Source: Gammaproteobacteria bacterium
Lineage (GTDB): Bacteria; Pseudomonadota; Gammaproteobacteria; Enterobacterales; Alteromonadaceae
Length of the DNA stretch: 47,412 nt
Assembly: GCA_018815765.1 (NCBI GenBank)
Contig: JAHIWM010000181.1
Coordinates: 1 to 47,412 of the forward strand
Direction of reading: 5' to 3'
Below are positions 1 to 47,412 of this stretch, piece after piece. Each line of letters starts with the position of its first letter. The first letter of the stretch is position 1. The position numbers and the translations under genes were made by a program. The notes under the pieces are model-generated. The model was not told the origin of the DNA, did no database searches, and saw nothing but the letters and a program-made list of their open reading frames with translations.

Positions 1-345
1 ACTGGCAAAACGCTGATGAGTGCCTGAAAGCCACTGCATAGTTTGGCTGTCCTTTGGGGCTGCACCTTCGCCAATCTGACTGAGAGTTGCACTGCAATGA
101 CTGATCAAAAGTGACGTGGGCTGAATGGGGATCAAGGCTAAGTCGGCATTCAGCTGTTCCAGTAGATAAGGCACCACCTTTTGCTGAAAACCATGATTGT
201 CTTCCAGCGCTTTATTCACCACTGTAGGCAAATGTTGTTTCAGCTCAGTTCCCAGCTTTTGAGTCGCAGTAAAATATGCCAGAACCACAGCCAGCAGCAG
301 GCCAAACCACAGACTGCCCGCCAGTAGCCAGAATGAGCTGTGCAT
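1..345 (-). CDS. Membrane-anchored protein, N-terminal part (gene runs off the window)
   Basis: The frame is open from the ATG at 345 to the window edge, giving 115 residues. It begins with a hydrophobic helix (about residues 4-25, containing LLAGSLWFGLLLAVVLAYF) followed by a soluble, probably periplasmic stretch containing a run LGTELKQHLPTVVNKALED. A GTG twelve bases upstream (357) is an alternative start and would overlap the preceding gene. It lies directly downstream of a membrane-anchored binding-protein-like gene in the same direction, so the two probably form an operon. One membrane helix followed by an extracytoplasmic segment is typical of sensor kinases or diguanylate cyclases, but no catalytic domain is visible in this part, so the function is not assigned. 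Confidence 0.6.
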   Translation of the reverse strand, partial: MHSSFWLLAGSLWFGLLLAVVLAYFTATQKLGTELKQHLPTVVNKALEDNHGFQQKVVPYLLEQLNADLALIPIQPTSLLISHCSATLSQIGEGAAPKDSQTMQWLSGTHQRFAS

Positions 346-346
346 T

Positions 347-1222
347 TTAAACTTCACAATGTAAATCCACTATGGTGGGTTTGAGCATCTCATCCAGAGC
401 CAGTAAGCTCTGCTGCAGCAGACAGCTTTTATCCTCAAGACTTTTATGCAAAAACCAGCTGCCGCCATTACTATAACCAGGGATCAGCAACCGTTGCTCA
501 GGCAAGACTTCAGTGCCAGCCAAGGTATACAACACTTGATCTGCAGCTTGTTGCACCACCTCTTGCTTTTGGTCCAGCAACACACTGGAGTAGATAGTGA
601 TTTCCCCTTTTTCAAAAGCGGCCAGCAAGGTCGTCCAGTCGTAATATTGTCGATAGTTAATATCGGCCAAAGTCAGGCCTTCTTGCTGCAACAAAGCCAC
701 AGGCAACTGAAAACCGCTATAACTGTTCACATCGGTTAAAAAACCAAAACGCTGCTGAGTCAAAAAAGCTTTATTCAACTGAAAAGACGGGCTTTTACTG
801 ACGAAATACACCGGGTACTTGGGGAAAATAAGAATTTCGCTGTAATAGGCATGCAAGTTATGCAAAGCGCCAGCTAACACCTCGCGCCTGGACCACAACA
901 GCTGATACTGGCCTGAAATCAGCGCATCGGCTGTCAGTTCAGTACGTTTGGGCCAGCTGACTTTAACACGACCAAAGTGTGCTGCCAGCTCAGTTTTATC
1001 ACACAGTTGTTTACCCAGGCTAAAAGAGTTGACCGGAGAACCTACCACGGATAACACAGGCCCTTCCGCTGCTGAGTTAATACGGCATTCCATACTGTCG
1101 TAGTCAGTTAATTGCAATCTGGGGGTTGGCCACATTGCCAACATCAGCAGACCACAAAACAAGACCAGAGCCACAAGGGCCAGTCCCAGATGGTACTGCC
1201 TGATTGTCAGGTAAAATCTCAC
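347..1222 (-). CDS. Membrane-anchored protein resembling a periplasmic solute-binding protein
   Basis: About 291 residues. I chose the GTG at 1222 because a GGAG lies eight bases upstream and the protein then starts just before a clear N-terminal membrane anchor (LGLALVALVLFCGLLMLAM). A longer frame reaches back to 1300 but lacks a good ribosome site. The rest reads as an extracytoplasmic mixed alpha/beta protein with Cys residues at both ends (MECRIN, DKSCLLQQ, DLHCEV). Segments such as FGFLTDVNSYSGFQLPVALL and FEKGEITIYSSVLL resemble type 2 periplasmic binding folds of the PhnD/SsuA kind; this is resemblance only. Its stop is followed at once by the next gene, which suggests a binding-protein plus sensor pair. 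Confidence 0.6.
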   Translation of the reverse strand: MRFYLTIRQYHLGLALVALVLFCGLLMLAMWPTPRLQLTDYDSMECRINSAAEGPVLSVVGSPVNSFSLGKQLCDKTELAAHFGRVKVSWPKRTELTADALISGQYQLLWSRREVLAGALHNLHAYYSEILIFPKYPVYFVSKSPSFQLNKAFLTQQRFGFLTDVNSYSGFQLPVALLQQEGLTLADINYRQYYDWTTLLAAFEKGEITIYSSVLLDQKQEVVQQAADQVLYTLAGTEVLPEQRLLIPGYSNGGSWFLHKSLEDKSCLLQQSLLALDEMLKPTIVDLHCEV

Positions 1223-1383
1223 TGGCGGTTCTCCATGCTTTGGCAAAAGAGTAGCCAGCAGCTGTGACAAATGTATGACAATCAGATGACTACAAATCAA
1301 TTAGCCAGAACCGGCATGCTCTTGCTCAGTCAGGAAATTCAAGCTAGGGTAATCCTCTTTATCTGTTTGAAGAATAATTAAAA

Positions 1384-2262
1384 ATGTTTGAAGCGCTAAC
1401 CCAGATTGGTTTACCCATAGCATTAATACTGATTATGACTGGCGTTGGTATGACGCTTCAGCCTGCCAATTTCTCAGAGGTTGCGCGTCAGCCTAAAGCA
1501 TTTTTTGTAGGAGCCCTGGCGCAGTTATTACTGCTGCCTGTTACGGCTTTATTCGTTATTTATCTGTTTGATCTGCAAGGTGAACTGGCTGTGGGTTTGT
1601 TTATTCTGGCTTTGTGCCCGGGTGGTACTACCTCTAATCTTTACAGCTATTTGTGCGAGGCCGATCTGGGTTTGTCGGTCGCGCTAACAGCACTGGTTGG
1701 ATTTATCACGCCATTTTCGTTGCCACTGCTGGCAGCATGGGCGATAGAACACTTCCTTGGTGAAAACACCTCATTCCAACTGCCGTTGTTAAAAACCTGG
1801 CTGACCTTGATGATTGTCAGTGTTTTACCTGTATTGCTTGGCATGTGGTTTAACTTTAAATGGCCTGAACGCTCACATCGCATTCAACCCTTTATCAGCC
1901 GCTTTTCGGTGATTGTATTGGTGTTATTGATTATCAGCATAGCAACTAACCTTGGCTCAGACCTTTGGCTATTTTTAGAAAAAACCGGACCGGCCACTTT
2001 AGCTTTAAATGTGCTGACTATGGTTGCAGGTTATTGGTTAGGCCGTTTTTTACTGCAGCAGGAAAAACAAGCCAGAACCATTTGTCTTGAAGTGGGCCTG
2101 CAAAATGGCACACTCGCTTTGATGATCACCACAGGCATTTTACAAAACAGCGCCATGTCGATAGCCCCCAGCGTCTATAGCTTACTGATGTTTATGACGG
2201 CGAGTTTGTTTACGGTTTGGGTGTTACGCAAAGATAAAACCAAGAGCAGTGGCGTTGTTTAA
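1384..2262 (+). CDS. Bile acid:sodium symporter family (BASS) transporter
   Basis: A 292-residue integral membrane protein with about nine to ten hydrophobic segments along its whole length. The N-terminus (MFEALTQIGLPIALILIM then GMTLQPANF) and the motif LCPGGTTSNLYSYL near residue 80 are typical of the BASS/SBF family, in which that region helps form the Na+ sites. Family members import organic anions with Na+, for example bile acids, pantoate or keto acids; the substrate here cannot be told from sequence. It stands alone, convergent with glpK, whose 3' end is 40 bases away. The ribosome site before the ATG is weak (AAGAATAA). Confidence 0.85.
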   Translation: MFEALTQIGLPIALILIMTGVGMTLQPANFSEVARQPKAFFVGALAQLLLLPVTALFVIYLFDLQGELAVGLFILALCPGGTTSNLYSYLCEADLGLSVALTALVGFITPFSLPLLAAWAIEHFLGENTSFQLPLLKTWLTLMIVSVLPVLLGMWFNFKWPERSHRIQPFISRFSVIVLVLLIISIATNLGSDLWLFLEKTGPATLALNVLTMVAGYWLGRFLLQQEKQARTICLEVGLQNGTLALMITTGILQNSAMSIAPSVYSLLMFMTASLFTVWVLRKDKTKSSGVV

Positions 2263-2302
2263 AATAGGCTTAGATTGAAGACGGGCGACCATTCAATGAG
2301 CT

Positions 2303-3781
2303 TTACGCAAGCACCGAAACCAAAGCTTTTTGCCAACCGCTTAGCAACTGCTGGCGTTTATCTGCTGACATCGCAGGTAAAAACTGTTGAGCATCAGAGC
2401 TGAATTGCACGTTGGCCAGACTGTCAAACCAACCCAGCTGCACTGCTGCCAGCACCGAAGCGCCATAAGCCGAAGCTTCGTTTTGGCTGGGTTTAAGCAC
2501 TGGCACATTCAGCACATCAGCCAGATGCTGGCAAAGCCAGTTATTCGCCACCATGCCACCATCTATTTGCAATTGCTCTGCCTTGGCACCATCAGCCAAC
2601 ATAGCTGCAAGTAAATCAGCAGTTTGATAGACCACAGCTTCCAAAGCTGCACGGGCGAGATTTGCTTTGCCCGTACCCAGTGTCATACCAACCAAAGCAG
2701 CACGAGCTTCAGGTTGCCAATGTGGTGCAGCTAAACCAGTAAAAGCAGGTACTAAATACACACCACCATTGTCCGGCAGGCTTTGCGCCAAAGCTTCAGT
2801 TTCACTGGCTTGTTGAATAACACCCAGCTGATCCCGTAGCCATTTGACTGCAGCACCAGCGACAAAAATGGCACCTTCCAGCGCATAAAAAGTTTGGCCC
2901 TGCACAGTAAAAGCCACAGTGGTCAGTAATCTGTGTTTAGAAAATAACGGACTACAGCCCGTATTTAATAAGGCAAAACAGCCTGTGCCATAAGTGCTTT
3001 TTAACGAGCCTGCACTGATACAACCCTGACCTAAAGCCGCAGCTTGTTGATCGCCCACCAGCGCCAGCACAGGCAAAGCCAAACCAAATAAGCGGGTATC
3101 ACACAAGCCATAGCTATCAGCGCTTTGTTTAACCTGCGGCAGGATCTGCTCCGGCACATTAAACAGCTGCAGCAGTTCCTGATCCCAATTTAAGCTTTGC
3201 AGATTCAGCAATAAAGTACGGCTGGCATTGGTGCTGTCTGTGGCATGCACCTGACCTGATGTGAGACGCCAGAGTAAAAAACTATCGATAGTGCCAAAGG
3301 CCAGTTCGTTATCGGCCAGCGCCTGCTGCACATCGGTATTGTTCTGGAGTAACCACTGAATTTTGCTGGCGGAAAAATAAGGGTCCAGCAGCAAACCGGT
3401 TTTTTGCTGCACCCAATCTTCATGGCCTTGATCTTTCAGTTGCTGGCAATAATCCGCTGTACGCCTGTCCTGCCAGACAATAGCAGGCGCCAGCACTTGG
3501 TCTTTCGCTTTATGCCAAAGCACAGTAGTTTCGCGCTGATTGCTGATGCTAACACCCAAGACTTCAATACCCAGCTGCACCGCCTGCGCCAACACCTGCC
3601 GACACACCTTCAGCACCGACAACCAAATCAGCTCTGCGTCTTGCTCAACCCAGCCCTGCTCTGGATAGACACAATCCAGCTCCTGCTGCGCCACAGCCAA
3701 TACCTTGCCGTCGCGGTTAAATAACAAAGCGCGGCTGGAAGATGTACCCTGGTCTATAGATAAAATAGCTTGCTGGCGCAT
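2303..3781 (-). CDS. glpK: Glycerol kinase
   Basis: A 492-residue FGGY-family kinase that phosphorylates glycerol to sn-glycerol 3-phosphate in the cytoplasm. The ATP-site phosphate loop DQGTSSSRALLF is at residues 10-21, the glycerol contacts lie in SNQRETTVLW (80-89), and the catalytic Asp is in LVGDQQAAALGQ (about 244). The C-terminal half carries LQIDGGMVANNWL and a glycine-rich ATP-binding segment. Length fits the family (about 500). No glpF or glpD lies next to it: it is isolated between the BASS gene (convergent) and an antitoxin gene (divergent), so its usual glycerol regulon partners must be elsewhere. Confidence 0.95.
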   Translation of the reverse strand: MRQQAILSIDQGTSSSRALLFNRDGKVLAVAQQELDCVYPEQGWVEQDAELIWLSVLKVCRQVLAQAVQLGIEVLGVSISNQRETTVLWHKAKDQVLAPAIVWQDRRTADYCQQLKDQGHEDWVQQKTGLLLDPYFSASKIQWLLQNNTDVQQALADNELAFGTIDSFLLWRLTSGQVHATDSTNASRTLLLNLQSLNWDQELLQLFNVPEQILPQVKQSADSYGLCDTRLFGLALPVLALVGDQQAAALGQGCISAGSLKSTYGTGCFALLNTGCSPLFSKHRLLTTVAFTVQGQTFYALEGAIFVAGAAVKWLRDQLGVIQQASETEALAQSLPDNGGVYLVPAFTGLAAPHWQPEARAALVGMTLGTGKANLARAALEAVVYQTADLLAAMLADGAKAEQLQIDGGMVANNWLCQHLADVLNVPVLKPSQNEASAYGASVLAAVQLGWFDSLANVQFSSDAQQFLPAMSADKRQQLLSGWQKALVSVLA

Positions 3782-3934
3782 ACATCGCTCTTAGAATAGT
3801 GTGGATAGCTCTAGCCTAGCTGGGCCTGATGCAGTTGGGAAGAGGTAAGAATGGGCTGTTCTGGCATTCCCGAAGATGAGCTGTCATAGTTTGTGGCAAT
3901 AGAACTGACTCATAGCTTCTTTCTGGTGACGACT

Positions 3935-4162
3935 ATGCACACCCTAAGTATCAATCAATTCAGAGATCATATTGATACCCATATTGAGCAAGTGATCGAT
4001 AGTCACAACCCAATCAAAGTGACTCTTGATTGCGGTAAAGCCTTTGTGATGCTCAGTGCTGACGACTGGGAGCGGGAACAAGAAACACTTTATGTAATGC
4101 AGAACAAGAGCTTAATGTCACAAATTGTGGACTCTGCATCCAGCCATAAAAGAAGTAAGTAG
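3935..4162 (+). CDS. YefM/Phd-family antitoxin without an adjacent toxin
   Basis: 75 residues from the ATG at 3935, chosen because MHTLSINQFRDHIDTHIEQV aligns with the YefM N-terminus (a start, an S-x-x-x-R or F-R helix, then a beta strand). The middle, IKVTLDCGKAFVMLSADDWE, fits the antitoxin core usually written as ITRQNGEAAVLMSLEEY. Family members bind operator DNA through the N-terminal domain and neutralise a RelE/YoeB toxin with the C-terminal tail. No toxin gene follows: the next 75 bases are non-coding and then comes the 3' end of katG on the other strand. It is therefore an orphan antitoxin or the remnant of a pair. Confidence 0.7.
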   Translation: MHTLSINQFRDHIDTHIEQVIDSHNPIKVTLDCGKAFVMLSADDWEREQETLYVMQNKSLMSQIVDSASSHKRSK

Positions 4163-4237
4163 TGAATACAGTTATAAACACGGCGACCCAAAGGCCGCCG
4201 TAGTTTTATCTCCACAATTTACTCAACAACAACGCTA

Positions 4238-6484
<2,247 letters not shown>

Positions 6485-6634
6485 TTAAAGTTTAACCTGC
6501 ACCGCGATAAACACTAGACCAATGGAATAGAAAATGCGGTTCTAATCAATTTAAGTGATTGATTGAGATTTAAGCAATTTGTAAAGGTTTTTTGGCGGGG
6601 CTTTGGGGTGAGCGATCTTTGTAACCAAACTGCC

Positions 6635-6681
6635 TTGCTTGATTACTCAACTTGCACTATATTTTGTACGCTATTTCGTAC
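6635..6681 (+). promoter_or_regulatory. Promoter and palindromic operator of the toxin-antitoxin operon
   Basis: A -35 TTGCTT (6635-6640) and a -10 TATATT (6658-6663) are 17 bases apart. Directly after lies GTACG-N6-CGTAC (6666-6681), a dyad over the expected start of transcription and 16 bases before the GTG start. This is the usual position of the autoregulatory operator bound by Phd-type antitoxins. Assignment is from position and symmetry only. Confidence 0.6.
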
Positions 6682-6697
6682 TTAATAGGACTCTATT

Positions 6698-6979
6698 GTG
6701 GCACGTCTCCGTCTTGATCAGGACATCCAACCTCTTTCTGAATTCAGATCCAGTGTTGCTTCTTATATTCGGCAAATTAACGAAACCCGCCGTCCTTTAG
6801 TGATCACACAACATGGCAAAGGCGTCGCTGTGCTGTTGGACGTTGCTGAATATGAAGCGATGCAGGAGAAAATTGAACTGCTGGAGGAACTGCGCACCGC
6901 TGAAGCCCAACTGGCGTCAGGTGCCGGAGTTACAAATGAAGATGCCCGCAGTTTGCTGCTAGCTCGGCTTAAAAAATGA
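6698..6979 (+). CDS. Type II antitoxin, Phd/YefM family
   Basis: 93 residues from a GTG start (6698). The N-terminal part, LSEFRSSVASYIRQINETRR, PLVITQHGKGVAVLLDVAEYE, is the standard Phd/YefM fold. The remainder (EAMQEKIELLEELRTAEAQL and onward) is a charged helix that should wrap the toxin. The stop overlaps the toxin start by four bases (ATGA), showing translational coupling. Family members repress their own promoter, and a palindrome sits in the right place upstream (6666-6681). Confident as to family; the cellular target is that of the partner toxin and is unknown. Confidence 0.88.
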   Translation: MARLRLDQDIQPLSEFRSSVASYIRQINETRRPLVITQHGKGVAVLLDVAEYEAMQEKIELLEELRTAEAQLASGAGVTNEDARSLLLARLKK

Positions 6980-7263
6980 ATGTGGTCTGGTCGCCTTTAG
7001 CTTTGGAAAAGCTGGGTGACGCAGCAGATTTTATTGCGCTGGATAATCCAGCAGCAGCGGAAAAATGGGTGAACGAGGTATTAGATAAAACAGCGCTGTT
7101 GAGTTCACTTCCTGAAATGGGCCGAGCAGTGCCGGAACTTCTCTACAGTAACTACCGTGAAATCATCTTCGGCCACTACAGAATTATTTACTGCGTAGAC
7201 CATGAAGTAAGGATCCTCACAGTACGTAATTGCCGACAAATGCTGGGAGATTGGGATGTTTGA
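6976..7263 (+). CDS. Type II toxin, RelE/ParE superfamily
   Basis: 95 residues, starting inside the last codons of the antitoxin gene. The pattern VVWSPLALEKLGDAADFIA, then PAAAEKWVNEVLDK, PEMGRAVPEL, YREIIFGHYRIIYCV and ILTVRNCRQML is the ParE-like fold: two N-terminal helices, a central sheet and a final strand. The conserved YREIIFGHYRIIY block is typical of the ParE branch, whose members poison gyrase, while RelE members cut mRNA on the ribosome. The sequence alone does not settle which. A bidirectional terminator at 7371-7394 closes the operon. Confidence 0.85.
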   Translation: MNVVWSPLALEKLGDAADFIALDNPAAAEKWVNEVLDKTALLSSLPEMGRAVPELLYSNYREIIFGHYRIIYCVDHEVRILTVRNCRQMLGDWDV

Positions 7264-7370
7264 GTTATTGGAGGTTGTTGAGGTCTAGGATGGCAGTTTA
7301 GGGGATCAGAGCAAGTTTGCTCGACAAACCTTGATCTGCCCTCTTCAAAATCCACTATCCCCATAAACAG

Positions 7371-7394
7371 AAAACCCGGCATAAGCCGGGTTTT
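7371..7394. terminator. Bidirectional intrinsic terminator between parE-like gene and groEL
   Basis: A perfect 10 bp stem, AAAACCCGGC / GCCGGGTTTT, with an ATAA loop. Runs of A and T at either end give a U tract on both strands, so it can end both the toxin operon (+) and groESL (-). Confidence 0.85.
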
Positions 7395-7420
7395 CCTTTG
7401 AAAACAATGACATAACTAAG

Positions 7421-9091
<1,671 letters not shown>

Positions 9092-9109
9092 TTAGAAAGT
9101 TCGGTTTAA

Positions 9110-9400
9110 TTATTCGGTGATCACGCCAAGGATGTTGTCTTCTTTCGTGATGACATATTCCTGGCCTTCGATTTTTTCAGTGCGTTCTACGTAAGCACCA
9201 AAGATCACTTTGTCGCCGACTTTCACATCTAAAGGACGGACTGTGCCGTTTTCTAAAATGCGGCCGTTGCCTACAGCAACAACTTCACCACGAGTAGATT
9301 TTTCAGCAGAAGCGCCAGTCAGCACAATACCACCAGCGGATTTGCTTTCAGCTTCTAAACGCTTGATGATGACGCGATCGTGTAATGGACGAATATTCAT
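9110..9400 (-). CDS. groES: Co-chaperonin GroES (Hsp10)
   Basis: 96 residues, beginning [20 protein letters not shown], the typical GroES N-terminus. The mobile loop that docks on GroEL is [20 protein letters not shown] (about residues 21-40), and the end is [13 protein letters not shown]. It caps the GroEL ring and closes the folding chamber. First gene of groESL, with a good ribosome site (TAGGAG) before the ATG and a heat-shock promoter about 60 bases upstream. Confidence 0.99.
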
Positions 9401-9461
9401 GCTTTTTTATCTCCTAAAAGCGATTTGGGTTTAACATTGATTGTTAAATTGACTGTCAGCT

Positions 9462-9490
9462 ATATGGGGCAATCTCCTTATGAACCCAAG
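9462..9490 (-). promoter_or_regulatory. Sigma-32 (heat-shock) promoter of groES-groEL
   Basis: Read on the minus strand, CTTGGG (9485-9490) is followed after 15 bases by CCCCATAT (9462-9469). The known heat-shock consensus is CTTGAA, 13-15 bases, CCCCATNT, so the -10 fits perfectly and the -35 in four of six positions. It stands about 60 bases before the groES start. Confidence 0.8.
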
Positions 9491-9613
9491 GGCTATTTTT
9501 TAAAAAATCTCATTACTGAGATTATTTGCTTACTTTTTGCGCAACCAATTCGTTTTGTGCAACAAAATACGGGATAAGCAGGTCTTGTTTGCCGTGACAA
9601 AGAGGATATCGCC

Positions 9614-9934
9614 ATGATGATGGAACTGATTTTATGCAATTGTCCTGATTTACAGGTGGCAGAGCGCATCACTCAGCACTTGCTGGAGCAAAAGCTGGCA
9701 GCTTGTGTTAACGTTTTGCCCGCTGTGCAATCGCATTATGTCTGGCAAGGCAAACTTGAACAGAGCACTGAAATTCCGCTGTTAATTAAGGCCAGAAAAG
9801 AAGATTTTATCGAAATTGAACAGGCTATTTGTGCTTTACACCCGTATCAAGTGCCTGAAATTATTGCCATTGCCGCGCAACAAGTATTCGCCCCCTATTT
9901 ACAGTGGGTTCAAGAGGTAACAAGTCGTGATTAA
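9614..9934 (+). CDS. cutA: Divalent-cation tolerance protein CutA
   Basis: 106 residues of the CutA1 family, small trimeric proteins with a ferredoxin-like fold related to PII proteins. Family landmarks are LCNCPDLQVAERITQHLLEQ, KLAACVNVLPAVQSHYVWQG, EIPLLIKARKEDFIEIE and HPYQVPEIIAI. Its exact role is unclear; E. coli mutants of the cutA locus were copper sensitive, partly because of the downstream dsbD. Three ATG codons stand in a row at the start (9614, 9617, 9620); a GAGG lies upstream. The gene overlaps dsbD by eight bases, the same pair order as in E. coli. Confidence 0.95.
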   Translation: MMMELILCNCPDLQVAERITQHLLEQKLAACVNVLPAVQSHYVWQGKLEQSTEIPLLIKARKEDFIEIEQAICALHPYQVPEIIAIAAQQVFAPYLQWVQEVTSRD

Positions 9935-11750
9935 GAGTTTTTTATTTAGCCTGCTGTTAAGTCTCTCTTTTATAAGCCAGGCCCAAAGTACCAACGCGCT
10001 GGCCGCCTTGCAGCAAGGTTCTCAGTTTCTGCCGGTAGAGCAGGCTTTTGTGATGGATTTCCGCCAGCAGGAAAACAAATTACAAGTCAGCTTTACCATA
10101 GCCGACGGCTACTACCTGTATAAAGACAAGTTTAAGTTTGTCGGTATAGATGCCGCCTTTTCCCATCCGCAGTATCCAAAAGGCGTGATGATTAAAGATG
10201 AATACTTTGGTGAATCCGAAGTGTATTTCCATCAGGTGGTATTGGATATTCCACTGAGCCAATTGGGTTCTGAAGCCATGCTCAAAGTGCGCTTCCAGGG
10301 CTGTGCTGAAGCAGGTTTATGTTATCCGGTGCAAACGCTGGATATTCCACTAATAGTACCTGCAGCTGACGAAGGCCCGGCGGCAAGTGCCAGCACTGCA
10401 GATGCTGCAGCAGCTTTAGGTATAGTTGATAACTCTGCAGCGAATACTTCAACAACCTCAACAGCTCCTGTATCAGAACAGCTGCAACTGTTAGACAAAT
10501 TACAAACCGACAGCACGGTCAAAGCGCTGTTTTTGTTTTTCCTGTTGGGTTTAGGTTTGGCTTTTACGCCTTGTGTTTTCCCCATGTATCCGATTTTAAC
10601 CAGCATTATTGTAGGGCAAGGCCAGCAGTTATCTGGTAAACGCGCTTTTAGTTTGTCGATGGCTTATGTGCAGGGTATGGCGGTCAGCTACTCCTTATTG
10701 GGTTTATTGGTCGCAAGCTTAGGTTTGCAGTTCCAGACCTACTTTCAGCACCCTATAGTATTAGTTGCCATCAGTATTTTATTTGTCGCTTTGGCTTTGG
10801 CTATGTTTGGCGTCTTTAACTTAAGCCTGCCGGAAAAATGGCAAAACAAGGTCAATAGCTTAAGCAACAAACAACAAGGTGGCAGCATTAAAGGTGCGGC
10901 TTTGATGGGTTTGTTATCAGGTTTAGTCGCCTCCCCTTGCACCACAGCACCACTGACAGCGGCACTTTTATATGTAGCTCAGTCCGGCGATTTAGCCTTG
11001 GGCGCTTTAACGCTGTATATCTTAAGTATGGGTATGGGCTTGCCTTTGCTGATTTTAGGCAGCACGGGCGGTAAGTTTTTACCTAAAGCCGGCGCCTGGA
11101 TGGATGTAGTCAAAGCCAGCTTTGGTTTCCTGTTATTAGCAGTGCCAGTTTGGCTACTTAGCCGTTTCCTGCCTGCTTACGTGGTGGTGATTGCCGCAAC
11201 TCTAGTCTTGTTAATGCTAGCCGTGTATTTACACCGCTTATCGCAGCAGCTCTCTTCCGGCACAACAGGCCAAAGTATTAGCTGGATGCTGGCCTTAGTG
11301 ATTGTGCTGGGAACTACGGGCGCAAACTTATGGTATTGGTTGCCTGGAACTACAGTGACAACTACGCAAGCCACTCAAAACCAAAACACTGAATTTAAAC
11401 TGGTGAAAACTTTGGATGAGCTGCAACAGGAAGTGAAAAAATCAGCGCAAGCAGGTAAACCTGTACTGGTCGATTTGTTCGCCGAATGGTGTGTGGCTTG
11501 TAAGGAGTTTGAGCACATCACTTTTGCCGATGGCGAAGTGAAAAACTTAATGGCGCAGTTCACCTTAATTAAGATTGATGTAACCCATGCGACCGATCAG
11601 GATCAGCAATTGTTGGATCATTTTCAGGTTTTAGGTTTGCCAACTTTGCTGTTATTTGACAAAAACGGCAGCGAATTAACGCAATCTCGCATCACTGGCT
11701 TCATGGGACCGAAAGATTTTAGTGCCCATTTAGGCCCAATACTGCAGTAA
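9927..11750 (+). CDS. dsbD: Thiol:disulfide interchange protein DsbD
   Basis: 607 residues from a GTG start. DsbD carries electrons from cytoplasmic thioredoxin across the inner membrane to periplasmic DsbC/DsbG and cytochrome maturation proteins. A signal peptide (FLFSLLLSLSFISQAQ) leads into the N-terminal immunoglobulin-like domain with the Cys pair CAEAGLC (about 129-135). The eight-helix core holds its two redox Cys in FTPCVFPMYP and ASPCTTAPLT. The C-terminal thioredoxin domain carries FAEWCVACKEFE (CxxC). All expected Cys residues are present and length fits the family (about 570-620). It is translationally coupled to cutA, and a strong hairpin follows at 11770-11798. Confidence 0.97.
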   Translation: MIKSFLFSLLLSLSFISQAQSTNALAALQQGSQFLPVEQAFVMDFRQQENKLQVSFTIADGYYLYKDKFKFVGIDAAFSHPQYPKGVMIKDEYFGESEVYFHQVVLDIPLSQLGSEAMLKVRFQGCAEAGLCYPVQTLDIPLIVPAADEGPAASASTADAAAALGIVDNSAANTSTTSTAPVSEQLQLLDKLQTDSTVKALFLFFLLGLGLAFTPCVFPMYPILTSIIVGQGQQLSGKRAFSLSMAYVQGMAVSYSLLGLLVASLGLQFQTYFQHPIVLVAISILFVALALAMFGVFNLSLPEKWQNKVNSLSNKQQGGSIKGAALMGLLSGLVASPCTTAPLTAALLYVAQSGDLALGALTLYILSMGMGLPLLILGSTGGKFLPKAGAWMDVVKASFGFLLLAVPVWLLSRFLPAYVVVIAATLVLLMLAVYLHRLSQQLSSGTTGQSISWMLALVIVLGTTGANLWYWLPGTTVTTTQATQNQNTEFKLVKTLDELQQEVKKSAQAGKPVLVDLFAEWCVACKEFEHITFADGEVKNLMAQFTLIKIDVTHATDQDQQLLDHFQVLGLPTLLLFDKNGSELTQSRITGFMGPKDFSAHLGPILQ

Positions 11751-11769
11751 AAATTTCCGCGCTACTCAC

Positions 11770-11798
11770 GGCAAAGTCAGACAGGCTCTGACTTTGCC
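11770..11798 (+). terminator. Hairpin after dsbD (terminator-like)
   Basis: A perfect 12 bp stem (GGCAAAGTCAGA / TCTGACTTTGCC) with a CAGGC loop, 20 bases past the dsbD stop. It lacks a proper U tract, so termination may be weak or the hairpin may mainly protect the mRNA 3' end. Confidence 0.55.
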
Positions 11799-11862
11799 TG
11801 AATTTCCAGACTTCATTTTCAACTTCGCAAAAAAGTTCCGTTCTGCTGATAAGACCAGTATT

Positions 11863-11893
11863 TTGCTGCCATTTGCAACGATTTCACTATAAT
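11863..11893 (+). promoter_or_regulatory. Probable promoter of aroQ-accB-accC
   Basis: A perfect -10 TATAAT (11888-11893) is preceded by TTGCTG (11863-11868) at 19 bases, slightly long. It lies about 110 bases before the aroQ start, leaving a leader in which AccB autoregulation, known for acc operons, could act. Confidence 0.5.
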
Positions 11894-12004
11894 AAGCGGC
11901 AAATCTGCAGCGACAGCTGGTCGCTGAACAAAAAAGATGCAATTGCTTTATGCCTTTGGCAAGATAGTTGGCAATTAAACAAGATGACGGGAAATTCGCG
12001 CTAT

Positions 12005-12463
12005 ATGTCTACAAACTTACGTATTTTGCTGCTCAACGGCCCTAACTTAAATATGTTAGGCAAACGTGAGCCTCAAATTTATGGCGCCGCTACTTTACCG
12101 CAAATTGTTGATGGCTTAACTGCCCATGCCAAAGAGCTGAATGCTACTTTGACTCATCTGCAATCCAACGCCGAACATGAGCTCATCAACGCTATTCAGC
12201 AAAGCTTAGGACAACAGGACTTTATTATTATCAACCCGGGCGCATATACCCATACCAGCGTGGCTATTCGTGATGCGCTGCTGGCCGTGGCTATCCCTTT
12301 TATTGAAGTGCATTTGTCCAATGTACATGCTCGGGAAGAATTCCGTCGTCACTCGTATTTATCCGATATCGCCAAAGGTGTGATTTGTGGTTTAGGGGCC
12401 AAAGGCTACCACCATGCACTGGAATCGGCGGTGTCGTCCTTATCAACCATTCCATCAAATTAA
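12005..12463 (+). CDS. aroQ: Type II 3-dehydroquinate dehydratase
   Basis: 152 residues from the ATG at 12005. The longer open frame back to 11873 overlaps the promoter and has no homology-like content. The enzyme converts 3-dehydroquinate to 3-dehydroshikimate in the shikimate pathway and forms a dodecamer. Motifs: [21 protein letters not shown] (with the Arg and catalytic Tyr of the active-site lid), [35 protein letters not shown], and [19 protein letters not shown], which includes the catalytic His region. It heads aroQ-accB-accC, a common gammaproteobacterial order, with 15 bases before accB. Confidence 0.97.
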
Positions 12464-12478
12464 TTAGGCAACTACGTC

Positions 12479-12934
12479 ATGGATATCAGAAAAATTAAAA
12501 AATTGATCGAACTGCTGGAAGAGTCAGGCATTAACGAGCTTGAAATTACTGAAGGCGAAGAATCCGTTCGTATCAGCCGCAATGGCCCAATGCAGCAATA
12601 TGCTCCTATGCACTATGCTGCAGCGCCAATGCAACAAGCTCCTGCTGCAGCACCAGTTGCCGCCGCCGCTCCTGCTGAAGCAGCCAAGCCGGTAGTCACA
12701 GGTCACCAGATGCGTTCACCTATGGTAGGTTCGTTCTACCGCGCTGCATCTCCTACTTCTAAATCTTTTGTTGAAGTGGGCCAGAGCGTTAAAGTGGGCG
12801 ACACCCTGTGTATTATCGAAGCGATGAAAATGATGAACCAGATCCAGTCTGACAAGGCCGGTGTGGTGACACAAATTCTGGTAGAAAACGGCGAGCCGGT
12901 TGAGTTTGACCAGCCATTATTTGTGATCGAATAA
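12479..12934 (+). CDS. accB: Biotin carboxyl carrier protein of acetyl-CoA carboxylase
   Basis: 151 residues. It carries the biotin on which CO2 is loaded by AccC and passed to acetyl-CoA by AccAD, the first step of fatty-acid synthesis. The N-terminal part ([20 protein letters not shown]) precedes an Ala/Pro-rich linker (about residues 45-70) and the biotinyl domain with the biotinylated Lys117 in [10 protein letters not shown]. The thumb-like loop typical of proteobacterial BCCP appears as [12 protein letters not shown]. Co-transcribed with aroQ and accC. Confidence 0.98.
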
Positions 12935-12950
12935 GTTAAAAGGCAGACTC

Positions 12951-14294
12951 ATGCTAGAAAAAGTACTGATCGCCAACCGGGGTGAAATTGCACTGCGTAT
13001 TTTACGTGCGTGTAAAGAACTCGGTATCAAAACGGTAGCTGTGCATTCCACAGTAGACCGTAATCTGAAACACGTGCTGCTGGCCGATGAGACCATTTGT
13101 ATTGGTCCTGCGCCGTCACCACAAAGTTACTTAAATATTCCTGCGCTGATTGCCGCAGCTGAAGTGACCAATGCCCAGGCGATTCACCCAGGTTATGGTT
13201 TCTTAGCTGAACGTGCTGACTTTGCGCAGCAAGTGGAAGAAAGTGGTCTGGTGTTTATCGGCCCACGTCCTGAGTCTATCCGTTTAATGGGTGACAAGGT
13301 TTCTGCCATTGAAGCCATGAAAAAAGCCGGTGTACCTTGTGTACCAGGTTCTGACGGCGCTGTAGGCGACGACGACGAAGTCAACAAAGCCATTGCTAAA
13401 CGTATCGGTTATCCGATTATCGTGAAAGCTGCCGGTGGTGGTGGTGGTCGTGGTATGCGTGTAGTGCGCAGCGAAGACGAATTGGTTGAATCTATTGCGA
13501 TGACCAAAAACGAAGCAGGCACTGCTTTTGGTAATGACATGGTGTACATGGAGAAATTCCTGGAAAACCCACGTCATATCGAAATTCAGGTGCTGGCTGA
13601 CGGTCAGGGCAATGCTATTCACTTAGGTGAACGTGATTGTTCTATGCAACGTCGTCACCAGAAAGTAGTGGAAGAAGCGCCAGCTCCTGGTATTACACCT
13701 GAACTGCGTAACTTTATCGGTGCCCGTTGTGTGCAGGCTTGTATCGACCTGAACTACCGCGGTGCTGGTACTTTCGAATTCCTGTTTGAAGACGGCGAGT
13801 TTTATTTCATCGAAATGAATACCCGTATTCAGGTAGAACACCCTGTGACTGAAATGATCACTGGTGTGGATCTGATTAAAGAGCAGCTGCGCATCGCCTC
13901 TGGCATGCCTCTGAGCATTAAGCAGTCAGACATTGTGATCCGTGGTCATGCCGTGGAATGCCGTATCAATGCTGAAGATGCCAAGACCTTTATTCCGTCG
14001 CCAGGCACTATCACCCGCTTCCACCCACCAGGTGGCAACGGTGTGCGTTGGGATTCGCATATTTATGCTGATTACACAGTGCCGCCAAACTACGATTCAA
14101 TGGTTGGCAAGCTGATCACTTACGGTGAAAACCGTGATATCGCCATAGCCCGTATGCGGAATGCATTAAGCGAACTGCTGGTCGGTGGTATTAAAACCAA
14201 TATCGAACTGCACAAGCTGATTATGACAGACGAGAACTTCAATAAAGGTGGAACGAACATCCACTATCTTGAACATAAACTCGGCCTGAAATAA
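12951..14294 (+). CDS. accC: Biotin carboxylase subunit of acetyl-CoA carboxylase
   Basis: 447 residues, the usual length. It carboxylates biotin on AccB using ATP and bicarbonate. The N-terminal domain starts [20 protein letters not shown]; the ATP-grasp domain carries the glycine-rich [14 protein letters not shown] and the [14 protein letters not shown] segment with active-site Glu, Asn and Arg residues. The C-terminal domain includes [13 protein letters not shown]. Sixteen bases separate it from accB. After the stop come a partial repeat (14295-14360) and a terminator (14363-14385). Confidence 0.98.
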
Positions 14295-14360
14295 ATACCC
14301 GGCGTACTTGAAGCCGCAGCGTTGTTGATTGCGGACTTGAAGCTGCAGCCTTGTTGCCCG
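14295..14360. repeat. Partial ERIC-like repeat with an internal tandem duplication
   Basis: The stretch begins ATACCC, then CGTACTTGAAGCCGCAGC and GTTGTTGATTGC, which matches the left end of ERIC-type intergenic repeats and the right part (reverse strand) of the full element at 30102-30229. A unit ACTTGAAGC(C/T)GCAGC(G/C)TTGTTG is then repeated with a 29-base period (14306 and 14335). The central hairpin and other end are missing. It sits between the accC stop and its terminator. Confidence 0.6.
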
Positions 14361-14362
14361 CC

Positions 14363-14385
14363 AAAGCCACCTTCACGGTGGCTTT
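14363..14385 (+). terminator. Intrinsic terminator after accC
   Basis: A 9 bp stem AAAGCCACC / GGTGGCTTT with a TTCAC loop, followed by GTTATTTTT. It closes aroQ-accB-accC and stands 76 bases before prmA. Confidence 0.75.
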
Positions 14386-14461
14386 GTTATTTTTACGCCT
14401 GATTTTACGCCGCCAAACTGCTACAATTCGCGCCCAATTCCAGAGAGTGAAGAGCAAAGCC

Positions 14462-15346
14462 ATGCCGTGGATCCAATTACGCGTAAACAGCACTGAAAAA
14501 CAAGCCGAGCAGGTCAGCGATATGCTGATGAGCTGGGGCGCGCAAGCTGTCAGTTTTGTTGACGCCAAAGACACTCCTATTTACGAACCTTTGCCGGGTG
14601 AAGTCTTGTATTGGGAAAACACTGTGGTAGTGGGTTTGTTTGACGCCGAGCACAAAATGGACAAAGTGGTGCGTCAGCTGGAAAAAGCCGCTATTTTCAA
14701 AAACGGTGTGCAATACAAGCTGGAACAACTGGAAGACAAAGACTGGGAAAGAGAATGGATGGATAACTTCCACCCTATCCGTTTTGGTAACCGTTTATGG
14801 GTTTGCCCAAGCTGGCGCGACATTCCGGATCCAACGGCAGTGAACGTGATGCTTGACCCTGGGCTGGCTTTTGGTACCGGTACTCATCCTACGACAGCGC
14901 TTTGTATGGAATGGCTGGATGCGCAGGAATTGTCGCAAAGTTTAGTGGTCGATTTTGGCTGCGGTTCAGGCATTTTGGGCATTGCTGCATTAAAGCTTGG
15001 CGCTAAGCGTGTGGTGGGAATTGATATTGACCCCCAAGCTATTGAATCCAGTCTCGCTAACGCTACCCGTAACGGCGTAGAGCAACAAATTGAGCTGTAT
15101 TTACCGAAGGATCAACCAGCATCATTACAAGCCGATGTAGTAGTGGCTAATATTCTGGCGGGCCCACTTGCACAATTGAGCGGTATTATCAGCGCTTATG
15201 TCAAACCTGGAGGCTTACTGGCGTTATCCGGTATTCTGGAAAGTCAGGCTCAGTCGGTGATAGATGCTTACGCGGCAGAATTTGAGTTTGACCCGGTAGC
15301 AGTCAAAGAAGAATGGGTGCGCTTAACGGCGCGGAAGAACATATAA
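14462..15346 (+). CDS. prmA: Ribosomal protein L11 methyltransferase
   Basis: 294 residues from the ATG at 14462; the open frame extends to 14351 but would run through the accC terminator, and [20 protein letters not shown] is the usual PrmA start. It methylates several amino groups of ribosomal protein L11 using S-adenosylmethionine. The N-terminal substrate-recognition domain is followed by the methyltransferase domain with [18 protein letters not shown], the SAM-binding motif [20 protein letters not shown] and [10 protein letters not shown]. Upstream AGAG serves as a modest ribosome site. It is a single gene with its own terminator at 15369. Confidence 0.97.
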
Positions 15347-15368
15347 TTTTATAACGACTTACTTCTCT

Positions 15369-15397
15369 ACAGGCGACCTGCCCGGTCGCCTGTTTTT
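15369..15397 (+). terminator. Intrinsic terminator after prmA
   Basis: A perfect 10 bp stem ACAGGCGACC / GGTCGCCTGT with a TGCCC loop, followed by TTTT. It separates prmA from the oppositely directed small-protein block. Confidence 0.9.
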
Positions 15398-15409
15398 GAC
15401 GCGATCATA

Positions 15410-15619
15410 TCAGTACACCCAACGTTCTGGCAGTATTAAAGCAGCTGCGATATAAGCTACCACTACAGCAACCGGAAAACAGAACGCCAGCAATACCACA
15501 ACTGCGCGGACTAACCAGATTGGCTGGTCATAAAAAGCCGCAAAACCTGCACACACACCTGAAATTTTACGTTTAGCCTTGTTTACAAACCAGGCGCTTT
15601 TGTCTCTGCCTATACTCAT
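15410..15619 (-). CDS. PspC-domain small membrane protein
   Basis: 69 residues from the ATG at 15619, chosen because GGGGAG lies seven bases upstream; a slightly longer frame lacks a ribosome site. The PspC domain is clear: KAKRKISGVCAGFAAFYDQP, IWLVRAVVVLLAFCFPVAVV, VAYIAAALILPE. In E. coli PspC is an inner-membrane sensor and effector of the phage-shock (envelope stress) response. Here it is short, with no leucine-zipper tail and no adjacent pspA or pspB. It is the last gene of a run of tiny genes on this strand (31 aa five bases upstream, then two 24 aa copies) behind a sigma-54-type promoter at 16033-16050. Confidence 0.85.
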   Translation of the reverse strand: MSIGRDKSAWFVNKAKRKISGVCAGFAAFYDQPIWLVRAVVVLLAFCFPVAVVVAYIAAALILPERWVY

Positions 15620-15623
15620 GTTA

Positions 15624-15719
15624 TTACTCCCCAACTTTATTAATTACAGCTTTATCCAGCATCCACATCAAACCAGCTAAAGCCCAGACCACGACAATGT
15701 TGATAATAATTAGCGACAT
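15624..15719 (-). CDS. 31-residue single-helix membrane peptide
   Basis: An ATG with a very strong ribosome site (GGAGGAGCAGGAC before it) opens a 31-codon frame: MSLIIINIVVVWALAGLMWM then LDKAVINKVGE. This is one membrane helix with a charged C-terminal tail. The stop lies five bases before the start of the PspC-domain gene, whose ribosome site overlaps the last codons, so the two are surely co-translated. I do not recognise a family; it is too short and different to be called PspB or PspD. Evidence rests on ribosome site, hydrophobicity and position. Confidence 0.7.
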   Translation of the reverse strand: MSLIIINIVVVWALAGLMWMLDKAVINKVGE

Positions 15720-15751
15720 GTCCTGCTCCTCCCTAAACCGGCTAAACCCAT

Positions 15752-15826
15752 TCAGACTTCGTCTGCAGCCCAGCTGCCTACAATGCCAAACCATGCTAAA
15801 ACAACCATCAGTGCTGCTATTTCCAT
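15752..15826 (-). CDS. 24-residue membrane peptide, copy 2
   Basis: An AGGAGAG seven bases before the ATG opens a 24-codon frame encoding MEIAALMVVLAWFGIVG followed by SWAADEV. The first part is a membrane helix; the end is acidic. The protein is identical to that of copy 1 (15892-15966), while the DNA differs at three third-codon positions (two Val codons, one Ala codon), which is what selection on the peptide would leave. I know of no named family. Lies between copy 1 and the 31-residue gene, all on one strand. Confidence 0.75.
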   Translation of the reverse strand: MEIAALMVVLAWFGIVGSWAADEV

Positions 15827-15891
15827 TTTGACTCTCCTAACCTTTGTTTATGTTTTTGTGATTTTGCTGATACTCATCAGCATTTTGTTTT

Positions 15892-15966
15892 TCAGACTTC
15901 GTCTGCAGCCCAGCTGCCAACAATGCCAAACCAAGCTAATACAACCATCAGTGCTGCTATTTCCAT
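15892..15966 (-). CDS. 24-residue membrane peptide, copy 1
   Basis: The promoter-proximal copy of the duplicated peptide gene: same ribosome site (AGGAGAG), same 24 residues, ending SWAADEV. Transcription should begin about 55 bases upstream at the sigma-54-type promoter 16033-16050. Two tandem copies followed by a further one-helix peptide and a PspC-domain protein suggest small membrane effectors or sensors made in quantity under envelope stress; that role is inference from context. Confidence 0.75.
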   Translation of the reverse strand: MEIAALMVVLAWFGIVGSWAADEV

Positions 15967-16320
15967 TTTGACTCTCCTCAATCTTAGTTAGTGGTTTAAT
16001 TCATCATCAGTTCATCTGTTGATATCTATACATTGCAGCTGTTATGCCAACTTGAAAATAAATTCTAAGCAATTGTTTTTAATGGCAATTTAAAGAACAA
16101 GAACAACAAGACCCTACAGCTCAAATTTTATTCAAAACACATAGGTGGCATTTTTAACCACTTTTTAGTTGATTTAAAAAAGCGATTATGACTACATTCA
16201 GGCGTGCAAATGCAGCAGGATGGCATTAAAGAAGAGTTTGAAAATTGATAGATATAAAGGGATCGACAGGTGCAAACAGGAAAGAGGGAGAGGACTTAAA
16301 AAAACAAAACCCGGTACTAC
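15967..16320. other. Intergenic region with the promoter of the small-peptide/pspC operon
   Basis: No open frame with a credible ribosome site. It holds the 5' leader of the 24-aa gene, a sigma-54-type promoter (16033-16050), an AT-rich upstream element (16063-16075), a dyad AATTG-N10-CAATT (16071-16090), and, at the far end, the terminator of the preceding operon. The rest (16100-16300) is AT-rich; I see nothing definite in it, though enhancer-binding sites would be expected here. Confidence 0.6.
16033..16075 (-). promoter_or_regulatory. Sigma-54-type promoter (P1) with shared upstream element
   Basis: On the minus strand TTGGCATAACAGCTGCAA (16033-16050) has GG and GC exactly ten bases apart, the invariant -24/-12 spacing of sigma-54 promoters (consensus TGGCAC-N5-TTGC). 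Fourteen bases upstream of the GG is CAATTGCTTAGAA (16063-16075), which recurs at the same distance before P2. The predicted start is near 16023. Confidence 0.6.
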
Positions 16321-16333
16321 TTAAAACCGGGTT
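16308..16333 (-). terminator. Intrinsic terminator of the 88-aa/41-aa operon
   Basis: On the minus strand an 8 bp stem AACCCGGT / ACCGGGTT with a 10-base loop is followed by TTGTTTTTTT. The 41-codon frame ends inside the loop region, so stop codon and terminator overlap. Confidence 0.8.
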
Positions 16334-16446
16334 GAGCCAGGAATATCGAAAGGGGGTAATAACCAATGCCAGATCACAGACACCAGGCCAACACTAACTA
16401 CGGGCAATAAAAACAGACCCAACAACCCTAATGTTAAGCTCAGCAT
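16321..16446 (-). CDS. 41-residue single-helix membrane peptide
   Basis: The ATG at 16446 is two bases after the stop of the 88-residue gene, which implies translational coupling. The peptide begins MLSLTLGLLGLFLLPVVSVG, continues as a hydrophobic stretch LVSVIWHWLL, and ends in a short polar tail. It occupies the place, downstream of dusA, where E. coli has pspG (80 residues, two hydrophobic segments). It is half that length and I cannot show homology. The last codons run into the terminator stem. Confidence 0.5.
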   Translation of the reverse strand: MLSLTLGLLGLFLLPVVSVGLVSVIWHWLLPPFDIPGSTRF

Positions 16447-16448
16447 CC

Positions 16449-16715
16449 TTAATCCACCTTAGCTACTGCAATCACTGGTTCTTTTTCAGTTTCAGCAGAT
16501 TTCACTAAAGTGATTTCAAGCTCAGCTATAGCTTTTTGGCTTTGCTCCAGAATGGCCATCTTTAATTCAGCCATTTGCTGGCTCATCAGTTCAGCAGCAA
16601 AAGCGCTAACAGCTTGGGTATTCACTGAAGGTAAGCTCAGTTCATTGGCTTGTACTGCAGGGGTAGCAGCAAAAACTGCTGTGGTAACAAGAACTAACGT
16701 AGCAAGTGTTTTCAT
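16449..16715 (-). CDS. Small secreted protein of unknown function (88 aa)
   Basis: A typical signal peptide (MKTLATLVLVTTAVFAATPA, cut near VQA-NE) is followed by about 64 residues that are mostly helical and charged: LMSQQMAELKMAILEQSQKA and a Glu/Lys-rich end. The ribosome site AAGGAGCACGACC before the ATG is strong. I do not recognise a family. It is the first gene of a two-gene operon with a 41-residue membrane peptide. A near-consensus sigma-54 promoter lies 43-56 bases upstream, and dusA lies just beyond a terminator. Confidence 0.75.
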   Translation of the reverse strand: MKTLATLVLVTTAVFAATPAVQANELSLPSVNTQAVSAFAAELMSQQMAELKMAILEQSQKAIAELEITLVKSAETEKEPVIAVAKVD

Positions 16716-16757
16716 GGTCGTGCTCCTTAATGAGTAGTGAAGTTCACTATCTCTACT

Positions 16758-16798
16758 TCAAGGTGCGTGCCATACTGAAATTAATTTTTAAGCTATTG
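16758..16798 (-). promoter_or_regulatory. Sigma-54-type promoter (P2) with shared upstream element
   Basis: Minus strand ATGGCACGCACCTTGAAG has the full TGGCACG -24 box and TTG of the -12 box, with GA in place of the usual GC, and the correct ten-base spacing. Fourteen bases upstream of the GG is CAATAGCTTAAAA (16786-16798), matching the P1 element. AT-rich DNA to 16820 forms an imperfect dyad (AATTAATTTTTAAG against CTTAAAATGAATT). Predicted start near 16746. Confidence 0.6.
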
Positions 16799-16861
16799 AT
16801 AATTATTAACTTAAAATGAATTCAACCGATTTACCAATAAAACACCAAAAGGCTAAAAACA

Positions 16862-16888
16862 AAAAAGTGGTGAAATTCACCACTTTTT
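16862..16888. terminator. Intrinsic terminator after dusA
   Basis: A perfect 13 bp inverted repeat AAAAAGTGGTGAA / TTCACCACTTTTT around one base, with T runs on both strands; 21 bases past the dusA stop. Confidence 0.85.
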
Positions 16889-16909
16889 GAATATTTGATA
16901 TTCACACCG

Positions 16910-17911
16910 CTAAAGCTGCGGCACCTTTTTCAGCGCATCCAGCATCACCTGTGGACCACTGGTCGGCAAGTGACCTATTTCACTTAAATGCCGGCGCCAT
17001 AAACGGGCACCTGGCACACCCTGAAACAGCCCAAGCATATGCCGTGCTATATGCCAGAAGCGTGCGCCTTGTGTCATTTGGCGCTCAATATAAGGCAACA
17101 TCAGCTCCACCACCTGATGCGGCGTGGGCACAGCGCGTGGATTGTTATAAATAGCAGCATCAATTTGCGCCAACATCAACGGATTACTGTAGGCCTCGCG
17201 GCCCACCATCACACCATCTACATGCTGTAAGTGAGTCAAGCAATCCTGTAGCGTTTTAACGCCACCATTGATGGAGATATCTAACTGCGGGAAATCTTTT
17301 TTTAACTGATACACCCGTTCGTAATCCAGTGGCGGAATTTCGCGGTTCTCTTTAGGGCTTAAACCACTTAACCAGGCTTTACGGGCATGCACGATAAACT
17401 GGTTACAGCCGGATTCAGCAATAGTGCCGACAAAATCCACTAAAAACTGATAGCTGTCGTGATCATCAATACCTATACGGCTTTTTACTGTGACAGGAAT
17501 ATCCACCACAGAGCGCATTTCATGGATACAAGCTGCGACCAATTCAGGTTTGGCCATAAGACAAGCGCCAAACATACCGTTTTGCACTCTGTCCGACGGA
17601 CAACCTACGTTGATATTAATGGCGTCGTAACCACGTTCCTGACAAAGCTTAGCACTGTGCGCCATATCTTTAGGATCAGAACCACCCAGCTGCACTACAA
17701 CAGGATGCTCTTCTTCATTAAAAGCCAGATAATCGCCCTGACCATAAATGATCGCGCCTGTGGTCACCATCTCGGTATAAAGCACCGCATGTTCAGACAA
17801 TAATCGATGGAAATAACGACAATGTTTGTCCGTCCAATCCAGCATAGGGGCAATGGAGAAACGGTGATCCATAATTACAGGCTTTGAAGGGGAAGTAGTC
17901 GAACTCATCAT
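16910..17911 (-). CDS. dusA: tRNA-dihydrouridine(20/20a) synthase
   Basis: 333 residues. Reduces uridines 20 and 20a in the tRNA D-loop, using FMN and NADPH. The FMN-barrel motifs are [52 protein letters not shown] (with the catalytic Cys) and [15 protein letters not shown]. The [20 protein letters not shown] segment marks the DusA subfamily. The start is uncertain: ATG at 17911 or 17908, with another at residue 14. In E. coli dusA is near zur and next to the stress gene pspG; here zur is 1.2 kb upstream and the small-protein block is downstream. Confidence 0.96.
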
Positions 17912-18045
17912 AAAACGGCTGCCATCTGGTTAATCTGCTGCTTTCTACAGCTCTGAATACAGAGTGTAGAAAAATCGCGCGAGTATACCCCAGACAGCCA
18001 GATATTTCAGTGTAAAGCTCAGTACAAAACAAGTTTTAGCGAGGA

Positions 18046-18873
18046 TCAGGCCTGAGATTTAAGCAGCAATAAGCTGTAACGCGAACTCAGCTCAAAAAGC
18101 GCTATTTTTCTCTCACCCTTTTTTAACGGTAACTCGCCGGTACGAACCTTATTGCGTTTTAGCCGCAGTAATTGATAACCCGCCAGATACACCAGCAATT
18201 TCCGGCTGTATTCTTCAAACCAGGAGCCGTTAAAGTGGTGGATACTAAAGTTTTCTTTACCCGCCTCTGGTGTACAGAAGTAATAACTTGGATAGATACA
18301 GGCATCAGCCGACAAATAGCAAAGCTGATCTCCACGGTAAGGTTTATGCAAACCGAAGTCGCGGGCAAATAAATCGCTGATAAGGCCGGTGTTTGGTGTT
18401 AAGTCTTCTGAGCCATCTGCTTTATAAAATGATTTGCTATCGTAGGCGCTCAGCAAGCTTTGGGTAATCGCATGGCCTGGTACAGCGCCCATCATGGCGG
18501 TAACCGGCGCTGTGCGGCCTTTAAAGCTTTCAAATCCAGTGACAAAACCATGCTGACGGAAAGAGTCTAAATCTGCGGTCAGTTCTAGATCAGTATCAAA
18601 GTAAAAACCACCAAACTGCTGCAAAGCATACAAACGCAGATAATCTGATACAAAAGCCCATTTTTTTGCCGCAAAAGCTTCATGAGCATAACGGTTGTTC
18701 AGGGTAGCAAGACGTTCATTATTCCATTCAATGATTTGATAATCCGGTAAAAACTTTTTCCAGCTAGCAATACAACGCAAAGCCAGTTCTGTTTTTGGGG
18801 TATTACCTACCCAAACATAGTGAATAATTTTTGGAATGACTTTTGGATTAACCATGGGACGCTGTTTTAACAT
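18046..18873 (-). CDS. Glycosyltransferase with DxD motif (GT32-like, sugar-binding region family)
   Basis: 275 residues. The N-terminal IPKIIHYVWVGNTPKTELAL, the central WAFVSDYLRLYALQQFGGFY and the DxD motif in YFDTDLELT are characteristic of the Gly_transf_sug (OCH1/capsular type) family, which transfers sugars to surface polysaccharide, lipopolysaccharide or capsule. The DxD binds the metal and nucleotide-sugar. Donor and acceptor are unknown, and no other polysaccharide gene is nearby, so this may be a late-acquired single gene. Start: ATG at 18873, or the Met at residue 7; neither has a strong ribosome site. Confidence 0.85.
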   Translation of the reverse strand: MLKQRPMVNPKVIPKIIHYVWVGNTPKTELALRCIASWKKFLPDYQIIEWNNERLATLNNRYAHEAFAAKKWAFVSDYLRLYALQQFGGFYFDTDLELTADLDSFRQHGFVTGFESFKGRTAPVTAMMGAVPGHAITQSLLSAYDSKSFYKADGSEDLTPNTGLISDLFARDFGLHKPYRGDQLCYLSADACIYPSYYFCTPEAGKENFSIHHFNGSWFEEYSRKLLVYLAGYQLLRLKRNKVRTGELPLKKGERKIALFELSSRYSLLLLKSQA

Positions 18874-19146
18874 GCAAAGTTGCTCATTAGTTTATGCTTA
18901 TGCTCCCAATTGACTGTAATCATTTGTAACCATTTGATAACAAGATGAACACGGGAGTGCGGTATGTTGTTTGCCATGGCACAGAATAACAATTCGTTTA
19001 TTAACCATAAATTAACAATGCCGTATGAGATGAGAGATACCGTCAACTCTTAACTTTTGTTTTGCATACGGAAATACCTCCAAAGGGCTGGAGCGGACAA
19101 ACTTATGTGATAAACTGCCGTCATTGCTATGGGAATGAGCTGAGCT

Positions 19147-19596
19147 ATGTCGACAGAATCTTTAGTCACCAGGGCACGCCATATTTGTGACGTGAATGGC
19201 GCGCGTTTTACTACCATCCGTGAAAAGGTGTTTCGTTTACTAGCGGGCACTCATGGTGGCATTGGTGCATATGAATTGCTGGAGCAGTTAAAAGCCAGTG
19301 AGCCGGCAGCTAAACCTGCCACTATCTATCGGGCTTTGGACTTTCTGACCGAGCAGGGTTTTATTCATAAAATTGAATCAACCAACGCTTTTTTACTTTG
19401 CCATCACTTTGAACAGCATCATCCGGCACAGCTATTGATCTGTGATCAGTGTGGTCACGTAGAAGAGTTGCATTCGTCCCCATTACAGCAGGAATTTGTT
19501 AAATTAGCCTCAGAAAAAGGTTTTTTAATTCAAAGACAAACAGTTGAAGCTCATGGAAGTTGCCAAAGCTGTCTTAAAAAAGCGTCAAACGACTGA
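19147..19596 (+). CDS. zur: Zinc uptake regulator, Fur family
   Basis: 149 residues. The winged helix is TTIREKVFRLLAGTHGGIGA, AYELLEQL, KPATIYRALDFLTEQGFIHK. The C-terminal domain binds zinc, with His/Cys ligands in LCHHFEQHHPAQLLICDQCG and the final SCQSCLKK pair. Fur-family proteins with this pattern (CHHFE, ICDQCGHVEE) and a location near dusA are Zur, which represses zinc-uptake genes when zinc is bound. I saw no obvious Zur box in the 270 bases upstream. A 7 bp hairpin GCGTCAA/TTGACGC (19582-19609) overlaps the stop codon. Confidence 0.88.
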   Translation: MSTESLVTRARHICDVNGARFTTIREKVFRLLAGTHGGIGAYELLEQLKASEPAAKPATIYRALDFLTEQGFIHKIESTNAFLLCHHFEQHHPAQLLICDQCGHVEELHSSPLQQEFVKLASEKGFLIQRQTVEAHGSCQSCLKKASND

Positions 19597-19774
19597 ATCC
19601 ACTTGACGCAGTCAGGTCACAATGGCTATTTTAGTGACCAGAACTGAATAAAATTGTAAATATTTTAGAAAAATTCATACCAAAACAATAAGCTAGACTT
19701 GTGTTATACAACATAGCCACCTAACCTTGAAGTTGGCAATGCAATCAGGTCCAGACTCCGAACAGGCTAATTAA

Positions 19775-20239
19775 ATGAATGTTGAGTATGTAAATCCGTT
19801 TCTCTCTTCGTTAGTCAATGTGTTAGGTACCATGGCCAATACCAAAATTGTGCCCGGACAGCCAAGATTAAAGAAAGACGAACAAGCTCGCGGTGAAGTA
19901 TCAGGTTTGATTGGTATGATAGGCCCAACCACAAAAGGGTCATTCTCAGTCACTTTTGAAGAATCTTTGGCGCTGGAAATCATGTCCAGAATGTTAGGCG
20001 AAAAACCTGACAAAATTAATGAAGACGTCACAGATATGGTCGGCGAAATCACGAACATGGTGACTGGTGGCGCTAAACGTATTCTTGGCGAAAAAGGCCA
20101 CGAATTCAGCATGGCAACTCCTGTTGTCGTATCAGGAAAAGGCCACACCATTACTCATAAAACCACTGGTGCAAAAATTCTGATGCCATTTGATTCAGAC
20201 TTCGGCAAAGTGTTTATTGAAGTCAGCTTCGACGAATAA
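19775..20239 (+). CDS. cheX: CheX-type chemotaxis phosphatase-like protein
   Basis: 154 residues of the CheC/CheX/FliY phosphatase fold: MNVEYVNPFLSSLVNVLGTM, GLIGMIGPTTKGSFSVTFEE and VSGKGHTITHKTTGAKILMP. The catalytic E-x-x-N of this family is present as GEITNMV (Glu91, Asn94), so it should be able to dephosphorylate CheY-like response regulators. It is a lone gene far from any chemotaxis operon, as is common for CheX in gammaproteobacteria. Its stop is four bases before a long palindrome shared with two other sites. Confidence 0.85.
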   Translation: MNVEYVNPFLSSLVNVLGTMANTKIVPGQPRLKKDEQARGEVSGLIGMIGPTTKGSFSVTFEESLALEIMSRMLGEKPDKINEDVTDMVGEITNMVTGGAKRILGEKGHEFSMATPVVVSGKGHTITHKTTGAKILMPFDSDFGKVFIEVSFDE

Positions 20240-20243
20240 TTAA

Positions 20244-20292
20244 TGGGGTCAGATCACATTATTGGCCTGGCCAATAATGTGATCTGACCCCA
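20244..20292. repeat. Long palindrome, copy 1 (between convergent cheX and alr)
   Basis: A perfect inverted repeat: 24-base arms TGGGGTCAGATCACATT + ATTGGCC around a single T. It fills nearly all of the gap between the 3' ends of cheX (+) and alr (-). The outer 17 bases of each arm are the same as in the copies at 25964 and 33111; the inner part differs but stays self-complementary. It may act as a two-way terminator or mRNA end protector. Confidence 0.95.
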
Positions 20293-20295
20293 ATT

Positions 20296-21372
20296 TCATT
20301 CCTGATAGCGGAATTCGACCCTGCTGGTGATATTACAGAGCAGCTCGTAAGGAATAGTTTGTACCTGCTCTGCAATTTCTTCGACAGGTAAATCGGCGCC
20401 CCATAACAGCACTTCATCCCCAATCTGCACGTCAGCATTACCAATGTCCACTGTGGTCATATCCATAGAGACGCGACCTACTATCGGATACCGCTCACCT
20501 TTAATCAGCACAGGACAACCATTGCTGGCAGCCCTAGGGTAACCATCACCATAACCTACAGCGACCACAGCTAAACGGGTATCAGCTGGCGCAGTCCAGG
20601 TACCACCATAACCTACTTTGTCACCTTGCTTTACATCACGCACTGCAATCACGCTGCTGCTAAAGCTCATCACAGCTTTTAGCTGATGCTGCTCTGCTCT
20701 GCCCTGCTCTATCGGCGAAACGCCGTATAAAGCTAAACCAGGACGGATCCAATGGCCATGGCTTTGTGACCAGGCAAGAGTACCGGCAGAATTGGCCAGA
20801 CAAAGCTCGCCAGCCAAACCTTCAACAGTTTTCATAAAAAGATCGATCTGCTGTTGGGTGCTATCAACCGTCAGTTCATCAGCGCTGGCAAAATGAGTCA
20901 TCAGCCGCATCGGCTGGATCACATTAGGGCTTTGGCACAACTGCTGATAGGCCTGCAAAAACTCTTGCGGCAATAAACCTAAGCGGTGCATACCGCTGTC
21001 CATTTTCAGCCAGACGTGCACAGGGGAATCCAGCTCTGCAGCAACTAATGCCTCGACCTGACTTGGATGATGCACTACCACCTGTAAGTTACTGGCAACC
21101 ACTTGCGGCAATTCGTCAGCATGGAAAAAACCTTCCAGCAGCACTATAGGTTTGACTATACCACCGGCGCGCAGCATCAAGGCTTCATCTATACGAGCCA
21201 CACCAAAGGCACTGGCGTCTTTTAGTTGTTCTGCCACTTTCAGTAAACCATGGCCATAGGCATTGGCTTTTAATACCGCCAGTACTTTGCTATTCGGAGC
21301 TGCAGCACGGACTTGTTGTAAATTATGCAATAAGGCCGCTAAATCAATGCGGGCCTGTGGACGACGACTCAT
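20296..21372 (-). CDS. alr: Alanine racemase
   Basis: 358 residues, PLP-dependent, converting L- to D-alanine for peptidoglycan. Lys35 in VLAVLKANAYGHG holds the cofactor; the second catalytic base is the Tyr of KVGYGGTW in the C-terminal domain. WLKMDSGMHRLG and GRVSMDMTTVDI are further family motifs. The start overlaps the dnaB stop by one base, the dnaB-alr pair seen in E. coli and relatives, so it is co-transcribed with the replicative helicase gene. Confidence 0.97.
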   Translation of the reverse strand: MSRRPQARIDLAALLHNLQQVRAAAPNSKVLAVLKANAYGHGLLKVAEQLKDASAFGVARIDEALMLRAGGIVKPIVLLEGFFHADELPQVVASNLQVVVHHPSQVEALVAAELDSPVHVWLKMDSGMHRLGLLPQEFLQAYQQLCQSPNVIQPMRLMTHFASADELTVDSTQQQIDLFMKTVEGLAGELCLANSAGTLAWSQSHGHWIRPGLALYGVSPIEQGRAEQHQLKAVMSFSSSVIAVRDVKQGDKVGYGGTWTAPADTRLAVVAVGYGDGYPRAASNGCPVLIKGERYPIVGRVSMDMTTVDIGNADVQIGDEVLLWGADLPVEEIAEQVQTIPYELLCNITSRVEFRYQE

Positions 21373-22763
21373 TAATACTCGTCCTCAAAACGGGCAGTAC
21401 CTGCGTAGTTGTCAAAACGTGAATACCGACCATGGAAGGTCAGGCGAATACGACCTATAGGGCCGTTACGCTGCTTACCTATGATGACTTCCGCCGTACC
21501 TTTATCCGGGCTGTCGTCGTGATAAACCTCATCACGGTAGATAAACATAATTAAGTCGGCATCCTGCTCGATAGAACCGGATTCACGTAAGTCGGAGTTG
21601 ACCGGACGCTTGTCGGCTCTTTGTTCCAAACTACGGTTAAGCTGCGACAAAGCCACCACAGGCACTTTTAACTCTTTGGCTAAAGCTTTGAGTGAACGCG
21701 AAATTTCGGCGATTTCTAAAGTACGGTTTTCCGATAAACCCGGCACTGTCATCAACTGCAGATAGTCGACCATAATCATACTCAGGCCACCATGTTCACG
21801 CGCCACACGACGGGCCCGGGAACGGACTTCAGTCGGTGTTAAACCCGAGGCATCATCGATATACATTTTGCCTTTGCTGTTCAGAAGTTCGATGGCGGAC
21901 GATAAACGCGCCCAATCTTCGTCGTCCAGCTGACCTGTCCGCACTTTGGTTTGGTCAATACGGCCTAAAGATGCCAGCATCCTCATCATAATTTGTTCGG
22001 ACGGCATCTCTAAGCTGAAAATAAGCACGGGTTTATCGCTGGTAATAGCAGCGTGTTCACACAAGTTCATCGCAAAAGTGGTTTTACCCATAGAAGGACG
22101 AGCCGCTACGATAATCAGATCGGACGGCTGCATACCGTTGGTCATTTTATCCAGATCCATATAACCCGTGGAGACACCAGTTAAACCACCGGCGCTTGGG
22201 TTACGGAACAACTCGTCAATTTTATCTATAGTTTTCGACAAAATGCTGTTGATAGGCTCAGGGCCTTCATTCGAGTTGGCGCGCTGCTCGGCGATTTTAA
22301 ATACTTTAGTCTCAGCGAAATCCAGAAGCTCAGCGCTGTTACGACCCTGCGGGTCGTAGCCTGCATCAGCAATGTCGTGCGCCACTGAAATCATATCCCG
22401 TACCACAGCGCGTTCACGCACTATGTCGGCATAAGCCAGAATATTGGCCGCACTTGGGGTGTTTTTGGCAATTTCACCTAAATAAGCAAAACCACCCACA
22501 TCAGCTAATTGCTGACTGCGCTCTAAGGTTTCGGAAACAGTAATTAAGTCGATAGGCTGGTTGGCTTCAGCCACCCGCGACATAGCAGAAAAAATAAAAC
22601 GGTGTGAACGTAAATAGAAGTCGTGCTCCACCACTTTTTCTGAGACTTTGTCCCAGGCATCATTATCCAGCATTAAACCGCCTAAGACGGATTGCTCGGC
22701 TTCAATGGAATGTGGCGGCATTTTCACCGCAGCGACTTGTTTGTCTCTTTGCTTATTGTCCAT
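21372..22763 (-). CDS. dnaB: Replicative DNA helicase DnaB
   Basis: 463 residues, hexameric 5'-3' helicase of the replication fork. The N-terminal domain (PPHSIEAEQSVLGGLMLDND) binds primase and loader. The RecA-like motor has Walker A ARPSMGKTTFAMN, Walker B-like LSMIMVDYLQLM, and the arginine-finger segment SRSLKALAKELKVPVVALSQ. No intein is present, although this is a frequent insertion site. Upstream, 180 bases separate it from rplI; the whole dnaB-alr pair follows the rpsF operon on the same strand, as in E. coli. Confidence 0.98.
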   Translation of the reverse strand: MDNKQRDKQVAAVKMPPHSIEAEQSVLGGLMLDNDAWDKVSEKVVEHDFYLRSHRFIFSAMSRVAEANQPIDLITVSETLERSQQLADVGGFAYLGEIAKNTPSAANILAYADIVRERAVVRDMISVAHDIADAGYDPQGRNSAELLDFAETKVFKIAEQRANSNEGPEPINSILSKTIDKIDELFRNPSAGGLTGVSTGYMDLDKMTNGMQPSDLIIVAARPSMGKTTFAMNLCEHAAITSDKPVLIFSLEMPSEQIMMRMLASLGRIDQTKVRTGQLDDEDWARLSSAIELLNSKGKMYIDDASGLTPTEVRSRARRVAREHGGLSMIMVDYLQLMTVPGLSENRTLEIAEISRSLKALAKELKVPVVALSQLNRSLEQRADKRPVNSDLRESGSIEQDADLIMFIYRDEVYHDDSPDKGTAEVIIGKQRNGPIGRIRLTFHGRYSRFDNYAGTARFEDEY

Positions 22764-22908
22764 AACACCAGAAGTTCTAGAAAATAGGTCACAGGCTGAT
22801 AGCGCCTGCCAGGGAGCGATAGCCTATCATTAAAGCATGTATGAAGGTTTGGAAAAATCAGTAAAGCAGAATTTTTTTAACGTAAAACGAAGGTAGAGCC
22901 AGAAGGGA

Positions 22909-22934
22909 TTGGGCACACAAAACTGTGTGCCCAA
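22909..22934 (-). terminator. Hairpin after rplI
   Basis: A perfect 11 bp stem TTGGGCACACA / TGTGTGCCCAA with a four-base loop, immediately past the rplI stop. There is no good U tract on the minus strand, so read-through into dnaB is possible. Confidence 0.6.
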
Positions 22935-22942
22935 AAGGCTTA

Positions 22943-23395
22943 TTAAGCCTCAGCAACCACTACTACTTTGATAGTAGTTGTTACTTCTGCGTGTAACTGC
23001 AGTGCGATGTCGAATTCGCCAGTTTCACGGATAGTACCGTTAGGTAACTTCACTTCAGCTTTCGTTACTGCAACACCTGCAGCAGTGATAGCATCAGCGA
23101 TATCACGTGTACCAACTGAACCGAATAATTTGCCTTCGTCACCAGCTTTAGAAGCTAAAGTTACTTCAGCCAGAGCAACGATCTTCTCAGCACGAGCTTG
23201 AGAAGTTGCTAAAGTTTCAGCCAGTTTGGCTTCTAATTCAGCACGACGCTGTTCAAATTTTTCGATGTTAGCTTTGGTAGCTGGAACTGCTTTTCCCTGT
23301 GGGAATAAGAAGTTACGAGCATAACCAGATTTAACAGTTACGTTGTCGCCTAAACCACCAAGGTTAGCAACTTTGTCCAACAGAATAATTTCCAT
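22943..23395 (-). CDS. rplI: 50S ribosomal protein L9
   Basis: 150 residues. Starts [20 protein letters not shown], the N-terminal domain that binds 23S rRNA near the L1 stalk, followed by the long connecting helix ([20 protein letters not shown]) and a C-terminal domain with the [16 protein letters not shown] motif. Last gene of rpsF-priB-rpsR-rplI; a hairpin follows. Confidence 0.98.
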
Positions 23396-23433
23396 TGTAA
23401 TACCCTCTCTGTATACGGTTTAACCAGTCGCTG

Positions 23434-23661
23434 TTAGCTATGTGAATCGCTGTATGGTAACAAGGCCAGGTAGCGTGCGCGTTTGATAGCGCGAGCTAAT
23501 TGACGTTGATACTTAGCGCTGGTACCAGTGATACGGCTTGGGACAATTTTGCCACTTTCAGTGACATAATTTTTTAACGTAGCTGTATCTTTGTAATCGA
23601 TCTCAATCACGCCTTCTGCAGAGAAACGGCAGAATTTACGGCGACGGAAATAACGAGCCAT
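23434..23661 (-). CDS. rpsR: 30S ribosomal protein S18
   Basis: 75 residues, starting [20 protein letters not shown] and containing the S18 signature [20 protein letters not shown]. It binds 16S rRNA as a partner of S6 on the platform of the small subunit. Sits between priB (10 bases upstream) and rplI. Confidence 0.98.
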
Positions 23662-23671
23662 GAAATTTCTC

Positions 23672-23983
23672 CTAACTTAATATTTCAATCTGTTGGGCAT
23701 GCAACACCAGTTTAGACTGACCGCTGCGGCTCTGATGGCGGTTTAAAAAACCTGTCACCCGAACTTTGTTTCCCAGTTTCAAATTGTGAGTTTGTTGCGC
23801 TAACCCGGCTCCTGCACAAACTACTTGTAGTCTGACATAAACCTGACGGTTAAAACCGGCTTCCTGCTGCACCGATTGGTGCTCAATCACTAAATAACTG
23901 TGAGGAATACCGGCCGGACTTTCGCTGTGGTCGACCTGACGGCATATAGTGCCAGTCACAACCAGGCTATTGTCCATCTGCAA
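23672..23983 (-). CDS. priB: Primosomal replication protein PriB
   Basis: 103 residues with a single OB fold. Binds single-stranded DNA and PriA during restart of stalled replication forks. Recognisable parts are [40 protein letters not shown] and [20 protein letters not shown]. Placed between rpsF and rpsR as in E. coli, with one base between its start and the rpsF stop. Start taken at 23983 (MQMDNSLVV), the Met at residue 3 being an alternative. Confidence 0.93.
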
Positions 23984-23984
23984 A

Positions 23985-24362
23985 TTACTCGTCGTTTGCT
24001 ACCAGCTCATCTGAATCACGAGGAGCACGGTCACGACGTTCGTCACGTACCTTGGCCATTGGTGATGGCTCAGTCACGGCAGTGTTAGTGCGCATGATCA
24101 GGTTACGCAATACAGCGTCGTTGAAGCGGAAGTTAGTTTCCAGCTCGTCAATTACTGCCTGTGGCGCTTCTACGTTCATCAGAACATAGTGAGCTTTGTG
24201 CAGCTTTTCGATTGGATAAGCTAATTGACGACGGCCCCAGTCTTCTAAGCGGTGAATTGAACCACCAGCTTCTTTGATCGCGCCAGTGTAACGCTCGATC
24301 ATTCCTGGAACTTGTTCACTTTGATCTGGGTGAACCATAAACACGATTTCGTAATGACGCAT
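23985..24362 (-). CDS. rpsF: 30S ribosomal protein S6
   Basis: 125 residues, [20 protein letters not shown], with the S6 core [20 protein letters not shown] and VLMNVEA. The acidic C-terminal tail ([11 protein letters not shown]) is the part that RimK extends with glutamates in E. coli. First gene of the operon; a strong ribosome site (TAAGGAGC) stands before the ATG. A promoter is visible at 24451-24479, leaving a leader of about 80 bases in which S6:S18 feedback control is known in other bacteria. Confidence 0.98.
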
Positions 24363-24450
24363 TGTAGCTCCTTACGGTTAGTTAGCCTCGGGTGAGCTCG
24401 GCCAGACTCGCATAGAGGCAAGGAACGTTCTGGATGGCCGAAGGGGCGGT

Positions 24451-24479
24451 ATTCTAGGGGTTTCTTGATGCTAAAACAA
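24451..24479 (-). promoter_or_regulatory. Promoter of the rpsF-priB-rpsR-rplI operon
   Basis: Minus strand -35 TTGTTT (24474-24479) and -10 TAGAAT (24451-24456) with 17 bases between. The GC-rich leader from about 24444 to 24363 includes GGCCGAGCTCACCCGAGGC, with CCG repeats like those in known S6:S18-binding leaders; I could not confirm the fold. Confidence 0.6.
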
Positions 24480-24594
24480 GCAGCAACACGGATTTTTATC
24501 AGGCTATAGCGCGAATTTACCGGGGATATTGCTATTTTACGGAAAAGCCCCCATAACATTTCCAACTGAGCAAGAAATACACAGGGATAACGCC

Positions 24595-25959
24595 ATGAGT
24601 TTCAGAATAGAACGCGACAGTATGGGTGAAGTACAATTACCGGCAGAGGCCTTGTATCAGGCGCAAACGCAGCGGGCTTTAGATAACTTTCAAATCAGTC
24701 AGTTGACGATGCCACCAGCTTTTATTAAAGCGGTATTGCGAGTCAAACAAGCTGCTGCTGCCGCCAATCTTGAGCTGAAATTACTGGAACCAGATATTGC
24801 ATCAGCGATCAATTCTGCTGCAGAGCAACAACTGCTCGAGCTTGATATGGCGCACTACCCTATCGACCTGTTTCAGACGGGCTCCGGCACCAGCACTAAT
24901 ATGAATGTGAATGAAGTACTGGCGACCTTATCCGGCAAAAGTTCAGGCCTGGCTATTAGCCCTAACGATCATATTAATTTAGGCCAAAGCAGTAATGATG
25001 TCATTCCAACCGCTATTCATTTAAGTGCAGCAGTTGCCAACCATCAGTTGATTGAGACGCTGACCAAACTGGAAGCTGTAATAGCCACTAAAGCTCAAGA
25101 AGTTGGTCATATCGTCAAAACAGGCCGCACTCATTTAATGGATGCGATGCCTGTGACTTTTGCCCAGGTGTTATCCGGCTGGCAGGCGCAAATTGCCCAT
25201 GCCCGGCAGCAACTGGAGTTTGCCCAGCAACAAGTATTAGCGCTTGCCCAGGGCGGCACAGCTGTGGGTACTGGTATTAATGCCCATCCGGATTTTGCTG
25301 CTTTGTTTTGTCAGAAGCTCAGCAGCCAGACAGGTTTAAAATTCAGACCCAGCTCCAACTTCTTTTTAAGTTTAGGCTCGCAAGACTCTATTGTGGCTTT
25401 ATCAGGTGCGACCAAAGTGCTGGCTGTGGCTTTAATGAAAATCGCCAATGACTTACGCTGGATGAATTCCGGCCCGCTGGCAGGTTTAGGCGAAATTGCG
25501 CTGCCTGCGTTGCAACCTGGCTCTTCCATTATGCCGGGCAAGGTCAACCCGGTGATCCCTGAGGCTGTGGCCATGGTGGCGGCTCAGGTGATAGGCAACG
25601 ATGCCACTATTACAGTGGCTGGTCAGTCTGGCAACTTTGAGCTGAATGTAATGTTACCCGTCATAACCCATAACATCTTACAAAGCCTGGAGCTGTTAAG
25701 TTCAGCAAGCTCTGCTTTAGGCGAAAAAGCCATAGCAGGTTTTACAGTGCAGGAAGACAAGATAAACGAAGCGTTGTCGCGTAACCCAATTCTGGTGACT
25801 GCACTCAATCCATTGATTGGGTATTTAAAAGCAGCAGATATTGCCAAGCAGGCTTACAAAGAAAAGCGGCCTGTCATTGAAGTCGCAGTGGAACAAACCA
25901 ATTACAGCAGAGAAGAATTGGAGAAGTTACTAGACCCAGCCCTTTTAAGTCAGGGTTAA
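24595..25959 (+). CDS. fumC: Fumarate hydratase, class II
   Basis: 454 residues from the ATG at 24595 (MSFRIERDSMGEVQLPAEAL); the open frame runs back to 24529 without homology-like sequence. Iron-free, heat-stable tetrameric fumarase of the citric-acid cycle. Family motifs are FQTGSGTSTNMNVNEV, SSNDVIPTAIH, KTGRTHLMDAMPVTFAQ and the signature GSSIMPGKVNP with the active-site loop. It lies on the opposite strand to its neighbours, between rpsF (divergent) and rlmB (convergent), interrupting the rlmB-rpsF order of E. coli. A long palindrome follows the stop. Confidence 0.97.
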   Translation: MSFRIERDSMGEVQLPAEALYQAQTQRALDNFQISQLTMPPAFIKAVLRVKQAAAAANLELKLLEPDIASAINSAAEQQLLELDMAHYPIDLFQTGSGTSTNMNVNEVLATLSGKSSGLAISPNDHINLGQSSNDVIPTAIHLSAAVANHQLIETLTKLEAVIATKAQEVGHIVKTGRTHLMDAMPVTFAQVLSGWQAQIAHARQQLEFAQQQVLALAQGGTAVGTGINAHPDFAALFCQKLSSQTGLKFRPSSNFFLSLGSQDSIVALSGATKVLAVALMKIANDLRWMNSGPLAGLGEIALPALQPGSSIMPGKVNPVIPEAVAMVAAQVIGNDATITVAGQSGNFELNVMLPVITHNILQSLELLSSASSALGEKAIAGFTVQEDKINEALSRNPILVTALNPLIGYLKAADIAKQAYKEKRPVIEVAVEQTNYSREELEKLLDPALLSQG

Positions 25960-25963
25960 CACT

Positions 25964-26020
25964 TAAAATGGGGTCAGATCACATTGTTAACGGTTAACAA
26001 TGTGATCTGACCCCATTTTA
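25964..26020. repeat. Long palindrome, copy 2 (between convergent fumC and rlmB)
   Basis: A perfect 28-base inverted repeat around a single G: outer TAAAATGGGGTCAGATCAC, inner ATTGTTAAC. It fills the whole gap between the fumC stop and the rlmB stop, which begins at the next base. Identical to copy 3 (33111-33165) over 27 bases of each arm; the centre base differs. With T runs at both ends it would make a very strong two-way terminator. Confidence 0.95.
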
Positions 26021-26755
26021 TTACTGGCGCTGACGCACAGCTTCAAATAAGCAGATACCGGTCGCGACCGATACGTTTAAGCTCGAAACTGAACCAAACA
26101 TCGGGATCTTCATCAGCGAATCACAATGCTCTCGGGTCAGACGGCGTAAACCATCGCCTTCAGCGCCCAAAGCTATGGCCAGAGGACCATTTAGCTTGGT
26201 TTGATAAATAGTGGTGTCGGTTTCACCAGCAGCACCTACTACCCAAATACCAGCGTCTTTTAACTCGCGAATAGTACGGGCTAAGTTAGTCACCGTAATA
26301 AAAGGCACTACTTCAGCAGCACCACAAGCCACTTTACGCACCACAGGCGTGACTTTGACTGACCGGTCTTTAGGAGCGACCACTGCATGCACTCCAGCCG
26401 CATCAGCACTACGTAAAATAGCGCCTAAGTTATGTGGGTCGGTAATGCCATCTAAAATCAGAATAAAAGGACTGGATTGCTCAGCGATAATACGGGCTAA
26501 ATCCTGTTCGGTGCCGGTTTGCTGAGCGCGGGCTCTTGCCACGACTCCTTGATGTTGCGCACCATTGACCTTTTCATCCAAAGCTCTGCGGTTGCAGTAC
26601 TGTACTGATACGCCAAAATCACGGGCGAATTTCAGCAACGGCTGTAAACGCTGATCGTCTTTGTCTTTTAAGATAAAAAGTTCAAGAACATCTTCCGGTG
26701 CACGTTCAAATAACGCACTTACCGCATGAATACCAAATACAAAATCTGCGCTCAT
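26021..26755 (-). CDS. rlmB: 23S rRNA (guanosine-2'-O-)-methyltransferase RlmB
   Basis: 244 residues of the SpoU family; methylates the ribose of G2251 in the peptidyl-transferase loop. The N-terminal L30e-like domain ([20 protein letters not shown]) precedes the knotted SPOUT domain with [33 protein letters not shown] and the knot [18 protein letters not shown]. It follows rnr by 91 bases, the standard rnr-rlmB operon; a GCCCGG/CCGGGC hairpin (26780-26796) lies in that gap. Confidence 0.97.
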
Positions 26756-26846
26756 CGCAACCTCTTTAAAAATGACCGAGCCCGGAATTACCGGGCCCAG
26801 TTTGAATAGCTGCTAGTGTAGCAAAAACACCAGCCTATTGCTTTTG

Positions 26847-29279
26847 CTACTTACGCTTACGCGGTGCTTTGCCGGGCCGTGGACCAGCAGGGCTTTTCGC
26901 TGCTGGACTCTTTGCTGCTGGTTTGCTTCCCGCTGGCTTTTTCGCAGCAGGCTTTTTACCTACAGGCTTTCTACCCGAGTTACCCGGCGCTGTTTGCTCA
27001 ACACCGGCTTTACGGGCACCTTTTTTGCGCATTGAAGCCTTTTCTTCCGCTGGTGTCATGGCCGCTTTTTTACTGGCGCTGATTTTGCGATTCGACGTAG
27101 TGCGTTTTTCCATACCCACTATGCCTAAATCAATTTTGCGCGCTTCCAGGTTTACCGCCAGCACTTTGACTTCAATCAGATCGCCCATACGGTATTGCAC
27201 ATTGCTATGCTCACCTTTCAGCACCTGACGTTCAGTATCGAAGTGGTAATAGTCGTTTTGCAACGAGGTGACATGCACCAAACCTTCGATATACAAGTCG
27301 CTGATACGGACAAACAAACCAAAGTTAGTGACAGTAGACACCACACCTTTGAAGCTGTCGCCAATGTGATCCTGCATATACTCACATTTCAGCCAGTCTG
27401 CTACTTCACGGGTTGCATCGTCAGCACGGCGCTCCGTCATCGAACATTGTTCACCCAAAGGATGAATTTGTTTTTCAGTGTAGCCTTTAGGCCCAGTGAC
27501 TTTCTGACCCTGAGTTTGCAAAATGGCTTTAATAGCACGGTGCAACACCAGATCCGGATAACGACGAATAGGCGAAGTAAAGTGAGCATATTGCTCTAAT
27601 GCCAGACCAAAGTGGCCAAGGTTATCGCCCTGATACACAGCCTGTTTCATTGAGCGCAGCATGGTCATTTCTATCAGCTCTTTATCCGGTCTGTCCTGCA
27701 GTTTTTGCAAAGTCAGCATCAGATCCAAAGGTGTTGGTTCCACCGGCAGATTAGCTTCAATACCTAATTCGGCAAGGAAACGTCTGAAGTTGGCAAAACG
27801 ATCGCCATCCGGGCGCTCATGCACACGAAACAAGGCAAAAGCTTCATGCTTTTCAATCAGCTTAGCGGCCGACACGTTGGCTAAAATCATACATTCTTCA
27901 ATGATCTTATGCGCTTCGTTACGGTGAATTGGCACTATCTGTTCAATCTTACGATGGCTGTTAAAGATAAAACGGGTTTCGACCGTTTCAAATTCAATGG
28001 CACCCCGTTCGGCCCGTACTTTCGCCATTTGTTTATACAGCGAATACAGGTTATCGATATTGGTTAAGTTGGCTTCATACTGCTGACGTAACTTCGGATC
28101 GCCTTCTAATATTGCGTGAACCTTGTTGTAGGTCAGACGTGCACTGGAATGCATCACGGCTTCATAAAACTGATAACCGTCCAGCTTGCCTTGTTTGCTG
28201 ATATGCATTTCAGCGACAAAACAAAGCCGGTCTGTATGTGGGTTCAGCGAACATAAACCGTTGGATAACACTTCAGGCAGCATAGGAACCACATGGTCCG
28301 GGAAATACACCGAGTTACCACGTTCCAGCGCTTCTTTATCCAGCGGAGTATCCGGCATGACATAAGCACTCACGTCCGCTATAGCGACCCATAAATGCCA
28401 GCCGCCATCGGCTTTGCGTTCACAGTACACAGCGTCATCAAAGTCACGGGCATCTTCACCGTCTATGGTAATCAAACCCAGTTGAGTCAGATCAACACGG
28501 CCTGCTTTAGCTTCTGCTGGTACTTCGGTGCCATAACCTGCCACTTGCTGTTCAACAGCTTTAGAAAACTCGTGGGGGATCTGGTGGTTACGAATAGCGA
28601 TTTCGATTTCCATACCAGGCGCCATATGTTCACCCAGCACTTCAATCACTTTGCCTACTGCATTTACTCTTTTGCTTGGACGCTGGCTGATTTCAACCAA
28701 CACCACCTGACCATGACGCGCTGCGCCTTCTTCACCAGGCGGTATCACAATGTCCTGGCTCAGCCGTGGATCGTCTGGTACCACAACACCTAAAGCAAAA
28801 TCTTTAAAGTAACGGCCTACTATAGGTTCATTACGGGCTTCTAAAATGCGGACTATACGGGCTTCCACTTTGTCACGGCTGGCAAAATCGCTTTTTGATG
28901 CCAGCACCACGTCGCCATGCAGCAGACGTTTCATTTCAAAGTTAGGAATAAACCAGTCTGGACCACCTTGTTCCAGCTTTAAGAAGCCAAAACCATCGCG
29001 GTGTCCTAATACAGTACCTTTAACTAAATCCAGGTCGTCGACCAGACCATAGCGTTTGCTTTTGTTAAACAGCAACTGGCCGTCACGTTCCATGGCGCGC
29101 AGACGTTTTTTCAGCGCAAACATCGCTTCATCGTCTGTCAGCTTTAATTCAGCGGCCAACTCTTCAAAGTAGGCAGGTTGTTGCCGCTGCTTTAAGTGTT
29201 CGAGGATAAATTCCCGACTAGGGATGGGGTTTTCATATTTTTCTTGCTCACGCGCAAGATGCGGATCTTTGACCGTCAT
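26847..29279 (-). CDS. rnr: Ribonuclease R
   Basis: 810 residues, a 3'-5' exoribonuclease that can degrade structured RNA and acts in RNA quality control. Order of parts: helix-turn-helix-like N-terminus, cold-shock domains (FIPNFEMKRLLHGDVV), the RNB catalytic core with DGEDARDFDDAVYC (about 274-287) holding the metal-binding Asp residues, the S1 domain (FKGVVSTVTNFGLFVRISDL), and a Lys/Ala/Pro-rich tail (about the last 70 residues: KPAAKKPAGSKPAAKSPA). The basic tail is known in RNase R but is here unusually repetitive. In Vibrio and relatives motX lies just upstream, as here. Confidence 0.98.
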   Translation of the reverse strand: MTVKDPHLAREQEKYENPIPSREFILEHLKQRQQPAYFEELAAELKLTDDEAMFALKKRLRAMERDGQLLFNKSKRYGLVDDLDLVKGTVLGHRDGFGFLKLEQGGPDWFIPNFEMKRLLHGDVVLASKSDFASRDKVEARIVRILEARNEPIVGRYFKDFALGVVVPDDPRLSQDIVIPPGEEGAARHGQVVLVEISQRPSKRVNAVGKVIEVLGEHMAPGMEIEIAIRNHQIPHEFSKAVEQQVAGYGTEVPAEAKAGRVDLTQLGLITIDGEDARDFDDAVYCERKADGGWHLWVAIADVSAYVMPDTPLDKEALERGNSVYFPDHVVPMLPEVLSNGLCSLNPHTDRLCFVAEMHISKQGKLDGYQFYEAVMHSSARLTYNKVHAILEGDPKLRQQYEANLTNIDNLYSLYKQMAKVRAERGAIEFETVETRFIFNSHRKIEQIVPIHRNEAHKIIEECMILANVSAAKLIEKHEAFALFRVHERPDGDRFANFRRFLAELGIEANLPVEPTPLDLMLTLQKLQDRPDKELIEMTMLRSMKQAVYQGDNLGHFGLALEQYAHFTSPIRRYPDLVLHRAIKAILQTQGQKVTGPKGYTEKQIHPLGEQCSMTERRADDATREVADWLKCEYMQDHIGDSFKGVVSTVTNFGLFVRISDLYIEGLVHVTSLQNDYYHFDTERQVLKGEHSNVQYRMGDLIEVKVLAVNLEARKIDLGIVGMEKRTTSNRKISASKKAAMTPAEEKASMRKKGARKAGVEQTAPGNSGRKPVGKKPAAKKPAGSKPAAKSPAAKSPAGPRPGKAPRKRK

Positions 29280-29336
29280 GTTTTCTCTTTTTCACTAATT
29301 CAGCCTGCAGTGTAGCAGTCGCAGGTGAATTTTTCA

Positions 29337-29954
29337 CTACAATGGCCTTTTGGCCCTCATTAGCGCAGCACCCGGCATTTTATTCGCCAGCTGAGCTAAC
29401 AGCTGTTGCACTTCTTGGTGCGTTTTGGTGTCGGCAATCACAGAGTGATGCAGCCAACGGTAACAATCTTCCATATCCAAAGGACTGGCGTCGCCTTTGA
29501 TCAGCATTTGGGCAAAACGCATCTGCGCTTTTAAATTGCCTAAACCTGCGGCTTCACGCAGATATACCACCGCTTTGCTGTTGTCCTGCTGAACAAAACG
29601 GCCGGTGTGATAATAACGCCCTACTTGCTCCAGCGCTTCAGGTAAGCCCTGAGATGCAGCTTGTTGCATTAAATCCCAGCCCCGTTCGACATCTTTTTTC
29701 ACACAAACGCCAAAGGCCAGCATATCGCCATACAAAAACTGATAAGCCGGCACTTTCATCACATCGGCTCTGGCCTGAATATCACTGACCAACTGGCATT
29801 CGTCTTTTTGCACCCGCTGTAAATGCACGTTTTGTTTAATTAAATCCAGCAGTTCATCCTGGGTATAAAGCTGCACTACTGTTACTTCCTGCGCTTTGGC
29901 AGGCAAGCTAAACAGCACAAGAACTGAACTTAAGACTAAACAACAAAACTTCAT
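29337..29954 (-). CDS. motX: Sodium-type polar flagellar motor protein MotX
   Basis: 205 residues from the ATG at 29954 (MKFCCLVLSSVLVLFSLPAK, a signal peptide cut before QEVTVV). The body, VVQLYTQDELLDLIKQNVHLQRVQKDEC... and DMLAFGVCVKKDVERGWDLM, holds Sel1-type repeats, e.g. QQAASQGLPEALEQVGRYYH and YLREAAGLGNLKAQMRFAQM. This matches MotX, a periplasmic T-ring component needed for Na+-driven PomAB stators. The order purA-motX-rnr-rlmB is that of Vibrio. It indicates a polar, sodium-driven flagellum. Confidence 0.88.
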   Translation of the reverse strand: MKFCCLVLSSVLVLFSLPAKAQEVTVVQLYTQDELLDLIKQNVHLQRVQKDECQLVSDIQARADVMKVPAYQFLYGDMLAFGVCVKKDVERGWDLMQQAASQGLPEALEQVGRYYHTGRFVQQDNSKAVVYLREAAGLGNLKAQMRFAQMLIKGDASPLDMEDCYRWLHHSVIADTKTHQEVQQLLAQLANKMPGAALMRAKRPL

Positions 29955-29981
29955 AGTTACCCCAGGCCATAGCCACTGATA

Positions 29982-30009
29982 TTTATACACTTAGATAAAA
30001 AACATACAA
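29982..30009 (-). promoter_or_regulatory. Probable motX promoter
   Basis: Minus strand -35 TTGTAT (30004-30009) and -10 TATAAA (29982-29987), 16 bases apart, about 28 bases before the motX start. This fits a sigma-70 promoter; no flagellar sigma-28 match was seen. Confidence 0.45.
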
Positions 30010-30101
30010 AAATCAGGCCATCGCAAAAGACAGTGTTCTGACACCAGCATATCCTGTTTAGTTCGCAGAGCCAAATAACCAACGACACAGGGGCCACCTG
30101 C

Positions 30102-30229
30102 AATCCTCTAAGTAATTGCTGTTGCAGCTAGGCGACAAGAGTTTGAGTCCCCAGGAGCATAGTAGTCCTATGTGACTGGGGCTAGGACTTGCAGTCAACA
30201 ACGCTGCGGCAGTAAGTACGACGAGGATA
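30102..30229. repeat. ERIC-like intergenic repeat, complete (128 bp)
   Basis: The centre, AGTCCCCAGGAGCATAG / CTATGTGACTGGGG, matches the core of enterobacterial repetitive intergenic consensus (ERIC) elements (CCCCAGGAGCTTAC ... GTAAGTGACTGGGG). Ends AATCCTCT and AGGATA are inverted, as in ERIC. On the + strand, 30116-30128 pairs with 30203-30215 using three G-U pairs, and the central hairpin (30149-30181) has tandem G-A mismatches, features that would be A-C or C-T on the other strand. It lies between the purA terminator and motX and would be carried on a + strand transcript if one exists. Confidence 0.8.
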
Positions 30230-30258
30230 AAAAAACGCTGCACAAGGCAGCGTTTTTT
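30230..30258. terminator. Intrinsic terminator after purA
   Basis: A perfect 12 bp stem AAAAAACGCTGC / GCAGCGTTTTTT with an ACAAG loop; T runs on both strands. It closes purA (-) and would also end any + strand transcript through the ERIC-like element. Confidence 0.9.
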
Positions 30259-30273
30259 TCTATTTACCGAAGA

Positions 30274-31608
<1,335 letters not shown>

Positions 31609-31705
31609 CTACCAAATTAACAACCAAAGTTCAGCGCGATTAAGAAAAAAAAACCAGATATTTTCTTTCTGGTTCTTTTTCAACAACTAAGAGGGACAAA
31701 AATAA

Positions 31706-31894
31706 CTAAGAGGCAAAGAAAAATAGCAGCAAAACACCGGCTACGACCAGTATTCCACCCACCTGCTGCATTTGTGCTGTGGGCTGTTCTGCGATTTTTT
31801 GCAGGTAAGAGCGCCATTTATTTGGAAATAACATCGGGCCCAGGCCTTCAATGAGCAACACCAGCCCTAAAGCCGCCCACCAGTAATCGGCCAT
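31706..31894 (-). CDS. DUF2065 small inner-membrane protein (YjeT-like)
   Basis: 62 residues with two hydrophobic helices: WWAALGLVLLIEGLGPMLFP and VGGILVVAGVLLLFF, joined by a short basic stretch (NKWRSYLQKIAEQP). This is the DUF2065 pattern, found between hflC and purA in most gammaproteobacteria. Function unknown; an association with HflKC is suggested only by position. Its start directly follows the stop of the class V aminotransferase gene, which here separates it from hflC. Confidence 0.88.
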   Translation of the reverse strand: MADYWWAALGLVLLIEGLGPMLFPNKWRSYLQKIAEQPTAQMQQVGGILVVAGVLLLFFFAS

Positions 31895-33058
31895 TTAACG
31901 AATATCCTTCAGGCAACTTAAGTTGTAATCTGCGGCATTGTGGTACAAAGCAAAACCAAAGCGTAGCCTGTCGCCCCGATAATCAGTCATGATGCCCTGC
32001 TGCTTTAATGCAGCAGCAATACGAGCCACCTCTTCAGCGGCAAAACGGAAAGTTAAAAATTGACCTTGTTGCTGGTTTTGTTTGTCCAACAGATGATTAC
32101 GATTTAATAGCGGGTGCTGTATTTCATCTAATAGAGCGAGAAACGCGTACTGCAGGCTTTGGATATAAGACTGCACTTTTTCGACGCTAAGGCCTTGCTG
32201 TTGGTACAAGTCAAATACCGCCAACACCCGGTACAACGCAGAACAATCCATAGTGGCACCGGCAAAACGATAGCCGTTGTTGGCGTACTGCACCTGCCCT
32301 TGTTTAGCCTTTGCCAGTTCACCAAATTCGGCAAACCAGCCGGTATAGACAGGTCTGTGCTCGCTGCCTTGTGGTACAGCCAGAAAACAACAACCTTCCC
32401 CACCCTGTGCATATTTATAACTACCCGCCAGATAAAAAATCCGCTCTGCTATCGCCGATAAATCTGTCGGTACTGCCATAAAACCATGATAACCATCGAC
32501 AACTATCATAGCATCCGTGATTTTATCCAGCGCCTGTACTAATGCAGCTAAGTCTTTAATACCAACACCAGAGTTAAAAAACACCTGACTGAAAAACACC
32601 AGATCAACAGGCTGAGCCGCAACTGCGGCTTCTAATCGCTGTGGAAAAGTAGCAAAAGGTTCAGTTGGTACCCGAATAACATTAACTGTGGTTAACTCTG
32701 ATAGACGGTTGATTTGACGATGAAAACTATGAAACTCGCTGTCCGTGGTGACTACTGTCAGAGGTTTGGACCAGTCAAAACAGCTTAACAACCGCATAAC
32801 AAATTCATGGGTATTAGGTGCAAACACAATTTGTTTTGCATCAGGCAGCTTTAATAGTCTGGCTATATGCTGTTGCACAGCTGGCACTTTTTCACCAAAC
32901 ACCAGATCCCATTTATCGTCCACTAATCTCGCGGTATCGTCCCAGTAGGCCAAGGTAGCGTCACGGGTTACATCAGGCCAGTAGTGGTGGGAATGACAGG
33001 CAAAATGTTGTTTACCTGGATTGGCTTTTAAAAAGTGCTGATAAAACTGCTGATACAT
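31895..33058 (-). CDS. Class V aminotransferase-fold PLP enzyme (kynureninase-like)
   Basis: 387 residues. The fold is that of class V aminotransferases: QIVFAPNTHEFVMRLL (cofactor phosphate site), VVTTDSEFHSFHRQINRL, DAMIVVDGYHGFMAVP (Asp pairing with the pyridine nitrogen, followed by His) and the Schiff-base Lys in YLAGSYKYAQGGEGCCFL. Relatives include kynureninases, cysteine desulfurases and isopenicillin-N-epimerase-like proteins; there is no clear desulfurase Cys loop, so a kynureninase-like hydrolase or amine transferase is more likely. It interrupts the conserved hflC-DUF2065-purA order and is preceded by a long palindrome. Confidence 0.8.
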   Translation of the reverse strand: MYQQFYQHFLKANPGKQHFACHSHHYWPDVTRDATLAYWDDTARLVDDKWDLVFGEKVPAVQQHIARLLKLPDAKQIVFAPNTHEFVMRLLSCFDWSKPLTVVTTDSEFHSFHRQINRLSELTTVNVIRVPTEPFATFPQRLEAAVAAQPVDLVFFSQVFFNSGVGIKDLAALVQALDKITDAMIVVDGYHGFMAVPTDLSAIAERIFYLAGSYKYAQGGEGCCFLAVPQGSEHRPVYTGWFAEFGELAKAKQGQVQYANNGYRFAGATMDCSALYRVLAVFDLYQQQGLSVEKVQSYIQSLQYAFLALLDEIQHPLLNRNHLLDKQNQQQGQFLTFRFAAEEVARIAAALKQQGIMTDYRGDRLRFGFALYHNAADYNLSCLKDIR

Positions 33059-33110
33059 ATCAAGATCCTTACGAAAGACGCATGCAGATTAACCGAAAGT
33101 AGCTTAAACA

Positions 33111-33165
33111 AAAATGGGGTCAGATCACATTGTTAACAGTTAACAATGTGATCTGACCCCATTTT
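33111..33165. repeat. Long palindrome, copy 3 (between the aminotransferase gene and hflC)
   Basis: Perfect 27-base arms around a single A: outer AAAATGGGGTCAGATCAC, inner ATTGTTAAC. It starts 12 bases past the hflC stop on the transcribed (minus) strand and lies 52 bases before the aminotransferase start, so it would form a large hairpin between two genes in the same direction, and probably ends the hfl operon transcript. Confidence 0.95.
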
Positions 33166-33177
33166 CAGTTTGTCAGC

Positions 33178-34065
33178 TTAGTTTTGCACTTTGTCTGACT
33201 TCATATATTTAAAGAAGTCGTTGTCTGGCTGGATCACCATCACGTCGTTTTGGTTTTGGAAGCTGTTTTTATAAGCTTCTAAACTACGAACGAAACTGTA
33301 GAATTCACCATTTTTGCTATACACATCTGCATAAACTTTAGCAGCGGAAGCATCACCTTCACCACGCACAGTACGGGAGTTACGCTCAGCGTCGGCTACC
33401 ATAATAGTCACGCGGGCATCCACATCAGCTTTGATGATTTCAGACTGTTCCATACCACGGCTGCGGTGCTCTTTTGCCACAGCAGTACGTTCAGCACGCA
33501 TACGTTGGAAAATTGAGTTGCTGATTTCATCAGGTAAATTGATTTTCTTGACACGAACGTCAAGGATATCAATACCTAACTCTTTTGAACCAGCGGCAGC
33601 CTGTTCCATCGCACGTTGCATCAGTTGAGTACGCTCACCAGACACAATCTCCTGAATGGTACGGCTACCAAACTCAGTACGTAAACCGTTGTTGATGTAC
33701 TGCTTTAACAGCACTTCAGCCTGAGACAAATTACCGCCAGTGGATAAGAAATACTTACCAAAGTCGGCAATACGCCATTTCACATAGCTGTCGACCAATA
33801 AGTCTTTTTTCTCAGCCGTGACAAAACGGTCTGACGAAGGGTCAGCTAAGGTCTGGATACGGGCATCAAGCTTACGAACATTCTCAATCAATGGCATTTT
33901 GAAATGCAGGCCTGGTTCAAATACACGAACCAGTTCGGCGTCATCACGCTGAATTTTACCAAAACGAATCACAATACCGCGTTCGCCTTCAGGTATAACA
34001 AATACCGAAGACACAGCCACAATACCCAGGATAGCAATTAAGGCTAATACTAAATTTTTCATCAC
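33178..34065 (-). CDS. hflC: HflC, modulator of FtsH protease
   Basis: 295 residues: one N-terminal membrane helix (LVLALIAILGIVAVSSVFVI), then the SPFH/band-7 domain (EGERGIVIRFGKIQRDDAEL, FEPGLHFKMPLIENVRKLDA) on the periplasmic side and a long helical region (NSIFQRMRAERTAVAKEHRS). With HflK it builds a large cage around FtsH and regulates its access to membrane proteins. Starts directly after the hflK stop. Confidence 0.97.
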   Translation of the reverse strand: MMKNLVLALIAILGIVAVSSVFVIPEGERGIVIRFGKIQRDDAELVRVFEPGLHFKMPLIENVRKLDARIQTLADPSSDRFVTAEKKDLLVDSYVKWRIADFGKYFLSTGGNLSQAEVLLKQYINNGLRTEFGSRTIQEIVSGERTQLMQRAMEQAAAGSKELGIDILDVRVKKINLPDEISNSIFQRMRAERTAVAKEHRSRGMEQSEIIKADVDARVTIMVADAERNSRTVRGEGDASAAKVYADVYSKNGEFYSFVRSLEAYKNSFQNQNDVMVIQPDNDFFKYMKSDKVQN

Positions 34066-35223
34066 TTAACCTCTGCCCGTTCTGGTGCTGTCCGCACGAC
34101 TTGATTCAGGACGCAGATCCGGAGTTCTGCCATCAGTACTATTGGTTCTGCTTGGCGCTAATGGATTCACTGCAGGGGCTTTGGTATCGCCACCGTTATT
34201 GATCATTTTGTCCAAAGGTAAATACATAATGTTATTACCGTTTTTCACATCAACCAGCACTTTAGAACTGTTGCGGTATACCTGTTCCATTGTCTCTAAG
34301 TACATACGGTCACGGGTCACTTGTGGTGCAGCCAGATATTCAGGTAACAGTTTCTCGAAGCGAGCCACTTCACCCTGAGCTTTTAACAATGTCTGTTGTT
34401 TGTAAGCTTCAGCTTCCTGCATCATCCGGTTGACTTGACCACGGGCGCGAGGTTCAATTTCACGGGCATAAGCCTCAGCTTCACGGATATAACGTTGTTC
34501 ATCTTCTTGTGCCGCTATCGCATCATCAAAAGCTTCTTTTACTTCTTCTGGTGGACGGGCATCACGGAAGTTGACGTCAACTAACTCTAAACCCATAGCG
34601 TAAGGAGAGATAATTTGCTCTAACTCAGTTCTGGTGTTTTGGCGGATCACTTCACGGCCTTTGGTCAGTACGTCATCCATAATGGAGTGACCAACCACAT
34701 AACGTAAGGCTGCGTCTGTTGCTTCACGTAAGCTGCTGTCGGCATCGACTACAGAGAACTTATAAGCACGGGCGTCAAACACACGGTACTGGATTTCAAA
34801 GGTGACACGAACCAGGTTTTGATCCTGAGTCAGCATAAAACCATCGGTACGTAATGAGCGAACGCTGGTGACATCAACCGGAGTGACTGTATCGATAAAA
34901 GTCGGTTTCCAGTGGATACCAGGCATCACTTCAGAGTGATATTGACCAAAACGTAAGATCAAACCCCGTTCTGATTCTTTAATGGTGTAAAAACCACTAA
35001 AGGCCCAGACCAGTAAAGCAACCACCAGTATCAATACCAAAGCGGCTGAACCACCACTGTTATTGCTGCTGTTGCTGGTGTTTTTATTGCCACCAAAGAT
35101 ACCACCGAACTTTTTGCTTAAGTTACGGAAGACTTCATCTAAATCGGGCGGGCCCTGATCACGACCACCTTGTTTCCAAGGGTCGTTGTCTTTGCCATTC
35201 TTGCCCGGCTCGTTCCAAGCCAT
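34066..35223 (-). CDS. hflK: HflK, modulator of FtsH protease
   Basis: 385 residues. A cytoplasmic Gly/Asn/Asp-rich head (WNEPGKNGKDNDPWKQGGRD) leads into a membrane helix (ALVLILVVALLVWAFSGFYT), the SPFH/band-7 domain (ESERGLILRFGQYHSEVMPG) and a coiled region (EAYAREIEPRARGQVNRMMQ). A variable, Ser/Arg/Asp-rich C-terminal tail ends it. Partner of HflC in the HflKC cage on FtsH. Gap of 71 bases from hflX. Confidence 0.97.
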   Translation of the reverse strand: MAWNEPGKNGKDNDPWKQGGRDQGPPDLDEVFRNLSKKFGGIFGGNKNTSNSSNNSGGSAALVLILVVALLVWAFSGFYTIKESERGLILRFGQYHSEVMPGIHWKPTFIDTVTPVDVTSVRSLRTDGFMLTQDQNLVRVTFEIQYRVFDARAYKFSVVDADSSLREATDAALRYVVGHSIMDDVLTKGREVIRQNTRTELEQIISPYAMGLELVDVNFRDARPPEEVKEAFDDAIAAQEDEQRYIREAEAYAREIEPRARGQVNRMMQEAEAYKQQTLLKAQGEVARFEKLLPEYLAAPQVTRDRMYLETMEQVYRNSSKVLVDVKNGNNIMYLPLDKMINNGGDTKAPAVNPLAPSRTNSTDGRTPDLRPESSRADSTRTGRG

Positions 35224-35294
35224 GCTTCACTCCATCTCTAGTTGTGATATTGAAACTAATGTACCAAAAAAAGCTGAGTACTGACGATAAAAAA

Positions 35295-36581
35295 CTAAAA
35301 GCTGACTATATAGTTTTGTAACAGTCCGTCACTTTGTTTCAGTAAACGCGCCCATTCAGCTTTTGATAAGGCGATTCTGACCTGAGTTTCGCCCAGATCA
35401 GTAAAAGATTCCGTCTGAACCGCAGAGAGTTCGTGTAAACGAGCCCGCCACATTGCGGCGTCAGCAGGTAGTTTTAAATCTAACTGCATAAAGTCATCCG
35501 CCAATCGTTCACGGATCACTTGTAACAGTAAGTCTATACCCACACCTTGCTTCGCAGAAATATACACTGCTATAGGTTCGGCTTGTTCATTGTATTCTAT
35601 ACGGGCTTCTTGCTCAGTCTGGTCAATTTTATTAAACACCAGTAACTGGGGCACCTGATCGGCGTCAATTTCATGCAACACCAGTTGCACTTGTTTGATG
35701 TTATCGGCCATCCGCTGATCAGCCACATCAATCACATGCAACTGCAAGTCCGCATCACGGCTTTCCTGCAAAGTGGATTTAAAAGCTGCAACTAAGTCAT
35801 GGGGCAAATGCCGGATAAAACCAACAGTATCAGCAAAGATAATAGAACCAAACTCAGGCAGTTTCACTTGCCGCAGTGTTGGGTCTAAGGTTGCAAACAG
35901 CTGATCGGCTGCATACACATCCGCACTGGTCAGGCGATTAAATAAGGTAGATTTACCGGCGTTGGTGTAACCCACTAAGGACACTACAGGAATTTCAGCA
36001 CGTTGCCGGGCTTTACGGCCTTGCTCACGCTGCTTACTGACTTTATCCAGCTTCAACAACAAAGCTGTAATTTTGTCCCGCAGTAAACGCCTGTCGGTTT
36101 CGAGACGGGTTTCACCCGGGCCTCTCATACCAATGCCGCCTTTTTGCCGCTCAGCATTGTCCCAGCCACGTACTAAACGTGACGATAAATGCTTCAGCTG
36201 TGCCAACTCAACCTGCAACTTACCTTCGTAGCTGCGGGCACGCTGGGCAAAAATATCCAGGATCAAAGTGGTACGATCAATAACCCGGCACTGACAAAGC
36301 AGTTCCAGGTTACGGGTTTGAGCCGGGGTTAAAGAGTGATTAAAAATAATCAGATCAACTTGTAGCTCAGCGACAGCTTGCGCTAGTTCTGCCGCTTTGC
36401 CACTGCCAAGAAAAAACTTAGCATCGATCGTACTACGGTTGGCAGTCATCACAGCACGTGATTCAACTCCAGCCGACGACACAAGCATCTCCAGTTCCTG
36501 CAAATCTTCACTGGCACTGTCTTGTGAAAGATAGATATGCACAAGGATTGCTTGCTCGGCCACCATTTCGCTGTCAAACAA
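35295..36581 (-). CDS. hflX: Ribosome-associated GTPase HflX
   Basis: 428 residues from a TTG at 36581, chosen because the protein then starts (M)FDSEMVAEQAILVHIYLSQ, aligning with the usual MFDRY...GEQAVLVHI start of HflX; the first ATG is 36566. The long upstream open frame overlaps hfq and is not coding. HflX splits stalled ribosomes after heat stress. The N-terminal domain has FFLGSGKAAELAQAVAELQ and GGIGMRGPGETRLETDRR. The GTPase domain has G1 GYTNAGKSTLFNRL, G3 DTVGFI and G4 NKID. It lies 17 bases after hfq, as in E. coli. Confidence 0.93.
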   Translation of the reverse strand: MFDSEMVAEQAILVHIYLSQDSASEDLQELEMLVSSAGVESRAVMTANRSTIDAKFFLGSGKAAELAQAVAELQVDLIIFNHSLTPAQTRNLELLCQCRVIDRTTLILDIFAQRARSYEGKLQVELAQLKHLSSRLVRGWDNAERQKGGIGMRGPGETRLETDRRLLRDKITALLLKLDKVSKQREQGRKARQRAEIPVVSLVGYTNAGKSTLFNRLTSADVYAADQLFATLDPTLRQVKLPEFGSIIFADTVGFIRHLPHDLVAAFKSTLQESRDADLQLHVIDVADQRMADNIKQVQLVLHEIDADQVPQLLVFNKIDQTEQEARIEYNEQAEPIAVYISAKQGVGIDLLLQVIRERLADDFMQLDLKLPADAAMWRARLHELSAVQTESFTDLGETQVRIALSKAEWARLLKQSDGLLQNYIVSF

Positions 36582-36597
36582 GCTTAAGTATTCCCGA

Positions 36598-36855
36598 TTA
36601 TTCCATCTCGTCCATTTCGCCTGTACCAGTACCATGGCTAGCCATAGTATTAACAGCACGAGCTGGGACTACAGTAGAAATGGCATGTTTGTACACCATT
36701 TGACTGACTGTGTTTTTCAGAAGGATTACAAATTGATCAAAAGACTCGATTTGTCCCTGCAATTTAATACCGTTCACCAGATAAATAGAGACTGGGATAC
36801 GCTCGCGTCTTAAAGTATTTAAAAACGGGTCTTGTAACGATTGGCCCTTTGCCAT
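36598..36855 (-). CDS. hfq: RNA chaperone Hfq
   Basis: 85 residues, hexameric Sm-like protein that pairs small RNAs with mRNAs. Sm1 and Sm2 motifs are [20 protein letters not shown] and the final Sm2 stretch [11 protein letters not shown]; the start is the typical [21 protein letters not shown] short acidic tail ([11 protein letters not shown]) follows. In the miaA-hfq-hflX order, with 96 bases between it and miaA, where E. coli has internal hfq promoters. Confidence 0.98.
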
Positions 36856-36951
36856 TTTCGCTTTCCTTATTTCTAATTATGTTTCTCTATATATGGATTA
36901 TTATATTATTTTCAAGTCGTTAAATAACAACTTTTTTTCAATTATCTTTTA

Positions 36952-37872
36952 CTAGCTTAGCGAAGTTAAAATGGCTTGCAAGTTTTCTGCCTGTTTGTCT
37001 TCAGTTTTTAACCAATTTAATTCAGGCCAACTGCGTAACCAGGTGAGTTGCCGTTTCGCCAATTGACGAGTTGCAGCAATTCCCTGGTCGATCATCTCCT
37101 GCTCAGACAGCTGTCCTTGCAGGTGTAACCACATCTGACGATAGCCGACACAACGCATCGAAGGTAAATCCAAATGCAGATCAGATCGTTGCATCAGAGT
37201 TCTTACTTCATCAGCGAAACCACAATCTAACATTTGCCGGAATCTGACAGCTATACGCTGATGAAGTTCAGACCGATCTGTTGGATTGATAGCAAATTGT
37301 TGCACCGGGTATGGAAAAGGCTCGCCTTTATGTTCTGTCAGTTCAGTCAGACTCTTGCCCGTTAGTCGATACACTTCCACCGCCCTGTTAACACGCTGTG
37401 GGTCGTTCGGATGAATCCGAGCCGCCGATACCGGATCAAACTCTGCCAGTTGCTGATGCAAATAACCCCAGCCATGTTCTGCCGCTTCAGCTTCAATCTG
37501 CTGTCGTATCTCCGGATCTGCTTCAGGCAAAGGCGATATGCCCTGCAACAAAGTACGGAAATACAACATAGTGCCGCCAACCAGAATAGCGGTTTTCCCC
37601 CTGCGGTGGATATCAGCAATAAGTCGTAACGCATCAGTACGAAAATCTGCGGCTGAATACGCTGAAGCCGGGTCAAGAATATCAATTAAATGATGAGGTG
37701 CATCCAGAAGCTCTGCCGCCGTAGGTTTGGCTGTGCCTATATCCATACCTTTATAAATTAAAGCACTATCGACACTAATCAGCTCTGACGGGATGCTTTT
37801 ATACAGATCAATAGCCAAGGACGTTTTACCGCTGGCTGTAGGCCCCATTAAAAAAATAACTTTAGGATCCAT
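36952..37872 (-). CDS. miaA: tRNA dimethylallyltransferase
   Basis: 306 residues. Adds the isopentenyl group to A37 of tRNAs reading codons that begin with U. P-loop [17 protein letters not shown], then [37 protein letters not shown] and the C-terminal [14 protein letters not shown]. The start lies within the last codons of mutL (11-base overlap), showing close coupling in the mutL-miaA-hfq run. Confidence 0.98.
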
Positions 37873-39607
37873 CTGAGTCCTGTAATAACTGAATAGAAGC
37901 TGTTAAATCCAGCGGCACGGCGCACCAATGTGGCCCTTGCTGACTTAACAATGGAAAATGTTTCACTAAAGAAGCAGCTTGTAGCACTCCCGAGCCTAAT
38001 AACTGTTGCAGCAATAAGCTTAGCAGCTGTGTGTCTTGCTGCTGTAACCAGCCTTGCCACCACAGCGGTAACCACTGTGCCACCGCACTTTGCCGAAGCC
38101 AGGCTGGTACAGCTCTGACAATCAGAGTTTGATTACTTACTAAAAAGTCAAAACCCAGGTGGCTTAATAAATCCGCTTTACTGAGCAAAAACTCTTGTTC
38201 TGTCTGTTGCAGTGTTAAGCGCACCGGCATTAATAAAGGTAAAGGCTGTGCACCTTGATCCAGCCATAATCTGGCGGCGCTGGCCGCTATATCAACTAAC
38301 CACAGTTGATCTGAGCCAGAACACAGCAGATAACGATTCTCGCTTATTAAAGTTTCATGTTGTGCAACAGAAACTGATTGCTCCACCCGCTGAGTTTTTT
38401 CAGCAAAAACCGGCCAGCTTTGTGCTGCAGGTTGCGCTACAGCAGGCCGGTAAGGCTGACCTGCGTAAGCCGAAGGTCTGGCGGCATAAGCTGGAGCTGT
38501 GGCTGAATGCTGAGCTGGTGCAGATCCAGGTTGTAGTGCTGGAGCTTCTGGCATAGAAAAAGCTGCAGGCTCCGCCAGTACCATAACCTCAACACTGTTT
38601 TGCTGCGGTTCTAACTGTAATAGCGCATTAGTTAACGCCGAAGCCACAAAATCGTGCACTAAGCGGGCCTGATGAAACCGTACTTCGTGTTTGGCCGGGT
38701 GTACGTTGACATCCACCTGACGTGGATTAATCTCCAGATACAATACAAAAGCGGGCTGCTGTTCGCTACTTAACATAGAGCCATAGGCCTGACGTATCGC
38801 ATGATTCAGCAGTTTGTCTTTCATCATACGGCCGTTGACATAGCTGTACTGACATTGCAGTTGCTCTTTACAGGCTGAAGGTTGCAACACCCAGCCCCAA
38901 AGCTTTAAGTCATCGTAAGCGACTTCAACAAAAGCGGCCTGCTGTAGAAAATTTTTGCCACACAAAGCGGCTACGCGTTTTTGCTGCGCTTCGCGACTGT
39001 CGGCTTTTTTAAGTTGTCGTACAGTCTGACCGTTATGAATTAAAGTCCAGCTGACGTCAAAACGGCTCAATGCCAGGCGTTTCACCAACTCGTCTATATG
39101 AGCAAATTCGGTTTTGTCGCTGCGCAAAAACTTACGCCGCGCCGGGGTATTAAAAAACAGGTCCAGCACTTCAATGCTGCTGCCATCCGGATGAGCCGCT
39201 GGTTTAATTTGTACCTGCATATCACGGCCTTCGGCATAGGCTTGCCAGGCTTTATCCTGAGCTGCAGGTTTTGACGTTAACGTCAGACGGGAGACTGAAC
39301 TGATAGAAGCTAAAGCTTCGCCCCTGAAACCAAGGCTGACAATTTGTTCTAAATCATCCAGAGAACTGATTTTACTGGTGGCATGCCGGCTTAAAGCCAG
39401 GCCTAACTCAGCTTCAGCTATACCAGAACCATTGTCACGAATGAGGATTTTTTTACTGCCACCACGCTCAATCTCAATCAGAATTTGATCGGCACCAGCA
39501 TCCAGGCTGTTTTCAACCAGCTCTTTGACGACAGAGGCAGGACGTTCTACCACTTCGCCTGCAGCAATCTGGTTTGCCAGTTGAGGAGGTAAAATTTGAA
39601 TAGGCAT
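37862..39607 (-). CDS. mutL: DNA mismatch repair protein MutL
   Basis: 581 residues. The GHKL ATPase is at the N-terminus: [39 protein letters not shown] and [13 protein letters not shown]. Then comes a transducer domain ([34 protein letters not shown]), an Ala/Pro/Gln-rich linker (about 330-400) and a dimerisation domain. The endonuclease motif DQHAAHER is absent, as in E. coli, which fits a MutH-type strand discrimination system. The gene overlaps amiB by one base. Confidence 0.98.
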
Positions 39608-41031
39608 CAGGGGATCCGCAGCACCTGACCAATCAGAATATTGTCGCTTTTCAGATTATTGTGTCTGCGAAGTTCAGCCATGCTAACACCATACTGTTTC
39701 GCCACTCTGGATAAAGACTCACCGCGTTTCACTTTATGAGTTCGACTACCGCTGCTTGCCACAGCAGTGGATCGATTTTGCGTGGTAGGCATCACAGTAG
39801 GCACAGAACGGCCATTATTTTTATGGGCGGCAAATAACGAATCAGCTGGTGGTGATTTTTCAAAATAACGTTTAATAGCTCTGAACATCGCCAGCGCCAG
39901 TTTATGTTGATGGCCTGAGTCTTTTAGTAAACGTTCTTCGTTATAGTTGGAGATAAAGCCTGTCTCAAACAATATAGACGGAATATCAGGCGCTTTTAAT
40001 ACCGCAAGGCTTGCCGCTTGTGGTTCTTTTTTATGTAGATGTGCGATAGGAGCCACTTCACGCAACACTTCTTTGGCGACTTCAAAGCCAGTGACCATAG
40101 AGTGGTTCATCGACAAGTCCAATACGGTCTGAGCCAGATAACGTTCGTTGGCCGAGTCTTTGATGATCTCGCCTACACCACCTAATAACTCCGAATGTTG
40201 TTCAGTTTGCTCCAACATCCGGCCCACTTCAGTGGTAGCACGGCGCATTGATAACACCCAGACCGAAGCGCCATGAGCTTTGCGGTTTTGCACTGCGTCT
40301 GCATGCACAGAAATTAATAAATCGGCCTGTTTCTGCCGGGCGATGTCCGGTCTTTTGTTTGGATGAATATAATAATCACCAGTACGGGTCAACACAGCCT
40401 TTAAACCTGGCTGCTTATTAATCATATCCGCCAGTTGACGTGAAATAGACAGCGTAATATTTTTTTCGTAGGTACCTTTGGGCCCGACAGCACCAGGATC
40501 CTGGCCTCCGTGCCCCGCATCAATAGCGATAATAATGTTGCGCCCTGTGGCTCTGGTACTGACTGTACTTTGAGGGGCCGATTGAGCAGGTAAAGAGCTG
40601 ACTGCTGCAGGTTTTGAAACAGTAGCTGAGCTGACAGCGGCTCTCTGAGCTTTTAAATCCACCACCAGCCGATGACCATAAGGAGGTGAAGGAGGCAAAG
40701 AAAAAATGCTGTCATTGACCGGAAAAGACAGCTCTATTACTACAGCTGTTGCTGCGCTTGGGGTGCGGCTGGCATAGACACGTTTGACTAGCGGCGAGTC
40801 ACCCGTCACAGCACCTATATTTAAACTGGTCACACCCGCCAGTTCAATTTCAAGACGGCTTGGGTTACTTAGGCGTTTTACCTTATGCGAAGGAGCATTG
40901 GCTAAATCCAGCACCAGTCGGGTATTATCAGGCGCATGCCAAATACGCACACCTTTGACACTGTTCACAGCCCAGCTTTGGCTGGAAACAACGAACAGCA
41001 GCAAAGCAACAACCCGAAGCATTAGACTCAT
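39607..41031 (-). CDS. amiB: N-acetylmuramoyl-L-alanine amidase AmiB-type (AMIN + Amidase_3 + LysM)
   Basis: 474 residues from the ATG at 41031, whose ATGA overlaps the tsaE stop; a longer frame to 41070 would overlap tsaE more and spoil the signal peptide ([19 protein letters not shown]). Order: signal peptide, AMIN domain ([20 protein letters not shown]), zinc amidase domain with [29 protein letters not shown] and [10 protein letters not shown], and a C-terminal LysM ([20 protein letters not shown]). It cleaves septal peptidoglycan during division; activation by EnvC/NlpD is known for the family. Confidence 0.96.
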
Positions 41032-41513
41032 TGAGCCTGCTCCCAGGCTTGCACTACAGCGTTCATCCACACCACAGCTTCAGCTTGATTCGCTGTGACA
41101 CGCAGCTGGCGCTGGTGTTGATCAATCTGCAATTGCAGATCCAGATCAGCATCTGCCAGCAAACCATAACCACGTTCCGGCCATTCAATCAGACACAAGT
41201 TACCTTTGGAGAAATAGTCACGAATGCCCATAAACACCAGTTCTTCCGGGTCACGCAGGCGGTACAAATCAAAATGAAAGACTTGCTGCTCGCCAATGGT
41301 GTAAGGCTCAACCAAAGTGTAAGTTGGGCTTTTCACATTGCCCTGATGTCCCATAGCCTGCAATAAGCCACGACTGAAGGTGGTTTTGCCTGCCCCTAAA
41401 TCGCCCTGCAAATAGAGCACAGCACCATTGCGTAAATGGGGTGCAAATAAGGCGGCCAATGCCAAAGTAGCGGTTTCGTCCACTAAATGAAAAATGTAGC
41501 TTTGAGCTGTCAT
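41028..41513 (-). CDS. tsaE: tRNA threonylcarbamoyladenosine synthesis ATPase TsaE
   Basis: 161 residues. Works with TsaB and TsaD to put t6A at position 37 of ANN-reading tRNAs. Walker A in LYLQGDLGAGKTTFSRGLLQ, then KSPTYTLVEPY, VFHFDLYRL and LCLIEWPERG are the family signatures. First gene of the tsaE-amiB-mutL-miaA-hfq run. In E. coli nnr precedes it; here queG diverges instead, 202 bases away, and nnr is absent from the window. Confidence 0.96.
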   Translation of the reverse strand: MTAQSYIFHLVDETATLALAALFAPHLRNGAVLYLQGDLGAGKTTFSRGLLQAMGHQGNVKSPTYTLVEPYTIGEQQVFHFDLYRLRDPEELVFMGIRDYFSKGNLCLIEWPERGYGLLADADLDLQLQIDQHQRQLRVTANQAEAVVWMNAVVQAWEQAQ

Positions 41514-41715
41514 CTGTACCTAAGCTGAGTGTTCTCAGTCATCACAATTTTTTAAGCGCACGTGCCGTATGAGTACAGCAGATGATTTGGCCGCTATGCT
41601 AACAAAAACAGCGCAGTGCAGCCAGTTTCTTCTGAGACAGGAAGTATAAAGGTCAAAGCAAAAACCTGAGCGGCATTTATGGTAAAGTGCGCGGCGAAAA
41701 TAAGCGGATTTGACT

Positions 41716-42855
41716 ATGACCAGCAACATCAATTGGCAGCATCTTGCAGAGCAAATAAAAGTCTGGGGCCAACAACTTGGCTTCCAGCAGATAGGCATTA
41801 CCGATACAGATTTAACATCGGAAGAAGCTAAGTTGCAGCAATGGCTGGATGCTGGTTTTCATGGCGAAATGGAGTATATGGCCGCTCATGGCATGAAAAG
41901 AGCGCGCCCTGCCGAATTACACCCCGGCACTATCCGGGTCATCAGCGCACGAATGGATTACTTGCCGGAGCATGCGCAGTTTGCAGCTAATCTGGCAGAT
42001 CCTTCGATGGCTTACATCAGCCGTTATGCGTTGGGGCGGGATTACCATAAGCTCATTCGCAACCGCTTAAAACAACTGGGCGAACGTATTGAAAAAGAGT
42101 TAGGTGCTTTAGGTTTCCGGCCTTTTGTTGATTCAGCACCTATTCTGGAACGCTCTCTGGCAGTAAAAGCAGGTTTAGGCTGGCAAGGAAAACATAGTCT
42201 GGTATTAAATCAGGACGCTGGTTCCTGGTTTTTTTTAGGCGAGTTGCTGGTCGATATTCCCCTGCCGATAGATGCTGCACATTCCGGCGATTGTGGTACT
42301 TGTGTTGCCTGCATCACTATTTGCCCGACTCAGGCCATAGTAGCGCCTTACACTGTGGATGCCAGACGCTGTATTTCTTATCTGACTATCGAATTACAAG
42401 GCGCTATTCCGGAAGAATTCAGATCTTTGCTGGGCAACCGTATTTATGGTTGTGATGATTGCCAACTCGTGTGCCCTGTTAATAGAGCTGCTGATACCAC
42501 ACAAGAGCAAGACTTTCAGCGCAGACCACAGTGGTTGAATAAATCCTTGCTGGATTTATGGCGCTGGAGTGAAACTGAATTTTTAAAATACACCGAAGGT
42601 TCTGCGATTCGCCGTATCGGCTATCAGCGCTGGCAACGCAATATTGCCGTAGCCTTAGGCAATGCGCCTTTTGATTTGGCCATTATTGAAGCCTTGCAGC
42701 AGCAACTGCCTTTAAGTGAGCTGTTAGTACAGGAACATATTCAGTGGGCTTTATGGCAACAGCAGAAAAAAAGCCTGTTGCAGCAGAATTTATTAAGTCG
42801 CCAGACCGATCGTTTAGTACGGGTTATTCAGAAGGGGTTACCACGGGATGCCTGA
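41716..42855 (+). CDS. queG: Epoxyqueuosine reductase
   Basis: 379 residues from the ATG at 41716 (a TTG two codons earlier is also in frame). Reduces epoxyqueuosine to queuosine in tRNA, using cobalamin and two [4Fe-4S] clusters. Binding motifs: CGTCVACITICPTQAI (CxxCxxCxxxCP) and YGCDDCQLVCPVN for the clusters; the N-terminal half holds the cobalamin-binding region with LGWQGKHSLVLN. A C-terminal HEAT-like part is shortened. Its end overlaps the convergent DUF1289 gene by 32 bases. Confidence 0.96.
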   Translation: MTSNINWQHLAEQIKVWGQQLGFQQIGITDTDLTSEEAKLQQWLDAGFHGEMEYMAAHGMKRARPAELHPGTIRVISARMDYLPEHAQFAANLADPSMAYISRYALGRDYHKLIRNRLKQLGERIEKELGALGFRPFVDSAPILERSLAVKAGLGWQGKHSLVLNQDAGSWFFLGELLVDIPLPIDAAHSGDCGTCVACITICPTQAIVAPYTVDARRCISYLTIELQGAIPEEFRSLLGNRIYGCDDCQLVCPVNRAADTTQEQDFQRRPQWLNKSLLDLWRWSETEFLKYTEGSAIRRIGYQRWQRNIAVALGNAPFDLAIIEALQQQLPLSELLVQEHIQWALWQQQKKSLLQQNLLSRQTDRLVRVIQKGLPRDA

Positions 42856-43027
42856 GGTCAAACTGCGGCTGAGCCTTAAGCCGCTGCTGCGCCCGCAGTA
42901 AAATATCCAACTTCTGTGCGCGATCAGCGACATGCCAGTCTTTAATTTCCTGCAAAGTTCGACCACAACCTAAACAGACGTCAGAGTGATTTAAACAACA
43001 AATGCGGTTACAAGGTGATGCAGGCAT
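42824..43027 (-). CDS. DUF1289 small cysteine-rich protein
   Basis: 67 residues from the ATG at 43027, which has GGAG six bases upstream. The pattern SPCNRICCLNHSDVCLGCGR with TLQEIKDWHVADRAQK is DUF1289 (YdhL-like); four or more Cys residues suggest a metal or Fe-S site. Function unknown. The 3' end overlaps that of queG by 32 bases on the other strand. Confidence 0.85.
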   Translation of the reverse strand: MPASPCNRICCLNHSDVCLGCGRTLQEIKDWHVADRAQKLDILLRAQQRLKAQPQFDLRHPVVTPSE

Positions 43028-43078
43028 AGAGTTCTCCGTTACTAAACCAATCATAGCCTGCAATTCACCCGCTATCCC

Positions 43079-43633
43079 CTACTTCCGTTGTTTAGGTACC
43101 CAGGCCCAGACAAACTCCGCAATCACAGGTTCAACATTCAGTTCGTCGGTAATTTTCACCAAAATACTGATATCGCCTTTTTCGGCGTCGCGGATAAACT
43201 GAATTTGCTCATCAGTCAGTGACGTAGTTGCCACCAGCTTGCCCGTTGCTCTTTTGACATAATTCAGCTGCATCGACTTTAACAGCGGAATACGATCGTC
43301 TGCCACATGCAAACCCACTAAAAAACCACTGGCCGACTCGCCCAACAAGGCCATAGCAGCCGCATGCACTGAACCTATATGGTTTTGCACCTTGGTTTTA
43401 TTTGCCAGGCTTAACTGCGCCTGCTGAAAATTTAATACATCTACTTTGACCGAAGCTGTACCGGCAAACTTCACCGCTTTACCAAATAACAAGGTCAATA
43501 AAGGTGAACGTAACCAGGACGAGTAGTTATTTATTTTGGCAACATAACGGCCAAGTTTATTAATGGCTTTCATACTGGTCTTACCTGTAAGTTTTAGTTT
43601 GGCAAAGATAGCAGTAATAAAATCAGGCAGCAA
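43079..43633 (-). CDS. DUF4442 hot-dog-fold protein (thioesterase-like)
   Basis: 184 residues. Features of the DUF4442/YiiD C-terminal hot-dog family: LSLANKTKVQNHIGSVHAAA, the helix AAMALLGESASGFLVG and the strand LKSMQLNYVKRATGKLVATT. Members resemble PaaI-type acyl-CoA thioesterases; the substrate is unknown. No signal peptide. Starts 74 bases downstream of a tRNA-Gly gene; a Met at residue 21 is an alternative start. Confidence 0.8.
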   Translation of the reverse strand: MLPDFITAIFAKLKLTGKTSMKAINKLGRYVAKINNYSSWLRSPLLTLLFGKAVKFAGTASVKVDVLNFQQAQLSLANKTKVQNHIGSVHAAAMALLGESASGFLVGLHVADDRIPLLKSMQLNYVKRATGKLVATTSLTDEQIQFIRDAEKGDISILVKITDELNVEPVIAEFVWAWVPKQRK

Positions 43634-43706
43634 GTTGGGTCATGGCAAACATGAAGTGGCAATGCAAAATTGAAGGAAAAAAGAATTTTATAAATGGGAT
43701 GAAATT

Positions 43707-43782
43707 TGGAGCGGGCAACGAGGCTCGAACTCGTGACCTCGACCTTGGCAAGGTCGCGCTCTACCAACTGAGCTATGCCCGC
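43707..43782 (-). tRNA. glyV: tRNA-Gly (GCC)
   Basis: 76 bases including an encoded CCA end. The acceptor arm GCGGGCA pairs with TGCCCGC, the D arm has AGCTCAGTTGGTAGAGC, the anticodon is GCC in CTTGCCAAG, and the T arm holds GAGTTCGAGCCTC. Identical to the copy at 43840. E. coli has three such genes (glyVXY) in the same place between orn and queG. Confidence 0.98.
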
Positions 43783-43839
43783 ATGCATGGGATCTTACTG
43801 ATTTTTATCAAACTGGTTATTGGTGGACCAACTTGAATT

Positions 43840-43915
43840 TGGAGCGGGCAACGAGGCTCGAACTCGTGACCTCGACCTTGGCAAGGTCGCGCTCTACCAA
43901 CTGAGCTATGCCCGC
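43840..43915 (-). tRNA. glyX: tRNA-Gly (GCC), second identical copy
   Basis: 76 bases, identical to 43707-43782, with encoded CCA. The 57-base spacer between the two is unrelated to other sequence here. It is the upstream copy on the minus strand, so both are probably cut from one transcript. Confidence 0.98.
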
Positions 43916-43967
43916 ATCCTGTTATTAGCAATCATGATTCTTTATCTTGGTTATAAAGAAGATTACT

Positions 43968-44006
43968 AAAAACGCCGCTTCAATTGAATTTTCGTTCGAA
44001 GCGGCG
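43968..44006 (-). terminator. Intrinsic terminator after orn
   Basis: On the minus strand a 9 bp stem CGCCGCTTC / GAAGCGGCG with a 16-base loop, followed by TTTTTAG. It separates orn from the tRNA genes. Confidence 0.8.
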
Positions 44007-44043
44007 CGCATTTTACAAAATTCCTAGCCCTTTGCAAGAGATT

Positions 44044-44595
44044 TTATTCAGGAATTTTGAAAAAATGCGTTTTATAAACCGCTAATTCAGCAATAGATTC
44101 CCGAATATCATCGAGAGCTAAATGACTTGATGACTTTTTAACCAGCTTAGTTACTTCCGGGTACCATCTTCTGGCTAACTCTTTTACCGTGCTGACATCC
44201 AGATTGCGGTAATGGAAAAAGGCTTCAAATTCCGGCGCGTACTTGACTAAAAAGCGTCTGTCCTGACCTATGCTGTTGCCACACATAGGCGATTTACCTG
44301 CAGGTACATAATCAGACAGGAAACGGATCGTCTGTGCCATAGCGTCGGCTAATTCCACTTCGCTCTCCAGGCAACGTTTGGTTAAACCACTTTTACCATG
44401 AGTTTCAGTACACCATGCATCCATAGCATCTAAAACTTCTTTTGGTGTTTTAATGGCAAATACAGGGCCTTCAGCAAGGATATTTAACTGGCTGTCGGTT
44501 ACTATGGTGGCCATTTCTAAAATCACTTCTTTTTCCGGATCCAGACCTGTCATTTCCAGATCGATCCACACCAGATTATTGTCGTTGCTCGCCAT
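44044..44595 (-). CDS. orn: Oligoribonuclease
   Basis: 183 residues, DEDDh exonuclease that degrades dinucleotides, including pGpG from c-di-GMP turnover. Catalytic motifs: [60 protein letters not shown] and [14 protein letters not shown]. Full length. Divergent from rsgA. Confidence 0.98.
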
Positions 44596-44724
44596 GCTTC
44601 TTACCTTTGATTATTTGCAGCCAGTTTTGCTGCTTTGTAACTTGCCCGAATAGCGGTATCATACTATGCCTTAAGCAAAGTAAAAACCGCCGCAGTCAGG
44701 CGACAGTAAAGGCACAAGGCCACA

Positions 44725-45768
44725 GTGACCAAAAAAAAGCACCTCAATCAACGCCAGCATCAACGTATAGCCGCCAATCAGGATCGTCGTTTAGCCCGGG
44801 CTCAGAATAAAACCAACAAAAAAGAGCTGGATTCTGACTTATTGGCTGAAGCCGAACATGGCTTAGTGATCAGTCGTTTTGGTCAACACGCCGATATTGA
44901 AGATAGCTCAGGCCAAATTTTCCGTTGCAATATCCGCCGTACCATCAACTCCCTAGTCACAGGGGACAAAGTCGTATTCTGCCGCACCAAAGTACCTGGC
45001 GGTGGCCCTGAAGGTGTTGTAGAAGCTGTAGCTGAACGTGAATCTGTATTACTGCGCCCTGACTTTTATGACGGCCTAAAACCTGTAGCAGCCAATATAG
45101 ATTTAATGATTATTGTCTCCGCCGTTTTACCTGCGTTTTCGCTGAACATTGTCGACCGCTATTTAATAGCGGCCGAAGCTATGCATATCAAGCCGTTGTT
45201 ATTGTTGAATAAAATCGATTTATTAACCGAAGAACAGCGCGCTGAAGTTGATCAGCAACTGGCTATTTATCAGAACATTGGGTACGAATTCTTATTACTG
45301 AGCGCCAAAACCGGTGAAGGTACAGCTCAGCTGGATTCTTACCTGAAACAAGGCGTCAGTATTTTTGTCGGCCAGTCTGGTGTAGGTAAATCATCTTTAG
45401 TAAATAACCTGCTGCCTGATTTGGGTGTAGAAACCCGCGCCGTGTCAGAAAACTCAGGTTTAGGCCAACATACAACAACCACTGCCCGCTTGTATCATTT
45501 ACCAGATGGCGGTGATTTAATTGATTCACCCGGTATCCGTGAATTTGCCTTGTGGCATTTGGAGCCAGAGCAAATCGTGTTAGGTTTTCCTGAGTTTAAA
45601 GACTGGCTCGGCCGCTGCAAATTCCGTGACTGTAAACACTTAAACGACCCGGGCTGCGCACTGCAACATGCGGTCAGCATTGGTGAAATTCACCCGGAAC
45701 GTTTTGCCAGTTATCATAAAATCCTGCTGAGTATGGCGCAGGACAAACCGAATTATTTTCAACCCTGA
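44725..45768 (+). CDS. rsgA: Ribosome small-subunit biogenesis GTPase RsgA
   Basis: 347 residues from a GTG start ([20 protein letters not shown]). Late maturation factor of the 30S subunit. An N-terminal OB fold is followed by a circularly permuted GTPase with motif order G4 (LLNKIDLL), G1 ([17 protein letters not shown]) and G3 (DSPGIREF), and a zinc-binding end [20 protein letters not shown]. It lies divergent from orn and 15 bases before psd, so rsgA-psd form an operon. Confidence 0.97.
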
Positions 45769-45782
45769 GGTTTAAATCCACT

Positions 45783-46649
45783 ATGGATCAAGTCAAAATC
45801 GCATTGCAATACGCAATGCCAAAGCATTTATTGTCCCGTCTTGTTGGCTATCTGGCTGCAGCTCGTTTAGGTTTTATCAGCCATGCGCTGATTAATCTGT
45901 TTATTAAGGCCTACAAAATTAATATGGCCGAAGCCCAATTTGAAAAAGCTTCAGACTATGCCAGCTTTAATGAGTTTTTTACCCGCCCTTTAAAAGATGG
46001 CTTACGCCCTATCAATACGGATGCTGATGTGGTCTGCCAGCCAGTAGACGGCGCGATCAGTCAGTTAGGTGATATTGTCGATGGTAAGCTGATCCAGGCC
46101 AAGAACCACAACTATTCACTGCAGGCTTTATTAGGTGGTGATGCGGCTACAGCTGCTCCTTATGCCGGCGGTAAGTTCGCAACTATTTATTTAGCACCAA
46201 AAGACTATCACCGCATTCATATGCCAATTGCAGGCACCTTACGTGAAATGATTTATGTGCCAGGTGATTTGTTTTCAGTGAACCCATTAACCGCAGAAAA
46301 CGTGCCTGATTTATTCGCCCGTAACGAACGTGTTGTGACCATTTTCGATACTGAACTGGGCCCTATGGCTTTGGTATTAGTAGGCGCGACTATAGTGGCC
46401 AGCATAGAAACTGTTTGGGCTGGCACTGTGACCCCACCTACAGGCAAAGATGTATTCCGTTGGACTTATCCTGCCACAGGGCCTCAAGCTGTCACTTTGG
46501 AAAAAGGTGCTGAAATGGGCCGTTTTAAATTGGGATCCACAGTGATCCTGGCGTTCCAGGCGGGTCAGATTGAATTCACTGACAAGCAATATCCAACAGC
46601 AGTGACCCGCATGGGCGAGCCTTTTGCCGATATAGTCAACAAGGCTTAA
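45783..46649 (+). CDS. psd: Phosphatidylserine decarboxylase proenzyme
   Basis: 288 residues. Makes phosphatidylethanolamine. The proenzyme is cleaved at LGST (about residue 255, in [12 protein letters not shown]), producing the pyruvoyl group on the serine. [29 protein letters not shown] and [10 protein letters not shown] are family motifs. Membrane-associated; a terminator follows at 46660. Confidence 0.98.
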
Positions 46650-46659
46650 TCAAATGAAG

Positions 46660-46683
46660 AAGCAGAGCTAAGCTCTGCTTTTT
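46660..46683 (+). terminator. Intrinsic terminator after psd
   Basis: A 9 bp stem AAGCAGAGC / GCTCTGCTT with a TAA loop, followed by TTT. Confidence 0.88.
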
Positions 46684-46701
46684 ATGTACAGGATGTACGG
46701 T

Positions 46702-46734
46702 ACGTCGCAACTGTCGGGAACGTTGTTGCGACGT
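46702..46734 (+). other. Hairpin in the leader of ugpQ
   Basis: A 10 bp perfect stem ACGTCGCAAC / GTTGCGACGT with a 13-base loop (containing GGGAACG), 15 bases before the ATG of the next gene. The U tract is short, so this is not a typical terminator; it could be a leader structure or an operator. Function unknown. Confidence 0.45.
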
Positions 46735-46749
46735 TTCTGGAGAACACAA

Positions 46750-47412
46750 ATGCAGATTATTGCCCACCGTGGTGCCAGTGGCTCTTATCCGGAAAATACC
46801 TTGCTGGCGATTGAACAAGCGTTGCTGGCCAAAGCAGATGGTATTGAAATTGATGTATTTTGTGTCGAAAACCAGTTGGTAGTGATCCATGACGAGAATG
46901 TCAGCCGCACCACAAACGGCACAGGGTTGTTGCAGGATTTTACATTCCACCAATTACAGCAACTGGACGCAGGTTCAGGTCAGCAGGTGCCGACTTTATG
47001 GCAAGTACTGCAATTGGTAAACAACCAAACCCTGCTGAATATCGAACTCAAAGGTGCAGACACAGCAGAGCCTTTATTAAAACTGCTCAAAAAAGCTGAA
47101 ATTGAACTGGGCACAGATCCGGGCAAGCTACTGATCTCTTCTTTTAATCATCATCTCTTGAAACAGATTAGAAAACATAGACCTGATTTAAAAACAGGGG
47201 CTTTAACAGCCTCATTGCCACTGGATTATACCGCTTTTGCATCAGAGCTGGGCGCCTGGTCAGTGAACTGCGATAAAGGTTTTATCAACAAAGAGATGGT
47301 ACAGGATGCCCATCAACGTGGCTTAAAAGTCTGGGTCTATACGGTCAATGATGCTGTTACAGCAAAAAAGATGCAGCAGTTGGGTGTAGATGGGATTTTT
47401 TGTAATTATCCG
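46750..47412 (+). CDS. ugpQ: Glycerophosphodiester phosphodiesterase (3' end beyond the window)
   Basis: 221 codons from the ATG at 46750, open at the window edge; the family is usually about 240-250 residues, so little is missing. Motifs: IIAHRGASGSYPENTLLAIE (catalytic His and Arg, Glu metal ligand), DGIEIDVFCVENQLVVIHDE (metal ligands and second His) and LLNIELKG. Hydrolyses glycerophosphodiesters to glycerol 3-phosphate and an alcohol. No signal peptide, so a cytoplasmic UgpQ type. The ribosome site TGGAGAAC is good. Follows psd and its terminator. Confidence 0.9.
   Translation, partial: MQIIAHRGASGSYPENTLLAIEQALLAKADGIEIDVFCVENQLVVIHDENVSRTTNGTGLLQDFTFHQLQQLDAGSGQQVPTLWQVLQLVNNQTLLNIELKGADTAEPLLKLLKKAEIELGTDPGKLLISSFNHHLLKQIRKHRPDLKTGALTASLPLDYTAFASELGAWSVNCDKGFINKEMVQDAHQRGLKVWVYTVNDAVTAKKMQQLGVDGIFCNYP

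Follow-up and report, generated by a model that had tools for sequence, protein, structure and literature searches.

Very small membrane and exported proteins encoded after dusA in an Alteromonadaceae genome: a probable accessory arm of the Psp regulon under predicted PspF/sigma-54 control

A compact block of six very small genes lies directly after dusA in the window, the whole 47,412-nucleotide stretch of DNA analysed here, from a Rheinheimera-type bacterium, and raises two questions: whether genes this small are real and, if so, to which regulon they belong. The original prediction described a phage-shock-like module under sigma-54-type control. The sequence evidence presented below points to an accessory arm of the Psp regulon, organised as two PspF/sigma-54 transcription units; we give this reading a probability of about 0.78. 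The arm is probably an extra one and partly lineage-specific.

The ORF list contains the six predicted minus-strand frames between positions 15410 and 16715, encoding 88, 41, 24, 24, 31 and 69 amino acids; the 69-aa, the 31-aa and one of the 24-aa genes are internal ATG starts within longer listed frames. Read along the minus strand, the order is promoter P1, the 88-aa gene, the 41-aa gene, a terminator, promoter P2, the two 24-aa genes, the 31-aa gene and the 69-aa PspC gene, beyond which prmA is convergent with the block. The placement of dusA directly upstream was correctly predicted, and dusA was found in all 22 genomes of the genus. As also predicted, no PspA or PspB was found beside the block.

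The last gene (15410..15619, minus strand) encodes a mini-PspC (PspC2) that matches the Pfam PspC family PF04024 at 53.1 bits, against a cut-off of 25, and the canonical PspC model TIGR02978 at 49.1 bits, below the curated cut-off of 104. When 40 mini-PspC domains and 30 PspC domains from the operon were placed in one tree (67 columns, with long branches within it), the two groups came apart (100/100). The first gene (16449..16715, minus) encodes the 88-aa protein, which by eye has a signal peptide followed by one long helix; the structural model is weak (mean pLDDT 62.6, pTM 0.34) and places a helix at residues 28–77, with block pLDDT values of up to 86. The 41-aa, 24-aa and 31-aa products (16321..16446; 15892..15966 and 15752..15826; 15624..15719, all minus) are peptides with one stretch each able to span the membrane, with maximum mean hydropathy of 2.1–2.5. 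The two 24-aa copies encode identical proteins, the first with the Shine-Dalgarno sequence GAGGAGAG. All 13 aligned sequences of the 41-aa type share one proline (P15); the start of some was chosen by hand, and the relatives from other genera are hand-picked small hydrophobic frames adjoining the exported gene. Searches of the 88-, 41-, 31- and 24-aa proteins against Pfam and NCBIfam gave nothing, or weak matches below the cut-off that were taken as chance.

The small genes are almost certainly coding, as judged from their substitution patterns. Among 31 copies of the 24-aa gene, pS is 0.261 and pN 0.028 (pooled pN/pS 0.107), and 1982 of the 2646 pairwise differences fall at third positions. 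Across the 12 genomes of the window’s clade, the pooled pN/pS is 0.166 for the 31-aa gene (12 sequences), 0.069 for the 41-aa gene and 0.266 for the 88-aa gene. Conservation alone would not show coding, because the final 60 nt of the P2 leader have diverged no more than the genes (0.061); pN/pS does. The mean difference between first 24-aa copies only is 0.055 (66 pairs). Concerted evolution of the copies was also considered, and differences of 0.071 within genomes (27 pairs) versus 0.080 between them (438 pairs) give no strong sign of it. The tiny frames are present in close relatives, the comparison proposed with the original prediction, and are under purifying selection there.

The 24-aa gene occurs in 12 of the 22 genus genomes, in two to four tandem copies; weak matches in G004 and G035 (a pair with E 0.4/0.9) were left uncounted. 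At an E-value of 0.001 it was not found in 393 further genomes sampled from the order, which include at least two genus members without the gene (G003 and G019). Among 20 genus intervals the 31-aa gene is found only in the 12 carriers of the 24-aa gene, and among 30 family loci in two alone, L031 and L032, both carriers. In G016, which has four copies of the 24-aa gene, an in-frame stop interrupts one of them (L093, 1389–1460), and its neighbours are intact. The suggestion that the block is lineage-specific holds for the 24-aa and 31-aa genes, found in 12 genus genomes, and fails for the 88-aa, 41-aa and mini-PspC genes, which have counterparts in other genera.

Ibs and Ldr are type I toxins, and a tiny hydrophobic peptide in two to four tandem copies resembles an array of this kind, with peptides repressed by antisense RNA; a plus-strand terminator-like hairpin between the 24-aa copies (15865–15882) would suit such an RNA. 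This hairpin, however, is lost in G008 and G007, and no sigma-70-like site was found within the repeats on either strand. The strong Shine-Dalgarno sequence, the apparent single operon with mini-PspC and the presence of P2 before the array in each of the 12 carriers also argue against a toxin array, which we consider unlikely.

Two sites with GG-N10-GA/GC spacing had been proposed as promoters, and both are present. P1 (TGGCACGCACCTTGAA, 16757..16772, minus) and P2 (TGGCATAACAGCTGCA, 16034..16049, minus) are the sole 11/12 matches on either strand of the window to TGGCAYRN4TTGCW, which we take to be the sigma-54 consensus, in a scan with the GG and the G of the -12 element held fixed. The predicted starts, 24 nt downstream of the second G, are 16746 and 16023, the positions originally put forward. 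With the stricter TGGCACGN4TTGCW and a cut-off of 10/12, P1 again scores 11 and one other site, at 45604, is picked up; P2 falls below this cut-off, with 9/12 by hand. Both promoters are kept in all 20 readable genus intervals (from 22 genomes; G011 and G018 were left out owing to contig ends). A sigma-54 site of 11/12 is also present in 19 of 20 further family loci, hand-chosen from 117 genomes with a PspC match and mostly for strong mini-PspC matches, the exception being G042. P1 and P2 are very probably sigma-54 promoters. At the genome’s own pspF-pspABC locus (L092, 4001–5545) the consensus scan gave no sigma-54 match of at least 10/12, and the match there is 9/12 by hand, weaker than P1 and P2.

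The identity of the activator was addressed with a 22-nt enhancer motif, GGTtTAaTTgACTAAtAAaTAG, learned by a motif finder from 30 pspF-pspA intergenic regions (30 family loci obtained from 58 genomes with pspF), with the present block left out. The best of 94,782 window positions is at 16881 on the minus strand, upstream of P1 (predicted PspF-type enhancer, 16860..16881; 12.4 bits, p 0.0033 versus shuffles); the predicted P2 enhancer (16158..16179, minus) scores 10.1 bits (p 0.017). These scores are lower than those of the pspA regions (17.5–28.9 bits), and the next matches in the window, 11.7 bits at 37605 and 11.6 at 6024, are both unrelated. In two 8-kb stretches of E. coli used as a check, the top matches lie directly above pspG (19.4 bits) and pspA (18.4 bits); a site inside zur, second-best in the first stretch at 14.6 bits, is probably a false hit. 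Because of the zur site and the unrelated window positions, the enhancer score alone is not specific. When the 200 nt above each of 40 genus promoters was scored, the best match fell at -105 to -130 in all 40 and had p < 0.05 against its own dinucleotide shuffles in 39, although these promoters are related to each other and not independent, and just 25 of the 40 score above the window’s 99% block level. For 28 of 31 sigma-54 sites in the 20 further family loci, the best forward match lies at -108 to -132, with scores over the 31 sites ranging from 2.5 to 20.8.

An IHF-like site lies between enhancer and promoter in both units, TATCAATAGCTTA at 16789..16801 (9/9 against WATCAANNNNTTR, presumably the IHF consensus) for P1 and AAACAATTGCTTA at 16066..16078 (8/9) for P2, both on the minus strand. 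Such sites (at least 8/9, within 100 nt above the promoter) accompany 33 of 40 genus promoters versus 48 of 474 window blocks, an enrichment that is partly compositional because AT-rich spacers favour IHF matches.

The promoters could be driven by an activator other than PspF, with the PspC domain a coincidence. The genome has 13 matches to the PspF model, of which one is over the cut-off and 12 are below it, one of these a short fragment, and the window’s enhancer scores are moderate and not unique, as such an arrangement would allow. The motif, however, derives from pspA regions and finds both pspA and pspG of E. coli, it is spaced alike at all 40 promoters, and a mini-PspC, with a PspA gene in 16 of 20 family loci, sits at the same locus, so that another activator appears improbable. 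PspF is the likely activator of both P1 and P2. Binding of PspF to the enhancers of pspA and pspG has been reported (PMC3709507), as has binding of RpoN between dusA and pspG (PMC8743547). The genome encodes one PspA, with PspB and PspC frames, read by eye, after pspA. Overall, PspF/sigma-54 control of the block, as first predicted, is well supported by an enhancer motif of PspF type at the right distance, the IHF-like site and a pspG-like seat after dusA.

Relatives indicate where the block may have come from. A PspC match was found in 117 of 118 family genomes, 101 of which have two. At the 20 hand-chosen family loci, dusA is present in 17, a second pspA directly before mini-pspC in 16, a gene for a membrane protein of roughly 113 aa in 15, and genes for PCu(A)C (PF04314) and DUF2333 (PF10095) proteins in 19 each. 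The layout is not uniform: in G100, G133 and G055 the second pspA comes directly after dusA and one promoter, with no room for the exported gene, and the loci of G132, G099, G117 and G042 lack a second pspA. In one locus (L120 in G051, 1659–2857) the exported/peptide pair is tandemly duplicated ahead of pspA2, each pair with its own sigma-54 site. The exported proteins of different genera are likely homologous, as suggested by their size, position and signal peptide together with weak E-values, mostly between 1e-2 and 1e-7 without composition correction. DUF2333 lies within about 2 kb of dusA in eight of the 22 genus genomes (G003, G004, G006, G009, G013, G017, G019 and G020) and away from the block in the window’s clade (own gene at G000:C149:571-1527); the two genes are 75–94 kb apart in five genomes in which they share a contig (G005, G014, G015, G016 and G021). 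A second pspA was found neither at the present locus nor at that of the five genus genomes checked. Among 59 genomes, 51 have two to four PspA and eight have one, the latter including G000 and G003, the sole members of the genus among the 59. In our reading, the old locus may have consisted of dusA, PspF promoters, the exported protein and its peptide, pspA2 and pspC2. The window’s lineage would then have lost pspA2 and gained the 24-aa and 31-aa genes.

An alternative is that the upstream inverted repeats are mere terminators and the remainder an unregulated remnant of a decaying psp operon. The P1 enhancer lies inside a hairpin (z -4.95), an inverted repeat at 16860–16888 followed by T’s, and so may double as dusA terminator and PspF site. 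Its folding as a terminator, the missing second pspA in the five genomes checked and the stop in one of the four G016 copies are all compatible with decay. In G004, G009 and G013, however, the element is by eye not palindromic and yet has a higher enhancer score (20.6–24.3 bits), the genes are under purifying selection, and the promoters are retained in 20 of 20 intervals, which makes decay very improbable.

Two PspF/sigma-54 units remain the preferred reading, and the following sequence of events is proposed. Damage to the inner membrane would free PspF from PspA; freed PspF would bind both enhancers, IHF would bend the DNA and sigma-54 polymerase would fire. The first unit, from P1, which stands where E. 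coli has the pspG promoter, would yield the 88-aa exported helical protein and the 41-aa membrane peptide and end in the predicted intrinsic terminator at 16298..16333 (minus; -13.8 kcal/mol, z -2.94, then a T run), which overlaps the end of the 41-aa gene and would part the two units. The second, from P2, would yield the two 24-aa peptides, the 31-aa peptide and mini-PspC. The single-span peptides and the second PspC would then enter the inner membrane, and the one helical protein the periplasm. Sequence comparison supports the promoters, enhancers, IHF-like sites, coding status and the tie to the relatives’ second psp operon; induction of the block by membrane stress, and a role of the peptides as adaptors working with PspC/PspA or as modifiers of the bilayer, are inferences. 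The peptides are probably membrane adaptors or modulators of PspA/PspC; either mode, adaptor or bilayer action, is a guess prompted by their position and by YohP. More tentatively, and less likely than not, the family’s Psp response may run partly through dedicated micropeptides: an old pair of exported helix and proline-bearing single-span peptide that would have taken the pspG seat, and a young 24-aa array that, with PspC2, would take over from the lost second PspA the role of an effector that seals the membrane or anchors PspA.

PspC paralogues and slimmed Psp networks have been described (PMC9239133, PMC11237479). The terms ‘Alteromonad’ and ‘DUF2333’ are absent from the main texts of both papers and ‘Rheinheimera’ from that of PMC9239133; PMC5343134 makes no mention of PspF, phage shock or pspA. 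Among the papers listed by searches of the open literature, which does not extend to subscription papers or regulon databases, no title or opening part of an abstract describes the block. The findings suggest that, outside the enterobacteria, PspF control reaches beyond pspA and pspG. They likewise suggest that the dusA-pspG seat is long established as a control point, with contents that vary by lineage, and that peptides of 24–41 aa may serve as Psp effectors. Many relatives have pspA2 and some members of one genus have a peptide array, which offers a natural experiment on the action of PspA and PspC partners, and the predicted starts and enhancers make this reading directly testable.

The closest known counterpart is pspG of E. 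coli, which lies beside dusA as originally stated (annotated order in K-12: zur, yjbL, yjbM, dusA, pspG, pspH, qorA, dnaB, alr). Window frames near the block are presumably zur, alr and dnaB. P1 likewise follows dusA, and its control elements have the E. coli order of enhancer, then IHF-like site, then sigma-54 site (IHF and sigma-54 sites of E. coli by eye). Unlike the E. coli locus, the block has an exported helical protein, a 41-aa peptide and a second promoter, and no PspG: the PspG model TIGR02975, which detected E. coli among its controls, gave no match in the window’s genome and none over the cut-off in 59 family genomes, with two weak matches. PspG was also considered as the identity of the 41-aa and 113-aa proteins and ruled out, neither giving a match. 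With the canonical pspF-pspABC locus the block shares a PspC domain and the enhancer motif; that locus, however, is on a separate contig and has its own PspC-like frame of 146 aa, its PspC lies apart from PspC2 in the tree, and the block is without PspA or PspB. E. coli YohP, a stress-induced membrane peptide, is very small and single-span like the peptides of the block; it decreases membrane potential and increases PspA and PspC (PMC12719787), whereas the genes of the block are probably targets of the Psp response, and the 24-aa gene stands in tandem copies.
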